Assembly (NCBI GenBank): GCA_012514895.1 | Contig: JAAYZK010000233.1 | Coordinates: 1-53,558 of the forward strand | DNA from: Planctomycetota bacterium | GTDB taxonomy: Bacteria > Planctomycetota > Phycisphaerae > SM23-33 > FEN-1343 | DNA: 53,558 bases | Direction: 5' to 3' | Shown: piece by piece, positions 1-53,558 of the stretch | Layout: every line of letters starts with the position of its first letter | How positions within the stretch are numbered: position 1 is the stretch's first letter | The notes under the pieces: generated by a model | What the model saw: only the letters and a program-made list of their open reading frames with translations | Databases searched by the model: none | What the model was told of the DNA's origin: nothing | Program-made: the position numbers and the translations under genes

Positions 1-1
1 C

Positions 2-928
2 CTCGTGCGCGGCCGCGCGTACGCGCGCTTCGCCGCCCATATCCTCCTGAACGCCGGGCGGATGTTCGAGGTCCACCGCGCCGCCCTGGAGACCCATCGG
101 CGCCGGCACGGCATCACCAACCCCGCACAGCCGGTGAGCGACCTGCGGACCGCCGACGGGGCGGTGGAGGTGCCCCTATGGGCCTTCCGGGGCGAGAAGG
201 GCCGCGAGCCGCTCTACGTCGTGGCGGCAGGCGACACGATCGAGCTGCGAACGCCGGCGGGGCCGCTGATCCGCCTGCCGGCCGATCCGGACGGGGCGAC
301 GGATGCCATCGCCGCTTTCAGCGCCTCGGGCGGTTGGATCGCCCCGCGGGCGCTGACGCTGACGATGTTCCTGCGGGCGTTCGTGGCCGACGTCTTCATC
401 CACGGCACCGGCGGGGCGCGGTATGATGTGCTCGGCGACGCCTTGACCGAGGCGTGGTACGACTGGAAGCCGCCGCCGTTCGGCGTGGCGACCGCGACGC
501 TGCGGCTGCCCCTGCCGCGCTACGACGTGACGCCGGGCGACCTGGCGTCGGCGCGGTGGCAGGCGCACCACCTGCACCACAACCCGTGGCTCGGGCGCCA
601 GCGGCAGACGCCGCCGCCGGTCGCCCAGCGCCTGCACGCGGCCAAGACGGCGGCCGTCCAGCGGGCCGCGGCGATGGAGCCTTTTTCCGCCGGCCGCGCC
701 GAGGCGTTTGAGGAGATCCACCGGGTCAATGAGCAGCTCCGCGCCCTGCTGGCCGATGCGCAGCAGCAGGCGGCCCGGCGGGTCGAGCGGCTGGAGGCGC
801 AGCTCGAGCACAACCGCCTCGCCGACGACCGCGAGTACTTTTTCGCGCTGATGCCTCGGGAGAAACTCGAAGGGCTGATCGACCAGGCGCGCCAGTGGGC
901 GGCGGCGGGGATGATCTACAGGAGGTGA
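2..928 (+). CDS. Hypothetical protein, 5'-truncated by window edge
   Basis: The reading frame is already open at the window edge, so the true start lies upstream; about 308 codons are visible. I do not recognise the family. The middle of the protein carries a compact motif FIHGTGGARYD (about residue 130), which looks like a conserved functional site. The last 100 residues are charged, Ala/Gln/Arg-rich and predicted by eye to be a coiled coil. No signal peptide or membrane segment is visible in the part present. The stop codon sits inside the AGGAGGTGA that also serves as the ribosome binding site of rnpA, so the two genes are probably co-transcribed. Function unknown. Confidence 0.75.
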   Translation, partial: LVRGRAYARFAAHILLNAGRMFEVHRAALETHRRRHGITNPAQPVSDLRTADGAVEVPLWAFRGEKGREPLYVVAAGDTIELRTPAGPLIRLPADPDGATDAIAAFSASGGWIAPRALTLTMFLRAFVADVFIHGTGGARYDVLGDALTEAWYDWKPPPFGVATATLRLPLPRYDVTPGDLASARWQAHHLHHNPWLGRQRQTPPPVAQRLHAAKTAAVQRAAAMEPFSAGRAEAFEEIHRVNEQLRALLADAQQQAARRVERLEAQLEHNRLADDREYFFALMPREKLEGLIDQARQWAAAGMIYRR

Positions 929-936
929 CGGGACGG

Positions 937-1299
937 ATGAGTTCGCCGGCCAGGCCGAATCGGTTGTCCAGCGGCGCCCGGATCGCCGAGCTGTTCGAGC
1001 GCGGCATGCGGGTGGGGGACCGGTCCATCGTCGTGATCGGCCTGCCGAACGACCAGGCCCTGACGCGCCTGGCGGTCGCCGTCGGCCGTCGGGGCACGCG
1101 CACGGCGGTGGCGCGCAACCGCCTCAAGCGCCTCTGTCGCGAGGCCTTTCGGCGCGAGCTGCCGTCGCTGCCTTCGGGGCTGGATCTGATCATCCTGCCC
1201 AAGGCGGGCCAGATCCACACCGTCGACTCCCTCGCCCGCAGCCTGGCGCCGCTGGCCGACAAGCTGGCCAGACGCCTGGGAGGGCCCGGCCGTGACTGA
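937..1299 (+). CDS. rnpA: Ribonuclease P protein component
   Basis: Encodes the small basic protein (120 aa) that assists the catalytic P RNA in removing 5' leaders from pre-tRNAs. The diagnostic RNR box ([13 protein letters not shown]) lies at residues 60-72, preceded by the hydrophobic strand LAVAVGRR and followed by DLIILPK, as in the family. The ATG at 937 is chosen because AGGAGG ends 11 bases upstream; an in-frame GTG at 895 would add an unrelated glycine-rich stretch inside the previous gene. It overlaps yidD by 8 bases, the usual rnpA-yidD arrangement. The rpmH gene that often precedes rnpA is not directly upstream; an unrelated reading frame occupies that place. Confidence 0.93.
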
Positions 1300-1540
1300 G
1301 GCGCCTCCGGTCCGTTTCCGCCGCCGTCCGGTCAGTTGGCTGCTGATCGCGATGGTCCGCCTGTACCAGGGGACGCTGTCGCGCTGGCTGGGGGGGCAGT
1401 GCCGTTTCGTCCCCACCTGCAGCGCCTATTTCATCGAAGCCGTCGCCCGCAAAGGCGCCCTGCGCGGCACCGCGGCGGGGCTGTGGCGGATCCTCAGGTG
1501 TCACCCGTTCGGCAAGGGCGGATATGATCCGGTCAAGTGA
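1292..1540 (+). CDS. yidD: Membrane protein insertion efficiency factor YidD
   Basis: Small (82 aa) membrane-associated protein thought to help YidC insert inner-membrane proteins. The family signature [10 protein letters not shown] is at residues 37-46 and the C-terminal [11 protein letters not shown] is complete. The N-terminus has an amphipathic or hydrophobic helix ([11 protein letters not shown]) that would lie on the membrane. The start is a GTG at 1292 inside the end of rnpA (8 bp overlap), so translation is probably coupled. yidC is not in the window. The gene ends 11 bp before the convergent aroF stop, with no visible terminator between them. Confidence 0.92.
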
Positions 1541-1551
1541 AACTTCCCGTT

Positions 1552-2571
1552 CTACATGTCCCTTCCGATCGCCTCGGCCACCTTTCTGGCCCGCTTCATC
1601 ATGGCGCAGAACGCGTGGTGGTTGATCTGCTGGGCGGCGTCGGTGTAGGCGTGTTCGGGATCGCGGTGGACCTCGACGAGCAGGCCGTCGGCGCCGGCGG
1701 CGACGGCGGCCAGGCACATCGGGGGCACCATGTGGGCGTGGCCGGTCCCGTGCGAGGGATCGACCACCACCGGCAGATGCGTCCGCTCCCGCAGGGCCGG
1801 CACGATCGCCAGCGGCAGCGTGTTGCGGACGTAGTCCTCGAACGTGCGGATCCCACGCTCGCACAGGATGACGTTGGGGTTGCCGGCGTTGATGATGTAT
1901 TCGGCGGCCAGGAGGAACTCCTCCATCGTGCTGGAGGGCCCGCGCTTGAGGATGACAGGCTTGTCGACCTTGCCCACCGCTTCCAGCAGCGGGTAGTGCT
2001 GCATGTTGCGGGCGCCGATCTGCAGCACGTCGGCGACGGCGGCGACCTGCTGGACGGTCTCGCTGCGCAGGACCTCGGTGACGATCGCCAGGTGAGTCTC
2101 GGCGCGGGCCTCGGCGAGGATCTCCAGGCCCTTGGCCTGGAGGCCCTGGAAGTCGTACGGGCTGGTCCGGGGCTTCCACGCCCCGCCCCGCAGGGCGATC
2201 GCCCCGGCCTCGGCGACGGCCCGGGCGGTCTGGAGGAGTTGTTCGCGGCTTTCGACGGCGCAGGGGCCGGCGATGACGCCGATCTTCTGGCCGCCGAGCG
2301 TCGCGCCCGCCGGGCCGATGGCGATCTCGGTCCTCTCCTGGCGGACCTCGCGGCTGGCCATCTTGTACGGCGCGAGGATCGGGACGATCTTCTCGACCAT
2401 CGGGGCATTCTCGATGGCGCCCTTGTCGACGGCGCGCTTGTCGCCGATGCACGCGATCACGGTCCGGTCGGTTCCGACGATCGGATGGTCCTTCAGCCCG
2501 TACTCCCGCACCAGGTTGATGACGTGCTGGATCTGTTCGGGCGTGGCGTTGGGTTTCATGACGACGATCAT
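1552..2571 (-). CDS. aroF: 3-deoxy-7-phosphoheptulonate synthase (DAHP synthase, class I beta type)
   Basis: Catalyses the first step of the shikimate pathway, joining phosphoenolpyruvate and erythrose 4-phosphate. Residues 1-70 form the small ferredoxin-like regulatory domain typical of the AroF/B. subtilis type, and residues about 85-339 the KdsA-like barrel. Visible motifs include GPCAVES (102-108), the [11 protein letters not shown] phosphate and PEP site, [20 protein letters not shown] and the metal-site VDPSHGTGH. The ATG overlaps the serS stop codon by ATGA, so aroF is translated from the serS message. The leader upstream of serS contains consecutive Tyr, Trp and Phe codons, which implies attenuation by the end products of this pathway. 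The class I beta fold is clear; which aromatic amino acid inhibits the enzyme cannot be read from sequence. Confidence 0.95.
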
Positions 2572-3839
2572 CTCGGTTCAATCCTTTCCATGCCGCCCAT
2601 GGCGGGGCGGAGAACCTCCGGGACCGTGACCGATCCGTCGGCGTTCTGGTACAGCTCGAGGATGGGAATCAGGATCCGCGGCGAGGCGATGACGGTGTTG
2701 TTCAGCGTGTGGCAGAAGCGGATCCTGCCGTCCGCGCCGCGGTACCGCAGGGACAGGCGGCGGGCCTGGAACTCGTAGAAGCGGCTGGCCGAGTGGGTCT
2801 CGCCGTAGCCGGCGCGGCTGGGCATCCACGTCTCGATATCGAACTTCTGGACCTGCCCCTGGCCCAGGTCGCCCGTGCAGACGTTCACGACGCGGTAGGG
2901 CAGCTTGAGGGCCTTCAGGACGTCCTCGCTGTTGGCGAGAATCTCCTGGTGGAAGGCGATGGACTCCTGGACGTCGTTGCGGCAGAGGACGACCTGCTCG
3001 ACCTTGTCGAACAGGTGGATGCGGTAGAGCCCGTAGGTGTCCTTGCCGGCGGCGCCGGCCTCGCGGCGGAAGCAGGTGCTCAAGGCGCAGTAGCGCTTGG
3101 GCAGGTCGGCCTCCTCGAGGATCTCGTCGCTGTGCAGGGCCGTCACGGGCACCTCGGCGGTGCCCACCAGGCTCAACTCGTCGCGCTCGGCCAGGTAGGC
3201 CTGGTCGCGCCCGACGGGGAAGTAGCCCGTGCCGTACATGACTTCCTCGCGGACCAGGACCGGCACCGTCAGGGGCGTGTAGCCCTTGGCGACCATCATG
3301 TCCATCGCCAGCCGCAGCACCGCCTGGTGGAGCATGCAGCCGGCGCCCTTGAGGATGTAGTTGCGCGAGCCGGCGAGCTTGACCCCGCGGGGCATGTCGA
3401 TGATGTCGAGCTTCTCGCCGAGCTGCATGTGGTCCAGCGGCTCGAAGTCGAAGCGGGGGACCTCGCCGACGCGGCGGAGTTCGACGTTCTCGGTGTCGTC
3501 GGCCCCCAGCGGCACCTCCGGGGCGGCCGGCTGGGGCACCAGCAGCAGCAGTTCCCGCAGCTTGGGCTCCAGTTCCTCCAGAACGTCCGAGGCCGCCTTG
3601 CCCTGGGCCTTCAGCTCGGCCATCTCGGCGATTTTGGCGTCCTTTTCGGCACCGGTGAGCTTGGGGATCGCCTTGCCGGCGGCGTTCTGGGCGGTGCGGA
3701 CGTCCTGCAGCTTCCGCTGGGCGTCCAGCACGCGGCGGTCGATCTCGATGATGGCCGGGATGTCCACGTCGATCCGCTTGTCGGCGGCGGCCTTGATGTA
3801 CGCCTCACTGTTGGCTCGCAAGTCCTTGATGTCGATCAT
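2568..3839 (-). CDS. serS: Serine--tRNA ligase
   Basis: Class II synthetase charging tRNA-Ser (and tRNA-Sec if present); 423 aa, normal length. The first 110 residues are the long antiparallel coiled-coil arm (TAQNAAGKAIPKL and following) that grips the tRNA variable arm. Motif 2 is seen in CFRREAGAAGKDTYGLYRIH and motif 3 in the conserved N-N-T-x-x-A-S-P-R-I block near the C-terminus. In place of the common serine/cysteine patch before FQARR the protein has HSASRFYEFQARR, a mild deviation. The ATG at 3839 (MIDIKDLR) matches family starts; an upstream extension would run into the leader region. It is the first gene of the serS-aroF operon and sits 123 bp downstream of an attenuator terminator. 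Confidence 0.95.
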   Translation of the reverse strand: MIDIKDLRANSEAYIKAAADKRIDVDIPAIIEIDRRVLDAQRKLQDVRTAQNAAGKAIPKLTGAEKDAKIAEMAELKAQGKAASDVLEELEPKLRELLLLVPQPAAPEVPLGADDTENVELRRVGEVPRFDFEPLDHMQLGEKLDIIDMPRGVKLAGSRNYILKGAGCMLHQAVLRLAMDMMVAKGYTPLTVPVLVREEVMYGTGYFPVGRDQAYLAERDELSLVGTAEVPVTALHSDEILEEADLPKRYCALSTCFRREAGAAGKDTYGLYRIHLFDKVEQVVLCRNDVQESIAFHQEILANSEDVLKALKLPYRVVNVCTGDLGQGQVQKFDIETWMPSRAGYGETHSASRFYEFQARRLSLRYRGADGRIRFCHTLNNTVIASPRILIPILELYQNADGSVTVPEVLRPAMGGMERIEPR

Positions 3840-3962
3840 CGTCGTGATCCTCTGTCCGTCGGGTCCACCGGCCCCGGTGTCAGCAGGGGTTCTGTGTTCA
3901 GATCGGCCGTCATCCACACGGCTTCGATTGCCAAGGTGACCTCAGCAGATACCCATTCCAAT

Positions 3963-3997
3963 AAAAAAGGCCTCAAGGCCGGTTGCGGTCTTGAGGC
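3963..3997 (-). terminator. Attenuator terminator of the serS-aroF operon
   Basis: On the minus strand GCCTCAAGACC pairs with GGCCTTGAGGC (10 of 11 positions) around the loop GCAACC, followed after one base by six T residues. It lies between the leader peptide ORF and serS, inside the transcript, and so acts as a conditional terminator rather than a gene end. A possible antiterminator is GAGG-acc-CAGGT (4039..4028, straddling the leader stop codon) pairing with ACCTG-ag-CCTC (4003..3993), which would sequester the 5' arm. A second possible pairing joins GGTTGCG inside the leader ORF with the loop CGCAACC. A folding calculation is needed to choose between them. Confidence 0.85.
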
Positions 3998-4025
3998 TCA
4001 GGTTCAGGTTGTCATCGCGATGACG

Positions 4026-4139
4026 CTACCTGGGTCCTCCCGGCCGCGGCCGGCGCGAGCTGCTAAACCAATACGACGATCGCGCAACCAGGCTGCGATA
4101 GGAGCGGGTGACGTCGAGATGCACCGTGACGGTAGCCAT
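4026..4139 (-). CDS. Leader peptide for serS-aroF attenuation (37 aa, Ser/Tyr/Trp/Phe-rich)
   Basis: A 37-codon ORF ending 28 bases before the intrinsic terminator. Numbering from the ATG at 4139, it has Ser at 13, 16, 21, 22, 26, 27 and 28, Tyr at 14 and 23, Trp at 24 and Phe at 25, so the core reads S-S-Y-W-F-S-S-S. Tyr23 and Phe25 use TAT and TTT, the minor codons in this GC-rich genome, as expected for control codons. GGAG with 6 nt spacing supports the ATG at 4139; an upstream in-frame ATG at 4151 would give 41 aa. The residue choice mirrors the two downstream genes: serine for SerRS and the three aromatic amino acids for DAHP synthase. A regulatory peptide with no independent function is the best reading. 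Confidence 0.82.
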   Translation of the reverse strand: MATVTVHLDVTRSYRSLVARSSYWFSSSRRPRPGGPR

Positions 4140-4150
4140 CGTATGCTCCA

Positions 4151-4179
4151 TTCTTATCGTCACGGCAGGGATAGGTCAA
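4151..4179 (-). promoter_or_regulatory. Candidate promoter of the serS leader
   Basis: On the minus strand TTGACC (4179..4174) is followed after 17 bases by TAAGAA (4156..4151). The -35 box is good (5 of 6), the -10 box weak (3 of 6). Transcription would start within a few bases of the leader ATG at 4139, giving an almost leaderless leader-peptide mRNA. The weak -10 box makes this tentative. Confidence 0.4.
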
Positions 4180-4420
4180 TAGACTTTCCGGGCTGCATTC
4201 CGCCGGCCGCTCAGGCGCAACGGATAGGAGCCGCAGAGGACGCCGAGAGCACAGGGTCTTCAGCGGCAAGCAGTTGCGGCGCCAGCCCTCCCCGGGGCTC
4301 TCTGTGCCCGTCGCGGCTGAGCCGTTGCGGTCGGGCTCCGTTTGGCGTGGCGAGTCGGCGGCGGGGGTCGTACAATGGAGGTGTCCAGCCGCCACGAGAC
4401 CCTCTAACGGGAAGAGAGCC

Positions 4421-5701
4421 ATGGATTTGAGCGTACGACGGTCCGGCGGGCTGCATGGTGCGGCCGACATCCCTCCCAACAAGAGCCACTCCTTCCGCGC
4501 GCTGGTGATGGCGGCCCTGGCCGAGGGGACCAGCCACATCCACAATCCGCTGGTCTCGGCGGACTGGATGCGGGGCACCGAGGCGATGGAGATGTTCGGC
4601 GCGTCGGTGACACCCGAGAAGGGCGACGCCTGGGTCATCCAGGGCACCGGCGGGCAGTTGCAGACGCCCGACGACATCATCGACTGCGGCAACAGCGGGA
4701 TCATTTTCCGCTTTTTCACCGGCCTGGCCGCCGCCTGCCGGGGCTACACGGTCCTCACCGGCGACCACTCCATCCGTCACATCCGCCCGATCGGGGCGCT
4801 GCTGGAGGCCATGGAGCAGCTCGGGGCGTTCGCCCGGAGCACCAAGGGCGACGGGCACGGACCGGTCGTCGTCCGCGGGCCGCTCCGCGGGGGGGTCGCC
4901 ACGCTGGACGGCGCCGACAGTCAGCCGGTCAGCGCCCTGCTGATCGCCGCCAGCCTCGCCGACGCGCCGACCGAACTGAACGTCGCCAATCCCGGCGAGA
5001 AGCCCTGGGTGGAACTGACCCTCGACTGGCTGCGCCGCTGCGGGGTGGACTTCTCCAATGAGGACTACACCCGCTACCGAGTCCGGGGCCGCCAGCGGTG
5101 GGGCGGGTTCGAGACGACCGTCCCCCGCGACTGGTCTGCGGCGATGTACCCGATCGTCGCGGCCCTGATCACCGCCGACAGTGAGATCCGCCTGGACGGC
5201 ATGGACTTCGGCGACGCCCAGGGCGACCGCCTCGTCGTCAACGTTCTGCGGGAGATGGGGGCCGATATCGAGGTCACCGACGACGGCGTCACGGCGCGGT
5301 CGTCGCGCCTGACGGGCCGCACCATCGACTGCAACGATTTCATTGACCAGTTCATGCTCCTGGCGGTGGTGGGCTGCTACGCCGAGGGCGAGACGGTCCT
5401 CACGAATGCCGGCGTCTGCCGCCACAAGGAGTGCGACCGGATCGCCGCCATGGACGCGGCCCTGCGGGCCATGGGCGCCGACGTCGAGCAGCGGCCCGAC
5501 GGGCTGGTCGTCCGCCGCAGCGAGTTGCGCGGCGCAACCCTCGACAGCCGCGACGACCACCGCATGGTCATGACCCTCGCCACCGCCGCCCTCGGCGCCG
5601 CCGGGGAGACCGTTATCCGCGACGTCGAGTGCGTCAAGAAGACCTTCCCCCATTTCATCCAGGAAATGGAGCGCCTCGGGGCGCTGATGATCACGAGCTG
5701 A
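4421..5701 (+). CDS. aroA: 3-phosphoshikimate 1-carboxyvinyltransferase (EPSP synthase)
   Basis: Sixth step of the shikimate pathway, transferring the enolpyruvyl group of PEP to shikimate 3-phosphate; 426 aa, normal length. Visible signatures are PPNKSHSFRALVMAAL near the N-terminus, CGNSGIIFRFF (the usual GNAGTxxRF loop), DSQPVSALLIA, CRHKECDRI and DSRDDHRMVM. The ATG at 4421 is preceded by GGAAGAGA and matches family starts (MDLSVRRSGG). A TACAAT -10-like box lies at 4371-4376. The gene stands back to back with serS-aroF, so two shikimate enzymes flank one intergenic region. Its 3' end overlaps convergent kdsB by 11 bp. The loop sequence GNSG rather than GNAG is an unusual variant at a site close to the glyphosate-binding region. 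Confidence 0.94.
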   Translation: MDLSVRRSGGLHGAADIPPNKSHSFRALVMAALAEGTSHIHNPLVSADWMRGTEAMEMFGASVTPEKGDAWVIQGTGGQLQTPDDIIDCGNSGIIFRFFTGLAAACRGYTVLTGDHSIRHIRPIGALLEAMEQLGAFARSTKGDGHGPVVVRGPLRGGVATLDGADSQPVSALLIAASLADAPTELNVANPGEKPWVELTLDWLRRCGVDFSNEDYTRYRVRGRQRWGGFETTVPRDWSAAMYPIVAALITADSEIRLDGMDFGDAQGDRLVVNVLREMGADIEVTDDGVTARSSRLTGRTIDCNDFIDQFMLLAVVGCYAEGETVLTNAGVCRHKECDRIAAMDAALRAMGADVEQRPDGLVVRRSELRGATLDSRDDHRMVMTLATAALGAAGETVIRDVECVKKTFPHFIQEMERLGALMITS

Positions 5702-6422
5702 CGCGGCGGCGGACAAACGCGTCGTAGTCGGCGGGCGTGTCGATGCCGGCGCCGTCGTAGAGGACCGTGCCGACGGCGATGGCGTGGCCGTGCTGGAGGG
5801 CGCGGAGTTGTTCGAGCTTCTCGGCGCGTTCGGCGGGCGTCTGGTCCAGGGCGGCGTAGGTCTGCAGGAAGGCGGCCCGGTAGGCGTAGATCCCCAGGTG
5901 CTGGTAGTATTCCACCGGCTCGGTGCGGTCGCGGTCGAAGGGGATGACCGAGCGCGAGAAATACAGCGCCAAGCCGCGAAGGTCGAACACCACCTTGACG
6001 CGGTTGGGATCGCGGGCCTGCTCGGGGCCGATGGGCGTCGCCAGCGTCGCCATGGGCGTACCGGTGCGGGCGAGCAGGTCGACCAGGTCGTCGATGCACG
6101 CCGGGGGAATCTCCGGCTCGTCGCCCTGGACGTTGACGATGACGTCATCGTCGGCCAGGCCCAGCAGGCAGGCCGCCTCGGCGAGGCGGTCGGTGCCCGT
6201 CCGGTGGTCCGCGCGGGTCATGAGGCATTCGGCCCCGAAGCTTGCGCAGGCGTCGGCGATCTGCTGGTCGTCGGTGGCCACGAGGACGCGGTCGAGCCGC
6301 CTGGCCTGGCAGGCCTGTTCGACGGTGTGCTGGATGAGGTACTTGCCCGTCCGGCGGAGCAGGGGCTTGCCGGGCAGGCGCGTGCTGCCCAGGCGTGCGG
6401 GGATGATGGCGACGGTGGTCAT
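5691..6422 (-). CDS. kdsB: 3-deoxy-manno-octulosonate cytidylyltransferase (CMP-Kdo synthetase)
   Basis: Activates Kdo as CMP-Kdo for lipopolysaccharide inner-core assembly; 243 aa, usual size. The nucleotide-binding N-terminus IIPARLGSTRLPGKPL is complete, followed by VNVQGDEPEI and the late VKVVFD and YQHLGIYAYR motifs. The ATG at 6422 overlaps the stop of the preceding cysteine-desulfurase-like gene by ATGA, making it the third gene of argD, the desulfurase-like gene and kdsB. It implies a Gram-negative outer membrane with Kdo-containing lipid A. No other lps gene is in the window. Confidence 0.94.
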   Translation of the reverse strand: MTTVAIIPARLGSTRLPGKPLLRRTGKYLIQHTVEQACQARRLDRVLVATDDQQIADACASFGAECLMTRADHRTGTDRLAEAACLLGLADDDVIVNVQGDEPEIPPACIDDLVDLLARTGTPMATLATPIGPEQARDPNRVKVVFDLRGLALYFSRSVIPFDRDRTEPVEYYQHLGIYAYRAAFLQTYAALDQTPAERAEKLEQLRALQHGHAIAVGTVLYDGAGIDTPADYDAFVRRRVSS

Positions 6423-7603
6423 GGTCGTTCCTCGGCGGCGATGGCGGCCAGGGCCGCGGCGGCGGCGTCGACGTCGTCGGCCGTCGTGAACGGGCCGAAG
6501 CTCAGGCGGGTCGTGCCGTCCGGATGGGTGCCGATGGTCTGGTGGGCCAGCGGGGCGCAGTGCACGCCCGGGCGTGTGAGGATCCCGTAGCGATCCTCCA
6601 GGGCCGCCGCCAGGCTGTAAGGGGCCCAGCCCCGGATGCGGACGCTGAAGACGTCGGTGCGGCATTCGGCGGGGTCGTGAAGGCCGGGGCCGTACACGGT
6701 CAGGCCGTCGATCGGCTCGCAGGCGGCCAGGAACCGCCTGGCGTTGGCGCGGGCGCAGGCGTGGATGTCCTGGACGCCTCGCTCCAGCAGGTACTGCACG
6801 CCTTCGGCCAGGCCGGCCAGGCCGATGGCGTTGTGCGAGCCGACCTCGAACCTGTCGGGCATGGTAGCCGGGTGGACCGGCACCTCGCTGATCGTGCCGG
6901 TGCCGCCCTCATGCATCGTCTGCAGCAGGGCCTCGGCGCCGGGGCGGATGTAGAGCACGCCGGTGCCCAGCGGCCCCAGCAGCCCCTTGTGGCCGGGCAT
7001 GGCGACGAAATCCGCGCCCCAGGCCCGCACATCGATGGGAATGTGTCCGACGGACTGGGCCGCGTCGATCAGGCAGGGCACCCCCGCTTCGCGGGCGATC
7101 GCAGCGATGGCGCCGACCGGCTGAACGGTGCCGGTCACGTTGGAGGCGTGGACGACCGCGACCAGGCGGGTCTCGGGCCGGATCGCGCGGCGGATCGCGT
7201 CGGGATCGACAAGCCCGGTCCGCGCGTCACAGGGGACGAACTGCGGCACGAGCCCCGTCTGGGCCGCCAGGGCGTTGAAGGGGCGCAGGACGCTGTTGTG
7301 ATCCATCGCCGTCGTGATGGCGTGGGCCGCCCCGGCGGTGTTGAGGATCCCGCGGATGATGATGTTCAGCCCATGCGAGCAGTTGAGCGTGAAGACGATC
7401 CGCTCAGGCCCTTCGGCGTTGAGCAGCCGCGCGATTCGCTCGCGGCACGTCGCCAGCAGGTCCCCGCACGCGCGGGCCTCGGCGTACGCACCCCGGCCGG
7501 CCGAGGCGCCGCATTCGACGGCGAAGCGGGCCATCGCCTCGGCCACCGCCGCGGGCTTGGGGAAGCTCGTGGCGGAGTTGTCCATGTAGATCCGTCGCGT
7601 CAC
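6419..7603 (-). CDS. Cysteine desulfurase family protein (class V aminotransferase fold)
   Basis: PLP-dependent enzyme of the NifS/SufS superfamily, about 394 aa. It begins IYMDNSATSFPKP. The PLP lysine is in MPGHKGLLGPLGTG, the His of the cofactor pocket in AMDHNSV, and the catalytic cysteine near the C-terminus in PGVHCAPLAHQTIG, which resembles the SufS/Csd-like subgroup rather than IscS. The start is uncertain: a GTG at 7603 has AGGG upstream, while a TTG at 7621 overlaps the argD stop as TTGA without a good ribosome binding site. It is sandwiched between argD and kdsB with 4 bp coupling to kdsB. No IscU or SufU scaffold is adjacent, so it could serve Fe-S clusters, tRNA thiolation or another sulfur transfer. 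Confidence 0.88.
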   Translation of the reverse strand: MTRRIYMDNSATSFPKPAAVAEAMARFAVECGASAGRGAYAEARACGDLLATCRERIARLLNAEGPERIVFTLNCSHGLNIIIRGILNTAGAAHAITTAMDHNSVLRPFNALAAQTGLVPQFVPCDARTGLVDPDAIRRAIRPETRLVAVVHASNVTGTVQPVGAIAAIAREAGVPCLIDAAQSVGHIPIDVRAWGADFVAMPGHKGLLGPLGTGVLYIRPGAEALLQTMHEGGTGTISEVPVHPATMPDRFEVGSHNAIGLAGLAEGVQYLLERGVQDIHACARANARRFLAACEPIDGLTVYGPGLHDPAECRTDVFSVRIRGWAPYSLAAALEDRYGILTRPGVHCAPLAHQTIGTHPDGTTRLSFGPFTTADDVDAAAAALAAIAAEERP

Positions 7604-7617
7604 GGTCCGTCCGCCCT

Positions 7618-8796
7618 TCAACCTTTCATCGCGTCGATCACCACCGCCAGGCCCTGGTCCAGTTCGTCGTCGGTGATCACCATGGGCGGGGCGAGGCGGA
7701 CGACGTTGCCCTGCGCGATGTTGATCATGACGCCGGCGTCAAGGCAGGCGTTGAAGACGGCCTTGGCCTGGTCGGGCGCGGCGTCCAGCTCGATGCCGAG
7801 CATCAGGCCCTTGCCGCGGATCTCCTTGACCCGTCCGATGGCGGCGTTCTTGATCGCCTGGACGATCCGCTCGCCCTTCCGCCGGGCCTCGTCCACGAGG
7901 TTCTCCTCCTCGATGGCCTGGCAGACCGCCGCCCCGGCGGCCGCGCAGACCGGGTTGCCGCCCAGCGTGCAGCCGTGCGTGCCCGGGGTGAGAACGTCGC
8001 CGAAGGCCTCCCGCCCGACGCACGCGGCGACGGGCACGCCGCCGCCGATGGCCTTGGCCAGGGTCATGACGTCCGGGACGATGCCGTAGTGCTGGTACGC
8101 GAACCACTTGCCGGTCCGCGCCGGGGCGGTCCAGACCTCGTCGCAGATCAGCGTCAGCTTGTGGCGGTCGCACAGGGCCCGCAGGCCCTTCATGAACTCG
8201 ACCGTCGGAACGTTGACGCCGCCCTCGCCCTGGATCGGTTCGACGATGACGCCGGCGGTCTGGTCGTCGATGGCGTTCTCGACGGCCTTCAGGTCGCCGA
8301 AGGGCACGCAGACGTTACCCGGCAGCATCGGCTCGAAGCCGGCCTGGTAGGCCTTGGTGGCGGTCACCGACAGGCTGCCCAGGGTGCGGCCGTGGAAGCA
8401 CTTATGGAAGCTGATGATCTTGTAGCGGCCCTCGCCGCCAGCGCGGCGGGCCAGCTTGATGGCCGCCTCGTTCGCCTCGGCGCCGCTGTGGCAGTAGAAC
8501 ACCTTGCCCGGGAAGCTGTGGCGGATGATCGCCTCGGCCAGCCTCACCTGCGATTCCCACGTGTAGAGGTTGCCCACGGCCATCATCTCGCCGGCGGCCT
8601 TGCCGATGGCGGCGACGACCTTGGGGTGGCAGTGGCCCAGCCCGCCGGCGCCGAAGCCGGCGAAGAGGTCCAGGTACTGCTTGCCGGTGGCGTCCCACAC
8701 CGTCGCACCGGAGGCCCTGGCGGTCACCAGGGGGATCCGCCCGTAGTTGGCCATCAGGTACGTCTGGGTCGCCTGCAGAATACTCTCGTTCGTCAT
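7618..8796 (-). CDS. argD: Acetylornithine/ornithine aminotransferase family protein
   Basis: Class III PLP aminotransferase, 392 aa, most likely acetylornithine transaminase of arginine biosynthesis. Motifs include LDLFAGFGAGGLGHCHPKV, the cofactor-contacting SGAEANEAAIKLAR, the EPIQGEGGVNVP strand, CDEVWTAPARTGKWFAYQHY and the Schiff-base lysine in LAKAIGGGVPVAA. The ATG at 8796 has GGAG 7 bases upstream. Other class III aminotransferases, such as ornithine or 4-aminobutyrate transaminase, share this pattern, and no other arg gene is nearby, so substrate assignment is moderate. A good sigma70-like promoter precedes it in the divergent region shared with the gene at 8928. Confidence 0.85.
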   Translation of the reverse strand: MTNESILQATQTYLMANYGRIPLVTARASGATVWDATGKQYLDLFAGFGAGGLGHCHPKVVAAIGKAAGEMMAVGNLYTWESQVRLAEAIIRHSFPGKVFYCHSGAEANEAAIKLARRAGGEGRYKIISFHKCFHGRTLGSLSVTATKAYQAGFEPMLPGNVCVPFGDLKAVENAIDDQTAGVIVEPIQGEGGVNVPTVEFMKGLRALCDRHKLTLICDEVWTAPARTGKWFAYQHYGIVPDVMTLAKAIGGGVPVAACVGREAFGDVLTPGTHGCTLGGNPVCAAAGAAVCQAIEEENLVDEARRKGERIVQAIKNAAIGRVKEIRGKGLMLGIELDAAPDQAKAVFNACLDAGVMINIAQGNVVRLAPPMVITDDELDQGLAVVIDAMKG

Positions 8797-8847
8797 GGTC
8801 TTCTCCAAAGGCGCCGGCGCGTGAACTTGCCCGGCGCGCCAGGGGGC

Positions 8848-8876
8848 GTTGTAAAGGGCTTTGTCAGGTTCGTCAA
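8848..8876 (-). promoter_or_regulatory. Promoter of the argD operon
   Basis: On the minus strand TTGACG (8876..8871), a 17 bp spacer and TACAAC (8853..8848). It drives argD, the desulfurase-like gene and kdsB. It overlaps the opposing promoter of the gene at 8928, so the two may interfere with each other. Confidence 0.65.
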
Positions 8877-8888
8877 GTGGATTAGAAT
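8861..8888 (+). promoter_or_regulatory. Promoter of the secreted thioredoxin-fold gene
   Basis: TTGTCA (8861-8866), a 16 bp spacer and TAGAAT (8883-8888) lie 39 bp before the ATG at 8928. The -35 box matches consensus at 5 of 6 positions and overlaps the argD promoter on the other strand. Confidence 0.6.
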
Positions 8889-8927
8889 GATTCGACCGCC
8901 ACCGAGGGGGCGGCGGGGAGACAGCCC

Positions 8928-10202
8928 ATGCGCAAGACGATGACAGCACTGATCCTCCTGGCGGGCTTGACCGTCTCGACGGCCGCCGCCCAGACGATTC
9001 ACCTGCGGATCACGCAGCGCGAGGACGGCGGTGAGACCGTCAGCCTCGGCCAGCCGTCCCCGCCGGCGGCGGCCCCGGCCCAGCCGCAGCCCCAGCCCGG
9101 GCCGGCCGACGGGCGGGCGATCGTCGTCCAGACCGCCGCCGCGGTCGCCGGCGAGATCGCCCATCGCGGTGTCCTCTCGCCAGACGTCGCCCGGCGGGCC
9201 ATGGAGAGCCTGACCGGCGACGGCATCGCGCCGCACCGGCTGGACGAGGCGTCGCAGGTGCTGTTCTACCGGACGGTCGCCTACGCGGCGGCCCTGGCGG
9301 GCGATGCGGGACTGGCGGCGCGGGCGGCCGAGCAGTGGGCACGCCTCAGGGTGGCCGACCCCTCGGCCCTGCGCGCCCGTATCATGGCGTCGATGCTGAA
9401 CCGCGACCGCGCCGCCGCCGTCGGGGCGGTCGCACGGCTCGCGTCGCCGGCCCACAAGGCCTGGGAGGCCTGGGCGCGCTACATGACGCCCCTGGCGGCC
9501 CTGACGGCCGAACGGCCCGAACTCAGACTCACCGCCGCCGACGGACGCTCGGTGCGGCTGGCCGATCTGCGGGGCCAGGTCGTCGTCCTGTACTTCTGGA
9601 CCGCCGCATCCGGAGGCGACGGGGCCGTCGACGAGGCCCTGGCCGCTCAGCGACGGCTGGCAGAGCCAACCGGCGGGCCCGTGGCCGTGCTGGGGATCAA
9701 CCTCGACGAGAAGGCCGATCGCGACGCCCGGGGCGTCGTGGCGGCCGTAAGAGGCGGGGCGGGAGACCTGCCGCAGGTCATTCGCGGCACGTCGCCGGAC
9801 GGCTCGGCGGAGCGGGCGATGGACCTCTTCGGCATCACCGCGGTGCCCACGGGCGTGGTCCTGGCGATGGATGGGTCGGTGATCTTCGCCGGCGACCCCC
9901 GCACGTGGGAGATCCACACCGCCATCGACTACGCCCGATCGGTCGATCCCCAGCGGGTCCAGGCCGCCGCCCCCGCGCCGCCCCAGGCGCCCGAGGCGCT
10001 CGCCGAGCCCACCGCCGCCAGGGAGCGGGAGGCCCTGCAGTTGCGGGACCAGGGCTGGGACCTGGTTCGCCTGGGCCTCAAGACCGGCAGCGCCGCCTAT
10101 AAGCGCCAGGGGCGCGACATCCTCGAACGCGTCGTCCGCGACTATCCCGGTACAGAGGGCGCCAGGAAGGCTCAGCGCGACCTCATCGAAGCCGATCGGT
10201 GA
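8928..10202 (+). CDS. Secreted thioredoxin-fold (TlpA-like) protein lacking the CxxC pair
   Basis: 424 aa with a Sec signal peptide (MRKTMTALILLAGLTVSTAAA, cleavage near residue 21). A Pro/Gln-rich linker (40-62) and an alpha-helical region (65-195) follow. A TlpA/AhpC-type thioredoxin fold occupies about 196-335, seen in LRGQVVVLYFW, GINLDEK and AVPTGVVLAMDG with its cis-proline. Where redox-active family members have WCxxC, this protein reads WTAASGG, so it cannot be a thiol oxidoreductase. The C-terminal 80 residues look like a tetratricopeptide-type helical pair (YKRQGRDILERVVRDYPGTEGARKAQ). A strong GGGGAGA site precedes the ATG. A structural or protein-binding role in the envelope is inferred. 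A terminator-like hairpin follows. Confidence 0.82.
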   Translation: MRKTMTALILLAGLTVSTAAAQTIHLRITQREDGGETVSLGQPSPPAAAPAQPQPQPGPADGRAIVVQTAAAVAGEIAHRGVLSPDVARRAMESLTGDGIAPHRLDEASQVLFYRTVAYAAALAGDAGLAARAAEQWARLRVADPSALRARIMASMLNRDRAAAVGAVARLASPAHKAWEAWARYMTPLAALTAERPELRLTAADGRSVRLADLRGQVVVLYFWTAASGGDGAVDEALAAQRRLAEPTGGPVAVLGINLDEKADRDARGVVAAVRGGAGDLPQVIRGTSPDGSAERAMDLFGITAVPTGVVLAMDGSVIFAGDPRTWEIHTAIDYARSVDPQRVQAAAPAPPQAPEALAEPTAAREREALQLRDQGWDLVRLGLKTGSAAYKRQGRDILERVVRDYPGTEGARKAQRDLIEADR

Positions 10203-10213
10203 TCCGGGGGTGC

Positions 10214-10250
10214 AGGCCCGAGGTGCGGCAGCGGCACCTGGGGCCTTCTC
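10214..10250 (+). terminator. Intrinsic terminator after the secreted thioredoxin-fold gene
   Basis: AGGCCCGAGGTGC (10214-10226) pairs with GCACCTGGGGCCT (10234-10246) at 12 of 13 positions around a 7-base loop, followed by a short pyrimidine run TCTCT. The T tract is poor, so efficiency is uncertain. Confidence 0.55.
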
Positions 10251-10281
10251 TGCGCAACAGGCGAATCGCTCTGTCCGGCCC

Positions 10282-10310
10282 TTGTCCGCCATCGACCGGG
10301 CCGATACACT
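10282..10310 (+). promoter_or_regulatory. Promoter of glyS
   Basis: TTGTCC (10282-10287), a 17 bp spacer and TACACT (10305-10310) are placed 67 bp upstream of the glyS ATG. I found no leader ORF with repeated glycine codons in the short untranslated region, unlike serS and cimA. Confidence 0.55.
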
Positions 10311-10376
10311 GACCGCGGTTTTTGCGCCGGGGAATCGCCCGGCATGCGGCAAGTTCGATCAACAGCAAGGATTCTC

Positions 10377-11891
10377 ATGACGAACGAATCAGGCGACCTC
10401 ATGGAGAAAATCGTTTCGCTGTGCAAACGGCGAGGGTTCATCTTCCAGTCGTCGGAGATCTACGGCGGCCTGAACGGCTGCTGGGACTACGGCCCGCTCG
10501 GCGTGGAGCTGAAGCGGAACGTCAAGAACGCCTGGTGGGACACCATCGTCCGCCAGCGCGACGACATGGTGGGGCTGGACAGCTCGATCATCATGAACCC
10601 GCGGGTGTGGGAGGCCTCCGGGCACGTGAGCAGCTTCAACGATCCCATGGCCGACTGCAAGACCTGCAAGAGTCGCTTCCGGGCCGACCAGGTCTTCTGC
10701 GCGACCGCCCGCGACGGCGACAACGTCCTGCTGACCGCCGCCGTCGAGGCCGACCAGCCGGACGACGTGCCCGCCCTGGCGTCCGAGAAGGCCAACAGCA
10801 AGACCCGCCGGCGCCTCGAACAGCACGCCGACCGGATCGCCTGGACGATCTTCCGCGCTGACCAGGCGCCCGCCGGCGAGGTCGCCGTCTGCCCCAAGTG
10901 CGGCGGAGAACTGACCGAGGCGCGGAAGTTCAACATGATGTTCAAGACCTACGTCGGGGCCATGGAAGACAGTTCGTCGCTGGCCTACCTGCGCCCCGAG
11001 ACGGCCCAGGGGATCTTCGCCAACTTCCGCAACGTCGTCGACACCAGCCGTGTCAAGCTGCCGTTCGGCATTGCCCAGATCGGCAAGTCGTTCCGCAACG
11101 AGATCAACCCTCGGAACTTCACCTTCCGCTCGCGCGAGTTCGAGCAGATGGAGATCGAGTTCTTCTGCCGCCCCGACGAGGCGGACCGTTGGTACGAATA
11201 CTGGCGGGATGCCCGCTACCAGTGGTACATCGACCTGGGGCTCACCAGCGACAAGCTGCGTCTCCGCGAGCACGAGCCCAGCGAACTGGCGCACTACGCC
11301 AAGGCCTGCGCCGACGTGGAATATGCCTTCCCCTTCGGCACCGCCGAGCTGGAGGGCTGCGCCAACCGGACCGACTTCGACCTGCGCAGCCACAGCGAGG
11401 CGTCCGGCAAGGACCTGAGCTACTACGACGACGAGACCAAGGAGCGGTTCATCCCCTACGTCATCGAGCCGTCGGCCGGGGCCGACCGGGCGACGCTGGC
11501 ATTCCTGTGCGAAGCCTACAGCGAGGACGAGGCGCCCGACGAGAACGGCGTGATGCAGAAGCGCGTCGTGATGAAGTTCCACCCGCGCCTGGCGCCTGTC
11601 AAGGCGGCGGTTTTCCCGCTGGTCAAGAAGGAAGGCATGCCCGAGATGGCCGAGGAGATCTACCGGGCCCTCAAGAAGGCGGGGCTGGCGGTCTTCTACG
11701 ACGAGAAGGGCGCCGTGGGGCGGCGCTACCGCCGGCAGGACGAGGTGGGGACGCCTTACTGCGTCACCGTCGACGGGCAGAGCCTCACCGACGGCACCGT
11801 CACGATCCGCGATCGCGACAGCCTCGAGCAGGTCCGCGTGCCGGCCGGCGAGGTGGTCCGCTTCATCACCGAACGCCTGGCCGGGGCGTAG
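10377..11891 (+). CDS. glyS: Glycine--tRNA ligase (dimeric alpha2 type)
   Basis: Class II synthetase of the single-chain type (504 aa), not the tetrameric GlyQ/GlyS type. The N-terminal block RRGFIFQSSEIYGGLNGCWDYGPLG is characteristic. It also has a zinc-type pair (CKTCKSRF and CPKCGGELTEARKFNMMF), the motif 2 region FRNEINPRNFTFRSREFEQMEIEFF, and a C-terminal anticodon-binding domain (FPLVKKEGMPEMAEEIY). The ATG at 10377 has AAGG 7 bases upstream. It sits alone between a terminator and a lipoprotein gene. The alpha2 form is common in several phyla and says little about taxonomy. Confidence 0.95.
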   Translation: MTNESGDLMEKIVSLCKRRGFIFQSSEIYGGLNGCWDYGPLGVELKRNVKNAWWDTIVRQRDDMVGLDSSIIMNPRVWEASGHVSSFNDPMADCKTCKSRFRADQVFCATARDGDNVLLTAAVEADQPDDVPALASEKANSKTRRRLEQHADRIAWTIFRADQAPAGEVAVCPKCGGELTEARKFNMMFKTYVGAMEDSSSLAYLRPETAQGIFANFRNVVDTSRVKLPFGIAQIGKSFRNEINPRNFTFRSREFEQMEIEFFCRPDEADRWYEYWRDARYQWYIDLGLTSDKLRLREHEPSELAHYAKACADVEYAFPFGTAELEGCANRTDFDLRSHSEASGKDLSYYDDETKERFIPYVIEPSAGADRATLAFLCEAYSEDEAPDENGVMQKRVVMKFHPRLAPVKAAVFPLVKKEGMPEMAEEIYRALKKAGLAVFYDEKGAVGRRYRRQDEVGTPYCVTVDGQSLTDGTVTIRDRDSLEQVRVPAGEVVRFITERLAGA

Positions 11892-11920
11892 GCAGGCCCC
11901 CAAGCGAAAGGATGCAGGCC

Positions 11921-13942
11921 ATGATGCGAACGATCATCTCCGCAGCCGTGCTGGCCGGACTGCTGGCCGGGTGCGGCACCGCCAAGCGGGCATGGGAATG
12001 GACCGAGGACGCCGTGACGTACGACCCGGCCTCCCAGGAAGGCCCGGCGGTCGTGTGGGTCGAGGGCGAGGACTACGTCGGTGGCCCCGCCAACCAGCAG
12101 GTTGGCGTCGGCCGCAAGGATCCTGCCTCCGGCCTCCAGGCCCTCTACGGGCCCGCGCTGGCCTCCAGGGGCGGCTTCGCCGAGTGGCAGGCGGAGGTCC
12201 CGCAGGCGTACGCCGACGCGCGGATGCTGATTCGCTACGCGCGCTACCACTTCCGGCCGATGGAGGCGGCAACGGTCACGGTCCGCGTCGTATCGGACTG
12301 GCTGGACATCAGCCGGACCGTCCGGCTGGAGGATACCGGCGGGTGGGGGACCGACGCCGCCGGCCAGTGGGGCATCGCCGAGGTCGACCTCGGCCCGCTG
12401 GCCGCCGGGACGTACCTCGTTCGCATGACGTCGGAGACGGAGGAGTTCGGCGACGCCAACATCGACGGCTTCTTCATCGTCCCGACCGGCACCGTCATCA
12501 CCGCCGCCGAGCTCGCGGCCGCCGACCGCATCCACATCACCGGCGACGGCTACGAGGGTCTGGGCGTGCCGGCCAGGGTGTTCCGCCAGGACCAGGTCGA
12601 GTACCTCCCGTTCCCGGTCCGCTCGTTCTCGCCCGCCGGCCGCACCCTCCGCGCCACGGTCCGCGGCGCCGGCGGCGGCACGGCCACGGTACTGGCGGAT
12701 GTCGAGGATCTGCAGATCAACAACAGGTCGCGCGTGTTTCTGGTGAACGCCGAACAGATGAACGCGCTGCCGGATGGGGCCTATGTCCTGCGGGCCGAGT
12801 GGAACGGCGCGCCGGTGCAGGCGATCGAGATCCAGCTCGTGGGCGAGTTGAGCGCCGCCTTCGACGAGCGCCTCGCCGCCATCGCCGGGCGGGCCGAGCG
12901 CCTGGCCGAGGCGGACGGGCCCGAGGCGGCGCTCTACGGGGCCGACTTCGCCGACGCCGTGGATTTCCTCACCGGCGCGTGGGCCGACGTCGCCAAGGGC
13001 ACCGCCACGAAGCCGACGCTCGCGTCGATCCGACGCACGCTGGAGCAGTACGAATCGGTTACCGCGAAGCTGAACGCCGGCGAGGATCCCTATGCCGGCC
13101 GCACCGGCGACCTGCGGCGGGCGTTCTGGTCGGAGGCGACGGGGCTGCTGGAGCCCTACCGGCTGTTCGTGCCGGACGGGTACACCCCGGACGGCTCGAC
13201 GCCGCTGGTGGTGGCCCTGAACCACCATGTCGACGCCTTCCTCGACCAGGCCGACGGGGTCGTCAAGCGGATCGCCAACGAACGCGGCTGGATGATCCTC
13301 GCACCGGGCGCCGTCGGGACCACTGAGGCCACCGCCGAGTACGAAGGGTCGGGCCGCCAGGACCTCAACCAGGTGCTGGACCTCGTCCTGGAGCAGTACC
13401 CGGGGATCGACCGCGACCGCGTCTTCTGTACAGGCCCGTCGCGGGGGGGCTTCGGCACCTACCACTGGGCCACGAACGACCCTGACCGTTTTGCCGCCAT
13501 CGCCTGCGTGTCGGGCGTGGGCAACTGGAACCGGGAGGCGGGGGTCCTCGTCGAGCGGTTCGCCCCGATGCCCACGCTGATCCTGCACGGGGAAATCGAC
13601 ACGCTCGTGCCCCCCGTGGTCGCCCGCACGGTCGCCGCGGCCCTGGCCGAGCGGGACATCCCGCACGAGCTGCACGTGTTCGACTCCCACGGGCACTCCT
13701 ACGAGAACTACGCCGAGCAGTACTTCGCCCTGACGCTGGACTACTTCGACCGCGTCGCCCCGCCGCCGGCGCGGGCGCCGGCGACCATGCCGGCCGAGGA
13801 ACCCGACGAGGAACCGGCCGAAGCCGCGCCCGATGAGACGACGGCAGGGCCGGACCCTCGGGGGCCCGACGCCACGATGGCCGAATCCGCCGCCGGCGAG
13901 CCGATGGCGGTGCCGCTGAACGCGGGTGCGGATGGACACTGA
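11921..13942 (+). CDS. Lipoprotein with carbohydrate-binding-like and alpha/beta-hydrolase (esterase) domains
   Basis: About 673 aa with a lipoprotein signal (hydrophobic stretch then LLAGC, Cys18), so anchored in an envelope membrane. Residues about 45-190 form a beta-rich domain starting VVWVEGEDYV, similar in style to CBM6/CBM35-type modules. A second beta domain follows to about 300. The C-terminal 250 residues are an alpha/beta hydrolase of the PHB-depolymerase/feruloyl-esterase type. The nucleophile Ser507 is in GPSRGG, the acid Asp560 in HGEIDTLVP, and His590 or His592 in DSHGHSYENY. The tail from about 612 is acidic and Pro/Ala-rich. The ATG at 11921 has AAAGG 9 bases upstream. It probably de-esterifies an extracellular polysaccharide or polymer; the substrate is not evident. 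Confidence 0.8.
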   Translation: MMRTIISAAVLAGLLAGCGTAKRAWEWTEDAVTYDPASQEGPAVVWVEGEDYVGGPANQQVGVGRKDPASGLQALYGPALASRGGFAEWQAEVPQAYADARMLIRYARYHFRPMEAATVTVRVVSDWLDISRTVRLEDTGGWGTDAAGQWGIAEVDLGPLAAGTYLVRMTSETEEFGDANIDGFFIVPTGTVITAAELAAADRIHITGDGYEGLGVPARVFRQDQVEYLPFPVRSFSPAGRTLRATVRGAGGGTATVLADVEDLQINNRSRVFLVNAEQMNALPDGAYVLRAEWNGAPVQAIEIQLVGELSAAFDERLAAIAGRAERLAEADGPEAALYGADFADAVDFLTGAWADVAKGTATKPTLASIRRTLEQYESVTAKLNAGEDPYAGRTGDLRRAFWSEATGLLEPYRLFVPDGYTPDGSTPLVVALNHHVDAFLDQADGVVKRIANERGWMILAPGAVGTTEATAEYEGSGRQDLNQVLDLVLEQYPGIDRDRVFCTGPSRGGFGTYHWATNDPDRFAAIACVSGVGNWNREAGVLVERFAPMPTLILHGEIDTLVPPVVARTVAAALAERDIPHELHVFDSHGHSYENYAEQYFALTLDYFDRVAPPPARAPATMPAEEPDEEPAEAAPDETTAGPDPRGPDATMAESAAGEPMAVPLNAGADGH

Positions 13943-14076
13943 TGCCGCCGCTCCCCGGGGGAGTTGAACGCGGCAGTGCCATTCCGCGCAGGGTGTTGCC
14001 AAAGTCGCTCTCCTGATGCGCCGATCAACACTCTGGCGTCCGGTTCTGTCTTCCCTCCCGGCGCGCGGAGTGTCCG

Positions 14077-15081
14077 ATGGCCATCGAAGTCAAGTGTAAG
14101 TGCGGCAGTGAGTACCGCTTAGACGACAAACGTGCCGGTCAGACGTTCTCCTGCCGCATCTGCGGCGCCACCATGAAGCTTCCGGCGGGCGTCGGGCGGG
14201 CCGTTCCCGCGGACGAGCCGGTGGCCCCGCCCGCGAAGGCCGCGACAGTTTCGGCCGTTGTGAAGCCCAAGGCGCCCGCGACACGGCCGGCGCCGGCCGG
14301 CGGGGGGCTGGGCGAGTTCGGCGAGACCCTCAGTGCTGCGGCCGCAGCGCCGGCGCGGCCGGCCGCGGCGCCGACCCAGGCGGCCAGGCCGGCCCCGGCG
14401 TCGCCGGAGGGCAAGACGTTTTCCCCGATCCCCGAGCCGCCCGCGCCGCTGATGACGGGCCGCCCGACGCGGCCGCCGCTGTCGTGGTGGCTGGCGCGGG
14501 CGATCCTGTGGGGGCTCTGCGCGGGGGCCCTGTTCCTGCCGTGGTACGGCGTGTCGGTGTCGACGGGGGCCGAGACGGTCAGCGAGAGCATCACGGGCTA
14601 CGAGTTCGTGGTCATGGTCTGCGACGGGGTGAACAACGCCACTGCCCGGGCGGAAGCGGAAGACCTGCCGGTCCCCACGAAGTACATGAACATGCCTGAG
14701 GGCTCCGGACGACTGCTCGTGGGCGCGGCAATGATGGCCTTCGGCCCCTGCGTCTACGTCCTGGGGCTGCTGCTGATGATCGTGATCGTCCCGATTGCCG
14801 CCGGCAAGGACGGCGCCGGCGCCATGTGGCCCTTCCTGACGTGCCTGGTGGGCCTGGGCGGATTCGTGATCGGCTGGCACATCATGGCCGGCTCGGAACT
14901 GATGGCGCCCGGCCTGGAGATCGCCTCCCAGATCGGCGCCTCCATCGGCCCCAGCGGCTGGGCGTACACCATGGCTCTGCTGCTGGTCCCGTTCACGCTG
15001 ATCGCCCGCGCCAAGCCCGACTACCGGCTCGTCCAGGCCGTGCAGTGGAGCAAGCAACAGTCATCTGCAGGGCCGTTCTAG
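14077..15081 (+). CDS. Zinc-ribbon membrane protein of unknown function
   Basis: 334 aa. The N-terminus (IEVKCKCGSEYRLDDKRAG and CRICGATMKLP) is a zinc ribbon with CxC and CxxC pairs, a module frequent at the start of planctomycete membrane proteins. A Pro/Ala-rich linker (residues 45-135) leads to four hydrophobic segments: about 143-163, 215-240, 245-270 and 292-310. The order suggests a cytoplasmic sensor or adaptor module tethered to a small four-helix membrane domain. No enzymatic motif is visible. It is followed by a strong hairpin terminator. Function unknown. Confidence 0.72.
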   Translation: MAIEVKCKCGSEYRLDDKRAGQTFSCRICGATMKLPAGVGRAVPADEPVAPPAKAATVSAVVKPKAPATRPAPAGGGLGEFGETLSAAAAAPARPAAAPTQAARPAPASPEGKTFSPIPEPPAPLMTGRPTRPPLSWWLARAILWGLCAGALFLPWYGVSVSTGAETVSESITGYEFVVMVCDGVNNATARAEAEDLPVPTKYMNMPEGSGRLLVGAAMMAFGPCVYVLGLLLMIVIVPIAAGKDGAGAMWPFLTCLVGLGGFVIGWHIMAGSELMAPGLEIASQIGASIGPSGWAYTMALLLVPFTLIARAKPDYRLVQAVQWSKQQSSAGPF

Positions 15082-15108
15082 TCAACGGCCTTGGCTTGTG
15101 GAGGGATG

Positions 15109-15142
15109 GCCCCGCCCAGCAACTGGGCGGGGCTTATTCTTG
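15109..15142 (+). terminator. Strong intrinsic terminator between the zinc-ribbon gene and valS
   Basis: GCCCCGCCCAG (15109-15119) and CTGGGCGGGGC (15123-15133) form a perfect 11 bp stem with a CAA loop, followed by TTATTCTT. It ends the plus-strand transcript. The same stem could also stop valS transcription from the other side, though that side has a poorer T run. Confidence 0.85.
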
Positions 15143-15173
15143 TCCGCCCGGGCGCCGGACGGCCCGCGTTTCC

Positions 15174-18098
15174 TCACAGCGCCGCCAACGCGCCGTCGAT
15201 CGCGTCCAACCGTCCCTGCATCTCGGCCAGGCGCTTCCGCTCGGCCTCGACAACGGCCGGCGGTGCGTTGGCGACGAACTTGGCGTTGCTGAGCTTGCCT
15301 TCGGCCGAGGCGATGCCGCGCGCAACGGTGGCGCGTTCCTTCTCGAGGCGGGCCCGCTCGGCCTCGACGTCGACGACGTCGGCGACGAAGGCCGTCACGC
15401 CGGCCGCGACGACCGTGGCCGCCCGCGCATCGGGCTTGGCGGCCCCGGCACGGACGGTCAACTCGCCCAGGTTCGCCTGGGACCGGATGAGCTCGAGGTT
15501 GTCCGAGATGCGCTGGGCGTCGCCGCCGGCAGCGTCGATCGTCACGTCCAGCTCGCGCGAGGGCGGCACGTTGTGCGTCGTGCGGACCTGCCGGATCCCG
15601 CGGATCAGCTCGCGCATCGCGTCGAACTGCCGCTCGGCATCGCCCTGGATCAGCTCGGCCTGCGCCCGGGGCCAGGCGGCCCGGACCAGCAGCGGCTCGC
15701 CGGGGCGGTCGGCCAGGCCCCTCAGGGGAACCACCTCGTTGAGCTGCTGCCAGACGGCCTCTGTGATGTACGGGATCACCGGGTGCAACAGCCGCAGCAA
15801 CCCGTCCAGGACGTACGCGACGATCGCCTTGGGCGCGGCCTCGCCGGCGGCGATGCGGCGCTTGGCGATCTCGAGATACCAGTCGCAGAAGTCGTCCCAC
15901 GTGAACCGGTACAACACGCCCGCCAATTCGTTGAACCGGTAGGTCTCCAGGGCCGACGTCGCGTCGCGGATCGTGGCGTGCAGGCGGCTGAGGATCCACG
16001 TGTCGGCGAGGTTCCCGCCGGGATGGACCGCCTGCCAGCTCGGCGCGCCGGCGACGTTCATCAGCGCGAAACGCGACGCGTTCCACAGCTTGTTGCTGAA
16101 GTTCCGCCCCAGGTCGAACTTCGGGGAGGTGTTCCTCTCGCGCCCGTCGGGCAGCCTGACGTGCTCAACCGGCATGCGGACGTCCTGCGTCTCGGTCGTC
16201 ATGGACGCCAGCGTGTATCGCAGCGCGTCGGCGCCGTGGCTGTCGATGATGTCCAGCGGGTCGATCCCGTTGCCGAGGCTCTTGGACATCTTGCGGCCCT
16301 CGCCGTCCTGGATCATCGCGTGGATGTAGACGTCGTGGAAGGGGGGCGCCTGGCGGAAGTACTGGCCGAACATCACCATGCGGCTGACCCACAGCGTGAT
16401 GATCTCGCGGGCGGTGCACAGGACATCGGTGGGGTAGAACCGCTTGAGCAGGTCCGTCTCATTCGGCCAGCCCATCGTCGAGATGGGCCACAGGCCCGAG
16501 CTGAACCACGTGTCGAGCACGTCGGGATCCTGCTGAAACCCCGCGGCCTCCAACCGGGCGGCGACGTCCCCGGTGCCGGTGGGGGGGCAGACGTACAGGC
16601 GTCTGAGCGATGGATCGTCGGGATGATCCATTAGCATCGTCGCAGCCCCCTCGACCGGGCAGGCCGCCTCGCCGCCGACGGGCAGGTCCTTCGACCAGAC
16701 CGGGATGCGGTGGCCCCACCACAACTGCCGGCTGATGGGCCAGTCCCGGAGGTTTTCCAGCCACGTGCGGTAGTTGACCGCATAGCGCTCGGGCGTGAAC
16801 TTCAGGCGGCCGGCCAGCAGGGGCTTCAGGGCGATGCCCGCCAGGGAGTTGGCCGGCACGTCGGTGCCGTCGAGGATTCCGTCGCCGAACGCCGCGGCCA
16901 GCCGCCCGATGGGCTGCTTGACGGCGATGTACCACTGGTCGGACAGGTACGGCTCGATCGGCACGTGGGAGCGGTAGCTGTGGCCGACCTCGTGATCGTA
17001 ATCGCGGATGTCCTCCAGCAATCCCTCGGCGCGGAACCACTCGACGATGGCCTCGCGGGCCTCGAAGCGGTCCATGCCGAGGAATCGCTCGGCGTCGCTG
17101 CCGACGGCGTCGTCCCAGCCGTAACGGTCGCTGATCGTCCCGTCGGGCGCCATCACGTTGACGATCGGCAGGTCGTGCCGCTGGCCGATGGCCCAGTCGT
17201 TGGGGTCATGCGCGGGGGTGACCTTCAGGAATCCGGTCGCGAAGCGGGCTTTGGGGTCGTCGCTGTCGGGATCGCCCAGGACGACGTATTCGTCGGCGAT
17301 GATGGGGATGATCCGACCGACCAGCGGCAGGCGGACCTCCCGGCCCACGAGGGCCGCGGCCCGCGGATCGCGCGGGTTGATGGCCACGGCGGTGTCGCCC
17401 AGCATCGTCTCGGGGCGGGTCGTCGCGACGGTCACGTGGTCGACCGGGGCGCCGCCGATCATGACCGGCTCGACCAGCGGGTAGCGCAGGTACCAGAAGA
17501 AGCCCTTGACGGTCTCGTGCTCGACCTCGTCGTCGGCCAGCACCGTCTGGGTCGCGGGGTCCCAGTTCACCAGCCGCTTGCCGCGGTAGATCAGCCCGTC
17601 GGCGAACAACTGGAAGAACGCGGTGCGGACGGCGGCGGCGCAGACCTCGTCCATCGTGAAGCGGGTGCGGTCCCAGTCGCACGAGCAGCCCATGGCCTCC
17701 AGCTGGCCGAGGATGCGGGCTTCATACTCGTCCTTCCACGCCTGGATCCGTCCGATGAAGGCCTCGCGGGTGAAATCGCCGCGGCGTCTGCCCTCCTCGG
17801 CGAGGATGCGCTTCTCGACGACGGTCTGCGTCGCGATGCCGGCGTGGTCGGTGCCGGGCATCCAGAGGGTGTTGAAGCCGGCCATGCGCTTCCAGCGGAC
17901 GAGGATGTCCTGCAGCGTGTTGTTCAACGCGTGGCCCAGGTGCAGGGCCGCCGTCACGTTAGGCGGGGGGATCACGATCGTGTAGGTCGGGCCGCCCGCC
18001 TTCGGGTCGGCGGCAAAGCTCCGGGCCTGCCGCCACAGCGCGTAGATATCCGCCTCGGTCTGTCGGGGGTCGTAGACTTTCGCCAGTTCCTTGGCCAT
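15174..18098 (-). CDS. valS: Valine--tRNA ligase
   Basis: Class I synthetase of 974 aa with the full domain set. The HIGH-type motif ALHLGHALN is near residue 54, followed by WMPGTDHAGIATQ, a large CP1 editing domain in the middle, the KMSKS motif GRKMSKSLGNGIDP near residue 603, and the ValRS-specific C-terminal coiled coil (ERARLEKERATVARGIASAEGKLSNAKFV). An ATG at 18104 overlaps the cimA stop as ATGA; the second in-frame ATG at 18098 has the better AGG spacing (9 nt) and is used here. It is the distal gene of cimA-valS, whose leader peptide is rich in valine codons, so uncharged tRNA-Val should raise its own synthetase. Confidence 0.95.
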   Translation of the reverse strand: MAKELAKVYDPRQTEADIYALWRQARSFAADPKAGGPTYTIVIPPPNVTAALHLGHALNNTLQDILVRWKRMAGFNTLWMPGTDHAGIATQTVVEKRILAEEGRRRGDFTREAFIGRIQAWKDEYEARILGQLEAMGCSCDWDRTRFTMDEVCAAAVRTAFFQLFADGLIYRGKRLVNWDPATQTVLADDEVEHETVKGFFWYLRYPLVEPVMIGGAPVDHVTVATTRPETMLGDTAVAINPRDPRAAALVGREVRLPLVGRIIPIIADEYVVLGDPDSDDPKARFATGFLKVTPAHDPNDWAIGQRHDLPIVNVMAPDGTISDRYGWDDAVGSDAERFLGMDRFEAREAIVEWFRAEGLLEDIRDYDHEVGHSYRSHVPIEPYLSDQWYIAVKQPIGRLAAAFGDGILDGTDVPANSLAGIALKPLLAGRLKFTPERYAVNYRTWLENLRDWPISRQLWWGHRIPVWSKDLPVGGEAACPVEGAATMLMDHPDDPSLRRLYVCPPTGTGDVAARLEAAGFQQDPDVLDTWFSSGLWPISTMGWPNETDLLKRFYPTDVLCTAREIITLWVSRMVMFGQYFRQAPPFHDVYIHAMIQDGEGRKMSKSLGNGIDPLDIIDSHGADALRYTLASMTTETQDVRMPVEHVRLPDGRERNTSPKFDLGRNFSNKLWNASRFALMNVAGAPSWQAVHPGGNLADTWILSRLHATIRDATSALETYRFNELAGVLYRFTWDDFCDWYLEIAKRRIAAGEAAPKAIVAYVLDGLLRLLHPVIPYITEAVWQQLNEVVPLRGLADRPGEPLLVRAAWPRAQAELIQGDAERQFDAMRELIRGIRQVRTTHNVPPSRELDVTIDAAGGDAQRISDNLELIRSQANLGELTVRAGAAKPDARAATVVAAGVTAFVADVVDVEAERARLEKERATVARGIASAEGKLSNAKFVANAPPAVVEAERKRLAEMQGRLDAIDGALAAL

Positions 18099-18100
18099 CG

Positions 18101-19726
18101 TCATTCACCTGCCAGTGAAGCCGGCGCGGCGGCGCCGGCGGTGTCGTCCATGTCCTTGAAGAGCTTGTACTCGAAGGCGTCGGTCAACGCCAGCCACGAC
18201 GCCTCGATGATATTGCCGCTGACGCCCACCGTGCCGAAACTGCCCTGCTCGTCGTGGAAGCGGATCGCCACACGAACCTTCGCGGCCGTCCCGGCGACGG
18301 CGTTGACGACGCGGACCTTGTAATCGTCCAGGTGCACGCGGTCGATGGCGGGGTAGCGGCCCCGCAGCGCCTTGCGCAGGGCGCCGTCCAGGGCGTTGAC
18401 CGGCCCGTCCCCGTCGGCGACGGTGTACTCGTCCTGGCCGTCGATGACCAGGCGCACGACGGCCTCAGTCGTCGCCGCCTCGCCGTCGGTGCGGAGGATG
18501 TTGCACCGGTAGTGGTCGAGCATCCAGAACGGCCCGCGGTGCCACGGCTCGCCGAGCGTCTTGCGGATCAGCACGTCCAGCGTGCCGTCGGCGGCCTCGA
18601 ACTCGTAGCCTTCGGCCTCCATCGCCACCACGCGCTGGAGGATCCGCCGCTGGGCGTCCTTGTCGTCGGCCAGGCCGAACCGCCGGTGCGCCGACGCGAC
18701 GATGTTGCTCGCGCCGGCCAGTTCCGACACGAGCACCCGCCGCCGGTTGCCCACCAGGGACGGGTCGATGTGCTCGTAGGTGCTGGTGTTCCGCTGGACG
18801 GCGTGCACGTGCATCCCGCCCTTGTGCGCGAAGGCCGAGCGCCCCACGAAGGGCTGATGGTCTTCGAAGGCCAGGTTGGCCACTTCGTAGACGAAACGGC
18901 TGACCTCGGTGAGCTGCGCCAGCGCGCCGTCGCGAAGGCAGGGCCGGTTCAACTTCAGTGTCAGGTTGGGGATCACGCTGGTCAGATCGGCATTGCCGGC
19001 GCGTTCGCCGACGCCGTTGATCGTCCCCTGGACCTGGACGGCCCCGTGCCGGACCGCCTCCAGGGCGCAGGCGACCGCCAGGCCGCTGTCGTTGTGCGTG
19101 TGGATCCCCAGCCGCGCCTCCGGAAGCCGCCGGACGAGGGCCTTGAGCACCTTGGCGATCGTCTCGGGCAGCGAGCCGCCGTTCGTGTCGCACAGGACCA
19201 GGCGGGTCGCGCCGGCGTCCAGGGCGGCCCGGAGGGTGTCGACGGCGTAGCGGGGGTTGGCGCGGTAGCCGTCGAAGAAGTGCTCGGCGTCGTAGACGAC
19301 CTCGCGACCCTCGGCGGCGCAGAACGCGACGCTGTCGGCGATCATGCGGAGGTTCTCCGGGCGGGTGACGCGGAGGACCTCGGTGACCTGCATGTCCCAG
19401 CTCTTGCCGACGATGGTGCAGACGGGGGCCTGCGAATCCAGCAGGGCCTGCAGGCCGACATCCTGGTCGGCGGCGATCCCGCGCCGGCGGGTCATGCCGA
19501 ACGCCGCGATCTTCGCATGGGCGAGCTTCCGCGAACGGATGTGCTGGAAGAAGGCGGCGTCCTTGGGATTGCTCAGCGGGTAGCCGCCTTCGACGTAGTC
19601 GACGCCCAGCGCGTCCAGCCGCTCGGCGATGAGCAGCTTGTCTTCCAGCGACAGGCTCACGCCCTCGGCCTGCGTGCCGTCCCGCAGGGTGGTGTCGTAA
19701 ATCTCTACTCGGTTGTCAGTCGTCAT
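18101..19726 (-). CDS. cimA: (R)-citramalate synthase
   Basis: 541 aa, of the citramalate synthase branch of the 2-isopropylmalate synthase family. It condenses pyruvate and acetyl-CoA in the threonine-independent route to isoleucine. Motifs are DTTLRDGTQAEGVSLS at the N-terminus, the metal-binding GIHTHNDSGLAVA and GVGERAGNADL. The C-terminal LeuA-type regulatory domain (about 400-525) includes KVRVVNAVAGTAAKVRV. The start TRDGTQAEG pattern and length fit CimA better than LeuA. Its ATG overlaps the stop of a five-codon ORF (ATG at about 19740), possibly chance. It is the first gene of an operon with valS, behind a branched-chain amino acid attenuator, consistent with a role in isoleucine synthesis. 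Confidence 0.92.
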   Translation of the reverse strand: MTTDNRVEIYDTTLRDGTQAEGVSLSLEDKLLIAERLDALGVDYVEGGYPLSNPKDAAFFQHIRSRKLAHAKIAAFGMTRRRGIAADQDVGLQALLDSQAPVCTIVGKSWDMQVTEVLRVTRPENLRMIADSVAFCAAEGREVVYDAEHFFDGYRANPRYAVDTLRAALDAGATRLVLCDTNGGSLPETIAKVLKALVRRLPEARLGIHTHNDSGLAVACALEAVRHGAVQVQGTINGVGERAGNADLTSVIPNLTLKLNRPCLRDGALAQLTEVSRFVYEVANLAFEDHQPFVGRSAFAHKGGMHVHAVQRNTSTYEHIDPSLVGNRRRVLVSELAGASNIVASAHRRFGLADDKDAQRRILQRVVAMEAEGYEFEAADGTLDVLIRKTLGEPWHRGPFWMLDHYRCNILRTDGEAATTEAVVRLVIDGQDEYTVADGDGPVNALDGALRKALRGRYPAIDRVHLDDYKVRVVNAVAGTAAKVRVAIRFHDEQGSFGTVGVSGNIIEASWLALTDAFEYKLFKDMDDTAGAAAPASLAGE

Positions 19727-19749
19727 GATTCGATGTCCATCACAATAGG

Positions 19750-19783
19750 AAAAGCCCTCAAGCGGTGCAGAACGCCTCAGGGC
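19750..19783 (-). terminator. Attenuator terminator of the cimA-valS operon
   Basis: On the minus strand GCCCTGAGGCG (19783..19773) and CGCTTGAGGGC (19764..19754) form an 11 bp stem with one mismatch and one G-U pair, followed by TTTT. It lies between the leader ORF and cimA. The 5' arm can instead pair with GTGCCTTAGGGC (19824..19813), which spans the leader stop codon. That gives 12 contiguous pairs counting G-U with GCCCTGAGGCGT (19783..19772): a mutually exclusive antiterminator. Confidence 0.85.
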
Positions 19784-19815
19784 GGGTCGGCGGAAGGAAG
19801 AGGACCGGCGGAGCC

Positions 19816-19929
19816 CTAAGGCACGAGTACGGGGACGACCGGTACGATGATACCGGCGGCGCGGAGGCTGACCGCCCGGCCCTGATGGCCGTTGGGGCGG
19901 GTGTCAGCGATCGTCAGCGTCCGCACCAT
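19816..19929 (-). CDS. Leader peptide for cimA-valS attenuation (37 aa, Ile/Val/Leu-rich)
   Basis: A 37-codon ORF whose end reads I27 I28 V29 P30 V31 V32 P33 V34 L35 V36 P37 then TAG, so eight of the last eleven residues are branched-chain. Seven Val, three Ile and three Leu codons occur in all, including two GTA codons, which are rare in this genome. GGGAG lies 4 bases before the ATG at 19929. The stop codon is within the antiterminator strand, so a ribosome that reaches it allows the terminator, while one stalled on Ile or Val codons frees the antiterminator. This matches the downstream genes: Ile-pathway CimA and ValRS. A competing 13-codon ORF from an ATG at 19945 has no such bias. Confidence 0.88.
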   Translation of the reverse strand: MVRTLTIADTRPNGHQGRAVSLRAAGIIVPVVPVLVP

Positions 19930-20049
19930 CGTACTCCCGGTTCATGCCTTGGATCAGAGGCGGTTCCAGGGCCTCCTGGCCGGCGGAGTTCCCAGGAGAA
20001 CACCCGCCCGCCGAAGGCTCGTGAAACAGCTCACAAAAGACGTATCGGC

Positions 20050-20077
20050 ATTATAGTACCGCCCCCTTGCGTGTCAA
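20050..20077 (-). promoter_or_regulatory. Consensus promoter of the cimA leader
   Basis: On the minus strand a perfect TTGACA (20077..20072), a 16 bp spacer and a perfect TATAAT (20055..20050). Transcription would start near 20043, about 114 bases before the leader ATG. This is the best sigma70-type match in the window and fits an operon regulated by attenuation rather than at initiation. Confidence 0.88.
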
Positions 20078-20128
20078 TGGGCCTTCCGGCCCGGGGCAGC
20101 CTTACAAATCTTAGCATCGCAGCCGGCG

Positions 20129-20157
20129 TTTGCATCGCCGTCGGCGTTGCCTATAAT
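20129..20157 (+). promoter_or_regulatory. Promoter of the YkgJ-like gene and hisS
   Basis: TTTGCA (20129-20134), a 17 bp spacer and a perfect TATAAT (20152-20157), 13 bases before the ATG at 20170. The start point would fall within a few bases of the ATG. Confidence 0.65.
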
Positions 20158-20169
20158 CGAGGATCTATC

Positions 20170-20538
20170 ATGACAGAATCACTGTGCGATCAATGCCCCG
20201 GGATGTGCTGCCGTTACATCGCCCTGCCGCTGGACGAACCGGCTGACCGGGAGAGTTTCGAGGAGATCCGCTGGTTCCTCATGCACGAGGGCGTGTCGGT
20301 CTTCGTCACCGACGGCCAGTGGTACCTCTCGGTGGCGACGGCCTGCAAACACCTGGACGACAAGGGCATGTGCGACGCCTACGCCACGCGCCCGGCGATC
20401 TGCCGCAAGTACAGCAGCGGCAACTGCGACTACCACGGCGGGGAGTACGAATACCAGTTGTTCTTCACCCACGCCCAGCAACTGGCCGACTACGCCGCCG
20501 AGAAGCTCGGCGACGCCTGGACGGCCCCAACGAAGTAA
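20170..20538 (+). CDS. YkgJ-family cysteine cluster protein
   Basis: 122 aa soluble protein with the arrangement of the YkgJ (CxxCxxCC) family of presumed zinc/iron-binding proteins. CDQCPGMCCRY stands at residues 6-16, then ACKHLDDKGMCDAYATRPAICRKY around residue 60-82, and a final Cys in SGNCDY. These eight or so cysteines probably bind a metal ion or cluster; the biochemical role of the family is unproven. It is upstream of hisS with an 18 bp gap and shares its promoter. The ATG at 20170 is chosen because upstream sequence in the same frame contains the promoter itself. Confidence 0.85.
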   Translation: MTESLCDQCPGMCCRYIALPLDEPADRESFEEIRWFLMHEGVSVFVTDGQWYLSVATACKHLDDKGMCDAYATRPAICRKYSSGNCDYHGGEYEYQLFFTHAQQLADYAAEKLGDAWTAPTK

Positions 20539-20555
20539 CCGGCGAGGCCGCACCC

Positions 20556-21842
20556 ATGGAGTTCAGCAGCGTCAAAGGGTTCCGGGATTTCTACCCCGAG
20601 GACATGGTCGTCCGCAACCTGATCGCCGACGCCTGGCGGCGGGTCTCCCTGCGCAACGGCTTCGTCGAATACGAAGGGCCGATGCTGGAGTACCTCGACC
20701 TCTTCCGCGTCAAGAGCGGCGACGAGATCGTCAGCCAGTTGTTCAGCCTCACCGACCGCGGGGGGCGGGAACTGGCGATCCGTCCGGAGCAGACGCCCAC
20801 GCTGGCGCGGATGGTCAACGCGCGGATCAACGCCCTGCCCCGGCCGATCAAGTGGTTCTCCATCCCCTGGGTCTGCCGCGCCGAGAACCCCCAACGGGGG
20901 CGGGGGCGGGAGTTCTTCCAGTGGAACGTGGACGTCATCGGCTCGGACGCCGCCCTGGCCGACGCCGAGTGCATCTTCACCCTGGCCGACCTGCTGGCCG
21001 AGCTCGGTCTGGCGCCGTCGGAGGCGCAGGTGTTCCTGTCCAGCCGCTCGCTGATCACGGCGGCGCTGTCGGCGGTGGGGGTGGAGACATCCCGCCACGC
21101 GGCGTTGTTGCCGATCCTGGACAAGCGCGACAAGGTGCCGGCGGAGGCGTTCGAGGAGATGTGCGCCAAGGAAGGCCTCGCGGCCGGGCAGATCGCCTCG
21201 ATCAGCGCCTTCCAGGACGCCGCGACGCTCGAGGAGGCCGCCGCGCGGCTGGGGCCCAGCGACACCGTGGCCGCCGAGTGCGCGAAGCTGGCCGAGGTGA
21301 TGGGGATTCTCGACCGCATGGGCGCCGGCGACTACTGCCGCCTGGACCTGCACGTCGTCCGCGGGCTGGCCTACTACACCGGCGTGGTCTACGAGGCCTT
21401 CGACACGGATCGCTCCCTGCGGGCCCTGGCCGGCGGGGGGCGCTACGACAACCTGCTGGAGACGCTCGGCGGCCCGACGCTGGGCGCGACCGGATTCGGC
21501 ATGGGCGACATCGTGCTGGGGATCCTCCTGGCCGAGCGGGGCAAGCTGCCCAGCACCGCCGAGTCGTGCGACTGCTACGTCATCGACGCCGCCGAAAGCC
21601 TTTTCGACGCGGCCCTGGGCGTCGTGGCCGAGCTTCGCCGGGCCGGGCTGAGGACGAACCTGTCGTACAAGCGGCAGAACCTCGGCAAGCAGCTCAAGGC
21701 GGCCGCACGCAGCGGGGCGGCGGTGGCGGTCATCGTGGGCGAGGAACTGACCGAAGCGGGCGAGGTGACGATCAAGACCCTGGCCACCGGCGATCAACGC
21801 CGCGTCAGGCGGGCCGACCTGGTGGCCGAGTTGAAGCGGTAG
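20556..21842 (+). CDS. hisS: Histidine--tRNA ligase
   Basis: Class II synthetase, 428 aa. It starts SSVKGFRDFYPEDM, the motif 1 region. Motif 2 is VCRAENPQRGRGREFFQWNVDVIG, the histidine-binding HisA box is VVRGLAYYTGVVYEAF, and GGGRYDNLLETLGG plus GFGMGDIVLGILL forms motif 3. A C-terminal anticodon-binding domain follows. The ATG at 20556 has a weak GGCGAGG site. The YkgJ-like gene, hisS and the HYExAFE gene are spaced by 18 and 5 bp, so they form one transcript. No histidine-rich leader is visible because the promoter abuts the first gene. Confidence 0.95.
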   Translation: MEFSSVKGFRDFYPEDMVVRNLIADAWRRVSLRNGFVEYEGPMLEYLDLFRVKSGDEIVSQLFSLTDRGGRELAIRPEQTPTLARMVNARINALPRPIKWFSIPWVCRAENPQRGRGREFFQWNVDVIGSDAALADAECIFTLADLLAELGLAPSEAQVFLSSRSLITAALSAVGVETSRHAALLPILDKRDKVPAEAFEEMCAKEGLAAGQIASISAFQDAATLEEAAARLGPSDTVAAECAKLAEVMGILDRMGAGDYCRLDLHVVRGLAYYTGVVYEAFDTDRSLRALAGGGRYDNLLETLGGPTLGATGFGMGDIVLGILLAERGKLPSTAESCDCYVIDAAESLFDAALGVVAELRRAGLRTNLSYKRQNLGKQLKAAARSGAAVAVIVGEELTEAGEVTIKTLATGDQRRVRRADLVAELKR

Positions 21843-21847
21843 GGCGG

Positions 21848-22369
21848 ATGTCGCACCGGCGGGACCACTACGAACTGGCATTCGAGGACTACCTGCGGGG
21901 CAGAGGCTGGCCGTACGTGGCCGTCGACGAGGCCCGCCGCAAAGCGTTCGCCGCGGTGGCGTTAAAGAACTTCGACTACATCGTCTACTCGTCGACCGGG
22001 GCGAACCTCCTGGTAGACGTCAAGGGCCGCAAGTTCCCCAACGTCCTGGCCGTCGGGCGCCGTCGGGTAGGGCGGGCGTTCGAGAACTGGATCACCCGCG
22101 ACGACCTGGAAGGCCTGGGCCAGTGGGAGCGGATCTTCGGCGGCGGGTTCCGCGCGGTGCTCGTGTTCGCCTACTGGCTGCAGGGCCCGCCGGCGTCGTC
22201 GCCGATGGAGGAGGTGCACGTGTTCCAAGGCCGTCATTACGTCTTTGCTGCCATCGGCTTGGACCGCTACGTCGCCGCCGCCCGCCCGCGCAGCGCGCGT
22301 TGGCAGACGCTCACTGTGCCCACCGAGCAGTTCCGCAGCGCGATCTGTGACGTGGCGGCGCTGCTGTGA
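21848..22369 (+). CDS. HYExAFE family protein (planctomycete-type, possible PD-(D/E)xK fold)
   Basis: 173 aa; the name-giving motif HYELAFEDYLR is at residues 7-17. This family is, to my knowledge, restricted largely to Planctomycetota, and the gene is my main taxonomic marker here. Around residues 42-60 the pattern FDYIVYSSTGANLLVDVKGRKFP resembles the acid-rich strand pair of PD-(D/E)xK nuclease-like folds (Asp, then D-V-K with a downstream lysine); a structural link is inference only. No signal peptide or membrane segment. It follows hisS by 5 bp, so the same message carries both. Cellular role unknown. Confidence 0.82.
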   Translation: MSHRRDHYELAFEDYLRGRGWPYVAVDEARRKAFAAVALKNFDYIVYSSTGANLLVDVKGRKFPNVLAVGRRRVGRAFENWITRDDLEGLGQWERIFGGGFRAVLVFAYWLQGPPASSPMEEVHVFQGRHYVFAAIGLDRYVAAARPRSARWQTLTVPTEQFRSAICDVAALL

Positions 22370-22431
22370 TACGATGGAGGCCGGCACAGACCCCGCCGGG
22401 GGTGAAACCGGCGGCGGTGGCGGCCGGAAGG

Positions 22432-22459
22432 TTGAACCGGGTTGGACAGTGCGTATAAT
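22432..22459 (+). promoter_or_regulatory. Promoter of the small membrane protein gene
   Basis: TTGAAC (22432-22437), a 16 bp spacer and a perfect TATAAT (22454-22459). The start point would be at about 22466, next to the ATG codons at 22467 and 22473, giving a leaderless or nearly leaderless mRNA. Confidence 0.65.
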
Positions 22460-22472
22460 CAGAGGAATGAAC

Positions 22473-22670
22473 ATGATTTGGAAATGGTGCGTGGCGCTGA
22501 TGACGATGCTGATTTCCGCGGGCGCGGCCCTGGCGGCCGATGACGGCTTCCCGGGCGGCCCGGTGAACGAGCCAAAGGGCGGCTGGATCAAGTGGGCCAT
22601 CCTGGCCGTCTTCCTCGTGGGCGTCGGCGCCGTGGCGTTCAAGAACCCCAAGCGCACCCACCTGGGCTAG
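22473..22670 (+). CDS. Small membrane protein, 65 aa
   Basis: Two hydrophobic segments: a signal-peptide-like N-terminus (ALMTMLISAGAALAA) with a plausible cleavage at ALAADD, and a second helix WAILAVFLVGVGAVAF near the C-terminus followed by a basic tail (KNPKRTHLG). After cleavage only one short membrane-anchored peptide of about 45 aa would remain. The ATG at 22473 has AGAGG 7 bases upstream; the ATG at 22467 would only fit a leaderless mRNA. I do not recognise the family. It heads a set of three small envelope proteins. Confidence 0.65.
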   Translation: MIWKWCVALMTMLISAGAALAADDGFPGGPVNEPKGGWIKWAILAVFLVGVGAVAFKNPKRTHLG

Positions 22671-22778
22671 CGGTTTGACGCCTCTGATTCCGTGAATCAA
22701 CGGTGGGAGACAGACGGCGGTCTCCTGCTGGACGGCGTTGCCGCCCAGGGACCGTGCCGCCGACCGGGAGAACAAGGC

Positions 22779-23066
22779 ATGAAGAAACTGATCATCATGA
22801 TTCTGATCTGCGTGAACCTCGCGCTGGTCGCGGTGCTGGCGTTCCACGCCACCGCCAGGCCGGCCGAGGCGCAGGTGCGGCAGGTGCGGGGCGACTACAC
22901 CCTGGCGTCGGCCCGTCGCGACGACGACGAGGACGTGGTGTTCGTCCTGGACAACAACTCCGGCGTGCTGTTCGGCATCTGGGCCGACACGTCCCGCCAG
23001 AACGTGGAATTCGTCATTCTCGGGCCGCGCGACCTGGCGAGGGACTTCGCGGCCGCTCAACGCTAG
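22779..23066 (+). CDS. Small membrane-anchored protein, paralogue of the next gene (95 aa)
   Basis: An N-terminal helix (KLIIMILICVNLALVAVLAF) acts as signal anchor or uncleaved signal. The remaining 65 residues form a compact beta-rich domain with the pattern GDYTLASARR, DVVFVLDNNSGVLFGIWADTS, NVEFVILGPRDLARDF. The same order (x-Y-T-x, x-V-x-D-x-x-x-x-x-L, I/L-x-G-P-x-D-L) recurs in the neighbouring gene, so the two are tandem duplicates that have diverged strongly. The GG-rich AAGGC before the ATG is a modest ribosome site. Function unknown; the VxD...GP.DL domain may be a short beta-strand repeat module. Confidence 0.72.
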   Translation: MKKLIIMILICVNLALVAVLAFHATARPAEAQVRQVRGDYTLASARRDDDEDVVFVLDNNSGVLFGIWADTSRQNVEFVILGPRDLARDFAAAQR

Positions 23067-23087
23067 GCGCCCGCAGCGAGGTGCACC

Positions 23088-23408
23088 ATGAAAGACACCC
23101 AGTCCATCACGATTGCCGTGCTGACCGCTTCGGCGGCGCTGCTGCTGACGGCCGTTCTGTTGGCCGGCGGGTCCGACCGGGCCGTCGCCGCCCAGGCCGA
23201 GAGCCAGGGCCGCGAGTACACGATGATCGCCGGCCAGGCGACCTCGCAGCGGGACATCCTCTACGTCGTGGACCGCGCGAACGAGCGACTGATCGCCTAC
23301 ACGGCGGACAGGGACATCCGCAACCGCCAGATCCTCCTGATCGGCGGCCCGGTCGACCTTGGCCGCCTGGTGCTCAGCGCTCAGCCCCAGCCAGGGCCGG
23401 CGAGGTGA
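23088..23408 (+). CDS. Small secreted or anchored protein, paralogue of the previous gene (106 aa)
   Basis: An N-terminal signal-like segment (TIAVLTASAALLLTAVLLAGG) with possible cleavage near AVAAQA is followed by about 70 residues matching the layout of the preceding protein: REYTMIAGQ, DILYVVDRANERLIAYTAD and RQILLIGGPVDLGRL. It is separated from its paralogue by 21 bp and followed 58 bp later by bioB. A GC-rich GCGAGG precedes the ATG. No enzymatic motif; likely a structural or ligand-binding envelope protein. Planctomycete lineage specificity is my inference from not recognising either copy. Confidence 0.72.
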   Translation: MKDTQSITIAVLTASAALLLTAVLLAGGSDRAVAAQAESQGREYTMIAGQATSQRDILYVVDRANERLIAYTADRDIRNRQILLIGGPVDLGRLVLSAQPQPGPAR

Positions 23409-23466
23409 GAACGGAGAGACTGCAGGCTGGCCGAAGCCTGAAGTCCGGCCGTCCGCGAGACTGACG

Positions 23467-24450
23467 ATGGAGCATGCTGCCGCCCAGGATGGTGCCGCCG
23501 CGCCCGTGGGGCCGCAGGAGGCGATGGGGTGGGTCCGGGCCGACCTGGAGGACCTGATCGCTCGGGCGTGGGAGGTCCGGCGGGCCCGGTTCGGCCGCGA
23601 CGTCGCCTTCTGCTCGATCGGCGCCGGCAAGGTGGGCGCGTGCAGCGAGGACTGCAAGTGGTGCTCCCAGTCGGCGCGGCACGTGACGCACGTCGACCGC
23701 ACGGTCCGTCGCACCGATCCCCAGACGCTCATCGCCGCCGCCCGGCAGGCCGGCGGGCGCGGGGTGGGGCGGTTCGGCATCGTCAATTCCGGCCGCGAGC
23801 CGATGGAGACGGACCTGGCCGCCGTCGAGGCCGTGGCGGGGGGGCTGAACGGCGGCGACGTCGAGTTGTGCGCCTCCCTGGGCCGGATCGATGCCGCGAC
23901 GGCCGCACGGCTCCGCGCCGCGGGGGTGCGGCGCTACCACCATAACCTCGAGACCTCCCGTCGCTTCTACGGCCGGATGGTCAGCACCCACACCTGGGAC
24001 GATCGCCTGGCCGCCCTCAAGGCCGCCCGGCAGGGGGGGCTGAGCCTCTGCAGCGGCGGCCTGTTCGGCCTCGGGGAGACCTGGGCCGACCGGATCGACC
24101 TGGCGATCGCGCTGCGCGACGAGGTCCGCCCCGACGCGGTCCCACTGAACTTCCTCCACCCGATTCCCGGCACGCCCCTGGCCGATGCGCCCCGCCTGAC
24201 ACCCGCCGAGTGCCTGCGGATCATCGCCGTTTTCCGCCTGCTGATGCCCGACGTGGACCTCAAGGTGGCCGGCGGGCGCGAGGCGAACCTGCGGGACCTG
24301 CAGAGCTGGATCTTCCACGCCGGGGCCACCAGCGTCATGGTCGGCGACTACCTCACCACCCGCGGGCGCGGCATCGACGCCGATCTGCAGATGGTGACGG
24401 ATCTGAACCTCCGCCTGGTGGGGGGGTTCGGCCAAGAAGCCGCACCATGA
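23467..24450 (+). CDS. bioB: Biotin synthase, with a variant auxiliary cluster site
   Basis: Radical SAM enzyme that inserts sulfur into dethiobiotin. The [4Fe-4S] motif CSEDCKWC gives Cys59, Cys63 and Cys66. Of the four ligands of the auxiliary [2Fe-2S] sulfur-donor cluster, Cys135 (ELCASLG), Cys195 (LCSGGLFGLGE) and Arg271 (AGGRE) are present. The position of E. coli Cys97 is Gly104 (RFGIVNSGR instead of the usual CIVASGR). YHHNLETS and the VPLNFLHPIPGTPL block support BioB rather than other radical SAM families. It overlaps the following ketosynthase by ATGA. No bioA, bioD or bioF is in the window. The missing ligand suggests a different auxiliary cluster, as in some anaerobe enzymes. Confidence 0.87.
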   Translation: MEHAAAQDGAAAPVGPQEAMGWVRADLEDLIARAWEVRRARFGRDVAFCSIGAGKVGACSEDCKWCSQSARHVTHVDRTVRRTDPQTLIAAARQAGGRGVGRFGIVNSGREPMETDLAAVEAVAGGLNGGDVELCASLGRIDAATAARLRAAGVRRYHHNLETSRRFYGRMVSTHTWDDRLAALKAARQGGLSLCSGGLFGLGETWADRIDLAIALRDEVRPDAVPLNFLHPIPGTPLADAPRLTPAECLRIIAVFRLLMPDVDLKVAGGREANLRDLQSWIFHAGATSVMVGDYLTTRGRGIDADLQMVTDLNLRLVGGFGQEAAP

Positions 24451-25676
24451 CGGCACCGCGGATCACGGGGCTGTCGCTGATTTCACCGGCCGGACGGACG
24501 GTCGAAGAGAACCTCAGCGCCTGGCACGCCGGCCGCGCCGCCGGGACCGACGCGGGGCTGGAACCGCCGATGGACCGCGTCCCGCTGGCGCGGCTGAGCA
24601 GCGGCGACGAGCTTCGCGCGGCCGAGGCGCGGTGGGGGGATCGTGCCGCGGCACTGGGCGTGCTGGCCGCCGAGGATGCCCTGGCGTCGGCGGGGCTGGA
24701 CGACACGTGGATGGCGCGGGGCGGCTCGTCGATGGTGGTCGGCACCAGCAAGTCGGGCGTCCTGACGGCCCTGGCGGCGGCCGATGTGCTGCGCAGCGGC
24801 GACCGCGAGGGGGCCGAGGCGGCCGCGGCGAGGATCTGGCCCTGGGGGACGCCCGGCGGGGCGTGCACGGCGTTGCTCCAGCGGTACCGCCCCGGCGGGT
24901 CCGTTCACACGGTGGCCTCGGCCTGCGCGACGGGCCTGGCGGCCTTGGCCCAGGGGGCGGCCCTCCTGGCCGAGGGGCGGGCCGACACGGTGCTGGTGGT
25001 GGCCACGGAGGCGTCGATCCACCCGTTGTTCATCGGCGCGTTCTGGACGATGGGGGCCCTGGCCCGCTGGGACAGCACCCCCGCCGATGCCTGCCGTCCC
25101 TTTTCGGCCGACCGCGAGGGGTTCGTTCTGGCCGAAGGGGCCGCCGCGATCGTCCTGCAGGCCCCCCACGCGTGCGGCCGGATCGGAAATCTTCCGGGGC
25201 CCGCCGTCGCCGTCGCCGGTGCCGCCGTCGGCAGCCAGGGCGGCGACCTGGTCCGCCCGAACGCCTCGGCCGGCGCCCTGGCGGCCCTGATCCGCCTGGC
25301 CTGCGGGCGGGCGGGATGGACGGACGGGCACGCCGACCTGATCCACGCGCACGGCACGGGCACGCCGGCCGGGGACCGCGCCGAGACCGCCGCGATCCGC
25401 CGGGCCCTGGTCGGCGCCGACCGGGCCGTCGTCGTCAGCACCAAGCCCATCACCGGCCACATGCTCGGCGCCGCCGGACTGGCCCAGGCGGTGCTTACGG
25501 TCCGGGCGATGCAGACCGGCCGCATCCCCCAGGCCGTCAACTACCGCCGGAGCGACCCCGCCTGCGACCTCGACTACAACACCGACGGCCCCCGCCGGGT
25601 CGACGTCGCCCGCGCCCTGTGCATGGCCAACGGCTTCGGCGGCGGATCGGCCGTCGTGGCGCTCACCGAGGCGTGA
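24447..25676 (+). CDS. Beta-ketoacyl-ACP synthase (FabF-like)
   Basis: 409 aa thiolase-fold condensing enzyme. The catalytic triad is complete: Cys160 in VASACATG, His302 in HAHGTGTPAGD and His338 in the GHMLGAAG turn, with Lys333 in STKPITG. This is the FabF/KAS II arrangement, not the KAS III (FabH, BioZ) one. The gene starts inside the last codons of bioB (ATGA), so they are translationally coupled, suggesting a link to the pimeloyl branch of biotin synthesis or to lipoate/fatty-acid supply. No acyl carrier protein or reductase is adjacent. The partner pathway is inferred. Confidence 0.88.
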   Translation: MTAPRITGLSLISPAGRTVEENLSAWHAGRAAGTDAGLEPPMDRVPLARLSSGDELRAAEARWGDRAAALGVLAAEDALASAGLDDTWMARGGSSMVVGTSKSGVLTALAAADVLRSGDREGAEAAAARIWPWGTPGGACTALLQRYRPGGSVHTVASACATGLAALAQGAALLAEGRADTVLVVATEASIHPLFIGAFWTMGALARWDSTPADACRPFSADREGFVLAEGAAAIVLQAPHACGRIGNLPGPAVAVAGAAVGSQGGDLVRPNASAGALAALIRLACGRAGWTDGHADLIHAHGTGTPAGDRAETAAIRRALVGADRAVVVSTKPITGHMLGAAGLAQAVLTVRAMQTGRIPQAVNYRRSDPACDLDYNTDGPRRVDVARALCMANGFGGGSAVVALTEA

Positions 25677-25729
25677 GACGCCGCGGCAGGCGGCCCGGAC
25701 CGCATTGAGCCTCCAGCTTCTCCCGTCCG

Positions 25730-25772
25730 TTATTCACACGCTGTTCACATGTTGAAACCCGAGTTGTCCACA
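25730..25772 (+). promoter_or_regulatory. Cluster of DnaA-box-like 9-mers in a non-coding stretch
   Basis: Three 9-mers in the same orientation: TTATTCACA (25730, exact match to TTATNCACA), CTGTTCACA (25741, two mismatches) and TTGTCCACA (25764, one mismatch). Their starts are 11 and 23 bp apart, close to one and two helical turns. An AT-richer stretch lies at 25842-25886 (CCATATC to TTATCGG). The block 25677-26086 holds no gene I can support. It could be an origin of replication, a DnaA-controlled promoter or a DnaA titration site. No dnaA or dnaN is visible nearby. Confidence 0.5.
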
Positions 25773-26086
25773 TTCACCCTCGGCACGGAGAATCCCCTGT
25801 AATGACGGGCCTTCGGCGGCCGCCGCGGCTGAGAGCCCCCCTATCCATATCTTCCCATAACATGTATTATCGGACGTTGTGCAAAGGGAAGGTTCTTCAG
25901 GCACAACCACGTAAGGAAGACCGGTCCCCGGCCGCCTGGACCCCGGGCCGCGGGGGCTGGGAAGGTTTCCGGGGCAAGTTCTTGCGCCCGTCGGACCGTT
26001 CATGGCGTACAATCGTTCGTAACATCGGGGCCGGCACGGACTGCCATGCCGACAGGTGCGATGGCCGCCGGGGACGCGAGGTGATC

Positions 26087-26518
26087 ATGGACATCCTCAT
26101 GGAGCTGTCGAAGGTCCTCATCACGGAGACCGGGGATCTGCAGTTGATCGAGTTGGCCGAACGGGACGGCACGCGGAGCTTCCCGATCCGGATCGGGATC
26201 ACCGAGGCCCTGGCGATCGACCGGCGGCTCAAGGGCGTCAGTTTCGCGCGGCCGCTGACGCACGACCTTCTGGCGCTGACGATCGAGTCGCTGGGCGGAC
26301 ACCTGGAGCGGATCGTCGTCAACGACCTGCGGGACGTTATGATCGGCGGGGAGCCCCGTTCGACGTTCTTCGCCCAGCTCCACATCCGCCAGGGCGACCA
26401 GCTCATCCTCGTCGACGCCCGTCCCTCCGACGCCATCGCGCTGGGCGTCGCCAGCGACACGCCGATTTTCGTCGCCGAGCACGTCCTGGACGCCGTCACC
26501 CGCTCAGGGGAAGCCTGA
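26087..26518 (+). CDS. Bifunctional nuclease (BFN/DUF151) domain protein
   Basis: 143 aa single-domain protein of the DUF151 family, known from thermophiles and plants as a bifunctional nuclease fold. Typical blocks are seen: LPIRIG-type FPIRIGITEALAIDRRL, a THDLLALTIESLGGHLERIVVNDL run, and HIRQGDQLILVDARPSDAIALGVASDTPIFVAEHVL, which carries the conserved Arg-Pro-Ser-Asp-Ala-Ile signature. The ATG at 26087 has GAGG at 5-6 bases; the frame is also open upstream through the non-coding block but has no better start. It lies just downstream of the DnaA-box cluster. Enzymatic activity and role are unproven for bacterial members. Confidence 0.88.
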   Translation: MDILMELSKVLITETGDLQLIELAERDGTRSFPIRIGITEALAIDRRLKGVSFARPLTHDLLALTIESLGGHLERIVVNDLRDVMIGGEPRSTFFAQLHIRQGDQLILVDARPSDAIALGVASDTPIFVAEHVLDAVTRSGEA

Positions 26519-26528
26519 TCTGCCGGCT

Positions 26529-27935
26529 TCAGTCCGTTGGGGCTCCCATCGGGAACACGCCCAGGGGCACGCGTGTCCCGTCACCCTCGTAATACACCGC
26601 CGCCAGGCGACCCGCCCCGGCGGGCCAGACGGCCAGGCCGGGCGTGCCGAGGCGGTCGAAACCCGCGGCGGCCGGGCCGCCGTGCAGGTGGGCCAGGCAG
26701 AAACGGGCGTCCTGGCACATCAGCCCGCTGGGCTGGTAGGCCTCGGCGGCCGGGGAGGCGGATTCGTACAGGCGGGGCCGCGCCACCCCGTCGTCCAGGA
26801 CGATGAGCCCGCCCCACGCGGGCCCCTGCGACAGGCACCGTCGGCCCAGGGCGCCGGCGACGCCGGGGCGGTCGAGCATGGCGTTCAGCAGACACAGGCG
26901 GACCAGCGTCGCCGTGGAGAGGTCCTCCAGCGGCGTGGACTGCCCGCCGACGCCGGCCGAGCCGCGCCGGGCCTGGGCGCGGAGTTCCGCATCCAGGCGC
27001 GACAGCAACGGGCCGCGACGGCCCGACCGCAGGGTTTCGTCGTTGGCCAGGCCGGCCAGCAGGTGCACGTCGCCGATGGTGAACGCGTAGGGCCCGGCCG
27101 CCGCCCACTCGCCCGCGACGGCGATGGCGGCGTCGAGCCGGTCGCGGCGGGCGGCGTAGGTTTCCACGACCGCCAGCAGATCCTCGCTCGACGGCAGGTA
27201 GCCGGCCCGGGCGATGCAGTACTGCAGCGCCTCGACGGCGGCGACCCACGGGGGCAGGTCGGCGATGCGGCCCTTCAGGTCGTCCGGGGCGAGTCGCGAC
27301 GCCAGCACGTCCAGGGCCGAGCGCCGGGCGGTGAACCCCGGGCGGTTCAGCCCGTCCAGCAGGGCCTGGGACCACGTCCGGCCCGACATCGTCTCGACGG
27401 CCCGCCTGAAGCGGACCTCCGTCGCGTCGTCCGACGGGTCGGCCTGCGACCACAGGCACACAACGTCCGATAACCACGCCGGGTGGGGGTGGCGCGTCAG
27501 CCAGTCCAGCAGGGCCTGCTGGAAGCCGCCGGGCACGCTCTCGCGCAGGGCCGCCAGGACGTGCGGTTCGGCCTGGGGGTCGTCCTGGATGGCCAGGAGG
27601 CCCAGGACCGCCTGGCGGACCGGCTGGGGCGCCCGCCCCGCCGTCAGGATCGTCGCCAGTTCGCTGAGGTACCACGGATGCGGCCCGACCTCGTGGACTA
27701 CCACCGACAGGCTCGCGATCCGCGAGGCGGGGTCCAGACGCTCGTCCTGGACGCGGCGGAGATTGTGCAGCGCGGTCTTCTGGGGCCCCCACTTCTCCCG
27801 CGCGGCCGGTCCGGCCGCCTCCAGCGCCGCCAGCGTCGTCGGCGGTCCCGCCGTCCCGCAGCCGGCCAGGAGGGCCGCCGCGACCACCGCCGCCGCCGCC
27901 ATGACCCCCCCACTGCGCAGTCCGCTCCGTCGCAT
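26529..27935 (-). CDS. Lipoprotein with HEAT-like alpha-helical repeats
   Basis: 468 aa. The N-terminus is a lipoprotein signal ([16 protein letters not shown]), so it is membrane-anchored. The mature protein is Leu/Ala/Arg-rich with repeated helical pairs around residues 60-330 (for example [29 protein letters not shown]), in the style of HEAT or ARM repeats, which bind other proteins. The C-terminal 130 residues include a beta-rich part ([21 protein letters not shown]). The ATG at 27935 has AAAGGGGGC upstream. It is convergent with the BFN gene (10 bp gap) and divergent from tyrS. No catalytic motif found; family not recognised. Confidence 0.75.
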
Positions 27936-28023
27936 GGCCGCCCCCTTTCGAGCTGGGTCCGATGTCTCCATGGTCGCACGCGGGATTGTACCGGTGACGG
28001 CAGGCGACCGTAAAGGCCCTGAT

Positions 28024-28062
28024 CTCCCGTCTCGTCCTCCCGTCTCGTTCTCCCGTCTCGTT
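28024..28062 (+). repeat. Three tandem 13-bp repeats upstream of tyrS
   Basis: Three copies of CTCCCGTCTCGTT (the first ends in C) lie head to tail, immediately before the TTGCCA box of the tyrS promoter. They could be a regulator binding site or simple tandem duplication. The same motif does not recur elsewhere in the window that I could see. Confidence 0.75.
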
Positions 28063-28063
28063 C

Positions 28064-28092
28064 TTGCCAGCCCCCCAAACGGCCGGTACACT
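28064..28092 (+). promoter_or_regulatory. Promoter of tyrS
   Basis: TTGCCA (28064-28069), a 17 bp spacer and TACACT (28087-28092) end 9 bases before the ATG at 28102. The transcript would begin 2-4 bases before the start codon, a leaderless arrangement with no ribosome binding site. Confidence 0.6.
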
Positions 28093-28101
28093 GCTGCGAC
28101 C

Positions 28102-29316
28102 ATGGAAAACAGCCTTCACGAACAGATCGAACTGCTGACCCGGGGGACGGCGGCGATCTACAGCGTTGAGGACCTGGCCGAGCGCCTCAAGGCGGCGGCC
28201 GCGTCCGGTAGACAGCTCCGCGTCAAGCTGGGACTGGATCCGACGGCCCCGGACATCCACCTGGGCCACACGGTCGTGCTGAACAAGATGCGGCAGTTCC
28301 AGGACCTCGGCCACAAGGCGGTGCTGATCATCGGCGACTACACGGCCCGGATCGGCGATCCGACCGGGCAGAACACGACGCGGCCGATGCTCTCGGCCGA
28401 GCAGATCCAGGCCAACGCCACGACCTACATCAACCAGGCGGCCAAGGTCCTGGATGTCAGCGAAGACAAGCTCGAGATCCGCTACAACAGCGAGTGGCTG
28501 GAGCAGTTGTCGTTCGCCGACGTGATCAGGCTGGCGGCCCAGATGACCGTGGCGCGGATGCTCGAACGGGACACGTTCGAGCTGCGCTACAAGGCGGGGG
28601 TCCCCATCGGCGTCCACGAGTTTCTCTACCCGCTGATGCAGGGCTACGACAGCGTGTGCATCGAGGCCGACGTGGAACTGGGCGGGACCGATCAGACCTA
28701 CAACAACCTCGTCGGGCGGCAACTCCAGGCCAACGCGGGCCAGCGGCCGCAGATCGTGATGGTCATGCCGATCCTGGTGGGCCTGGACGGCGTGGAGAAG
28801 ATGTCCAAAAGCAAGGGCAACTACATCGGCGTCACCGACGAGGCCAACGACATGTTCGGCAAGGTGATGAGCATCCCCGACGCGCTGATGGCCAACTACC
28901 TCACGCTGCTGACTGATGCGCCGCTGGACGAGGTCCGGCGTCTGACCGACCCGGCGGCGACCCACCCCCGCCAGGCCAAGGCCGACCTGGGCAGGCGGAT
29001 CGTCGCGCGGTTCCACGGCGGCAACGCCGCCGAGGCCGCCGCCGCGGAGTTCGACCGGATCTTCGCCCAGCGCCAGGCCCCCACCGACATGCCCGAGATC
29101 GCCGTCAGCGGCCCGACGATCGGGATCGTCGATCTCATCCGCACCGCCGGCTTCGCCGCCACCAACAGCGAGGCCCGACGGCTCATCGTGCAGAACGCCG
29201 TCAGCCTCGACGACGCCAGGATCACCGACGTCGAGGCGACCGTCGAGGTGACCGACGGCCAGGTCCTCCGCGTCGGCAAGCGGCGGTTCGGCCGGATCCG
29301 ATCCAAGCCCTGTTGA
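28102..29316 (+). CDS. tyrS: Tyrosine--tRNA ligase
   Basis: Class I synthetase, 404 aa, of the TyrZ-like type. [14 protein letters not shown] holds the HIGH motif (HLGH), [19 protein letters not shown] and [16 protein letters not shown] form the amino-acid and ATP pocket, and [11 protein letters not shown] is the KMSKS loop. The C-terminal S4 domain ([26 protein letters not shown]) binds the tRNA. There is no leader ORF or attenuator upstream; the -10 box is almost adjacent to the ATG. It is a single gene followed by the remnant of an AraC-type regulator and the fba terminator on the other strand. Confidence 0.95.
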
Positions 29317-29337
29317 GCAGTGCAGAAGGGAATAACC

Positions 29338-29472
29338 CTACCGTCCGAAGCGGCGGTCGGGGTGGGTCGCGCGGTACTGGCGCGGGCACAGGCCGAAGCG
29401 TGCCCGGAAACGCCGGTTGGAGTAGCTGAGATTGCGGTAGCCCACGGTCAGGGCGATTTCCGTGATTCCCAT
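29338..29472 (-). pseudogene. Remnant of an AraC-family transcriptional regulator (C-terminal HTH only)
   Basis: A minus-strand frame of 44 codons reads like the second helix-turn-helix of AraC regulators: GITEIALTVGYRNLSYSNRRF then RARFGLCPRQYRATH and a stop. The pattern eIA...GY/F...SYFSR.F...fG.sP..yR is conserved. Everything upstream (the first HTH and the sensor domain) is missing: the frame runs directly into the fba terminator hairpin. It is therefore a degraded fragment from a deletion or recombination. A small functional HTH peptide is unlikely. Confidence 0.72.
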
Positions 29473-29479
29473 GTCCGTG

Positions 29480-29520
29480 AAGCAGCAACAAGGCCCGGCT
29501 CCGCGAGGGAACCGGGCCTT
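29480..29520 (-). terminator. Intrinsic terminator of fba
   Basis: On the minus strand AAGGCCCGGTTCC pairs with GGAGCCGGGCCTT (12 of 13 positions) around CTCGC, followed by GTTGCTGCTT. It lies 32 bp after the fba stop and directly abuts the AraC remnant. Confidence 0.78.
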
Positions 29521-29551
29521 GCCTTGTCGTCGGGGATCGTCGGCCGGGGGT

Positions 29552-30574
29552 CTAGAACCCGTAGAACACCGCCATGTCGCGGAGGCTCTTGGTGGGGATC
29601 TTCCCGGCGTTGCCGGCCTGGCCGAAGGCGATCATGCGCTGCTTGCAGACCTCCTTCATGGCCGAGCGAGCGGGCTTGAGGTAGTCGCGGGGGTCGAACT
29701 TCTCGGGCGTCTCGGCGAAGACCTTGCGGATGGCGCCGGTGATGGCCATGCGGTTGTCGGTGTCGACGTTGACCTTGCGGACCCCGTGCTTGATGCCCCG
29801 CTGGATCTCCTCGACGGGCACGCCGTAGGTCTGCTTCATCTTCCCGCCGTACTTGTTGATGATGTCCTGCAACTCCTGCGGGACGCTGGACGAGCCGTGC
29901 ATGACCAGGTGGGTGTTGGGCAGTTTGCGGTGGATCTCTTCGATCCGGCTCATGACCAGCACCTCGCCGGTGGGCTTCTTGGTGAACTTGTAGGCCCCGT
30001 GGCTGGTGCCGATGGCGACAGCCAGGGCGTCCAGGCCGGTGGCCTCGACGAAGCGGGCGGCCTCGTCGGGGTCGGTGACGTGCTTGAGGGCCTCTTCGCT
30101 GCTCATGCCGGCCCCGTGGCCGTCTTCGATCCCGCCCAGGCAGCCGATCTCACCCTCGACCGTCACGCCCATGGCGTGGGCGACGTCGACGACCTGCCGG
30201 GTGACCTTGACGTTGTAGTCGAAGGTGCTGGGGGTCTTGCCGTCGGCGGCCAGCGAGCCGTCCATCATGACGGAGGTGAAGCCCATCGCGATCGCGCTGA
30301 AGCATGTCGACGGGGCGTTGCCGTGGTCGAGGTGCATGGCGATCGGAAGCTCCGGGTACAGTTCGGAGGCGGCGATCATCAGGTGGCGGAGGAAGTTGTC
30401 GTCAGAGTAAGACCGGGCGCCGCGGGACGCCTGCACGATGACGGGGCTGTCCGTCTCGCGGGCGGCTTCCATGATCGCCTGGATCTGCTCCATGTTGTTC
30501 ACGTTCAGGGCCGCGACGCCGTACTCGTTCTCGGCGGCGTGGTCCAGAAGGACGCGCATCGGTACCAGTGGCAT
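29552..30574 (-). CDS. fba: Class II fructose-bisphosphate aldolase
   Basis: 340 aa zinc-dependent aldolase of glycolysis and gluconeogenesis, of the long Calvin-cycle/FbaA-like type. Seen are the catalytic and zinc ligands in IAMHLDHGNAPSTC (His-Leu-Asp-His), the VEGEIGCLGGIEDG stretch, AIGTSHGAYKF, HLVMHGSSSVPQELQDIINKYGG with a zinc His, and VRKVNVDTDNRMA. The ATG at 30574 has AAAGGA 6 bases upstream. It stands alone between its own promoter and terminator. Confidence 0.95.
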   Translation of the reverse strand: MPLVPMRVLLDHAAENEYGVAALNVNNMEQIQAIMEAARETDSPVIVQASRGARSYSDDNFLRHLMIAASELYPELPIAMHLDHGNAPSTCFSAIAMGFTSVMMDGSLAADGKTPSTFDYNVKVTRQVVDVAHAMGVTVEGEIGCLGGIEDGHGAGMSSEEALKHVTDPDEAARFVEATGLDALAVAIGTSHGAYKFTKKPTGEVLVMSRIEEIHRKLPNTHLVMHGSSSVPQELQDIINKYGGKMKQTYGVPVEEIQRGIKHGVRKVNVDTDNRMAITGAIRKVFAETPEKFDPRDYLKPARSAMKEVCKQRMIAFGQAGNAGKIPTKSLRDMAVFYGF

Positions 30575-30631
30575 ATCAATTCCTTTCCGGGTAACAGGAT
30601 CCTATCGACCGCCCGTCCAAGGCGGCCCGGT

Positions 30632-30660
30632 ATTCTACGGGGCCCGCCGAGGCGATGCAA
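30632..30660 (-). promoter_or_regulatory. Promoter of fba
   Basis: On the minus strand TTGCAT (30660..30655), a 17 bp spacer and TAGAAT (30637..30632), about 58 bases before the ATG at 30574. The -10 box matches 5 of 6 and the -35 box 4 of 6 positions. Confidence 0.6.
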
Positions 30661-30708
30661 TGGGCGAACCGGGGGAAACGTACGGGGGGTTGATAGCCGA
30701 AGGCCGCT

Positions 30709-31377
30709 TCACCGGCGATCGGGCGGCACGCCGATGTCGGCGACGGTGACGCGACCGGTGAACGCAGCGGCGCCGGGGGCGGCGAAGCCCCGCTTGGCGG
30801 CGACGAAGGTGACGGTGCGTACAGCGCGGATGGCCGGCCCGGCGGCCTGGCCGGTGTCGGCGTCCAGGCCGGTGGGGATGTCGACGGCCAGGATGGGCTT
30901 GCCCGTCGCGTTGGCCGCCTCGACGGCCACGGCCAGGTCACCGCGAAGTCCGCCGGTAATCCCCGTGCCTCCCAGGGCATCGACCAGCAGGTCGTAGGTC
31001 CCCCACCGCTCGGCCATCGACGTGGCTGTGTGTCCGGTCGCCGGGCGGCACACCATGCCCAGGCGAACGAGGGCGTCGAGGTTCACCCGGGCATCCCCGC
31101 GGATCTTCTCCGGCTCGGACAGCAGGTAAACGTCGACGGCAATGCCGCGCACCAGCAGGTGGCGAGCCACGACGAACCCGTCGCCGCCGTTGTTGCCCGC
31201 CCCGGCCAGCACCGCCACGCGCCCGTCCACGGCACCGTCGAGCATCGCGCAGGCAACGTCGGCGGCCTGGCGGCCGGCGTTCTCCATGAGGACCAGCCCC
31301 GACAGGCCGATGGCGTCGATCGCCCAGCGGTCCACCCGGCGGACCTCGTCACGCGACATGACCGGAAGGCTGTTCAT
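30709..31377 (-). CDS. nnrE: NAD(P)H-hydrate epimerase (YjeF N-terminal domain)
   Basis: 222 aa. It consists only of the YjeF N domain that epimerises R-NAD(P)HX so that the repair dehydratase can use it. The hallmark GAGNNGGDGFVVARHL is at residues 58-73, followed by VDALGGTGITGGLRGD and AVDIPTGLDADTGQ. The fused C-terminal ADP-dependent NAD(P)HX dehydratase domain of E. coli YjeF is absent here; it must be encoded elsewhere. The start at 31377 (MNSLPVMSRDE) has no clear ribosome site, and MSRDEV 18 bases downstream is possible. Co-directional with trxA. Confidence 0.87.
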   Translation of the reverse strand: MNSLPVMSRDEVRRVDRWAIDAIGLSGLVLMENAGRQAADVACAMLDGAVDGRVAVLAGAGNNGGDGFVVARHLLVRGIAVDVYLLSEPEKIRGDARVNLDALVRLGMVCRPATGHTATSMAERWGTYDLLVDALGGTGITGGLRGDLAVAVEAANATGKPILAVDIPTGLDADTGQAAGPAIRAVRTVTFVAAKRGFAAPGAAAFTGRVTVADIGVPPDRR

Positions 31378-31412
31378 CGCAACTGTCTATCGCGCAAGTG
31401 CCGCCGCCGGCT

Positions 31413-31748
31413 TCACCCTGCCAGCGCGTCGTCCAGGACCTTCTTGAGGTCCTTCTTCGTCTGCATGCCGACCATCCGCTTGACCAGTTCCCCGTTGGCG
31501 AAGACCATCACCGTCGGGATCGCGCTGATGCCGAACTTGACCGCCACATCGCGGTTCTCGTCGGTGTCGACCTTGCCGACCTTGGCACGGCCGGCATACT
31601 CGTCGGCCAGTTCGTCGATCGTCGGGGCGAGCATCTTGCATGGCATGCACCACTCGGCCCAGAAATCCACCAGCACGGGCTGATCGGACTGGATCACCTC
31701 GTCCTCGAAGGTATCGTCGGTAATCATCAGAACGTTAGAAGACGCCAT
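31413..31748 (-). CDS. trxA: Thioredoxin
   Basis: 111 aa cytoplasmic thioredoxin. The active site reads WAEWCMPCKMLAP: the usual Gly between the cysteines is Met (CMPC instead of CGPC), a variation known in some thioredoxins that alters redox potential. The cis-proline is in AIPTVMVF, and the fold is otherwise complete (VLVDFWAEW and VGKVDTDENRDVAVKFGI). The ATG at 31748 is preceded by GGGAG. A perfect TTGACA promoter precedes it. Confidence 0.94.
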   Translation of the reverse strand: MASSNVLMITDDTFEDEVIQSDQPVLVDFWAEWCMPCKMLAPTIDELADEYAGRAKVGKVDTDENRDVAVKFGISAIPTVMVFANGELVKRMVGMQTKKDLKKVLDDALAG

Positions 31749-31794
31749 CTCCCTGCTCCTTGCAGCGCGACACACGGAATCCTCGTCCAAAGGG

Positions 31795-31823
31795 ATGTTA
31801 GGAGCGACCGCCCCCGATGTCAA
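31795..31823 (-). promoter_or_regulatory. Promoter of trxA
   Basis: On the minus strand TTGACA (31823..31818), a 17 bp spacer and TAACAT (31800..31795), about 47 bases before the trxA ATG. It overlaps the last codons of the small upstream gene at 31820-32080. Confidence 0.7.
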
Positions 31824-32080
31824 TCGCCGCCCTGCCCGGTCCCGGCGGCCGCGGCGCCGTTCTGGCCGTCCGGCAGGAACGCCGCCGGCCGCGCCACGCT
31901 GCTGCTGGCCTTCTGCTTCTTGGCGCGAAGCTGTTCCTCGTAGGCCATGACGGTCTTGATGTGATCGTAGCGGACCAGCAGCCGATGGCGCTCCATGGCC
32001 ATGCGCCCCAGCACGGCCACGGCGCCCAGGGCGCCTGTCGCCACGACGACGGCCAGAACTGCCAAGGATTCAGCGGACAC
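31820..32080 (-). CDS. Small membrane protein, 86 aa
   Basis: GTG start at 32080 with a weak AGG site. Residues 5-28 form one membrane helix (ESLAVLAVVVATGALGAVAVLG), followed by a basic segment (RMAMERHRLLVRYDHIKTVM) and a helical and Ala/Gly-rich tail, so topology is N-out/C-in by the positive-inside rule. No homology recognised. It precedes trxA, whose own promoter overlaps its end, so the two need not be co-transcribed. Confidence 0.5.
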   Translation of the reverse strand: MSAESLAVLAVVVATGALGAVAVLGRMAMERHRLLVRYDHIKTVMAYEEQLRAKKQKASSSVARPAAFLPDGQNGAAAAGTGQGGD

Positions 32081-32142
32081 GTTACCTGTATCGGCCAGGG
32101 CGCCCTGGGGAATTCACCGGGGCGTCGTGTTTGCCCGGTCCA

Positions 32143-33153
32143 TTACGTGCTTCGCAGGTACCGTGTGCGATCCATGATGAACCGCAGGGGCTCCCCGGCG
32201 AGGTGGCGGCGGATGTTGTCCAGGGCGTACTGATGCATCAGCCGCAGCCGCCCGGCGCCGTCCTGGCGGATGGGCCGTCCGTTGCTGATGCAGTGGCCGG
32301 TGATGATGACGTTGGGCCACCGGCGGGCCGGGTGGTCGGGGGCGAGGGTGTCGGGCTCCAGCACGTCCAGTCCGGCCCACAGGCGCCCGGACTCCAGTTC
32401 CGCCAGCAGCGCGTCCTGGTCGATGATTCCGCCGCGGGCGGTGTTGACGATGACACCGTCGTCCGGCAGGAGGGCCAGCAGTTCGGCGGTGACCGTCCCG
32501 CGGGTCTCGTCGCACAGCCCCGCGTGCAGCACAACGGCCTCGGACGTTTCGAACAGCTCCCGCAGGCTCTGGACGCGGATGCACCCGTCCGGCAGACGGT
32601 CCACGTAGGGATCGTACACACGGATCACCGGCTCGAAGGGGCGGACCATCTCGACGAACTTCGCGCCGATGACCCCGCACCCGTAGAGGCCCAGGTTCAG
32701 GTCCCGCAGGGTGTGCGAGCGGAACCCCTGCGGCGTGCGGTACTCGCCGGCCTCGATCAGCCGCTGGCGCTGGGGCAGTTTCTTCAGGCAGGCCAGCAGC
32801 AGCACCACGGCCCCCTCCGCGACGGGGCCGGCCGGGGCGTCGCCCCAGTTGGTCACCGGGATGGGCGAGTCGATGATCTCGATCGGCACCCCCGGCTGGC
32901 AGGAGCCGGTGACGTTGCAGATGTAGCGCAGCGATCCGGGATCGCGGGCGATTTTCGAGGGGATCGTGATCGAACTCCACCCCGTCAGGAGGACATCGCA
33001 CCCGCGGATCCGTTCGGCGAGCTCGGACTGACTCATGGCCTCGCCGTCGGTGAGGATCGTGAACTCGCCGATCTCGCGCAGAGCCTGGCAGAACGCGTCC
33101 GACCACAGGTCCCACCGCGGCTGCCTGCGTGCAATGTGCAGCATTCGGATCAT
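32143..33153 (-). CDS. NAD-dependent D-2-hydroxyacid dehydrogenase family protein
   Basis: 336 aa, SerA/hydroxypyruvate-reductase fold. The Rossmann glycines are in LGLYGCGVIGAKF (GxGxxG). The catalytic Arg is in NTARGGIIDQDALL, the Glu in GLDVLEPDT, and the His in the late block (VIITGHCIS). The N-terminal half carries VTGSCQPG in place of the usual NxxG substrate loop. It follows the sugar isomerase-like gene on the same strand after 54 bp, so it probably oxidises or reduces a sugar-derived 2-hydroxy or 2-keto acid rather than 3-phosphoglycerate. The true substrate is unknown. Confidence 0.85.
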   Translation of the reverse strand: MIRMLHIARRQPRWDLWSDAFCQALREIGEFTILTDGEAMSQSELAERIRGCDVLLTGWSSITIPSKIARDPGSLRYICNVTGSCQPGVPIEIIDSPIPVTNWGDAPAGPVAEGAVVLLLACLKKLPQRQRLIEAGEYRTPQGFRSHTLRDLNLGLYGCGVIGAKFVEMVRPFEPVIRVYDPYVDRLPDGCIRVQSLRELFETSEAVVLHAGLCDETRGTVTAELLALLPDDGVIVNTARGGIIDQDALLAELESGRLWAGLDVLEPDTLAPDHPARRWPNVIITGHCISNGRPIRQDGAGRLRLMHQYALDNIRRHLAGEPLRFIMDRTRYLRST

Positions 33154-33207
33154 TGCAGCGACTCCTTCAATGGGGGGATGATTTCGCGAACGCCCCGGCC
33201 GGACCGG

Positions 33208-33981
33208 TCATCTGAGGAGGTCTTCCAGGAAGGCCTTGTCGGCCAGGGCGTTGGCCCACAGCAGGTCGACGGTCTCGTCCGGCGCGAGCGTCCCGGCCGT
33301 AAACTCCAGCGTGTACGAGCCGTCGTATCCGGCCCGTCTGAGCGTCTCGATGGACCGCCGGGCGACGTCGGGCTTCGCGCTGAAGGGGATGACGTTGCGC
33401 TCATCCCGCATCTGCAGGTGGGCGTGGCGGACGCCGGGGCCGAACGTGTCCAGCCAGGCATCCAGCGTGCCGGCGGCGTTGAAGGCGTGGACGATGACGC
33501 CCACCCCCGGCACGCCTGCCTCGTCGAAGAAGGCCTTGGCGGCGGCTGGCGCCTCGAGGATCGTCCCGGGGTGGCACTCGCACAGGAGCGTCACGTCGTC
33601 GTCGAACAGGAGCCGCCACTGGCGCAGCGCCTCCATGTACTCCTGGCGCCCGGCCGGGTCGTTGCCCACGTTGAACTTCACGCCCTTGGCGCCGAACCGC
33701 CGTGCCAGCAGGGCCGCGTGGTTGCGGTCTATGGCCCCCGCCTGGTCGAACGCCGCATAGGAGTTGAAGATCGCCACCGGGCACGGCGACGCCGTCAGGG
33801 CCCGCCGCTCGGCGTCGTCGACCTTCGTGGCGTGCCACTGCCACAGTTCCATCCCGTCGAAGCCCGCGTCGGCGAACCGTCCCGTCCAGTCGCTGACGCG
33901 GCAGGTCGGCGTCTTGTCCGTTGTCCAGCGGTTCTTCTCCAGCAGGATCGTCCCGATGCAGATCTTGCCGCACGCGCTCAT
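33208..33981 (-). CDS. Sugar phosphate isomerase/epimerase family protein (TIM barrel)
   Basis: 257 aa of the xylose-isomerase-like TIM barrel family. Metal-binding positions are suggested by GFDGMELWQWHA, the strand LLCECHPGT, VIVHAFNAAG, HAHLQMRDER and YTLEFTAGT. Short and soluble, without a signal peptide, so it acts inside the cell. It is the first gene of a two-gene minus-strand unit with the 2-hydroxyacid dehydrogenase and stands divergent from ribokinase. Sugar isomerisation or 3-ketosugar epimerisation is the best guess. Confidence 0.84.
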   Translation of the reverse strand: MSACGKICIGTILLEKNRWTTDKTPTCRVSDWTGRFADAGFDGMELWQWHATKVDDAERRALTASPCPVAIFNSYAAFDQAGAIDRNHAALLARRFGAKGVKFNVGNDPAGRQEYMEALRQWRLLFDDDVTLLCECHPGTILEAPAAAKAFFDEAGVPGVGVIVHAFNAAGTLDAWLDTFGPGVRHAHLQMRDERNVIPFSAKPDVARRSIETLRRAGYDGSYTLEFTAGTLAPDETVDLLWANALADKAFLEDLLR

Positions 33982-33998
33982 GGTTTTCTCCGCCCCCC

Positions 33999-34026
33999 TT
34001 GCATTCGCCGTTTCAGGAACGAGAAT
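33999..34026 (+). promoter_or_regulatory. Promoter of the ribokinase operon
   Basis: TTGCAT (33999-34004), a 16 bp spacer and GAGAAT (34021-34026). The -10 box overlaps that of the divergent promoter at 34022-34049, so one regulator could silence both directions. Confidence 0.5.
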
Positions 34027-34049
34027 AGCCGCCGTGGGGCGTGCGTCAA
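34022..34049 (-). promoter_or_regulatory. Promoter of the isomerase/dehydrogenase unit
   Basis: On the minus strand TTGACG (34049..34044), a 16 bp spacer and TATTCT (34027..34022), about 35 bases before the ATG at 33981. Confidence 0.58.
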
Positions 34050-34064
34050 GGCAGTAGGGAAAAC

Positions 34065-34982
34065 ATGGCTTCGCGCGGCGACATTCTGGTGGTCGGTTCG
34101 ATCAACATGGACCTGGTCGTGCGCTGCGACCGCCTCCCCGCCCCCGGCGAGACGGTGCTCGGCGGGGACCTGATCACCTCCCCGGGGGGCAAAGGCGCCA
34201 ACCAGGCGGTGGCGGCGGCCCGCCTGGGCGGGCGATGCCGGATGATCGGCCGCGTGGGCGGCGACAGCTTCGGCGAGGCCCTCCTGGCGAACCTTGCGGC
34301 CGAAGGCGTGGACGTCGCGGCCGTGCGGCCCCTGGCCGGCGTGCCGTCCGGCGTCGCCCTGATCAGCGTGGCGGCCGACGGGGAGAACGCCATCGTCGTC
34401 GCTCCCGGCGCCAACAGCCGCCTGTCGCCCGCGGATCTCGACGCCCAGGACGACGCCTTCGCCGCCGCGTCCGTCCTGGTGCTGCAGCTCGAACTGCCAC
34501 TGGACACCGTCGTCGCGGCCCTCCAGCGGGCCCGCCGTCACGGCTGCCGGGTGATCCTCGACCCGGCCCCGGCGCCGGTGGCGATGCCGGCGGCGCTGTA
34601 CGCCGTCGACGTCATCAGCCCGAACGTCTCGGAGGCTGCGACCCTACTGGGCTGCGGCGGGGCCGGGCCCGAGCAGGTCGCCGCCGCCCTCGTCCAGCGC
34701 GGTGCGGCCGCCGCGGTGCTGAAGCTGGGCGCCGCCGGCTCGCTCGTCTGGCAGGACGACCGCGCCACGCGGGTCGCCCCCTTCCCCGTCACGCCGGTCG
34801 ACACGACGGCGGCCGGCGACGCCTTCACCGCCGCCCTGGCCGTCGCGGTCGCCCGCGGTGAACGGCTGGCCGACGCCGCCCGCTTCGCCAACGCCGCCGG
34901 GGCCCTGGCCTGCACCCGCGTCGGGGCGCAGGCGGCGGCGCCGCGGTTGGAGGAGGTGGCGGCGCTGATGAGGCAACCATGA
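34065..34982 (+). CDS. rbsK: Ribokinase
   Basis: 305 aa PfkB-type sugar kinase close to ribokinase. The N-terminus VVGSINMDLVVRCDRLPAPGET contains the conserved sugar-binding NMD; GGKGANQAVAAARLG and VDTTAAGDAFTAALA (the anion hole and catalytic Asp) are complete. The ATG at 34065 has AGGGA 5 bases upstream. It overlaps the next kinase by ATGA. The clear NMD and GGKGAN motifs favour ribose, but a related pentose or 2-keto-3-deoxy sugar cannot be excluded. Confidence 0.9.
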   Translation: MASRGDILVVGSINMDLVVRCDRLPAPGETVLGGDLITSPGGKGANQAVAAARLGGRCRMIGRVGGDSFGEALLANLAAEGVDVAAVRPLAGVPSGVALISVAADGENAIVVAPGANSRLSPADLDAQDDAFAAASVLVLQLELPLDTVVAALQRARRHGCRVILDPAPAPVAMPAALYAVDVISPNVSEAATLLGCGGAGPEQVAAALVQRGAAAAVLKLGAAGSLVWQDDRATRVAPFPVTPVDTTAAGDAFTAALAVAVARGERLADAARFANAAGALACTRVGAQAAAPRLEEVAALMRQP

Positions 34983-36169
34983 GTACCGATACCGGCATCG
35001 TCGTCGCCGGGCACATCTGCCTGGACATCATTCCCGCGCTGGACGCCGAGGGCTGCCGGGCGCGGGAGATGATCGTGCCCGGCAGGCTCGTGAAGGTCGG
35101 CCCAGCCACGATCGCCACCGGCGGCGTCGTGGCCAACACCGGCCTGGCCCTGCACCGCCTGGGTGTGCCCGTTCGCCTCATGGGCAAGCTGGGCGACGAC
35201 CTGCTGGGCCGCGCGGTCCTGGGGATCCTGGCCGATCACAGCCCGGCCCTGGCCGAAGACATGATCGTCGCGCCCGCCGGCGGCAGTTCCTACACGATCG
35301 TCATCAGCCCGCCGGGGACCGACCGCACGTTCCTGCATCACCCCGGCGTCAACGACACCTATGCCGCCGCCGACGTGCCCTTCGACCGCCTGGGCGGGTC
35401 GGGGATCTTCCACTTCGGCTACCCCCCGCTGATGCGCCGCATGTACGCCGACGGCGGCGGGGAACTCGCCCGGGTCCTTCGCGGTGCCCGCGACCGCGGG
35501 ATGGCGGTGTCGCTGGACATGTCGATGCCGGACCTGAACGGCGAGGCCGGCAGGGCCGACTGGCCGGGGATCCTCGCCCGGGCCCTGCCTCACGTGGACG
35601 TCTTCGCCCCGAGCTTCGACGAGATCCTCCTGATGCTCGATCGCGGCCGCTTCGACCGCCTGGCTGCGGGGGCAGGCGGGAATCTCGCCGCCGGCGCCGA
35701 GCCGTCTCTGCTGCGCCGCCTGGCCGAGGCCCTTGTGGCTATGGGCGCCGCCATCGTAGCGTTGAAGCTCGGCGACCGGGGGCTGTACCTGCGGACGACG
35801 GACGACGCGGGGCGTTTGGAGCGCATCGGCGGCCGCCTGGCGTGCGACTGGGGCCCGTGGCGCGGGCGCGAGCTGCTGGTGCCCTGCTTTGCCGTGGACG
35901 TCGCCGGCACGACCGGCTCGGGCGACGCGACGGTCGCCGGCCTGCTGGCGGGGCTGATTGGCGGCCAGCCCCCCCCCGCCGCCCTGCGGTCGGCCGTCGG
36001 CGTCGGCGCCGCCAGCGTCGAACGCGCCGATGCCACCAGCGGCGTGCCGGCCTGGGACGTCGTCCAGCGGCGGATCGCCGCCGGTTGGCCCCGGCGGGCC
36101 GGGGCGACGCCGGTGGATTGGCGATGGGATGAGAGCGAAGGACTGTGGGCCGGACCGGGAGACAGGTAG
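34979..36169 (+). CDS. PfkB family carbohydrate kinase
   Basis: 396 aa, longer than ribokinase. Seen are the N-terminal GHICLDIIPAL, GGVVANTGLALHRLG, and the nucleotide and catalytic site DVAGTTGSGDATVAGLLAG. A mid-protein block DVFAPSFDEILLML is typical of PfkB proteins that phosphorylate larger sugar acids or nucleosides. It is translationally coupled to rbsK (ATGA). It ends just before a tandem and inverted repeat that precedes the polyol dehydrogenase. Two PfkB kinases side by side suggest different substrates in one catabolic route. Confidence 0.88.
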   Translation: MSTDTGIVVAGHICLDIIPALDAEGCRAREMIVPGRLVKVGPATIATGGVVANTGLALHRLGVPVRLMGKLGDDLLGRAVLGILADHSPALAEDMIVAPAGGSSYTIVISPPGTDRTFLHHPGVNDTYAAADVPFDRLGGSGIFHFGYPPLMRRMYADGGGELARVLRGARDRGMAVSLDMSMPDLNGEAGRADWPGILARALPHVDVFAPSFDEILLMLDRGRFDRLAAGAGGNLAAGAEPSLLRRLAEALVAMGAAIVALKLGDRGLYLRTTDDAGRLERIGGRLACDWGPWRGRELLVPCFAVDVAGTTGSGDATVAGLLAGLIGGQPPPAALRSAVGVGAASVERADATSGVPAWDVVQRRIAAGWPRRAGATPVDWRWDESEGLWAGPGDR

Positions 36170-36176
36170 ATTTGGG

Positions 36177-36260
36177 ATCTGGAATCTGGAATCTGGAATC
36201 TGACGGCAGAGGCTCGCGCCCCGCGGGGCGCCCGGCGTCGCTGTTGCCGTCAGATTCCAG
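36177..36260. repeat. Tandem plus inverted repeat element between PfkB and the polyol dehydrogenase
   Basis: It starts with four copies of ATCTGGA (the last reads ATCTGAC) at 36177-36204. CTGGAATCTGACGGCA (36193-36208) is repeated inverted without mismatch as TGCCGTCAGATTCCAG (36245-36260), enclosing a second palindrome GCGCCCCGCGGGGCGC (36216-36231). The whole can form a nested cruciform or a stable RNA hairpin. It resembles a small mobile or repetitive extragenic element rather than a terminator because no T run follows. Confidence 0.8.
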
Positions 36261-37557
36261 CTCACCCCGTTCTTACGTCGGGTTCGGCTTCGGGGCGATC
36301 CAGGTCGGTCTTTTCCTCTACGAGGCCCAGCACAGCGGCGCCTTCGGCCGCCTGGCGGTGGCGGAGGTGATGGCCGAGCGGGTCGCCCAGGTCCGACGGG
36401 CGGGCGGGTGCGTGGGGTTGAACATCGCCCACGCCGACTGCGTGGAGCGGACGCGCGTCGGGCCGGTGGAGATCCTGGACACGGCGTCGGACGACGACGT
36501 CCGGCGGCTGGCGGACCTGCTGGCCGAGGCGACCGACATCGGCACCGCCGTACCCGGCGTTTCGTGCTATGCTGACGGCGGCCAGCGCAGCCTGGCCGCC
36601 CTGCTGGCGGCGGGGCTGGCCCGCAAGACCGAGCGGGGCGGACCGCCGGCGGTCGTCTATGCCGCCGAGAATCACAACCACGCCGCCGAGATCCTCGAAG
36701 CGCACGTCCTGGCGGCCCTCGAACCCCGCCGGCGCGACGCCGTGCGCCGCCGGGTGCGGTTCGTCAACACGGTCATCGGCAAGATGAGCGGCGTCGTGAC
36801 CGATCCGCAGACTATCGGCCGGCAGGGTCTGGTCCCCATGACGGGCGAGGGCGACGCAGCCCTGCTGGTAGAGGCGTTCAACCGCATCCTCATCTCCCGC
36901 GTGGACGCCGACGGCGCCGCGGGGCCGCTGCGGTGCGGCTTCCCGCCGTTCGAGGAGAAGGCCGACCTGCTGCCTTTCGAGGAGGCCAAGCTGTACGGCC
37001 ACAACGCCACGCACGCTCTGGCCGCCGCCGTCGGGGCCCTGCTGGGCCTGGAGCGGATCTGCCAGTTGCCGGAGGTGCCCGGCGCGATGACGTTCCTGCG
37101 CGACGCTTTCCTGCGGGAATCGGGGGCGTCCCTCGTCCGCAAGCACCGCTCGGTCGACCCGCTGTTCACCGCCCGGGGCTACCGCCGCTACGCCGACGAC
37201 CTGCTGGAACGCATGGTCAATCCGCTCCTGGGCGACACGGTGGCCCGGGTGGGCCGTTCTCCAGAGCGCAAGCTCGGCTGGGACGACCGGTTCATCGGGA
37301 CGATCCGCCTGGCGACGGCGCAGCGGATCCAGCCCCGGCGCTACGCCTTCGGAGCCGCGGCGACGGCGGCGCAGCTCGACGCGGCCCTCCTGGCCGACGG
37401 CGCCTCGGCCGCGGACCTGCTGGCGCACCTCTGGTCCGCCGCCGACGCCCCCCCCGACGAGCGGGCGGCCGCCGTCGCGCACGTCGATCGGGGCCTGTCG
37501 CGCCTGCGCGCCTGGCTGCGGGCAGGACGCCCGCCGCTGGAGGAGTGCTTCCGGTAG
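36244..37557 (+). CDS. Polyol dehydrogenase of the mannitol/altronate family (MtlD-like), start uncertain
   Basis: About 437 aa. The Rossmann motif YVGFGFGAIQVGLF begins almost at once, and the family catalytic pattern KxxxxNxxH appears as KLYGHNATH around residue 252. NTVIGKM and the LLPFEEAKLY block support the mannitol 1-phosphate/altronate/fructuronate dehydrogenase family. No ATG or well-placed GTG exists near the Rossmann start: the nearest in-frame codon is a TTG at 36244, inside the inverted repeat, and the only other choice is a GTG at 36145 within the previous gene. The repeat may have replaced the original start. Its sugar substrate is unclear. Confidence 0.72.
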   Translation: MPSDSSSPRSYVGFGFGAIQVGLFLYEAQHSGAFGRLAVAEVMAERVAQVRRAGGCVGLNIAHADCVERTRVGPVEILDTASDDDVRRLADLLAEATDIGTAVPGVSCYADGGQRSLAALLAAGLARKTERGGPPAVVYAAENHNHAAEILEAHVLAALEPRRRDAVRRRVRFVNTVIGKMSGVVTDPQTIGRQGLVPMTGEGDAALLVEAFNRILISRVDADGAAGPLRCGFPPFEEKADLLPFEEAKLYGHNATHALAAAVGALLGLERICQLPEVPGAMTFLRDAFLRESGASLVRKHRSVDPLFTARGYRRYADDLLERMVNPLLGDTVARVGRSPERKLGWDDRFIGTIRLATAQRIQPRRYAFGAAATAAQLDAALLADGASAADLLAHLWSAADAPPDERAAAVAHVDRGLSRLRAWLRAGRPPLEECFR

Positions 37558-37580
37558 AGTGGAGTGTCAGGGACCGGTGG

Positions 37581-38576
37581 TTACCGCCTTCCCGTCCACA
37601 GGTACATGAACTTCGGCGACATCATCTCCCACAGGTCCGGGGCGTTGATGTTGATGAGGTTCATCTGCGGCGCCGCGGGCGCGGGCGGTTCGGCGTAGAC
37701 GCTGCCGCGATAGCCCAGGGGGCGATGGTAGATGACGATCCTGACGCGATCGGCGTCGGCGCGGTCCCTGATGCGGTCGATGGCATCGTAGACCGTGCCG
37801 AGCCCGTCCACCAGGCCCAGGTCGACGGCCTGCTGTCCGGTGTAGACGCGGCCGTCGGCGAGGCGGCGGACCTCCTCGATCGAGAGGTTCGGCCGCCCCT
37901 GGTCGACGACGGTGATGAACGTCTCGTAGAACTCGTTGACGATCCGCTGCAGGATCGCCAGGTCCTCCGGATCGAGCGGCTCGAAGGGCGAGGCCATGTC
38001 CTTGAAGGGCCCGCTGGTGATCATCTCGGCGGTGATGCCGAGCTTGGCCATCGTGCCGGCGATGCTGAACGCCGGGACGATCACCCCGATCGAGCCGGTG
38101 ACCGACGTGGGGTGGGCGTAGATCTCCTCGGCGCCGACGGCCAGGTAGTAGGCGCCGCTGGCGCCGGTGCCCTCGATGAGGGCCAGGACGGGCACGTCGG
38201 GCCGCCGGGCCCGGAACCGCCGGACCTCGGTGTGCATCATGTCGCTGGCGGTCACCGACCCGCCGGGCGAGTCGATCCGCAGGATCAGCCCGACGACCTG
38301 GTCATCACGGCGAGCCTTCTCCATCTTCTCGGCGAACAGGCTGACGGGGTTCTCCCCCCCGCCCAGCAGCGTGCGCTGCTGCTGGTTGACGATCGTGCCG
38401 CTGACGTCGATCAGCACGATCTTCCGGCGGACGAACCAGCCCGTGTCCCCCGCCACGGTGGTCTCGGTGAGTTTCTGGGTCGTCCGGACCGGGCGGATCA
38501 GCAGCCCGCCCTGGGGTCCGCACCCGGCCAGGGCCAGGGCCCCGACGGTCAGCAGCGGCAGAAGGCGTATCATCAT
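37581..38576 (-). CDS. sppA: Signal peptide peptidase SppA, lipoprotein form
   Basis: 331 aa. Unusually it has a lipoprotein signal (LPLLTVGALALAGC, Cys about residue 17) in place of the usual single membrane helix, so it should be anchored at the membrane by lipid. The ClpP/crotonase-like serine protease core shows ILRIDSPGGSVTASD, the nucleophile Ser in GASGAYYLA, and the general-base Lys in TSGPFKDMASP. The single-domain length fits the short SppA type (SppA36-like). The start at 38576 has GGAG 9 bases upstream. It stands divergent from the ferredoxin gene. The lipobox is the odd feature. Confidence 0.88.
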   Translation of the reverse strand: MMIRLLPLLTVGALALAGCGPQGGLLIRPVRTTQKLTETTVAGDTGWFVRRKIVLIDVSGTIVNQQQRTLLGGGENPVSLFAEKMEKARRDDQVVGLILRIDSPGGSVTASDMMHTEVRRFRARRPDVPVLALIEGTGASGAYYLAVGAEEIYAHPTSVTGSIGVIVPAFSIAGTMAKLGITAEMITSGPFKDMASPFEPLDPEDLAILQRIVNEFYETFITVVDQGRPNLSIEEVRRLADGRVYTGQQAVDLGLVDGLGTVYDAIDRIRDRADADRVRIVIYHRPLGYRGSVYAEPPAPAAPQMNLININAPDLWEMMSPKFMYLWTGRR

Positions 38577-38724
38577 GCGGCGTATCTCCAACAGGATCGA
38601 TCGGCGGGCGGCAGCCGTCCCTCCCATGCGGACGGCAACACGTCCCCCGCTATCATGTTAGCATCCCCGTCCCGGCCGACCAGCCCAATCCTCGGCGGGC
38701 GCACAAATCTGATTTCCGGGGGCC

Positions 38725-38969
<245 letters not shown>

Positions 38970-38977
38970 GGTGCCTT

Positions 38978-39325
38978 ATGGCTTCCGAACTGTCATCCCG
39001 GCAATGCGTGCCGTGCCGGGGGGGCGTGCCCCCCCTGCGCGGGGAGGCTGTCAAGCGGCTGCAGAATGAACTGGACCCGGCGTGGGTCGTTGTCGACGAA
39101 CACCACCTGCAGCGGCGCTTCGAAGCGGCCGATTTCCGCGAAGCGCTCGACCTGACCAACCGCATCGGCGACCTGGCCGAGAATGAAAACCACCACCCCG
39201 TTATTTGCTTGTCATGGGGCTACGCCGAAGTCACCATCTACACCCATAGGATCGACGGGCTGACCGAAAGCGATTTCATTCTGGCGGCGAAGATCGACCA
39301 GCTCCGTCTTCCGGCGTCGCGGTGA
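38978..39325 (+). CDS. 4a-hydroxytetrahydrobiopterin dehydratase (PCD/PhhB family)
   Basis: 115 aa. The conserved block ENENHHPVICLSWGYAEVTIYTHRIDGLTESDFILAAKID carries the HHP, W, TH and GLTE.D motifs of pterin-4a-carbinolamine dehydratases, which regenerate tetrahydropterin after aromatic hydroxylation. The first 25 residues (ELSSRQCVPCRGGVPPL) carry a CxxC pair not shared by the minimal family. It stands directly before a FolM-like reductase and folB, a tight pterin module. No phenylalanine hydroxylase gene is in view. Confidence 0.88.
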   Translation: MASELSSRQCVPCRGGVPPLRGEAVKRLQNELDPAWVVVDEHHLQRRFEAADFREALDLTNRIGDLAENENHHPVICLSWGYAEVTIYTHRIDGLTESDFILAAKIDQLRLPASR

Positions 39326-39360
39326 CGCCGCCGGCACCGATGGCGCGAGGGCATGGGCGG

Positions 39361-40116
39361 ATGGGTCACGACGAAGGTCCGCTGGCGGGCCGCATCATCC
39401 TGATCACCGGGGCGGCCCACCGGATCGGGCGGGCGATCGCGCTGGCGGCGGCCGAGGCCGGCGCCGACGTTGTCGTCCACTACCACCGCTCCGCCGACGG
39501 CGCCGAGGCCGCCGCCGAAGCCATCCGTCGCTGCGGGCGGCAGGCGTGGACCCTCGCGGCCGACCTGACCGACCCGGCTGACGCCGCCATGCTGATCGGG
39601 CGGGCCGTCGAAATCGCCGGGCCGGTCGACATCCTGGTCAACAACGCCTCGATCTTCCCGACCGGCCTGATCACCGAGGCGACGGACAGGGATATCATCG
39701 AGAACGTCCGCGTGCACGCCGTCGCCCCCCTGCTGCTGAGCCGTGCCCTGGCCGCCCAGGGACGCGCCGGGCACATCATTAACCTGCTGGATGCGCGGAT
39801 CACGGATTACGACCGGCGCCACGCGGCCTATCATCTCTCCAAGCGGATGCTGGCCGACCTGACGCGGATGCTCGCGGTCGAACTGGCGCCGGCGATCGCG
39901 GTCAACGCGGTCGCTCCGGGGCTGATTCTCCCCCCGGCGGGCGAGGATGAGAGCTACCTGCAGCGGCTGGCGCACACCAATCCGTTGAACCGTTACGGCA
40001 ACCCGGCCGACGTGGCCCGGGCCGTCCTGTACCTGCTGGGCAGCACGTTCGTCACGGGCCAGATTCTCTACGTGGACGGCGGCCGCCACATGCGCGGGAG
40101 CATGTACGCACCATGA
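39361..40116 (+). CDS. Short-chain dehydrogenase/reductase, pteridine-reductase (FolM)-like
   Basis: About 251 aa SDR. The cofactor motif is ILITGAAHRIGRAIA (TGxxxRIG, the FolM/PTR1 style with Arg after the glycines), the catalytic Tyr-Lys is in YHLSK, and NNASIFPT and a C-terminal VDGGRHM are typical. The start at 39361 has AGGG 9 bases upstream; alternatives are a GTG at 39322, overlapping phhB, and an ATG at 39340. Placed between PhhB and FolB, it probably reduces dihydropterins such as dihydromonapterin, or dihydrofolate as FolM does. Confidence 0.8.
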   Translation: MGHDEGPLAGRIILITGAAHRIGRAIALAAAEAGADVVVHYHRSADGAEAAAEAIRRCGRQAWTLAADLTDPADAAMLIGRAVEIAGPVDILVNNASIFPTGLITEATDRDIIENVRVHAVAPLLLSRALAAQGRAGHIINLLDARITDYDRRHAAYHLSKRMLADLTRMLAVELAPAIAVNAVAPGLILPPAGEDESYLQRLAHTNPLNRYGNPADVARAVLYLLGSTFVTGQILYVDGGRHMRGSMYAP

Positions 40117-40484
40117 GCCCCCTGCCCAACGACAGGATTCACATCCGCGACCTGGCGCTGCGTTGCATCATCGGGGTGTATCCCGAGGAACGCCACGCGG
40201 CGCAGGAGGTCGTGATCAACATCACCCTGTGGGCCGACCTGGCCCGCGCGGGGCGCTCGGACGACCTGGCCGACACGGTCGACTACAAGGCCGTCAAGAA
40301 CGCCGTCGTCGCCATGGTCGAAGCCTCGCGGTTCCAGCTCCTCGAAGCGCTGGCCGAGAAGGTCGCCGGGATCTGCCTGGCGGCCGAGGGCGTCGCGGCG
40401 GCCGGCGTCCTGGTCGAGAAACCCGGTGCCCTGACGGGGGCCCGCACGGTGGGCGTGGAGCTCTTCCGCCGCCGCAGCGAATAG
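40113..40484 (+). CDS. folB: Dihydroneopterin aldolase (FolB)
   Basis: 123 aa. The family signature is complete: IHIRDLALRCIIGVYPEERHAAQEVVINI, DTVDYKAVKNAV, LLEALAEKVAGICL and VLVEKPGALTGARTVGVELFRR. It converts 7,8-dihydroneopterin to 6-hydroxymethyl-dihydropterin for folate, or acts as an epimerase as in FolX. It overlaps the SDR by ATGA. The pairing with PhhB and a FolM-like SDR suggests this copy may serve tetrahydropterin cofactor synthesis in addition to folate. Confidence 0.9.
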   Translation: MSPLPNDRIHIRDLALRCIIGVYPEERHAAQEVVINITLWADLARAGRSDDLADTVDYKAVKNAVVAMVEASRFQLLEALAEKVAGICLAAEGVAAAGVLVEKPGALTGARTVGVELFRRRSE

Positions 40485-40507
40485 GCCGGCGTGCGGCCGG
40501 TAGTAGG

Positions 40508-40537
40508 TTGCTTCCCCGCCCCGTCCTGGGGTATAAA
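40508..40537 (+). promoter_or_regulatory. Promoter of the P-type ATPase leader
   Basis: TTGCTT (40508-40513), an 18 bp spacer and TATAAA (40532-40537). Transcription would start near 40544, leaving a 150-base structured untranslated region before the ATG at 40694. Confidence 0.6.
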
Positions 40538-40542
40538 CTCCG

Positions 40543-40675
40543 GTCTTTGGACGAACCGAAGACAACCCGTGTGCGTACGATGCCTTAACCGATGTGCGGG
40601 CGCGGTGTGTTCGCGGATCGGCCTCGATCAGGTCAGGACGTAACACGCTTACTGATTGAGGCTTAGGCCCCGTTT
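40543..40675 (+). ncRNA. Structured 5' leader of the P-type ATPase gene (unknown class)
   Basis: Two stems are visible by pairing alone. GTCTTTGG (40543-40550) pairs with CCGAAGAC (40556-40563) with one G-U pair. GCCTCGATCAG (40621-40631) pairs with CTGATTGAGGC (40652-40662), also one G-U pair, around a 20-base loop. Between them CCGAT...ATCGG (40589-40618) can form a third helix. No match to the riboswitch or NiCo (czcD) consensus I remember is clear. A TTTT run at 40672-40675 follows. It may be a metal-sensing leader or a plain structured 5' UTR. Confidence 0.4.
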
Positions 40676-40693
40676 TCTCAGGATGGAGCAGCC

Positions 40694-42649
40694 ATGGCTC
40701 ACGACCGTGTGGCGGATTCCATTGAGGCCCAGACCGGACGGGCCTCGATGAAAATCGTCGGCATTCTTGCCGGCGGCGTGCTGATCGGCGCCAGTTATCT
40801 TGCGGAACTGCTTTTCGGCGGCAACTCTCCCCAAGGTGCGGCCCTGGCGATGGTTGGGGCGCTGGTGCTGGCCGCCCCGGTGTGCATGCAGGCGATCCGC
40901 CACCTTCTGGCCGGGCAGATGCACATGGACGAGCTGGTGGCGCTGACGATCCTGGCGGCCCTGTCCATCTCCGACTTCCAGATGGCCGGGCTGGTGGCGT
41001 TTCTGCTGCTGCTGTCGAACCTTGTCGAATCGCGCTCGGCCCTGGGCGCGCGGGCCTCGATCGAGGGGCTGATCCGCCTGGCCCCCAAACGGGCCCACAA
41101 ACTCGTCGACGGGACTGAGCAACTCGTCGACCCCGCCACGCTGACCCCCGGTGACATCATCCGCGTCCGCCCCGGCGACGACATCCCCGCCGACGGCACC
41201 ATTCTCACCGGCCAGACCTCCATCAACGAATCCAACATCACCGGCGAGTCGCTCCCGGCCGACAAGGCCGCCGGCGACGAAGTCTTCGCCGGCACCGCCA
41301 ACCTCACCGGCGCCGTCGACGTGACGGTGACCCGCGCCGGCCGCGACACCACACTGGGCAAGGTGCAGAGCCTCATCCTCCACGCCGAGTCCACCAAGAT
41401 CCCGATCATGCGCCTCATGGAGCGCTACGCCGGCTGGTACACCCCTGTCGTGCTGATGCTGGCCGGGATCGTGTGGTTTTTCACGAAAGAGGTGGACCGC
41501 TCGATCACGATGCTGATCGTCGCCTGCCCGGTCGCCCTGATCCTGGCGGTGCCGACCGCCATGGTCGCGGCCCTGTCGTGCGCGGCCCGGCTGGGGATCC
41601 TGGTCAAGGACGTGCGGACGCTCGAGATCGCCCGGACGTTGACGGCGGTGGTTTTCGACAAGACCGGCACGCTGACGACCGGGCAGCTCACGCTGACCCG
41701 CCTGAAGCCCATCGGCGACGTCGACGCCGCCGACCTGCTGACGCTGGCGGCATCGGTGGAACAGATGAGCAGGCACCCCGTCGCTCAGGCCGTCGTCGCC
41801 AAGGCCGGCGAGGCACGCTTGGCGCTGGCCCAGCCGACCGAGGCGATCGAAGTGCCCGGCAAGGGCGTCGCCGGCGTCATCGACGGCGCGACCGTCCGCA
41901 TCGGCCGGCGGCTCTGGCTGGCCGAGCAGGGCGTGGACGTCTCGGCGCTGGAGCGGGAGGAATACGCCGAACCCGAAGGGCTCTCGACGCTGTACGTGGC
42001 GCGCGACACGCGGCTGCTGGGCTGGATCGGCCTGGAAGACCGGACCCGCCCCCGGGCCCGCCAGGCGATGGACCACCTGCGCGAGCTGGGCATCCGGCAC
42101 CTGGTGATGGTCACCGGCGACCGCTGGAGCGTCGCGCGGCGGGTGGCGGCGGAGATGGGCTGCTCGGAGGTCCAGGCCGAGGTGCTCCCGCAGGACAAGC
42201 TCGACCTGGTCGACGCCTTGCGCCGCGACGGGCACCGCGTGGCGGTCATTGGCGACGGGGTGAACGACGCGCCGGCCCTGGCGGCGGGCGACCTGAGCGT
42301 GGCCATGGGCGCCGCCGGCAGCGACGTGGCGATCAATTCGGCCTCGGTGGCCCTGATGAACGACGACCTGCCCCGCCTGCCGTTCATGATCCGCCTGAGC
42401 CGCAGCGCCATCGGCGTGGTCCATCAGAACATGATGTTCGGGATCGTGTTCATCACGATCTCGCTGATCCTCAGCGGGCTGGGGGCGATCACCCCGGTGC
42501 TGGGTGCGGTGCTGCAACTGACGGCGGCCCTGGCGGTGGTGTTCAACAGCGCCCGCCTGGTCCGCTTCGGCGAGGAACTGCACCGCCAGTCGCCCCACCA
42601 GGCGCCGACCCGGGCCGTCCGGGTCGAATCGGTCGCGGCCGGAGCGTGA
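40694..42649 (+). CDS. Heavy-metal-type P-type ATPase, with a CPV motif and no N-terminal metal domain
   Basis: 651 aa transporter of the P1B fold. The actuator TGES is in NITGESLPADKA, the phosphorylation site Asp322 in FDKTGTLT, the P1B-specific HP in SRHPVAQ, and the hinge is GDGVNDAPALAAG. The transmembrane metal site CPC of copper and zinc pumps reads CPV here (Cys278 in IVACPVALIL), and the last helices lack the Asp typical of Zn/Cd pumps. There is no N-terminal HMA domain. The start at 40694 has GGAG 5 bases upstream. Metal specificity cannot be assigned; it stands directly upstream of an ABC and SPFH cluster. Confidence 0.88.
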   Translation: MAHDRVADSIEAQTGRASMKIVGILAGGVLIGASYLAELLFGGNSPQGAALAMVGALVLAAPVCMQAIRHLLAGQMHMDELVALTILAALSISDFQMAGLVAFLLLLSNLVESRSALGARASIEGLIRLAPKRAHKLVDGTEQLVDPATLTPGDIIRVRPGDDIPADGTILTGQTSINESNITGESLPADKAAGDEVFAGTANLTGAVDVTVTRAGRDTTLGKVQSLILHAESTKIPIMRLMERYAGWYTPVVLMLAGIVWFFTKEVDRSITMLIVACPVALILAVPTAMVAALSCAARLGILVKDVRTLEIARTLTAVVFDKTGTLTTGQLTLTRLKPIGDVDAADLLTLAASVEQMSRHPVAQAVVAKAGEARLALAQPTEAIEVPGKGVAGVIDGATVRIGRRLWLAEQGVDVSALEREEYAEPEGLSTLYVARDTRLLGWIGLEDRTRPRARQAMDHLRELGIRHLVMVTGDRWSVARRVAAEMGCSEVQAEVLPQDKLDLVDALRRDGHRVAVIGDGVNDAPALAAGDLSVAMGAAGSDVAINSASVALMNDDLPRLPFMIRLSRSAIGVVHQNMMFGIVFITISLILSGLGAITPVLGAVLQLTAALAVVFNSARLVRFGEELHRQSPHQAPTRAVRVESVAAGA

Positions 42650-42653
42650 GCGG

Positions 42654-44054
42654 TCAGCTCACGGCCGCGTAGCCGAAGTGGGCGCGGCCGGCCCGCCGCA
42701 GACGCATCGCCGCGACGTAGGACGCGTGCAGGACCGCCGCCGCCGGCAGCGCCAGCCGCATCGCCGGATGAGCCGTGCCGAACACCAGGAAGGCCAGGAC
42801 GACGGAGACAACGAGCTGAACCGCCGCGAGGAACATCACGAGCCGCATCGCCCAGCGCGACCCGCGACCGAACCACTCGGCCAGCAGCCAGACTGCGGTC
42901 CCGATGGCCGCCAGACCGATGAGATGCGGCACGCCGGCCGGGATGCCGGTCTCGGCGCCGGTCGAGGTCAGGTGAACCAGCACCGCCAGGGCTGCGACCA
43001 TCGCCGCCAGCGCCTCGATCCGGAGCAGCCAGGCGTAGAGGTTCACCAGTCGCGGCGCTGTCGAGGCCTTCTCGCGGGCGTCCATCTCGCGGGTCTGCAG
43101 CAGCGCCATGCCGAGGGCCAGCAGCCCGGCCGTGTAGCAGGCGGCGTAGGCCCCGCTGAGGGCGACATAGCGGCCGCCGATGGGCTGCCCCATGGCCAGC
43201 GCATCCAGCGCGAAGAAGTACGACAGGTTCGGAATCACCCGGTACGCGAAGGCGGCCAGCGGGCTGTGCCCGGCGGCGCCGGCCAGCAGCGGCTCGGTGA
43301 TCAGCGAGAGGGCGTAGGCCGCCACGCAGATGCCCAGCGTGCCGACGACGCCCACCCGCGTGCTGACCGCCACGGCCAGCGCCGTCAGGACCATGGTGGC
43401 CATCCACAGCAGGACGAGCACCACCACGATCTGCGAATTGATGCCCTGGAAGAACGGGATCGGCTGCCAGCCCTTGCCGACGAACGCCACCACGCCCATC
43501 GCGGCGGTGAACAGCACCAGGCAGGCGCCCACCAGCGTGCTGGTGGTCTCCCAGCCGAAGAAGTAGTTGCAGAACACCGTCGTCAGGCCCGCCAGGACCA
43601 GGGCGCCAAAGCCGCACGTGATGACGACCCAGTCCAGCGTGTCGAGCCCCTCGCTCATCACGCCGTGGCGGGCCGTCAGCAGCAGAACGATGCCCGCCAG
43701 GTACAGGGCGACCGACGACGCGGCGGCCACGCCGAGGAACTTGCCGATCAGGATGATCGGCCTGGCCACCGGCTTGGTCACGACCGTCAGCACGGTTCGC
43801 TGCTCGATCTCGCGGGCCAGCGTCGCCGACGCCGAGAACACCGTGATGAAGGCCATGGCCGCCATGAGGGTCGACATCCCCAGGTTGACCATCAGGCGGG
43901 TGTCGCTCTCGCTGGCTTCCAGTTCCAGGGTGTAGCCCGTAATCGCGGTGGTGAACACGAGCGAACCGAACGTCAGCAGCAGAAGCACCGTATAGAGCGG
44001 CTGACGGATCGCCTGCACGAACGCGTTGGCGGCAATGGACCAGAGTTTTGTCAT
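42654..44054 (-). CDS. ABC-2 type transporter permease
   Basis: 466 aa with 10 or so hydrophobic helices. The N-terminus (KLWSIAANAFVQAIRQPLYTVLLLLTFGSL) and the cytoplasmic turn with EIEQRTVLTVVTKPVARPIILIGKFLGV are shared with the permease at 50080, so the two are diverged relatives. It is convergent with the P-type ATPase (4 bp gap) and divergent from the SPFH genes. The start is the ATG at 44054. No ATPase is encoded beside it on its strand; the ATPase at 48903 could serve both permeases. Confidence 0.82.
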   Translation of the reverse strand: MTKLWSIAANAFVQAIRQPLYTVLLLLTFGSLVFTTAITGYTLELEASESDTRLMVNLGMSTLMAAMAFITVFSASATLAREIEQRTVLTVVTKPVARPIILIGKFLGVAAASSVALYLAGIVLLLTARHGVMSEGLDTLDWVVITCGFGALVLAGLTTVFCNYFFGWETTSTLVGACLVLFTAAMGVVAFVGKGWQPIPFFQGINSQIVVVLVLLWMATMVLTALAVAVSTRVGVVGTLGICVAAYALSLITEPLLAGAAGHSPLAAFAYRVIPNLSYFFALDALAMGQPIGGRYVALSGAYAACYTAGLLALGMALLQTREMDAREKASTAPRLVNLYAWLLRIEALAAMVAALAVLVHLTSTGAETGIPAGVPHLIGLAAIGTAVWLLAEWFGRGSRWAMRLVMFLAAVQLVVSVVLAFLVFGTAHPAMRLALPAAAVLHASYVAAMRLRRAGRAHFGYAAVS

Positions 44055-44126
44055 GAGTCTGTCGTTCCTTCCGTTGGGGTCGGCGTCGAATGTCCGACCG
44101 ATGGTACGTCGGCCGGGCGCCCGGAG

Positions 44127-44154
44127 TTGACCCGCGGGGCACGGATTATAGAAA
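44127..44154 (+). promoter_or_regulatory. Promoter of the SPFH cluster
   Basis: TTGACC (44127-44132), a 16 bp spacer and TAGAAA (44149-44154); TATAGA at 44147 with a 14 bp spacer is an alternative. The ribosome site AGGAGAAGG stands before the ATG at 44225. Confidence 0.5.
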
Positions 44155-44224
44155 AAGGCTGTCGCCCATCGCAAGGAACTGGCCGGCGCCGATGCCGTTC
44201 GACTAAAGAGGAGAAGGCTCTTCG

Positions 44225-46441
44225 ATGAACACGGACAGTAAACGCGGGCAGAATGTCGCCCTGCTCGGTCTGGCGCTTCAGACGGCCCTGGCCGCCGTGT
44301 ATTGCACCGTCTGGCTGCTCACTGGCGCCGCGGCCGCCCAGGGCGTGTTCGCCCTGAACGCCTGCGGGTCGGTGATCTGGGCGATGACCGCCGTCATCTT
44401 CTACTCCCGGCGGCTGGCCGAAATGGAAGTCGAGGAGATCGAACAGCTCAACGCCGGCGGATCGAGCACGGTCTTCGGCGAGCAGGGCGGGATCATCCCG
44501 CTGGCCCAGCGGCGGCTGGCGCTGATCCGCCGGGTCTTCTCGCCCATCGTCGGACTGCTGCTGGGCGCCGGTCTGGTGGCCCTGGGCGTCTGGCTGGAGC
44601 GCTCCCTCAGGGGCTCGCACGAGGCTCCCGGCATCGACCGCGGGCTGATGTGGGCGTTCTTCTGCCTGGGCAGCGCGTTCCTGGGCTTCCTGTTCAGCCG
44701 CTACGCGCTGGGCATGGCCAAGGATCCCACCTGGCGGTTGCTCCGCGCCGGCGGCGGGTTCATGACCGTCGGCACCCTGGCCGGCGGCCTGCTGTGCACG
44801 GCGTTCTTCCTCAACCATCTCGATATCGCCTGGGCCCTGCCCGTGCTGCCCTACGTCGTGCTGGGGCTCATCGTGGTGCTGGGCGTGGAGATGCTCGCCC
44901 ACGTCGTGCTGGACTTCTACCGCCCGCGCAGACCCGACACCGAGCCCCGCCCGAGCTTCGACAGCCGCCTGGCCAATCTCATCAGCGAGCCGGGAAGCAT
45001 CGCCCACTCGATCGCCGACGCGCTGAACTACCAGTTCGGTTTCGAGGTCTCAAGCACGTGGTTCTATGAACTGCTCCGCAGGACGCTTGTGCCGCTGGTG
45101 TTGTTCGGGATCGTCGCGCTGGTGGCGGTCTCGGCGATCGTCGTGGTCCATCCCGGCCAGCGGGCCGTGGTGCTTACGTGGGGCAAGGCGCCCCCGTCTC
45201 AGGCGGTGCTGGAGCCGGGGCTGTACCTGAAGTGGCCCTGGCCGGTCCAGACCGCCGACATCATCGATGCCGAGAGGATCCGCTCGTTCGAGATCGGCGT
45301 GGAGCACACGGGCGCCGCCCATGACGAGGATGACGGCCACGGCCACGACCACGACCACACGCCGGCGGGGTTCATCCCGCCCAAGCAGAAGATCGACGTG
45401 CCGCTGGTCCTCTGGGCTGTGGCCCACGACCACGCGGGGGCCCAGGAGATCGACTTCCTGACCGCCCGCCGGACCGACGAGCACGGCTCATCGGGCGCGG
45501 CACCGCACGATCCTCTGACCTGCACGATCCCCGGCCACGTGCACGTTCTCTCTCCGGCCGCCGGGGACGACGGGCACGATCACGATCACGCCGACGCGGC
45601 CGCCGCCCCGGTGGCGGTGGACCGCCAGACGGCCGAGTCGGCGGCGGCGTTCGGACTGATCCGCATGGTGTTCGCCGTGCAGTACCGCGTCAAGGACGTC
45701 TACGCCTTCCATTACGGCGCGGCCGACGCCCCCGAGCTGCTGAAGCGCCTGGCGCTGCGGGCGGCCACGCATCTGGCCGCGAGCCAGGACGTCGATGAGA
45801 TCATGCAGAGCGGCGGGGACGGCCGCATCGTCCGGCAGTTGGAGGCGGCGATCGCCCGCCAGGCCGACGCGCTGGACCTCGGCGTCGAGATCGTCGCCGT
45901 GTCGCTTCGCGGCGTTCACCCCCCGCCGAAGATCGCCGACGCGTTCGAGGAAGTCATCATGGCCCAGCAGGAGATGGAGGGCGCGAGGCTGACGGCCGAG
46001 ACGCGCCGCGACACGATCCTCAGCACGGTCGCGGGCTCCACCGAGAAGGCCTACGCCATCGACGGGGCGCTGCGCCGCATCCGCCAGCTCCGCGACCGCA
46101 GCGCCGAGGAGCACGCCGTCGAGGCCGCGATGGAAGAAGCCCGCAGGCAACTGGCCGGCAGCGGCGGCGAGGTGCGCGTGCTGGTCAACGAGGCGCTGGC
46201 CGAGCGGTGGAGGATGGAGACCATCGAGCGCAGCCGCTGGGCCGCCCTCGAAGCCCAGATGGCCGCCTTCGAGGCGGCGCCCCGGCTGTACGCCTTGGAG
46301 GGCAAGCTGGACGTGCTCAGCGGGGCGCTGCAGATGGCGCCGAGGAAGTACCTGCTGGGCCTGGACAAGGAATTCGTGGAAGTGCGTGTCGACGACGACC
46401 GCAGCCTGGTCGGCGGCTCGTTCGATCCGGGCAGCAACTGA
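44225..46441 (+). CDS. SPFH/HflK-like protein with a polytopic N-terminus and His-rich loops
   Basis: 738 aa, far longer than HflK (about 420). Residues 1-260 hold about five or six hydrophobic segments (QNVALLGLALQTALAAVYCTVWLL and others), then one anchor (VPLVLFGIVALVAVSAIVVV) and the SPFH domain (PGQRAVVLTWGKAPP, LKWPWPVQ). Two histidine-rich loops are inserted in the domain: HDEDDGHGHDHDH near 366-378 and HDHDH near 451-455, with a further HVHVL nearby. These look like metal-binding arms of the kind seen in zinc and nickel proteins. The rest, to residue 738, is the coiled-coil tail. It precedes two more SPFH proteins and the ABC transporter. Confidence 0.84.
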   Translation: MNTDSKRGQNVALLGLALQTALAAVYCTVWLLTGAAAAQGVFALNACGSVIWAMTAVIFYSRRLAEMEVEEIEQLNAGGSSTVFGEQGGIIPLAQRRLALIRRVFSPIVGLLLGAGLVALGVWLERSLRGSHEAPGIDRGLMWAFFCLGSAFLGFLFSRYALGMAKDPTWRLLRAGGGFMTVGTLAGGLLCTAFFLNHLDIAWALPVLPYVVLGLIVVLGVEMLAHVVLDFYRPRRPDTEPRPSFDSRLANLISEPGSIAHSIADALNYQFGFEVSSTWFYELLRRTLVPLVLFGIVALVAVSAIVVVHPGQRAVVLTWGKAPPSQAVLEPGLYLKWPWPVQTADIIDAERIRSFEIGVEHTGAAHDEDDGHGHDHDHTPAGFIPPKQKIDVPLVLWAVAHDHAGAQEIDFLTARRTDEHGSSGAAPHDPLTCTIPGHVHVLSPAAGDDGHDHDHADAAAAPVAVDRQTAESAAAFGLIRMVFAVQYRVKDVYAFHYGAADAPELLKRLALRAATHLAASQDVDEIMQSGGDGRIVRQLEAAIARQADALDLGVEIVAVSLRGVHPPPKIADAFEEVIMAQQEMEGARLTAETRRDTILSTVAGSTEKAYAIDGALRRIRQLRDRSAEEHAVEAAMEEARRQLAGSGGEVRVLVNEALAERWRMETIERSRWAALEAQMAAFEAAPRLYALEGKLDVLSGALQMAPRKYLLGLDKEFVEVRVDDDRSLVGGSFDPGSN

Positions 46442-46494
46442 CACGCCGTGAGCAAGCCACAACCGATGATCGGTGACGTCAAGGAGTCAGGATC

Positions 46495-47514
46495 ATGACG
46501 CGAAGGAACCTGTTGCGAATCGCCGTCGGCCTGTTCATCGCCGCGGTGCTGCTGATGGTGATGTTTTCCTACCAGGTCCGCCACAACGAGAAGGCGGCGG
46601 TGGCCACGCTGGGCCACCTGAGCCCCCAGCCCGTCGGCGAGGGCCTGCACTGGCGGTGGCCCTGGCCCATCCAGGACGTGACCAAGTACGATTGCCGCCT
46701 GCAGTGCTTCAGCACGCCCTACGAGCAGTTCCAGACCTCCGACCAGCGCACGGTGCTGGTGGGGCTGTCGGTGTACTGGCGCGTCCAGGACCCGGTCAAG
46801 TTCTGCAAGGCGCTGGGCGATGACCTCAAGCGGGGCGAGCGGGCCGTCTCGGACCTCGTCCGCGGCGCCCAGGGCTACGTGGTAGGTTCGACGCCCATGA
46901 GCGGGTTCGCCTCGCCCGAGGACCGGACGGAGTCGCAGACCGCGGCCGACCAGGGCCGCGACCAGGCGCTGGCCGACGCGATGCAGGACTATGCCACCGA
47001 GCCGCTGGCCCTGGACAGCATCGAGGACCGGATCCGCCAGGCGGTCCACCCGCAGGCATTGGAGCAGTACGGCATCGAGGTGATGCGGGTGGGCGTCGAG
47101 CGCACCGGCCTGCCCCAGAACGTCACCGAGGCCGTCATGGCCAACGAGCAGCAGAGGCGGGAACGCGCCGCCGAGGACGCCCGCAGCCGGGGCCAGGCCA
47201 GCGCCAAGGCGATCGTCTCGGACGCCGCGTCGACGGCCGACCAGATCCTCGCCTTCGCCCGCCAGCGCGCCACGGAGATCCGCGCCGAGGGCCAGACCGT
47301 CGCCGCCCAGTACTACCAGCGGTACGGCCGCGAGAACGAGGCCTTCGCCATGTTCCTCCGACGCCTGGAGTATCTCCGCACCGCGCTGGGCTCGCAGACG
47401 CTGTTCGTGCTGGACGGCTCGCAGTACGATCTCTCGCATGGCTGGTTCGGCGATCCGCCGACGCCCGAGACGATCGAGGGTGCGACCGGGACGCCGCCGC
47501 AGGTGGCCCGTTAG
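46495..47514 (+). CDS. SPFH domain protein, HflC-like
   Basis: 339 aa. A single N-terminal membrane helix (LLRIAVGLFIAAVLLMVMFSY) is followed by an SPFH domain (NEKAAVATLGHLSP, GLHWRWPWPIQDV) and a coiled-coil tail (NEQQRRERAAEDARSRGQASAKAI). The layout is that of HflC, the stomatin-like partner of HflK that regulates FtsH. No ftsH gene is present here. The ATG at 46495 has AAGGAG 9 bases upstream. It probably forms a hetero-oligomer with the flanking SPFH proteins in the cytoplasmic membrane. Confidence 0.88.
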   Translation: MTRRNLLRIAVGLFIAAVLLMVMFSYQVRHNEKAAVATLGHLSPQPVGEGLHWRWPWPIQDVTKYDCRLQCFSTPYEQFQTSDQRTVLVGLSVYWRVQDPVKFCKALGDDLKRGERAVSDLVRGAQGYVVGSTPMSGFASPEDRTESQTAADQGRDQALADAMQDYATEPLALDSIEDRIRQAVHPQALEQYGIEVMRVGVERTGLPQNVTEAVMANEQQRRERAAEDARSRGQASAKAIVSDAASTADQILAFARQRATEIRAEGQTVAAQYYQRYGRENEAFAMFLRRLEYLRTALGSQTLFVLDGSQYDLSHGWFGDPPTPETIEGATGTPPQVAR

Positions 47515-47567
47515 CGAATACGACGCATTGCCGCTCCGCCAGCGGCTTGATCCTAGAGGTGGCAGGC

Positions 47568-48854
47568 ATGTTGGAAGAACGTGAACCGACGACGACGGAC
47601 GCTTCGCCCGCGCCCGATCCGATGGCCGCCGTGGACACCGATCCGGCCAGCCGGTCGCTGGCCGGGGCGCTGCACACGAGTTTCATCCTGCTCAGCGTGA
47701 TCATGGTCATCCTGCTGGGCTTCTACGTGTTCAGCGGCGTGTTCACCGTGGGCGCCAACGAACGGGCCGTGGTGCTGCGGTTCGGCCGCGTCCTCGGCGC
47801 GACCGAGGCCGTCCGCGGGGACGTCCTGGACGCTGGGCTGCACTTCAGTTGGCCGCTGCCCATCGACGAGGTGGTGCGGGTCCCCACGTGGGAACAGGAA
47901 CTGGCGATGGACAGCTTCTGGCACTACGAGCGTCCCGGCGACGCCGGCAAGAAGCAGGAGGAGAAGCGCCCCGTCGCCGCGGGCCTGCGCCCCCTGTTCG
48001 ACGGGTCGCTGCTGACGCGCGGGCAGAACCTGGTCCACGTCAAGTGGGTCGTCACCTACCAGGTGAAACCCGACGACAACTCGGTGCTGGACTTCGCCGC
48101 CAACGTGCTGCGGTCGGACGTCGCCGACGCCCGGGCGATCATCCGCCTGGCCATCGAGGAAGGCTCCGTCCGCAGCGCCGCGCGGTTCCCGTCCTGGGCC
48201 ATCGCCGGCGGCCACCCGATGTTCCGCGACAAGACGCGCCAGGTCGCCCAGGAGATCCTCGACGAGCTGGGCACGGGGCTGAACATCACCAATCTGAGCC
48301 TGACGGCCCACAGCCCGCCGCTGCAGACCATGGGGGCCTTCAACGCCGTGTCCGCCGCCGAGAGCGATCGCCAGAAGATGATCGACGCGGCCGGAAAGCA
48401 GGCGACGTCCATCCTCCAGGGCGCCGCCGGCGACAACTGGAGGGCGATCAAGGACGCGATCGACCGCTACAACCAGACCGGCGCCGAAGCCGATTACCAG
48501 GCCGTCATCGCCAGGATCGAGGACCCCGGCACGACCGGCGAGGCCCACAAGATCATCCGGGACGCCGAGCGCGACCAGGCCGACATGATCGCTCACGCCC
48601 AGCAGGCGTACGACCAGTTCAGCCAGTACCTGGCGGCGTACAAGAAGAACCCGCACATCACCGTGTCGAGGCTGTGGACCGACACGCTGGAGGCGATCCT
48701 GGCCGAGACCACCAACGTGAAAACCTACGTGCCCGGCAACCGGCCGACGGTGCTTCACGTCAGCCACGATCCGGCCGTGTGGAGACGAATCAAGCGTCTG
48801 GAGGCCCAGCAGGTTCGGCGCGAAGTGAACCCCTGGGAAGGTCAACAGCCGTGA
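47568..48854 (+). CDS. SPFH domain protein, HflK-like
   Basis: 428 aa. An acidic N-terminus (EEREPTTTDASPAPDP) is followed by one membrane helix (SFILLSVIMVILLGFYVFSGVF), the SPFH domain (GANERAVVLRFGRVLGATEAV, GLHFSWPLPIDEVVRVP) and a long alpha-helical tail with NITNLSLTAHSPPLQT. It resembles HflK in size and in the LFDGSLLTRGQNLVHVKWVVTYQV core. The ATG at 47568 is 53 bp after the HflC-like gene. A terminator hairpin follows at 48860. Confidence 0.88.
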   Translation: MLEEREPTTTDASPAPDPMAAVDTDPASRSLAGALHTSFILLSVIMVILLGFYVFSGVFTVGANERAVVLRFGRVLGATEAVRGDVLDAGLHFSWPLPIDEVVRVPTWEQELAMDSFWHYERPGDAGKKQEEKRPVAAGLRPLFDGSLLTRGQNLVHVKWVVTYQVKPDDNSVLDFAANVLRSDVADARAIIRLAIEEGSVRSAARFPSWAIAGGHPMFRDKTRQVAQEILDELGTGLNITNLSLTAHSPPLQTMGAFNAVSAAESDRQKMIDAAGKQATSILQGAAGDNWRAIKDAIDRYNQTGAEADYQAVIARIEDPGTTGEAHKIIRDAERDQADMIAHAQQAYDQFSQYLAAYKKNPHITVSRLWTDTLEAILAETTNVKTYVPGNRPTVLHVSHDPAVWRRIKRLEAQQVRREVNPWEGQQP

Positions 48855-48859
48855 CCTGC

Positions 48860-48886
48860 GCCCGCCGCGATCGGCGGGCCGCTTTT
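48860..48886 (+). terminator. Intrinsic terminator before the ABC ATPase gene
   Basis: GCCCGCCG (48860-48867) pairs perfectly with CGGCGGGC (48872-48879) around CGAT, followed by CGCTTTT. It lies 6 bp after the HflK-like gene and 17 bp before the ABC ATPase ATG at 48903. Transcription may be partly stopped here, or the hairpin may shape expression levels between the two gene groups. Confidence 0.65.
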
Positions 48887-48902
48887 GTGGGATGGACACG
48901 CT

Positions 48903-50087
48903 ATGGTGATGCAGACCGACGCGGTCGTGAACGTGATGGGAGTCACGAAGGTCTTTCGCGACTTCTGGCACCGTGAGAAAGTCGCGGCCGTCAACGACCT
49001 GACCTTCGAGGTCCGCCACGACGAGATCTTCGGCCTGTTGGGCCCCAACGGCTCGGGCAAGAGCACGACGGTCAAGATGATCCTCGGCCTGCTCTACCCC
49101 ACGGGCGGGCAGATCCAGGTCCTCGGCCAGCACCCGACGCACGTGGCGACCAAGTCGCGCCTCGGGTTCCTGCCGGAGGAGTCCTACCTCTATCCGTTCC
49201 TCAGCGCCTACGAGACGCTCGACTTCTACGGCCGGCTCTTCCGCCAGCCCCGGCCCGTGCGGCGCAAGCGGATCGAGATGCTGCTGGACATGGTCGGCCT
49301 GGGGAAGGTGGCCTTCCGGCGCGTCGGCGAGTACTCCAAGGGCATGCAGCGCCGCATCGGGCTGGCCCAGGCGCTGATCAACGACCCCGATCTGCTGATC
49401 CTCGACGAGCCCACCAGCGGCCTGGACCCGCTGGGGACGCGGCAGTTCAAGGACCTGATCCTCGAACTGAGCCGTCGCGGAAAGACCGTCATCCTGTGCA
49501 GCCACCTGCTCAGCGACGTCGAGGACGTCTGCGACCGCGTCACCGTCCTCTACGGCGGACGCAAGCGGGCCGAGGGCGACGTGGCGGACCTGCTCCGCCA
49601 GCAGAATCTCACGCAGATCGTCGCCGACCGGCTCAGCGACTCGACGATCGAGGCGATCCGCGAGCTGATCGCCCGGCGCGAGGGCAAGGCGGTCGTGGAC
49701 GTCACCCACCCGAAGGACAAGCTGGAGAACCTCTTCCTGCGGATCGTGGCCGAGGCGCAGTCCGCGCGGCTGGAGACCGGCGGCGCCGTGGCGACCGGCG
49801 AGGTGGCGGCGTTCCTCCGCGCCGACGGCGGCGGCGAGGCGGTGCTGGCCGAGCTGGTGACCGCGGGGGCCCCGCCGACCCCGGCGGCGCAGGAGCCCCC
49901 CACGCCGGCGGCCGTCGAGCCCGACCGCGACGTCCTGGCCCACCTGGCCGACGCACCGGCGCCGGAGGACGGGGCGGACGCGGCCAAGGACGATGAGCCG
50001 GCCGAGGAGCCGTGCCGGCCGGCCGATCGCGGCGTGATCGATTCGCTCCTGGACGACGACGGGCGAAAGGACGGCTCCCATGCCTAG
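48903..50087 (+). CDS. ABC transporter ATP-binding protein
   Basis: 394 aa. Walker A GLLGPNGSGKSTTVKMILGLLYPTGG, a Q-loop with GFLPEESYLYPFLSAYETL, the signature YSKGMQRRIGLAQAL, Walker B LLILDEPTSGLDPLG and H-loop LCSHLLSD are complete. It is the DrrA/NatA-like ABC-2 type. The C-terminal 150 residues (from about 245) are an extra acidic and Ala/Pro-rich region not required for catalysis. The ATG at 48903 is 23 bp after the terminator stem. It overlaps the permease start by 8 bp. Confidence 0.92.
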   Translation: MVMQTDAVVNVMGVTKVFRDFWHREKVAAVNDLTFEVRHDEIFGLLGPNGSGKSTTVKMILGLLYPTGGQIQVLGQHPTHVATKSRLGFLPEESYLYPFLSAYETLDFYGRLFRQPRPVRRKRIEMLLDMVGLGKVAFRRVGEYSKGMQRRIGLAQALINDPDLLILDEPTSGLDPLGTRQFKDLILELSRRGKTVILCSHLLSDVEDVCDRVTVLYGGRKRAEGDVADLLRQQNLTQIVADRLSDSTIEAIRELIARREGKAVVDVTHPKDKLENLFLRIVAEAQSARLETGGAVATGEVAAFLRADGGGEAVLAELVTAGAPPTPAAQEPPTPAAVEPDRDVLAHLADAPAPEDGADAAKDDEPAEEPCRPADRGVIDSLLDDDGRKDGSHA

Positions 50088-51675
50088 CCCGCTCTCCGGG
50101 GCCGCCCGACGGTGCTGGACGATCGCCCGCCTCACCTTTCAGGAAGGCACCCGCAGCCGCCTGACCGCGGTGCTCGTCGGCGTCATGGTCGCGGCGATCC
50201 TGCTGATCCCCCTGCGCTACGGCAGCCTGACGTCGGTCAAGTCGGTGCTGGACGGCAAGTTCCCCGACAAGTCCCCCGCCGCCCAGGTTCAGACGGTCCT
50301 GGAGTACACGCTGGGGACGATCTCGATGACGCTGAGCCTCCTGACGGTCCTGCTGACCTGCGGGGTCGTGTGCCACGACATCGAACGGCGCAGCCTGTTC
50401 ACCACGATGGCCAAGCCGGTGGCCCGCTGGCAGTACATTCTGGGCCGCTGGGTAGGCGTGTGCCTCATCCAGGCGGCGCTGATCGGCCTGTGCGGCCTGG
50501 CGCTGTACGGCACGGTGCGCGCGCTGCGCTACCCCTACGCGAGCGCCGCCGCATCGCTTCAGAAGGAGCTTCCCGCATCGCTGGTGGCCCGGGCGGTCGA
50601 GATGCGCTTCAACCGCCTCGCCCTGGCGGACGAGCTGGCCGGCCTGAGCGCCTCCCAGCAGGCCGCCTACGACCGCTGGGAATCCGTCCGGTTCAGGCTG
50701 GACAGGCTTGACCACACCGTCCTGTCGTCGCGGGCGAGGTGCCGCCCGGCGGACATCGACGAGCGCCTGGCAACCCTCGCCCAGCAGCGCGAGCAGGAAC
50801 TACGCCGGAGCGGCCAGTACGACCTGCAGGTCCGCGAGCACGGCGAGCCGCAGGTCGCCGCGGGCATCCTCGAGTACGCCAAGGGGCAGTTGGAGGATGC
50901 CGAGAACGGCGAGCGGCTGACCTGGCGCTTCGAGGATCTGCCCAAGCCGGGCGACCTGCGGGCCGGCGAGTCCGTCCAGTTCCGCATCCGGCTCAGCGCC
51001 TCCAACGCGATCGCCCTGGAAGGCCTTCAGCGCGACGTGGAGGTGCTCAACCCCGCCACCGGCGAGGCCGAGCCCCTCCGCATGCTGGCACCGGTGGATG
51101 CGCCGGCGACGGTCGACATCCCGGTGTCGATGATCACCCCGGACGGGACGCTGGACATCACCTTCATCAACGAACCGCCCCGGGACCCCGCCGGGTCGGT
51201 CGAGAGGATCGAAAGCGGCGTCCACATCTCGCTGCACGAGGTGTACCTGCTCTACCGGGTCGGGCGTTTCGTGCCCAATTTCGCGCGAGGGCTGGCGATG
51301 ATGTGGCTGCTCCAGGCGTTCCTGGCCGCCATCGCCATGATGGCGTCGAGCTGGCTGTCGTTCCCCATCGCGTGCCTGTGGTGCGTGGTGCTCTACCTGA
51401 TGGGCATGATGGCGCGGTTCTTCGCCTCCGACGCCATGGCCCGGACGGAGGGCGCGCTGACGAACCTCGGCGAGATGGTGCTGCGCGGGATGGCCGCCGT
51501 CATCCCCAGCTTCGAGTTGATCAACCCCGCGCCCCCGCTGGTGGCCGGCGTGGAGATTCCGTGGGACCACCTGCTGACGACGGCCGGGATCTTCATCGTC
51601 CTGTGGGGTGGCGTGGCCCTGGCGATCGCCGCCGTCATCTTCACCCGCCGCGAACTGGCACGCCTGGTGGCCTAG
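50080..51675 (+). CDS. ABC-2 type transporter permease with a periplasmic domain
   Basis: 531 aa. The N-terminus (RCWTIARLTFQEGTRSRLTAVLVGVMVAAIL) and the DIERRSLFTTMAKPVARWQYILGRWVGVC motif match the permease at 42654. A large soluble domain lies between the first helices and the C-terminal membrane block. It spans about residues 175-375 and is predicted to be beta-rich (ERLTWRFEDLPKPGDLRAGESVQFRIRL and similar). Four or so helices close the protein. The partner ATPase at 48903 overlaps it by 8 bp. Substrate unknown; the soluble domain may contact the envelope or an SPFH ring. Confidence 0.87.
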   Translation: MPSPLSGAARRCWTIARLTFQEGTRSRLTAVLVGVMVAAILLIPLRYGSLTSVKSVLDGKFPDKSPAAQVQTVLEYTLGTISMTLSLLTVLLTCGVVCHDIERRSLFTTMAKPVARWQYILGRWVGVCLIQAALIGLCGLALYGTVRALRYPYASAAASLQKELPASLVARAVEMRFNRLALADELAGLSASQQAAYDRWESVRFRLDRLDHTVLSSRARCRPADIDERLATLAQQREQELRRSGQYDLQVREHGEPQVAAGILEYAKGQLEDAENGERLTWRFEDLPKPGDLRAGESVQFRIRLSASNAIALEGLQRDVEVLNPATGEAEPLRMLAPVDAPATVDIPVSMITPDGTLDITFINEPPRDPAGSVERIESGVHISLHEVYLLYRVGRFVPNFARGLAMMWLLQAFLAAIAMMASSWLSFPIACLWCVVLYLMGMMARFFASDAMARTEGALTNLGEMVLRGMAAVIPSFELINPAPPLVAGVEIPWDHLLTTAGIFIVLWGGVALAIAAVIFTRRELARLVA

Positions 51676-51686
51676 GACGAGCGCCC

Positions 51687-53558
51687 ATGATCAGACACCG
51701 ACTCTACCAATGCCTCCTGGTCCTGCTGGCGGTGGGCCTCATCGCCGGCGGCGCCTCGTTCCAGCGCCCCATCGACGACCTCCGCCGCGAGATGGACCGC
51801 CTCAGCGGCGAGGACGTCACCGAGCCGTCCGTCGAGCTGCGCCTCAAGCAGGCCGTCCCGGGCGTCTTCACCGCCGTGGCCCTCAACTACCTCTGGATCC
51901 ACAGCGAAACCCAGAAGTCCAGGGGCCAGTACTACGACGCCGAGTACACCTCCGAGCAGATCTGCGAGCTGATGGTGCGCTTCCCCGCCGTCTGGGCCAA
52001 CCGGGCGTGGAACCTGGCCTACAACATCTCGGTGAAACACTACACCGGCGACGACCGCTGGGCCCTCGTGCAGCAGGGCGTGCGTCTGCTGCGCAACGAG
52101 GGGCTGCGGTGGAACCCCAAGTCGCTCCCGCTGTACCTCGAGCTGGCCTGGATCTACCAGCACAAGCTGGGGCAGGTCATGGACGACATGCACGAGACGT
52201 ACAAGCGGTACCACGCCGGGGAGTTCCACCGGGTCCTGGGGGCCCCCCCGCCGCGCGGGGGCGACGACTACGCCCTGCGCTACCGCCAGTGGCTCCAGCC
52301 GATGGCCGACGCGCCGGCGCCGAAGGATGCGGCGGCCCTGGCGGCCGACCCGGCCGTCGCGGCGCTGGTCGGGCAACTGGAGGCGCTGAACGTCGAGCCG
52401 GGGCTGCGGCTGCTGGACGCCTACAACACCTGGAGCGACGACCCGCTCGTCCGCCAGCTCCTCCAGCCGATCGCCGTGCCCGCCAACGAGCGCGAGACCC
52501 GGCTGCAGCGGCTGATGACCGACCCGGCCCTGGATGGGCCCCGCCGCGCGCTGGTCGCGTTCAGCCGCCGCAAGGTGCTGTGGGAGCAGTACCGCATGAA
52601 GCCCGAGTGGATGCTTCACATCACCGACCACTACGGCCCGGTCGACTGGCGGGTCGTATGGGCGCACTCGCTGTACTGGTCAAGCTACGGGCTGTATCAC
52701 GTCAAGGGCGTCGACGTGACCGACCTGGACCCGATCAACACCGGACGCCACGTCATCGAGAGCCTCAAGAACCTCGCGATGTACGGGCACATCACGCTGT
52801 GGTACAACCCCGACAAGCCCGCCAAGCCCGACTTCAACTACAGCACCGACTGGCGGTTCATCGAGGTGTGCCACCAGACGCACCTGAGCCTCGGCCAGTA
52901 CTACAGCGAGGGCGAAGCCCGGGAGGACCAGACGATCTGGGTCTACCACGCCGGGCACGAGAACTTCCTCCGCCTGGCCGTCCAGGTGCTCTACTTCGCC
53001 GGCCGGATCGACGAAGCCGACCGGTACATGGCCTACCTGCGGCGTATCTACGGCCAGGGCAACCCGCTGTACAACCTCGACCTGGAGCAGTTCGTCTGGT
53101 ACCTGTTCGAAGAGCACGGGATGACGCAGCGTGCGGCGGTGAACCTGATGGTCACCGAGATGGTCTACCAGGCCTTCCTGAACCTCGCCGGCGGCCGCCG
53201 CGATACCTTCCAGTTCCAGATGCAGCGGGCGCAGTACTTCTGGCGCGCGTGGCACAACCTGACCGGCTACGACACGCGCAAGCAGTTGGACGATTTCAGC
53301 CGTCTGGCCGGCCTCTGTGCCATCCGGGCCCTCGCCGAGGCCGCCGATCCGCTGATCGCCATGGACGTCTGGCAGCTCCTGCCGGATGAAGGTCAGCGGG
53401 CCGCCTACGATCCGCTGCGCGCGATGTTCCGCGAGACCTGGCAGCGGGACGGCATCGACTTCGACAAGTCCTTCCCCGAGCCGCCCGGCATGGCCGAGTT
53501 CCGCCTCCAGGACCTGGAGCGCCGGCGCCAGCGCGTCACGCCCGGCTCGGAGACGGAC
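51687..53558 (+). CDS. Large membrane-anchored helical-repeat protein, 3'-truncated by window edge
   Basis: Open for 624 codons from the ATG at 51687 to the window end without a stop. A single N-terminal helix (YQCLLVLLAVGLIAGGASF) acts as signal or anchor. The rest is rich in Trp, Tyr and Leu, with TPR-like helical hairpins (for example YLELAWIYQHKLGQVMDDMHETYKRYH and NFLRLAVQVLYFAGRIDEADRYMAYLRRIYG). It starts 11 bp after the permease stop, so it belongs to the ABC operon and may be its outer or periplasmic partner. Family not recognised; function unknown. Confidence 0.8.
   Translation, partial: MIRHRLYQCLLVLLAVGLIAGGASFQRPIDDLRREMDRLSGEDVTEPSVELRLKQAVPGVFTAVALNYLWIHSETQKSRGQYYDAEYTSEQICELMVRFPAVWANRAWNLAYNISVKHYTGDDRWALVQQGVRLLRNEGLRWNPKSLPLYLELAWIYQHKLGQVMDDMHETYKRYHAGEFHRVLGAPPPRGGDDYALRYRQWLQPMADAPAPKDAAALAADPAVAALVGQLEALNVEPGLRLLDAYNTWSDDPLVRQLLQPIAVPANERETRLQRLMTDPALDGPRRALVAFSRRKVLWEQYRMKPEWMLHITDHYGPVDWRVVWAHSLYWSSYGLYHVKGVDVTDLDPINTGRHVIESLKNLAMYGHITLWYNPDKPAKPDFNYSTDWRFIEVCHQTHLSLGQYYSEGEAREDQTIWVYHAGHENFLRLAVQVLYFAGRIDEADRYMAYLRRIYGQGNPLYNLDLEQFVWYLFEEHGMTQRAAVNLMVTEMVYQAFLNLAGGRRDTFQFQMQRAQYFWRAWHNLTGYDTRKQLDDFSRLAGLCAIRALAEAADPLIAMDVWQLLPDEGQRAAYDPLRAMFRETWQRDGIDFDKSFPEPPGMAEFRLQDLERRRQRVTPGSETD

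Follow-up and report, generated by a model that had tools for sequence, protein, structure and literature searches.

In Corynebacterium glutamicum, a leader with the codons Phe-Tyr-Phe attenuates the DAHP synthase gene of aroR-aroF (Neshat et al. 2014, via PMC11802643; PMC4046766), and in Acholeplasma the motif uORFC-13-1, a Phe-codon uORF before an intrinsic terminator, occurs exclusively upstream of aroF (PMC8632094). Stalling at cognate codons prevents the terminator in the pheST, pheA and trp attenuators of E. coli (PMC11802643), and uORFC-8-2 of Rhodobacterales is a cysS attenuator with Cys codons (PMC8632094). Here we analyze a 53,558-nt stretch of DNA from a Planctomycetota bacterium (contig JAAYZK010000233.1; hereafter the window), in which, as judged by comparative sequence analysis, a leader upstream of serS and aroF is very probably a ribosome-mediated transcription attenuator and a member of a Planctomycetota family conserved for aromatic amino-acid genes.

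The leader shares with aroR-aroF the consecutive aromatic codons and the proposed ribosome-mediated attenuation of a DAHP synthase gene, but, compared by description only, the C. glutamicum leader is presented with Phe-Tyr-Phe only, without Trp or Ser codons or serS, and belongs to another phylum. Aromatic codons upstream of DAHP synthase, as in aroR, are found in planctomycete leaders that precede aroF alone; in the window, serS intervenes. With uORFC-13-1 it shares a uORF with Phe codons and an intrinsic terminator before aroF, but that motif has Phe codons only, is confined to Acholeplasma and is reported without Tyr, Trp or Ser codons or serS (PMC8632094). The E. coli pheST system, an aminoacyl-tRNA synthetase operon under attenuation, is paralleled by a pheS copy in the genome of one relative (locus L112, below), and the E. 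coli attenuators each have single-amino-acid specificity, whereas the planctomycete leader would serve three aromatic amino acids and possibly serine. In uORFC-8-2, too, codons of a uORF control the gene for the cognate aminoacyl-tRNA synthetase, but they are Cys codons before cysS alone, with no coupling to another amino-acid pathway (PMC8632094). The open-access papers searched yielded no description of aromatic-gene attenuation by leader peptides in Planctomycetota, of a leader reading all three aromatics, or of serS-aroF under one leader.

Results

A short leader precedes serS and aroF

The leader and the genes it would control lie on the minus strand of the window:

4150..4179, minus strand: putative sigma-70-like promoter, TTGACC (4179-4174), 18-nt spacer, AAGAAT (4155-4150), from a consensus scan
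4026..4139, minus strand: leader peptide ORF, 37 codons plus TAG, from ATG at 4139 to TAG at 4026, read directly; homologous leaders stand at the equivalent site in relatives
4056..4079, minus strand: control codons Ser-Ser-Tyr-Trp-Phe-Ser-Ser-Ser (TCG TCG TAT TGG TTT AGC AGC TCG), read directly; an aromatic- and Ser-rich core is common to relatives
2568..3839, minus strand: serS, seryl-tRNA synthetase, first controlled gene; an ORF with orthologues across the order
1552..2571, minus strand: aroF, DAHP synthase, second controlled gene, its start overlapping the serS stop; an ORF with orthologues

A previous sequence-only reading of this DNA had proposed an attenuator built on a 37-codon ORF with seven Ser codons and an uninterrupted Tyr-Trp-Phe triplet, and direct reading of 4139-4026 on the minus strand bears out this description: the translation is MATVTVHLDVTRSYRSLVARSSYWFSSSRRPRPGGPR, with seven Ser residues and the run SSYWFSSS. 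The Tyr and Phe codons of the triplet are rare, as it had also claimed: in 33 window genes TAT accounts for 8.7% of the codons for Tyr and TTT for 5.6% of those for Phe. By chance, a 37-codon frame would contain Y, W and F in a row, whatever their order, 0.0013 times, and would hold seven or more Ser with a probability of 0.0007. The leader is a short frame enriched in codons for the end products of the pathway it would control. Downstream, on the leader's strand, start serS (3839) and aroF (2571), by family the genes for the seryl-tRNA synthetase and DAHP synthase that had been placed behind the leader and terminator. In the other direction aroA is divergent, lying on the opposite strand from about 4421 onward; hence no same-strand upstream gene explains the terminator, which would end only transcripts begun in the intergenic region.

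The promoter-like site is the sole one between 3800 and 4500 in the consensus scan (one found, 0.1 expected). As a putative promoter it would have the RNA begin just a few bases 5' of the leader ATG, a spacing that counts against the attenuator. GGAG at 4149-4146 is a possible ribosome-binding site for the leader, provided that the RNA starts far enough upstream. Both here (4150-4139) and upstream of the leader at locus L285, promoter-like sites end a few to about 12 bases before the ATG, so close to it that the mRNAs of the leaders may be wholly or almost leaderless. Also within the intergenic region between leader and aroA, CTCTCGGCGTCCTCTGCGG (4231-4260) recurs many times in several genomes of the same order, for example in at least five places in genome G026, and looks like a dispersed repeat.

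Competing helices between the leader and serS

Two mutually exclusive structures occupy the space between the control codons and the first gene:

4028..4040, minus strand: antiterminator 5' arm, GAGG (4039-4036) and CAGGT (4032-4028), spanning the leader end and stop codon; from folding of the window, with an equivalent arm in 33 leaders
3993..4003, minus strand: antiterminator 3' arm, ACCTG (4003-3999) and CCTC (3996-3993), overlapping the terminator 5' arm; from folding
3962..3997, minus strand: intrinsic terminator, stem-loop GCCTCAAG-ACCGCAACCGG-CCTTGAGGC followed by CTTTTTTA; from sequence, the helix covarying across eight serS-aroF attenuators

The terminator begins 28 nt past the leader stop codon and thus stands, with its T tract, between the leader and serS, where the sequence-only reading had put it. 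That reading had also named the competing pairing, in which 4039-4036 pair with 3996-3993 and 4032-4028 with 4003-3999, and RNA folding before the terminator 3' arm exists returns it as part of the structure. With a ribosome placed on the Tyr, Trp or Phe codon, the window folds into the same GAGG/CCUC and CAGGU/ACCUG helices. The full-length RNA adopts the terminator fold, which is more stable, even with a stalled ribosome; antitermination must therefore be kinetic, the antiterminator forming first, as such switches usually require.

From this arrangement we infer a mechanism like that of a classical attenuator, in which a ribosome would translate the leader close behind RNA polymerase and, when tRNA charged with Tyr, Trp or Phe is in short supply, would stall on the control codons, leaving the leader end and stop codon free to pair with the terminator 5' arm, so that the antiterminator would form and transcription would read through into serS and aroF. 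When charged tRNAs are plentiful, the ribosome would run on as far as the stop codon and shield the arm, the terminator would form and transcription would stop. In serS-aroF operons, too little charged tRNA-Ser would probably be answered in the same way, through the Ser codons.

Recurrence in relatives

As a protein, the leader gave a convincing match in its own genome only and no clear homologue elsewhere among 298 genomes of the class, as would be expected if it were a random ORF beside an ordinary terminator. The best other protein match, in genome G068, has an internal stop and no serS or aroF context and was rejected. (G-, L- and f-numbers are working labels for genomes, loci and families.) Comparison of the leader-region DNA with 40 relatives returned short matches only, one of which is syntenic and real: in G002, from a second genus of the same family (locus L003), a 37-nt match lies exactly upstream of serS, within a locus that has the leader frame MADRTLKSALFFSFRGYAARFSRSRRRS, with F and Y and without W, and then the hairpin GCCTCAAGACTGACAGCGGTCTTGAGGC, a terminator whose poor T tract speaks against the attenuator. 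No leader was found upstream of serS-aroF in G001, of the window's family, or in most genomes of f2, of the same order, and none was evident before the serS-aroF operons of f9, f10 and f15. Absence of the leader or its aromatic triplet from close relatives, which the sequence-only reading had held would refute it, is thus half the case, G001 having no leader and G002 a leader without W; this is not decisive, because these closest relatives are other genera and the wider comparison favors the leader. Since many serS-aroF operons, including most in the window's order, have no leader, there have evidently been repeated losses or gains of the device.

Scanning of serS loci recovered leaders that end at a terminator, all rich in aromatic codons and most of them in Ser, in L104 (SLFSYYSWFWFSREVRSGA), L112 (IYSSYFSGWYWFAHLAS), L119 (STLFSSYYFWYSFSPYRRCGA), L120 (SSFAYSFWFYWYRRPGA), L122 (LVLFSFSWWFYFDGDRRLRA) and L124 (GWFGYFWFSRRPRLRA). 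A covariance model of the serS-locus leaders added L140 (SLYSYSSWFWYSRYRRRRA), again before serS-aroF, and found leaders directly before aroF without serS, such as FGFWFNGYFYPAGQRAS. Leaders of serS-aroF, some of them from draft metagenome bins, are found in the window's family, in f13 (six genomes) and in the lineage of L112, whose SerRS resembles that of f15 members (68-70%) more closely than that of f13 (63-67%). Leaders of aroF alone occur in four families of the class (f6, f8, f19 and f20) and, at L275 and L282, in families outside it (f57 and f87). Upstream regions of aroF were taken from 100 genomes; 31 have a terminator, and in 21 of these 31 an aromatic leader ends there, against an average of 3.85 and a maximum of 8 in shuffles that kept the terminators, a background from which a handful of the 21 could have arisen incidentally. 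As the comparison indicates, serS belongs to the arrangement in only some lineages and the device is primarily an aroF attenuator.

Two further loci stood apart from the leader set. Upstream of serS at L130:2853-2975, a typical terminator is kept (GCCTTGAGACGC..GTCGCTCAGGGC) but aromatic codons are missing from the leader, and the locus may be an attenuator in decay. At L009:3162-3304 (minus strand), in a genome of the window's order, a possible degenerate leader (CRSSWFEGFRAPPEVPGLTAN; RSSWFEGF) and a terminator lie about 400 nt before serS; it was excluded from the set.

Conservation of the proposed switch

Across all lineages, the arm that pairs with the terminator 5' arm is made up of the last part of the leader ORF and its stop codon; in L112, for example, GCGUCUUGAGGC pairs with GCCUCAAGACGC, and the arm includes the stop codon, UGA. 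This double use of the leader end explains why the f13 peptides are rich in Arg and Ala towards their ends. In eight serS-aroF attenuators, the terminator helix has 93% of alignment cells paired, with both sides changed in 6 of 11 pairs and a covariation score reached by 0 of 500 shuffles. For the antiterminator, 12 pairs have 88% of cells paired and a covariation score reached by 0 of 500 shuffles, in an alignment of seven sequences that was hand-trimmed around the arms and built on the pairing, and so is biased towards it. Independently of any alignment, native duplexes of leader and terminator arms average -21.5 kcal/mol, versus -16.3 when arms are swapped (0 of 20000 permutations) and -14.7 when they are swapped with other clades.

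Folding calculations gave the behavior expected of an antiterminator that a ribosome at the stop codon covers and a stalled ribosome leaves free. In 32 of 33 leaders, most of the terminator 5' arm is engaged upstream when nothing covers the leader end, and in 31 of 33 this is no longer so with a ribosome over the stop codon. The window is borderline in this calculation (0.49) and clear with a stall at the YWF codons.

These comparisons bear on three other explanations. One is a separate gene for a small RNA or small protein that has a terminator of its own and no part in the control of serS-aroF. A short transcript from it, ending at 3962, would fit the promoter and terminator, but we consider it highly improbable, as several families share the site before aroF or serS-aroF, the peptide is unconserved except for its aromatic codons and for what the arm imposes on it, the bases of the antiterminator covary, and the window has no Rfam match. 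Despite the lack of a clear protein homologue, we give still less credence to chance, because the architecture recurs far above the shuffled expectation and both helices covary. In other phyla, T-boxes, which sense uncharged tRNA directly, regulate amino-acid genes and those of aminoacyl-tRNA synthetases, and such an element or another riboswitch might be considered at this site; the conserved part here is instead a reading frame ending at the antiterminator, an Rfam search of the window returned no T-box and no other family, and we regard this as the least probable explanation of all. The attenuator originally proposed accordingly stands on its three-part architecture, which, with arms that covary, is found again in front of serS-aroF and of aroF in Planctomycetota of several families.

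Amino acids probably read by the leader

Aromatic codons are universal in the leader set. Relatives carry four to nine mixed F, Y and W codons per 12-codon core and do not keep the exact Y-W-F triplet; what is preserved in the upstream comparison is the architecture and the aromatic codons, not the exact sequence or triplet. Aromatic sensing is, at the level of sequence comparison, well supported.

The role claimed for the serial Ser codons is less secure. Ser makes up 22 of 49 non-aromatic residues (45%) in the 12-codon cores of nine serS-aroF leaders and 14 of 132 (11%) in those of 25 aroF-only leaders (Fisher p = 1.3e-6, kinship ignored), and in averages by clade the serS clades, three out of nine, rank above all others (exact p = 0.012). 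Yet Ser is weak or absent in the leaders of L003 and L124, the core of the latter having none. A search for Ser-rich leaders in 89 regions upstream of serS passed only the window and L112, both of them aromatic leaders, and so revealed no serine-only serS attenuator in these regions.

A paralogous attenuator in the genome of L112 offers a comparison within one organism:

L272:1363-1491 (G400:C9:16862-16990): pheS attenuator paralogue, leader MVYANPLCQFYFSGQFRFAHRAS, directly before pheS

Its core, LCQFYFSGQFRF, has four F, one Y, no W and one S, and the serS-aroF core of L112, IYSSYFSGWYWF, has two F, three Y, two W and three S. The pheS copy has thus lost Trp and has less Ser and more Phe, which supports a tuning of the control codons to the downstream gene.

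Under one reading, Tyr, Trp and Phe would be sensed for aroF, the Ser codons would be filler and serS would be carried along as the first gene. In its favor, aroF-only leaders share the design without Ser, using Gly, Ala or Thr between the aromatics; one Ser, in the TTTAGC after Trp-Phe, falls within a motif, TGGTTTA-C/G-C, where other leaders code Thr or Asn and share the RNA; and the core of L124 is free of Ser. The enrichment of Ser with serS, at residue and clade level, and the fewer Ser codons of the pheS paralogue argue against it, and we hold its chances to be somewhat short of even. Serine sensing in serS-aroF operons is suggestive on the same codon evidence, and we put at about even the chance of a four-way switch, in which a shortage of Tyr, Trp, Phe or Ser would each induce serS and aroF and the codon set would be re-tuned to aroF, serS-aroF or pheS.

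Discussion

Natural copies of one attenuator before aroF, serS-aroF and pheS allow the adaptation of control codons to the downstream gene to be read directly. If serine is truly sensed, a single switch would join Ser charging to aromatic synthesis, a link that makes sense because tryptophan synthesis consumes serine. The attenuator family would further imply transcription-translation coupling in Planctomycetota, a phylum in which coupling has been little studied.

Weak matches of the R1 and R2 models that did not precede aroF, serS or pheS were counted as chance. In f13 genomes, weaker R1 matches lie upstream of other genes (L265-L268, L145 and L151), that at L151 before a 2-isopropylmalate-synthase-like frame with a Leu-rich leader, GLLMLLRSAP, and these may be attenuators of other amino-acid genes.

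Follow-up and report, generated by a model that had tools for sequence, protein, structure and literature searches.

The leader preceding the cimA-valS operon in the 53,558-nt planctomycete contig analysed here (the window) is, in all likelihood, a ribosome-mediated transcription attenuator that senses the supply of isoleucine and, in front of cimA-valS, that of valine as well. The initial annotation of this DNA had proposed a branched-chain attenuator of classical geometry in front of cimA-valS, a reading supported by the conserved frame, codons and pairings; it did not include a helix between strands 1 and 2 (1:2), a second helix that sequesters the leader start codon, the copies of the leader in front of ileS, or the role of isoleucine as the invariant residue. 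The device recurs in relatives, where it is found before ileS as well, and it is therefore real and not a chance pattern: in orthologous cimA regions of other genomes, the leader frame, the Ile and Val codons and both of the pairings first proposed, antiterminator and terminator, are conserved. Sequence and comparison together establish the frame of the leader, its control codons, four helices, the cimA-valS operon and the copies before ileS, and the positions of these features in the window are given in Table 1.

Table 1. Leader, switch and operon features, as positions in the window (strand 2:strand 3, antiterminator; strand 3:strand 4, terminator)
Feature	Position	Strand	Details
sigma70-type promoter	20050..20077	-	TTGACA 20077-20072, 16-nt spacer, TATAAT 20055-20050; 12/12 consensus match
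Dispersed palindromic repeat	19956..20033	-	between promoter and leader; outside the switch
Strand 1	19930..19950	-	AAGGCAU (19950-19944) and GAGUACG (19936-19930), 5' of the start codon
Leader peptide ORF	19816..19929	-	MVRTLTIADTRPNGHQGRAVSLRAAGIIVPVVPVLVP; 37 codons from ATG 19929; stop TAG 19818-19816
Start-codon helix, 5' arm	19913..19926	-	GUGCGGA C GCUGAC; pairs with 19872-19859
Start-codon helix, 3' arm (anti-start)	19859..19872	-	GUCAGC C UCCGCGC
Control codons	19822..19851	-	AUC AUC (Ile-Ile, 19851-19846), followed by five Val codons and a single Leu codon amid Pro
Strand 2	19813..19831	-	19831-19818 (5' half) is the partner of strand 1; GUGCCUUAGGGC at 19824-19813 (3' half), spanning the stop codon, is that of strand 3
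Strand 3	19772..19783	-	GCCCUGAGGCGU; antiterminator 3' arm and terminator 5' arm
Strand 4 and short U-tract	19750..19764	-	CGCUUGAGGGC (19764-19754); U-tract 19753-19750
cimA, citramalate synthase	18101..19726	-	TIGR00977, 670 bits, E=1.8e-201
valS, valyl-tRNA synthetase	15174..18104	-	TIGR00422, 920 bits, E=1e-276; 4-nt overlap with cimA

The perfect TTGACA-16-TATAAT promoter that had been annotated is indeed present. A consensus scan reported three promoter-like sites in 5 kb, where 0.4 were expected, and in relatives a TTGAC..TATAAT promoter lies directly 5' of the leader. The gene order is also shared, with valS directly downstream of cimA at 26 of the 28 other loci of the order that were checked, and in a CimA protein tree the window groups with Phycisphaerae metagenome-assembled genomes (MAGs), within the Planctomycetota. 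The imperfect palindromic repeat of about 78 nt that occupies part of the cimA 5' leader in the window (20033..19956) folds as a hairpin, has at least seven other copies in the genome (78-84% identity) and resembles a REP or miniature element; it is absent from the cimA leaders of the relatives compared and is thus an insertion specific to the window genome.

We found that the layout upstream of cimA in the order consists of the promoter, strand 1 (consensus GGCAYGCAG), the start ATGCGGACG, a hypervariable stretch, the anti-start strand CGTCCGCGC and Gly-Ile-Ile, followed by a run rich in Ile and Val. Strand 2 GCGTGCCTTAGGGC then spans the stop codon and is separated by a variable loop from strand 3 GGCCCTGAGGC, after which come strand 4 GCTTCAGGGCC and a U-tract. 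A covariance model (R1) built from the second half of the leader matches 29 of the 38 genomes of the order, some members having no recognisable leader, and all 31 matches with E<1e-5 precede either cimA (21) or ileS (10), the latter assigned by the ileS family model or, on short contigs, by N-terminal sequence. Outside the order, three other families of the class have weaker matches before cimA. Among named genomes, cimA is preceded by a match in three additional MAGs (L041 and L042 of the Phycisphaerae; L046) and in four Pirellulales; for example, the cimA leader of a Bythopirellula MAG reads MANSSPIVVATLVSVGIIVIIVA up to its stop codon, and inspection of L036 and L039 gave MNSRIASIIIISNHTKR and MICLATYKSLLIRRIIMMIGAMPR, respectively. 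Most of the leaders beyond the order contain Ile-rich ORFs but lack the start-codon layout of the order, and a search of 294 genomes across the phylum with the model returned, apart from the window, only weak matches (best E 7e-5). In the window genome itself, the ileS leader (L215, G000) looks degenerate with its terminator stem intact, and the ileS leader of G033 (L232) has lost its ORF and kept its terminator.

The 37-codon leader ORF noted initially is present, but the start codon that aligns with those of relatives is the GTG at 19926, which gives 36 codons, and not the ATG at 19929. A total of 35 leader peptides were compiled. Across relatives they follow the pattern M-R-T…V-R-A-G-I-I…V-P-stop, with a conserved R-A-G-I-I core in which I-I is found in nearly all leaders; the Ile codon run is kept in frame and the remaining peptide varies. 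A D-N-L motif (GACAAYCTG) follows M-R-T at codons 6-8 in many of the Ile leaders. Over the final 14 residues of 33 leaders, Ile was enriched 4.5-fold and Val 2.1-fold over background, with Leu at 0.3-fold. Val made up 69 of 322 residues before cimA versus 10 of 140 before ileS (Fisher p=1.4e-4, uncorrected for relatedness), the share before ileS being at background level. Since Ile is enriched throughout and Val only before cimA-valS, Ile may be regarded as the common signal, to which Val is added where valS is in the operon; as judged from these leader sequences, the invariant control residue is Ile rather than Val.

Several features indicate that the leader ORF is translated. The distances from start codon to anti-start strand (49-73 nt) and from there to the TAG (23-89 nt) change only in steps of three, two off-phase rows in this test tracing to mis-picks by the search pattern, whereas the non-coding loop 3' of the stop codon has lengths in all three phases (16/9/8). 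In addition, a purine-rich, Shine-Dalgarno-like stretch is situated 5' of the leader start codon. We considered whether regulation could instead be exerted by the peptide itself, as a functional small protein or as an arrest peptide of specific sequence. Conservation of the R-A-G-I-I core and of the C-terminal Pro before the stop would fit such a peptide, but we judge it very improbable: the middle is hypervariable and the RNA pairing is nonetheless kept, a third-position substitution excess was looked for in close leader pairs and none was seen, the leader peptides of leuA (see below) are unrelated and Leu-rich, and pairing may account for the conservation of the Pro, whose codon is part of strand 2.

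Reading the sequence bore out the antiterminator that had been claimed to span the leader stop codon, in which GTGCCTTAGGGC (19824..19813) pairs with GCCCTGAGGCGT (19783..19772) over 12 positions, three of them G-U. The claimed terminator was also confirmed, with a stem at 19783..19754; only four Ts follow it, the U-tracts of relatives being longer, and a consensus scanner did not report it in the window. Upstream, the two segments of strand 1 find their partners in strand 2, AAGGCAU with GUGCCUU (19824-19818) and GAGUACG with CGUACUC (19831-19825). Across leaders, the distance from strand 1 to the start codon 3' of it is 15-58 nt; unlike in trpL, strand 1 does not overlap the control codons, an overlap that is not essential to attenuators. 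In the window, 7 nt separate the anti-start strand from the first Ile codon, 4 nt being the distance in most relatives, and in almost every leader the stop codon falls within strand 2.

Pairs were counted in a gapless block alignment of 27 leaders, from which the cimA leaders of G030, G019 and G006 and the ileS leaders of G001, G019 and G020 were excluded because a block was unplaceable or degenerate; G055 and G046, from outside the order, were also left out. In the 1:2 helix, 84% of cells were paired, with two-sided changes in six of ten pairs (22 cells), and none of 500 shuffles was as good. The start-codon helix was paired in 91% of cells, the 2:3 antiterminator in 88%, with a covariation score matched by one of 500 shuffles, and the 3:4 terminator, next to which lies the U-tract, in 94%. 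When strands were swapped among leaders in permutation tests that treat leaders without regard to relatedness, the energy of 1:2 changed from -16.9 to -15.1 kcal/mol (0 of 5000 permutations reached the cognate energy), that of the start-codon helix was -21.1 kcal/mol for cognate versus -18.3 kcal/mol for non-cognate strands (0/5000), and the extension of this helix outside the conserved core also co-varied (-9.2 to -6.9 kcal/mol; 0/5000); for 2:3 the figure was 360/5000, in a test that lacks power because the strands are nearly invariant. The 1:2 helix presumably protects the terminator in an untranslated leader.

Extensive, co-varying secondary structure would also be expected of a ligand- or tRNA-binding riboswitch, such as a T-box, with the ORF lying by chance inside the aptamer, and ileS is under the control of T-boxes in Actinobacteria and Firmicutes (PMC1262725, PMC2494555). 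However, such a riboswitch is scarcely plausible for these leaders, since Rfam 15 gave no match in the window at gathering and none at E<0.1 in six leaders, the ORF changes in length by whole codons only, the run of Ile codons stays in frame amid otherwise variable peptide positions, and the control residues switch with the target gene. Equally hard to credit is an incidental ORF in a leader that binds a protein or that ends a short transcript at a constitutive terminator. Such a leader would suit the terminator being the most stable equilibrium structure and the retention of the terminator in the ORF-less ileS leader of G033, but predicts that strand 1, the start-codon helix and strand 2 across the stop codon would be neither conserved nor co-varying.

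For the Ile/Val attenuator, we propose that in untranslated RNA strand 1 would pair with strand 2 atop the helix that buries the leader start codon and, strand 2 being thus occupied, the 3:4 terminator would form and cimA-valS would be off. When Ile or Val is short, the leader ribosome would stall on the Ile/Val codons, opening the start-codon helix and covering or destabilising 1:2; strand 2 would stay free where it crosses the stop codon, and this part would capture strand 3 before strand 4 is made, leading to read-through by RNA polymerase. When both amino acids are sufficient, the ribosome would reach the stop codon and cover strand 2, and 3:4 would terminate transcription. What we infer is that the ribosome stalls, that folding proceeds in this order and that transcription is affected accordingly. 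Leader-peptide attenuation needs a ribosome close behind RNA polymerase, and the mechanism presupposes transcription-translation coupling, which is putative in this organism; a conserved, co-varying attenuator makes such coupling directly testable in planctomycetes.

The window leader folds better than all of 100 shuffles (z = -3.5), and its minimum-energy fold is one long hairpin, composed of the start-codon helix and 1:2, in which strand 2 is occupied and 3:4 is free to form. Folding had been suggested as a check for two mutually exclusive structures; both pairings are present and conserved, but equilibrium folding does not separate the states. In the full leader with ribosome masks, the terminator formed in almost every ribosome state, and in the same calculation for thrL, hisL and ilvL of Escherichia coli the terminator largely won too, with a partial effect for thrL. 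Because full-length equilibrium folding was uninformative, we used a snapshot of the RNA before strand 4. In this snapshot, the mean probability of 2:3 was 0.61 with the ribosome stalled at Ile versus 0.60 in free RNA; that of 1:2 was 0.60 and dropped to 0.15 when the ribosome stalled at the last Ile codon, a stall at the first Ile codon alone keeping the helix (0.60 to 0.54); and that of 2:3 was 0 with the ribosome at the stop codon, because the mask itself covers strand 2. Since the terminator nearly always wins at equilibrium, as it largely does in the E. coli controls, the capture by strand 2 must be kinetic.

Enterobacterial branched-chain attenuators include ilvL (of ilvGMEDA), ivbL and leuL, and thrL is a further attenuator of this kind. 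The planctomycete leader resembles these four in its control codons for the end product, its alternative 1:2, 2:3 and 3:4 helices, its intrinsic terminator and its association with a biosynthetic operon, but differs from them in that strand 1 is located 5' of the start codon, with the whole ORF in the 1:2 loop, a second helix buries the start codon, the targets are cimA-valS and ileS, and the host belongs to the Planctomycetota. The uORF attenuator of Corynebacterium ilvBNC (Narunsky et al. 2023, via PMC11109978) and the actinobacterial ilvB leaders (PMC1262725) share with it, in the excerpts of these sources that we used, an Ile/Leu/Val-rich uORF and an antiterminator complementary to the terminator; they differ in gene (ilvB), phylum and sequence, and the same excerpts describe two stems and mention no start-codon helix. 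Synthetase genes under a leader peptide rich in their own amino acid are likewise known, namely pheST of proteobacteria, trpS and leuS of Streptomyces (PMC1262725) and hisS of bacilli (PMC2965389), whereas here one homologous leader is common to ileS and cimA-valS. The T-boxes of ileS (PMC1262725, PMC2494555) share both the target and the signal, namely the charging of tRNA-Ile, but are tRNA-binding RNAs that involve no leader translation; the sole planctomycete included in that survey had none.

Leader-peptide attenuation is known in Proteobacteria and Actinobacteria and has been reported in Firmicutes (PMC1262725, PMC2965389, PMC11109978). The 2010 survey consulted does not mention planctomycetes, and short ORFs close to genes in Planctomycetes have been interpreted in terms of reinitiation, not attenuation (PMC4833913). 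In agreement with the initial annotation, which knew of no planctomycete description, we found no case in the non-subscription literature searched, and the absence of a published description is thus provisional. Very probably, then, this is a genuine classical attenuator in a phylum for which no description was found, with an unusual start-codon helix and a leader shared by cimA-valS and ileS. These genes would constitute an isoleucine regulon that operates without any regulator protein, and the leader is a candidate RNA family for Rfam.

We also scanned blindly for short ORFs with a terminator downstream, taking the reverse strand as control. Of 29 cimA genes, 19 had an ILV-rich leader (control, 1/29), and of 14 leuA genes, 11 had a Leu-rich one (control, 0/14); the results for ilvB (5/25; control, 2) and ileS (5/28; control, 3) were weak alone, and some ilvB genes have comparable Val-rich leaders. 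The leuA gene of the window genome (L242, G000 contig C406) is preceded by the leader MTGDSLILADALALLLR, ending at a stop codon, and leuA leaders with terminators occur in the order and class (L242; L243-L256), one example being MVRQRDSLSLLLLLGLLLR. Such a Leu-rich leader is probably a leucine attenuator, and a match of control codons to the pathway would be hard to explain by anything but attenuation. In another family, the covariance model also detected a leader in G070 (contig C47; L175:480-610), whose ORF, GFWRRWYYFYSF, contains eight aromatic codons and is combined with the same strand 2/3/4 module; the gene 3' of it has an N-terminus that matches DAHP synthase. Aromatic-rich leaders (Phe/Tyr/Trp) are also present before the DAHP synthase genes of G056 and G017; by scan, aromatic leaders preceded 2 of 31 DAHP synthase genes and were not found before that of the window.

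While a ribosome pauses on the Ile codons, the start-codon helix would be kept open, and once the ribosome departs the helix would be able to close, so that one structure in the leader would sense both timely initiation and Ile supply. We see about even chances that the following joint reading is correct: that the start-codon helix nested in 1:2 makes this a distinct attenuator architecture, sensing timely initiation together with Ile supply, and that, given the matching leaders at leuA, ilvB and DAHP synthase genes, much of planctomycete amino-acid regulation proceeds by leader-peptide attenuation. Elsewhere, the covariance model matched L177 and L187 before genes resembling GNAT acetyltransferases, with short ORFs ending in GGVP and GGGP before the stop codon, and gave weak matches at L182 and L192 before genes resembling MATE-type transporters, where the short ORFs, each closed by a stop codon, are MKPYIDIIPIIAVAGGGCA and MRFRPIIPITIRPSRRFGRA.
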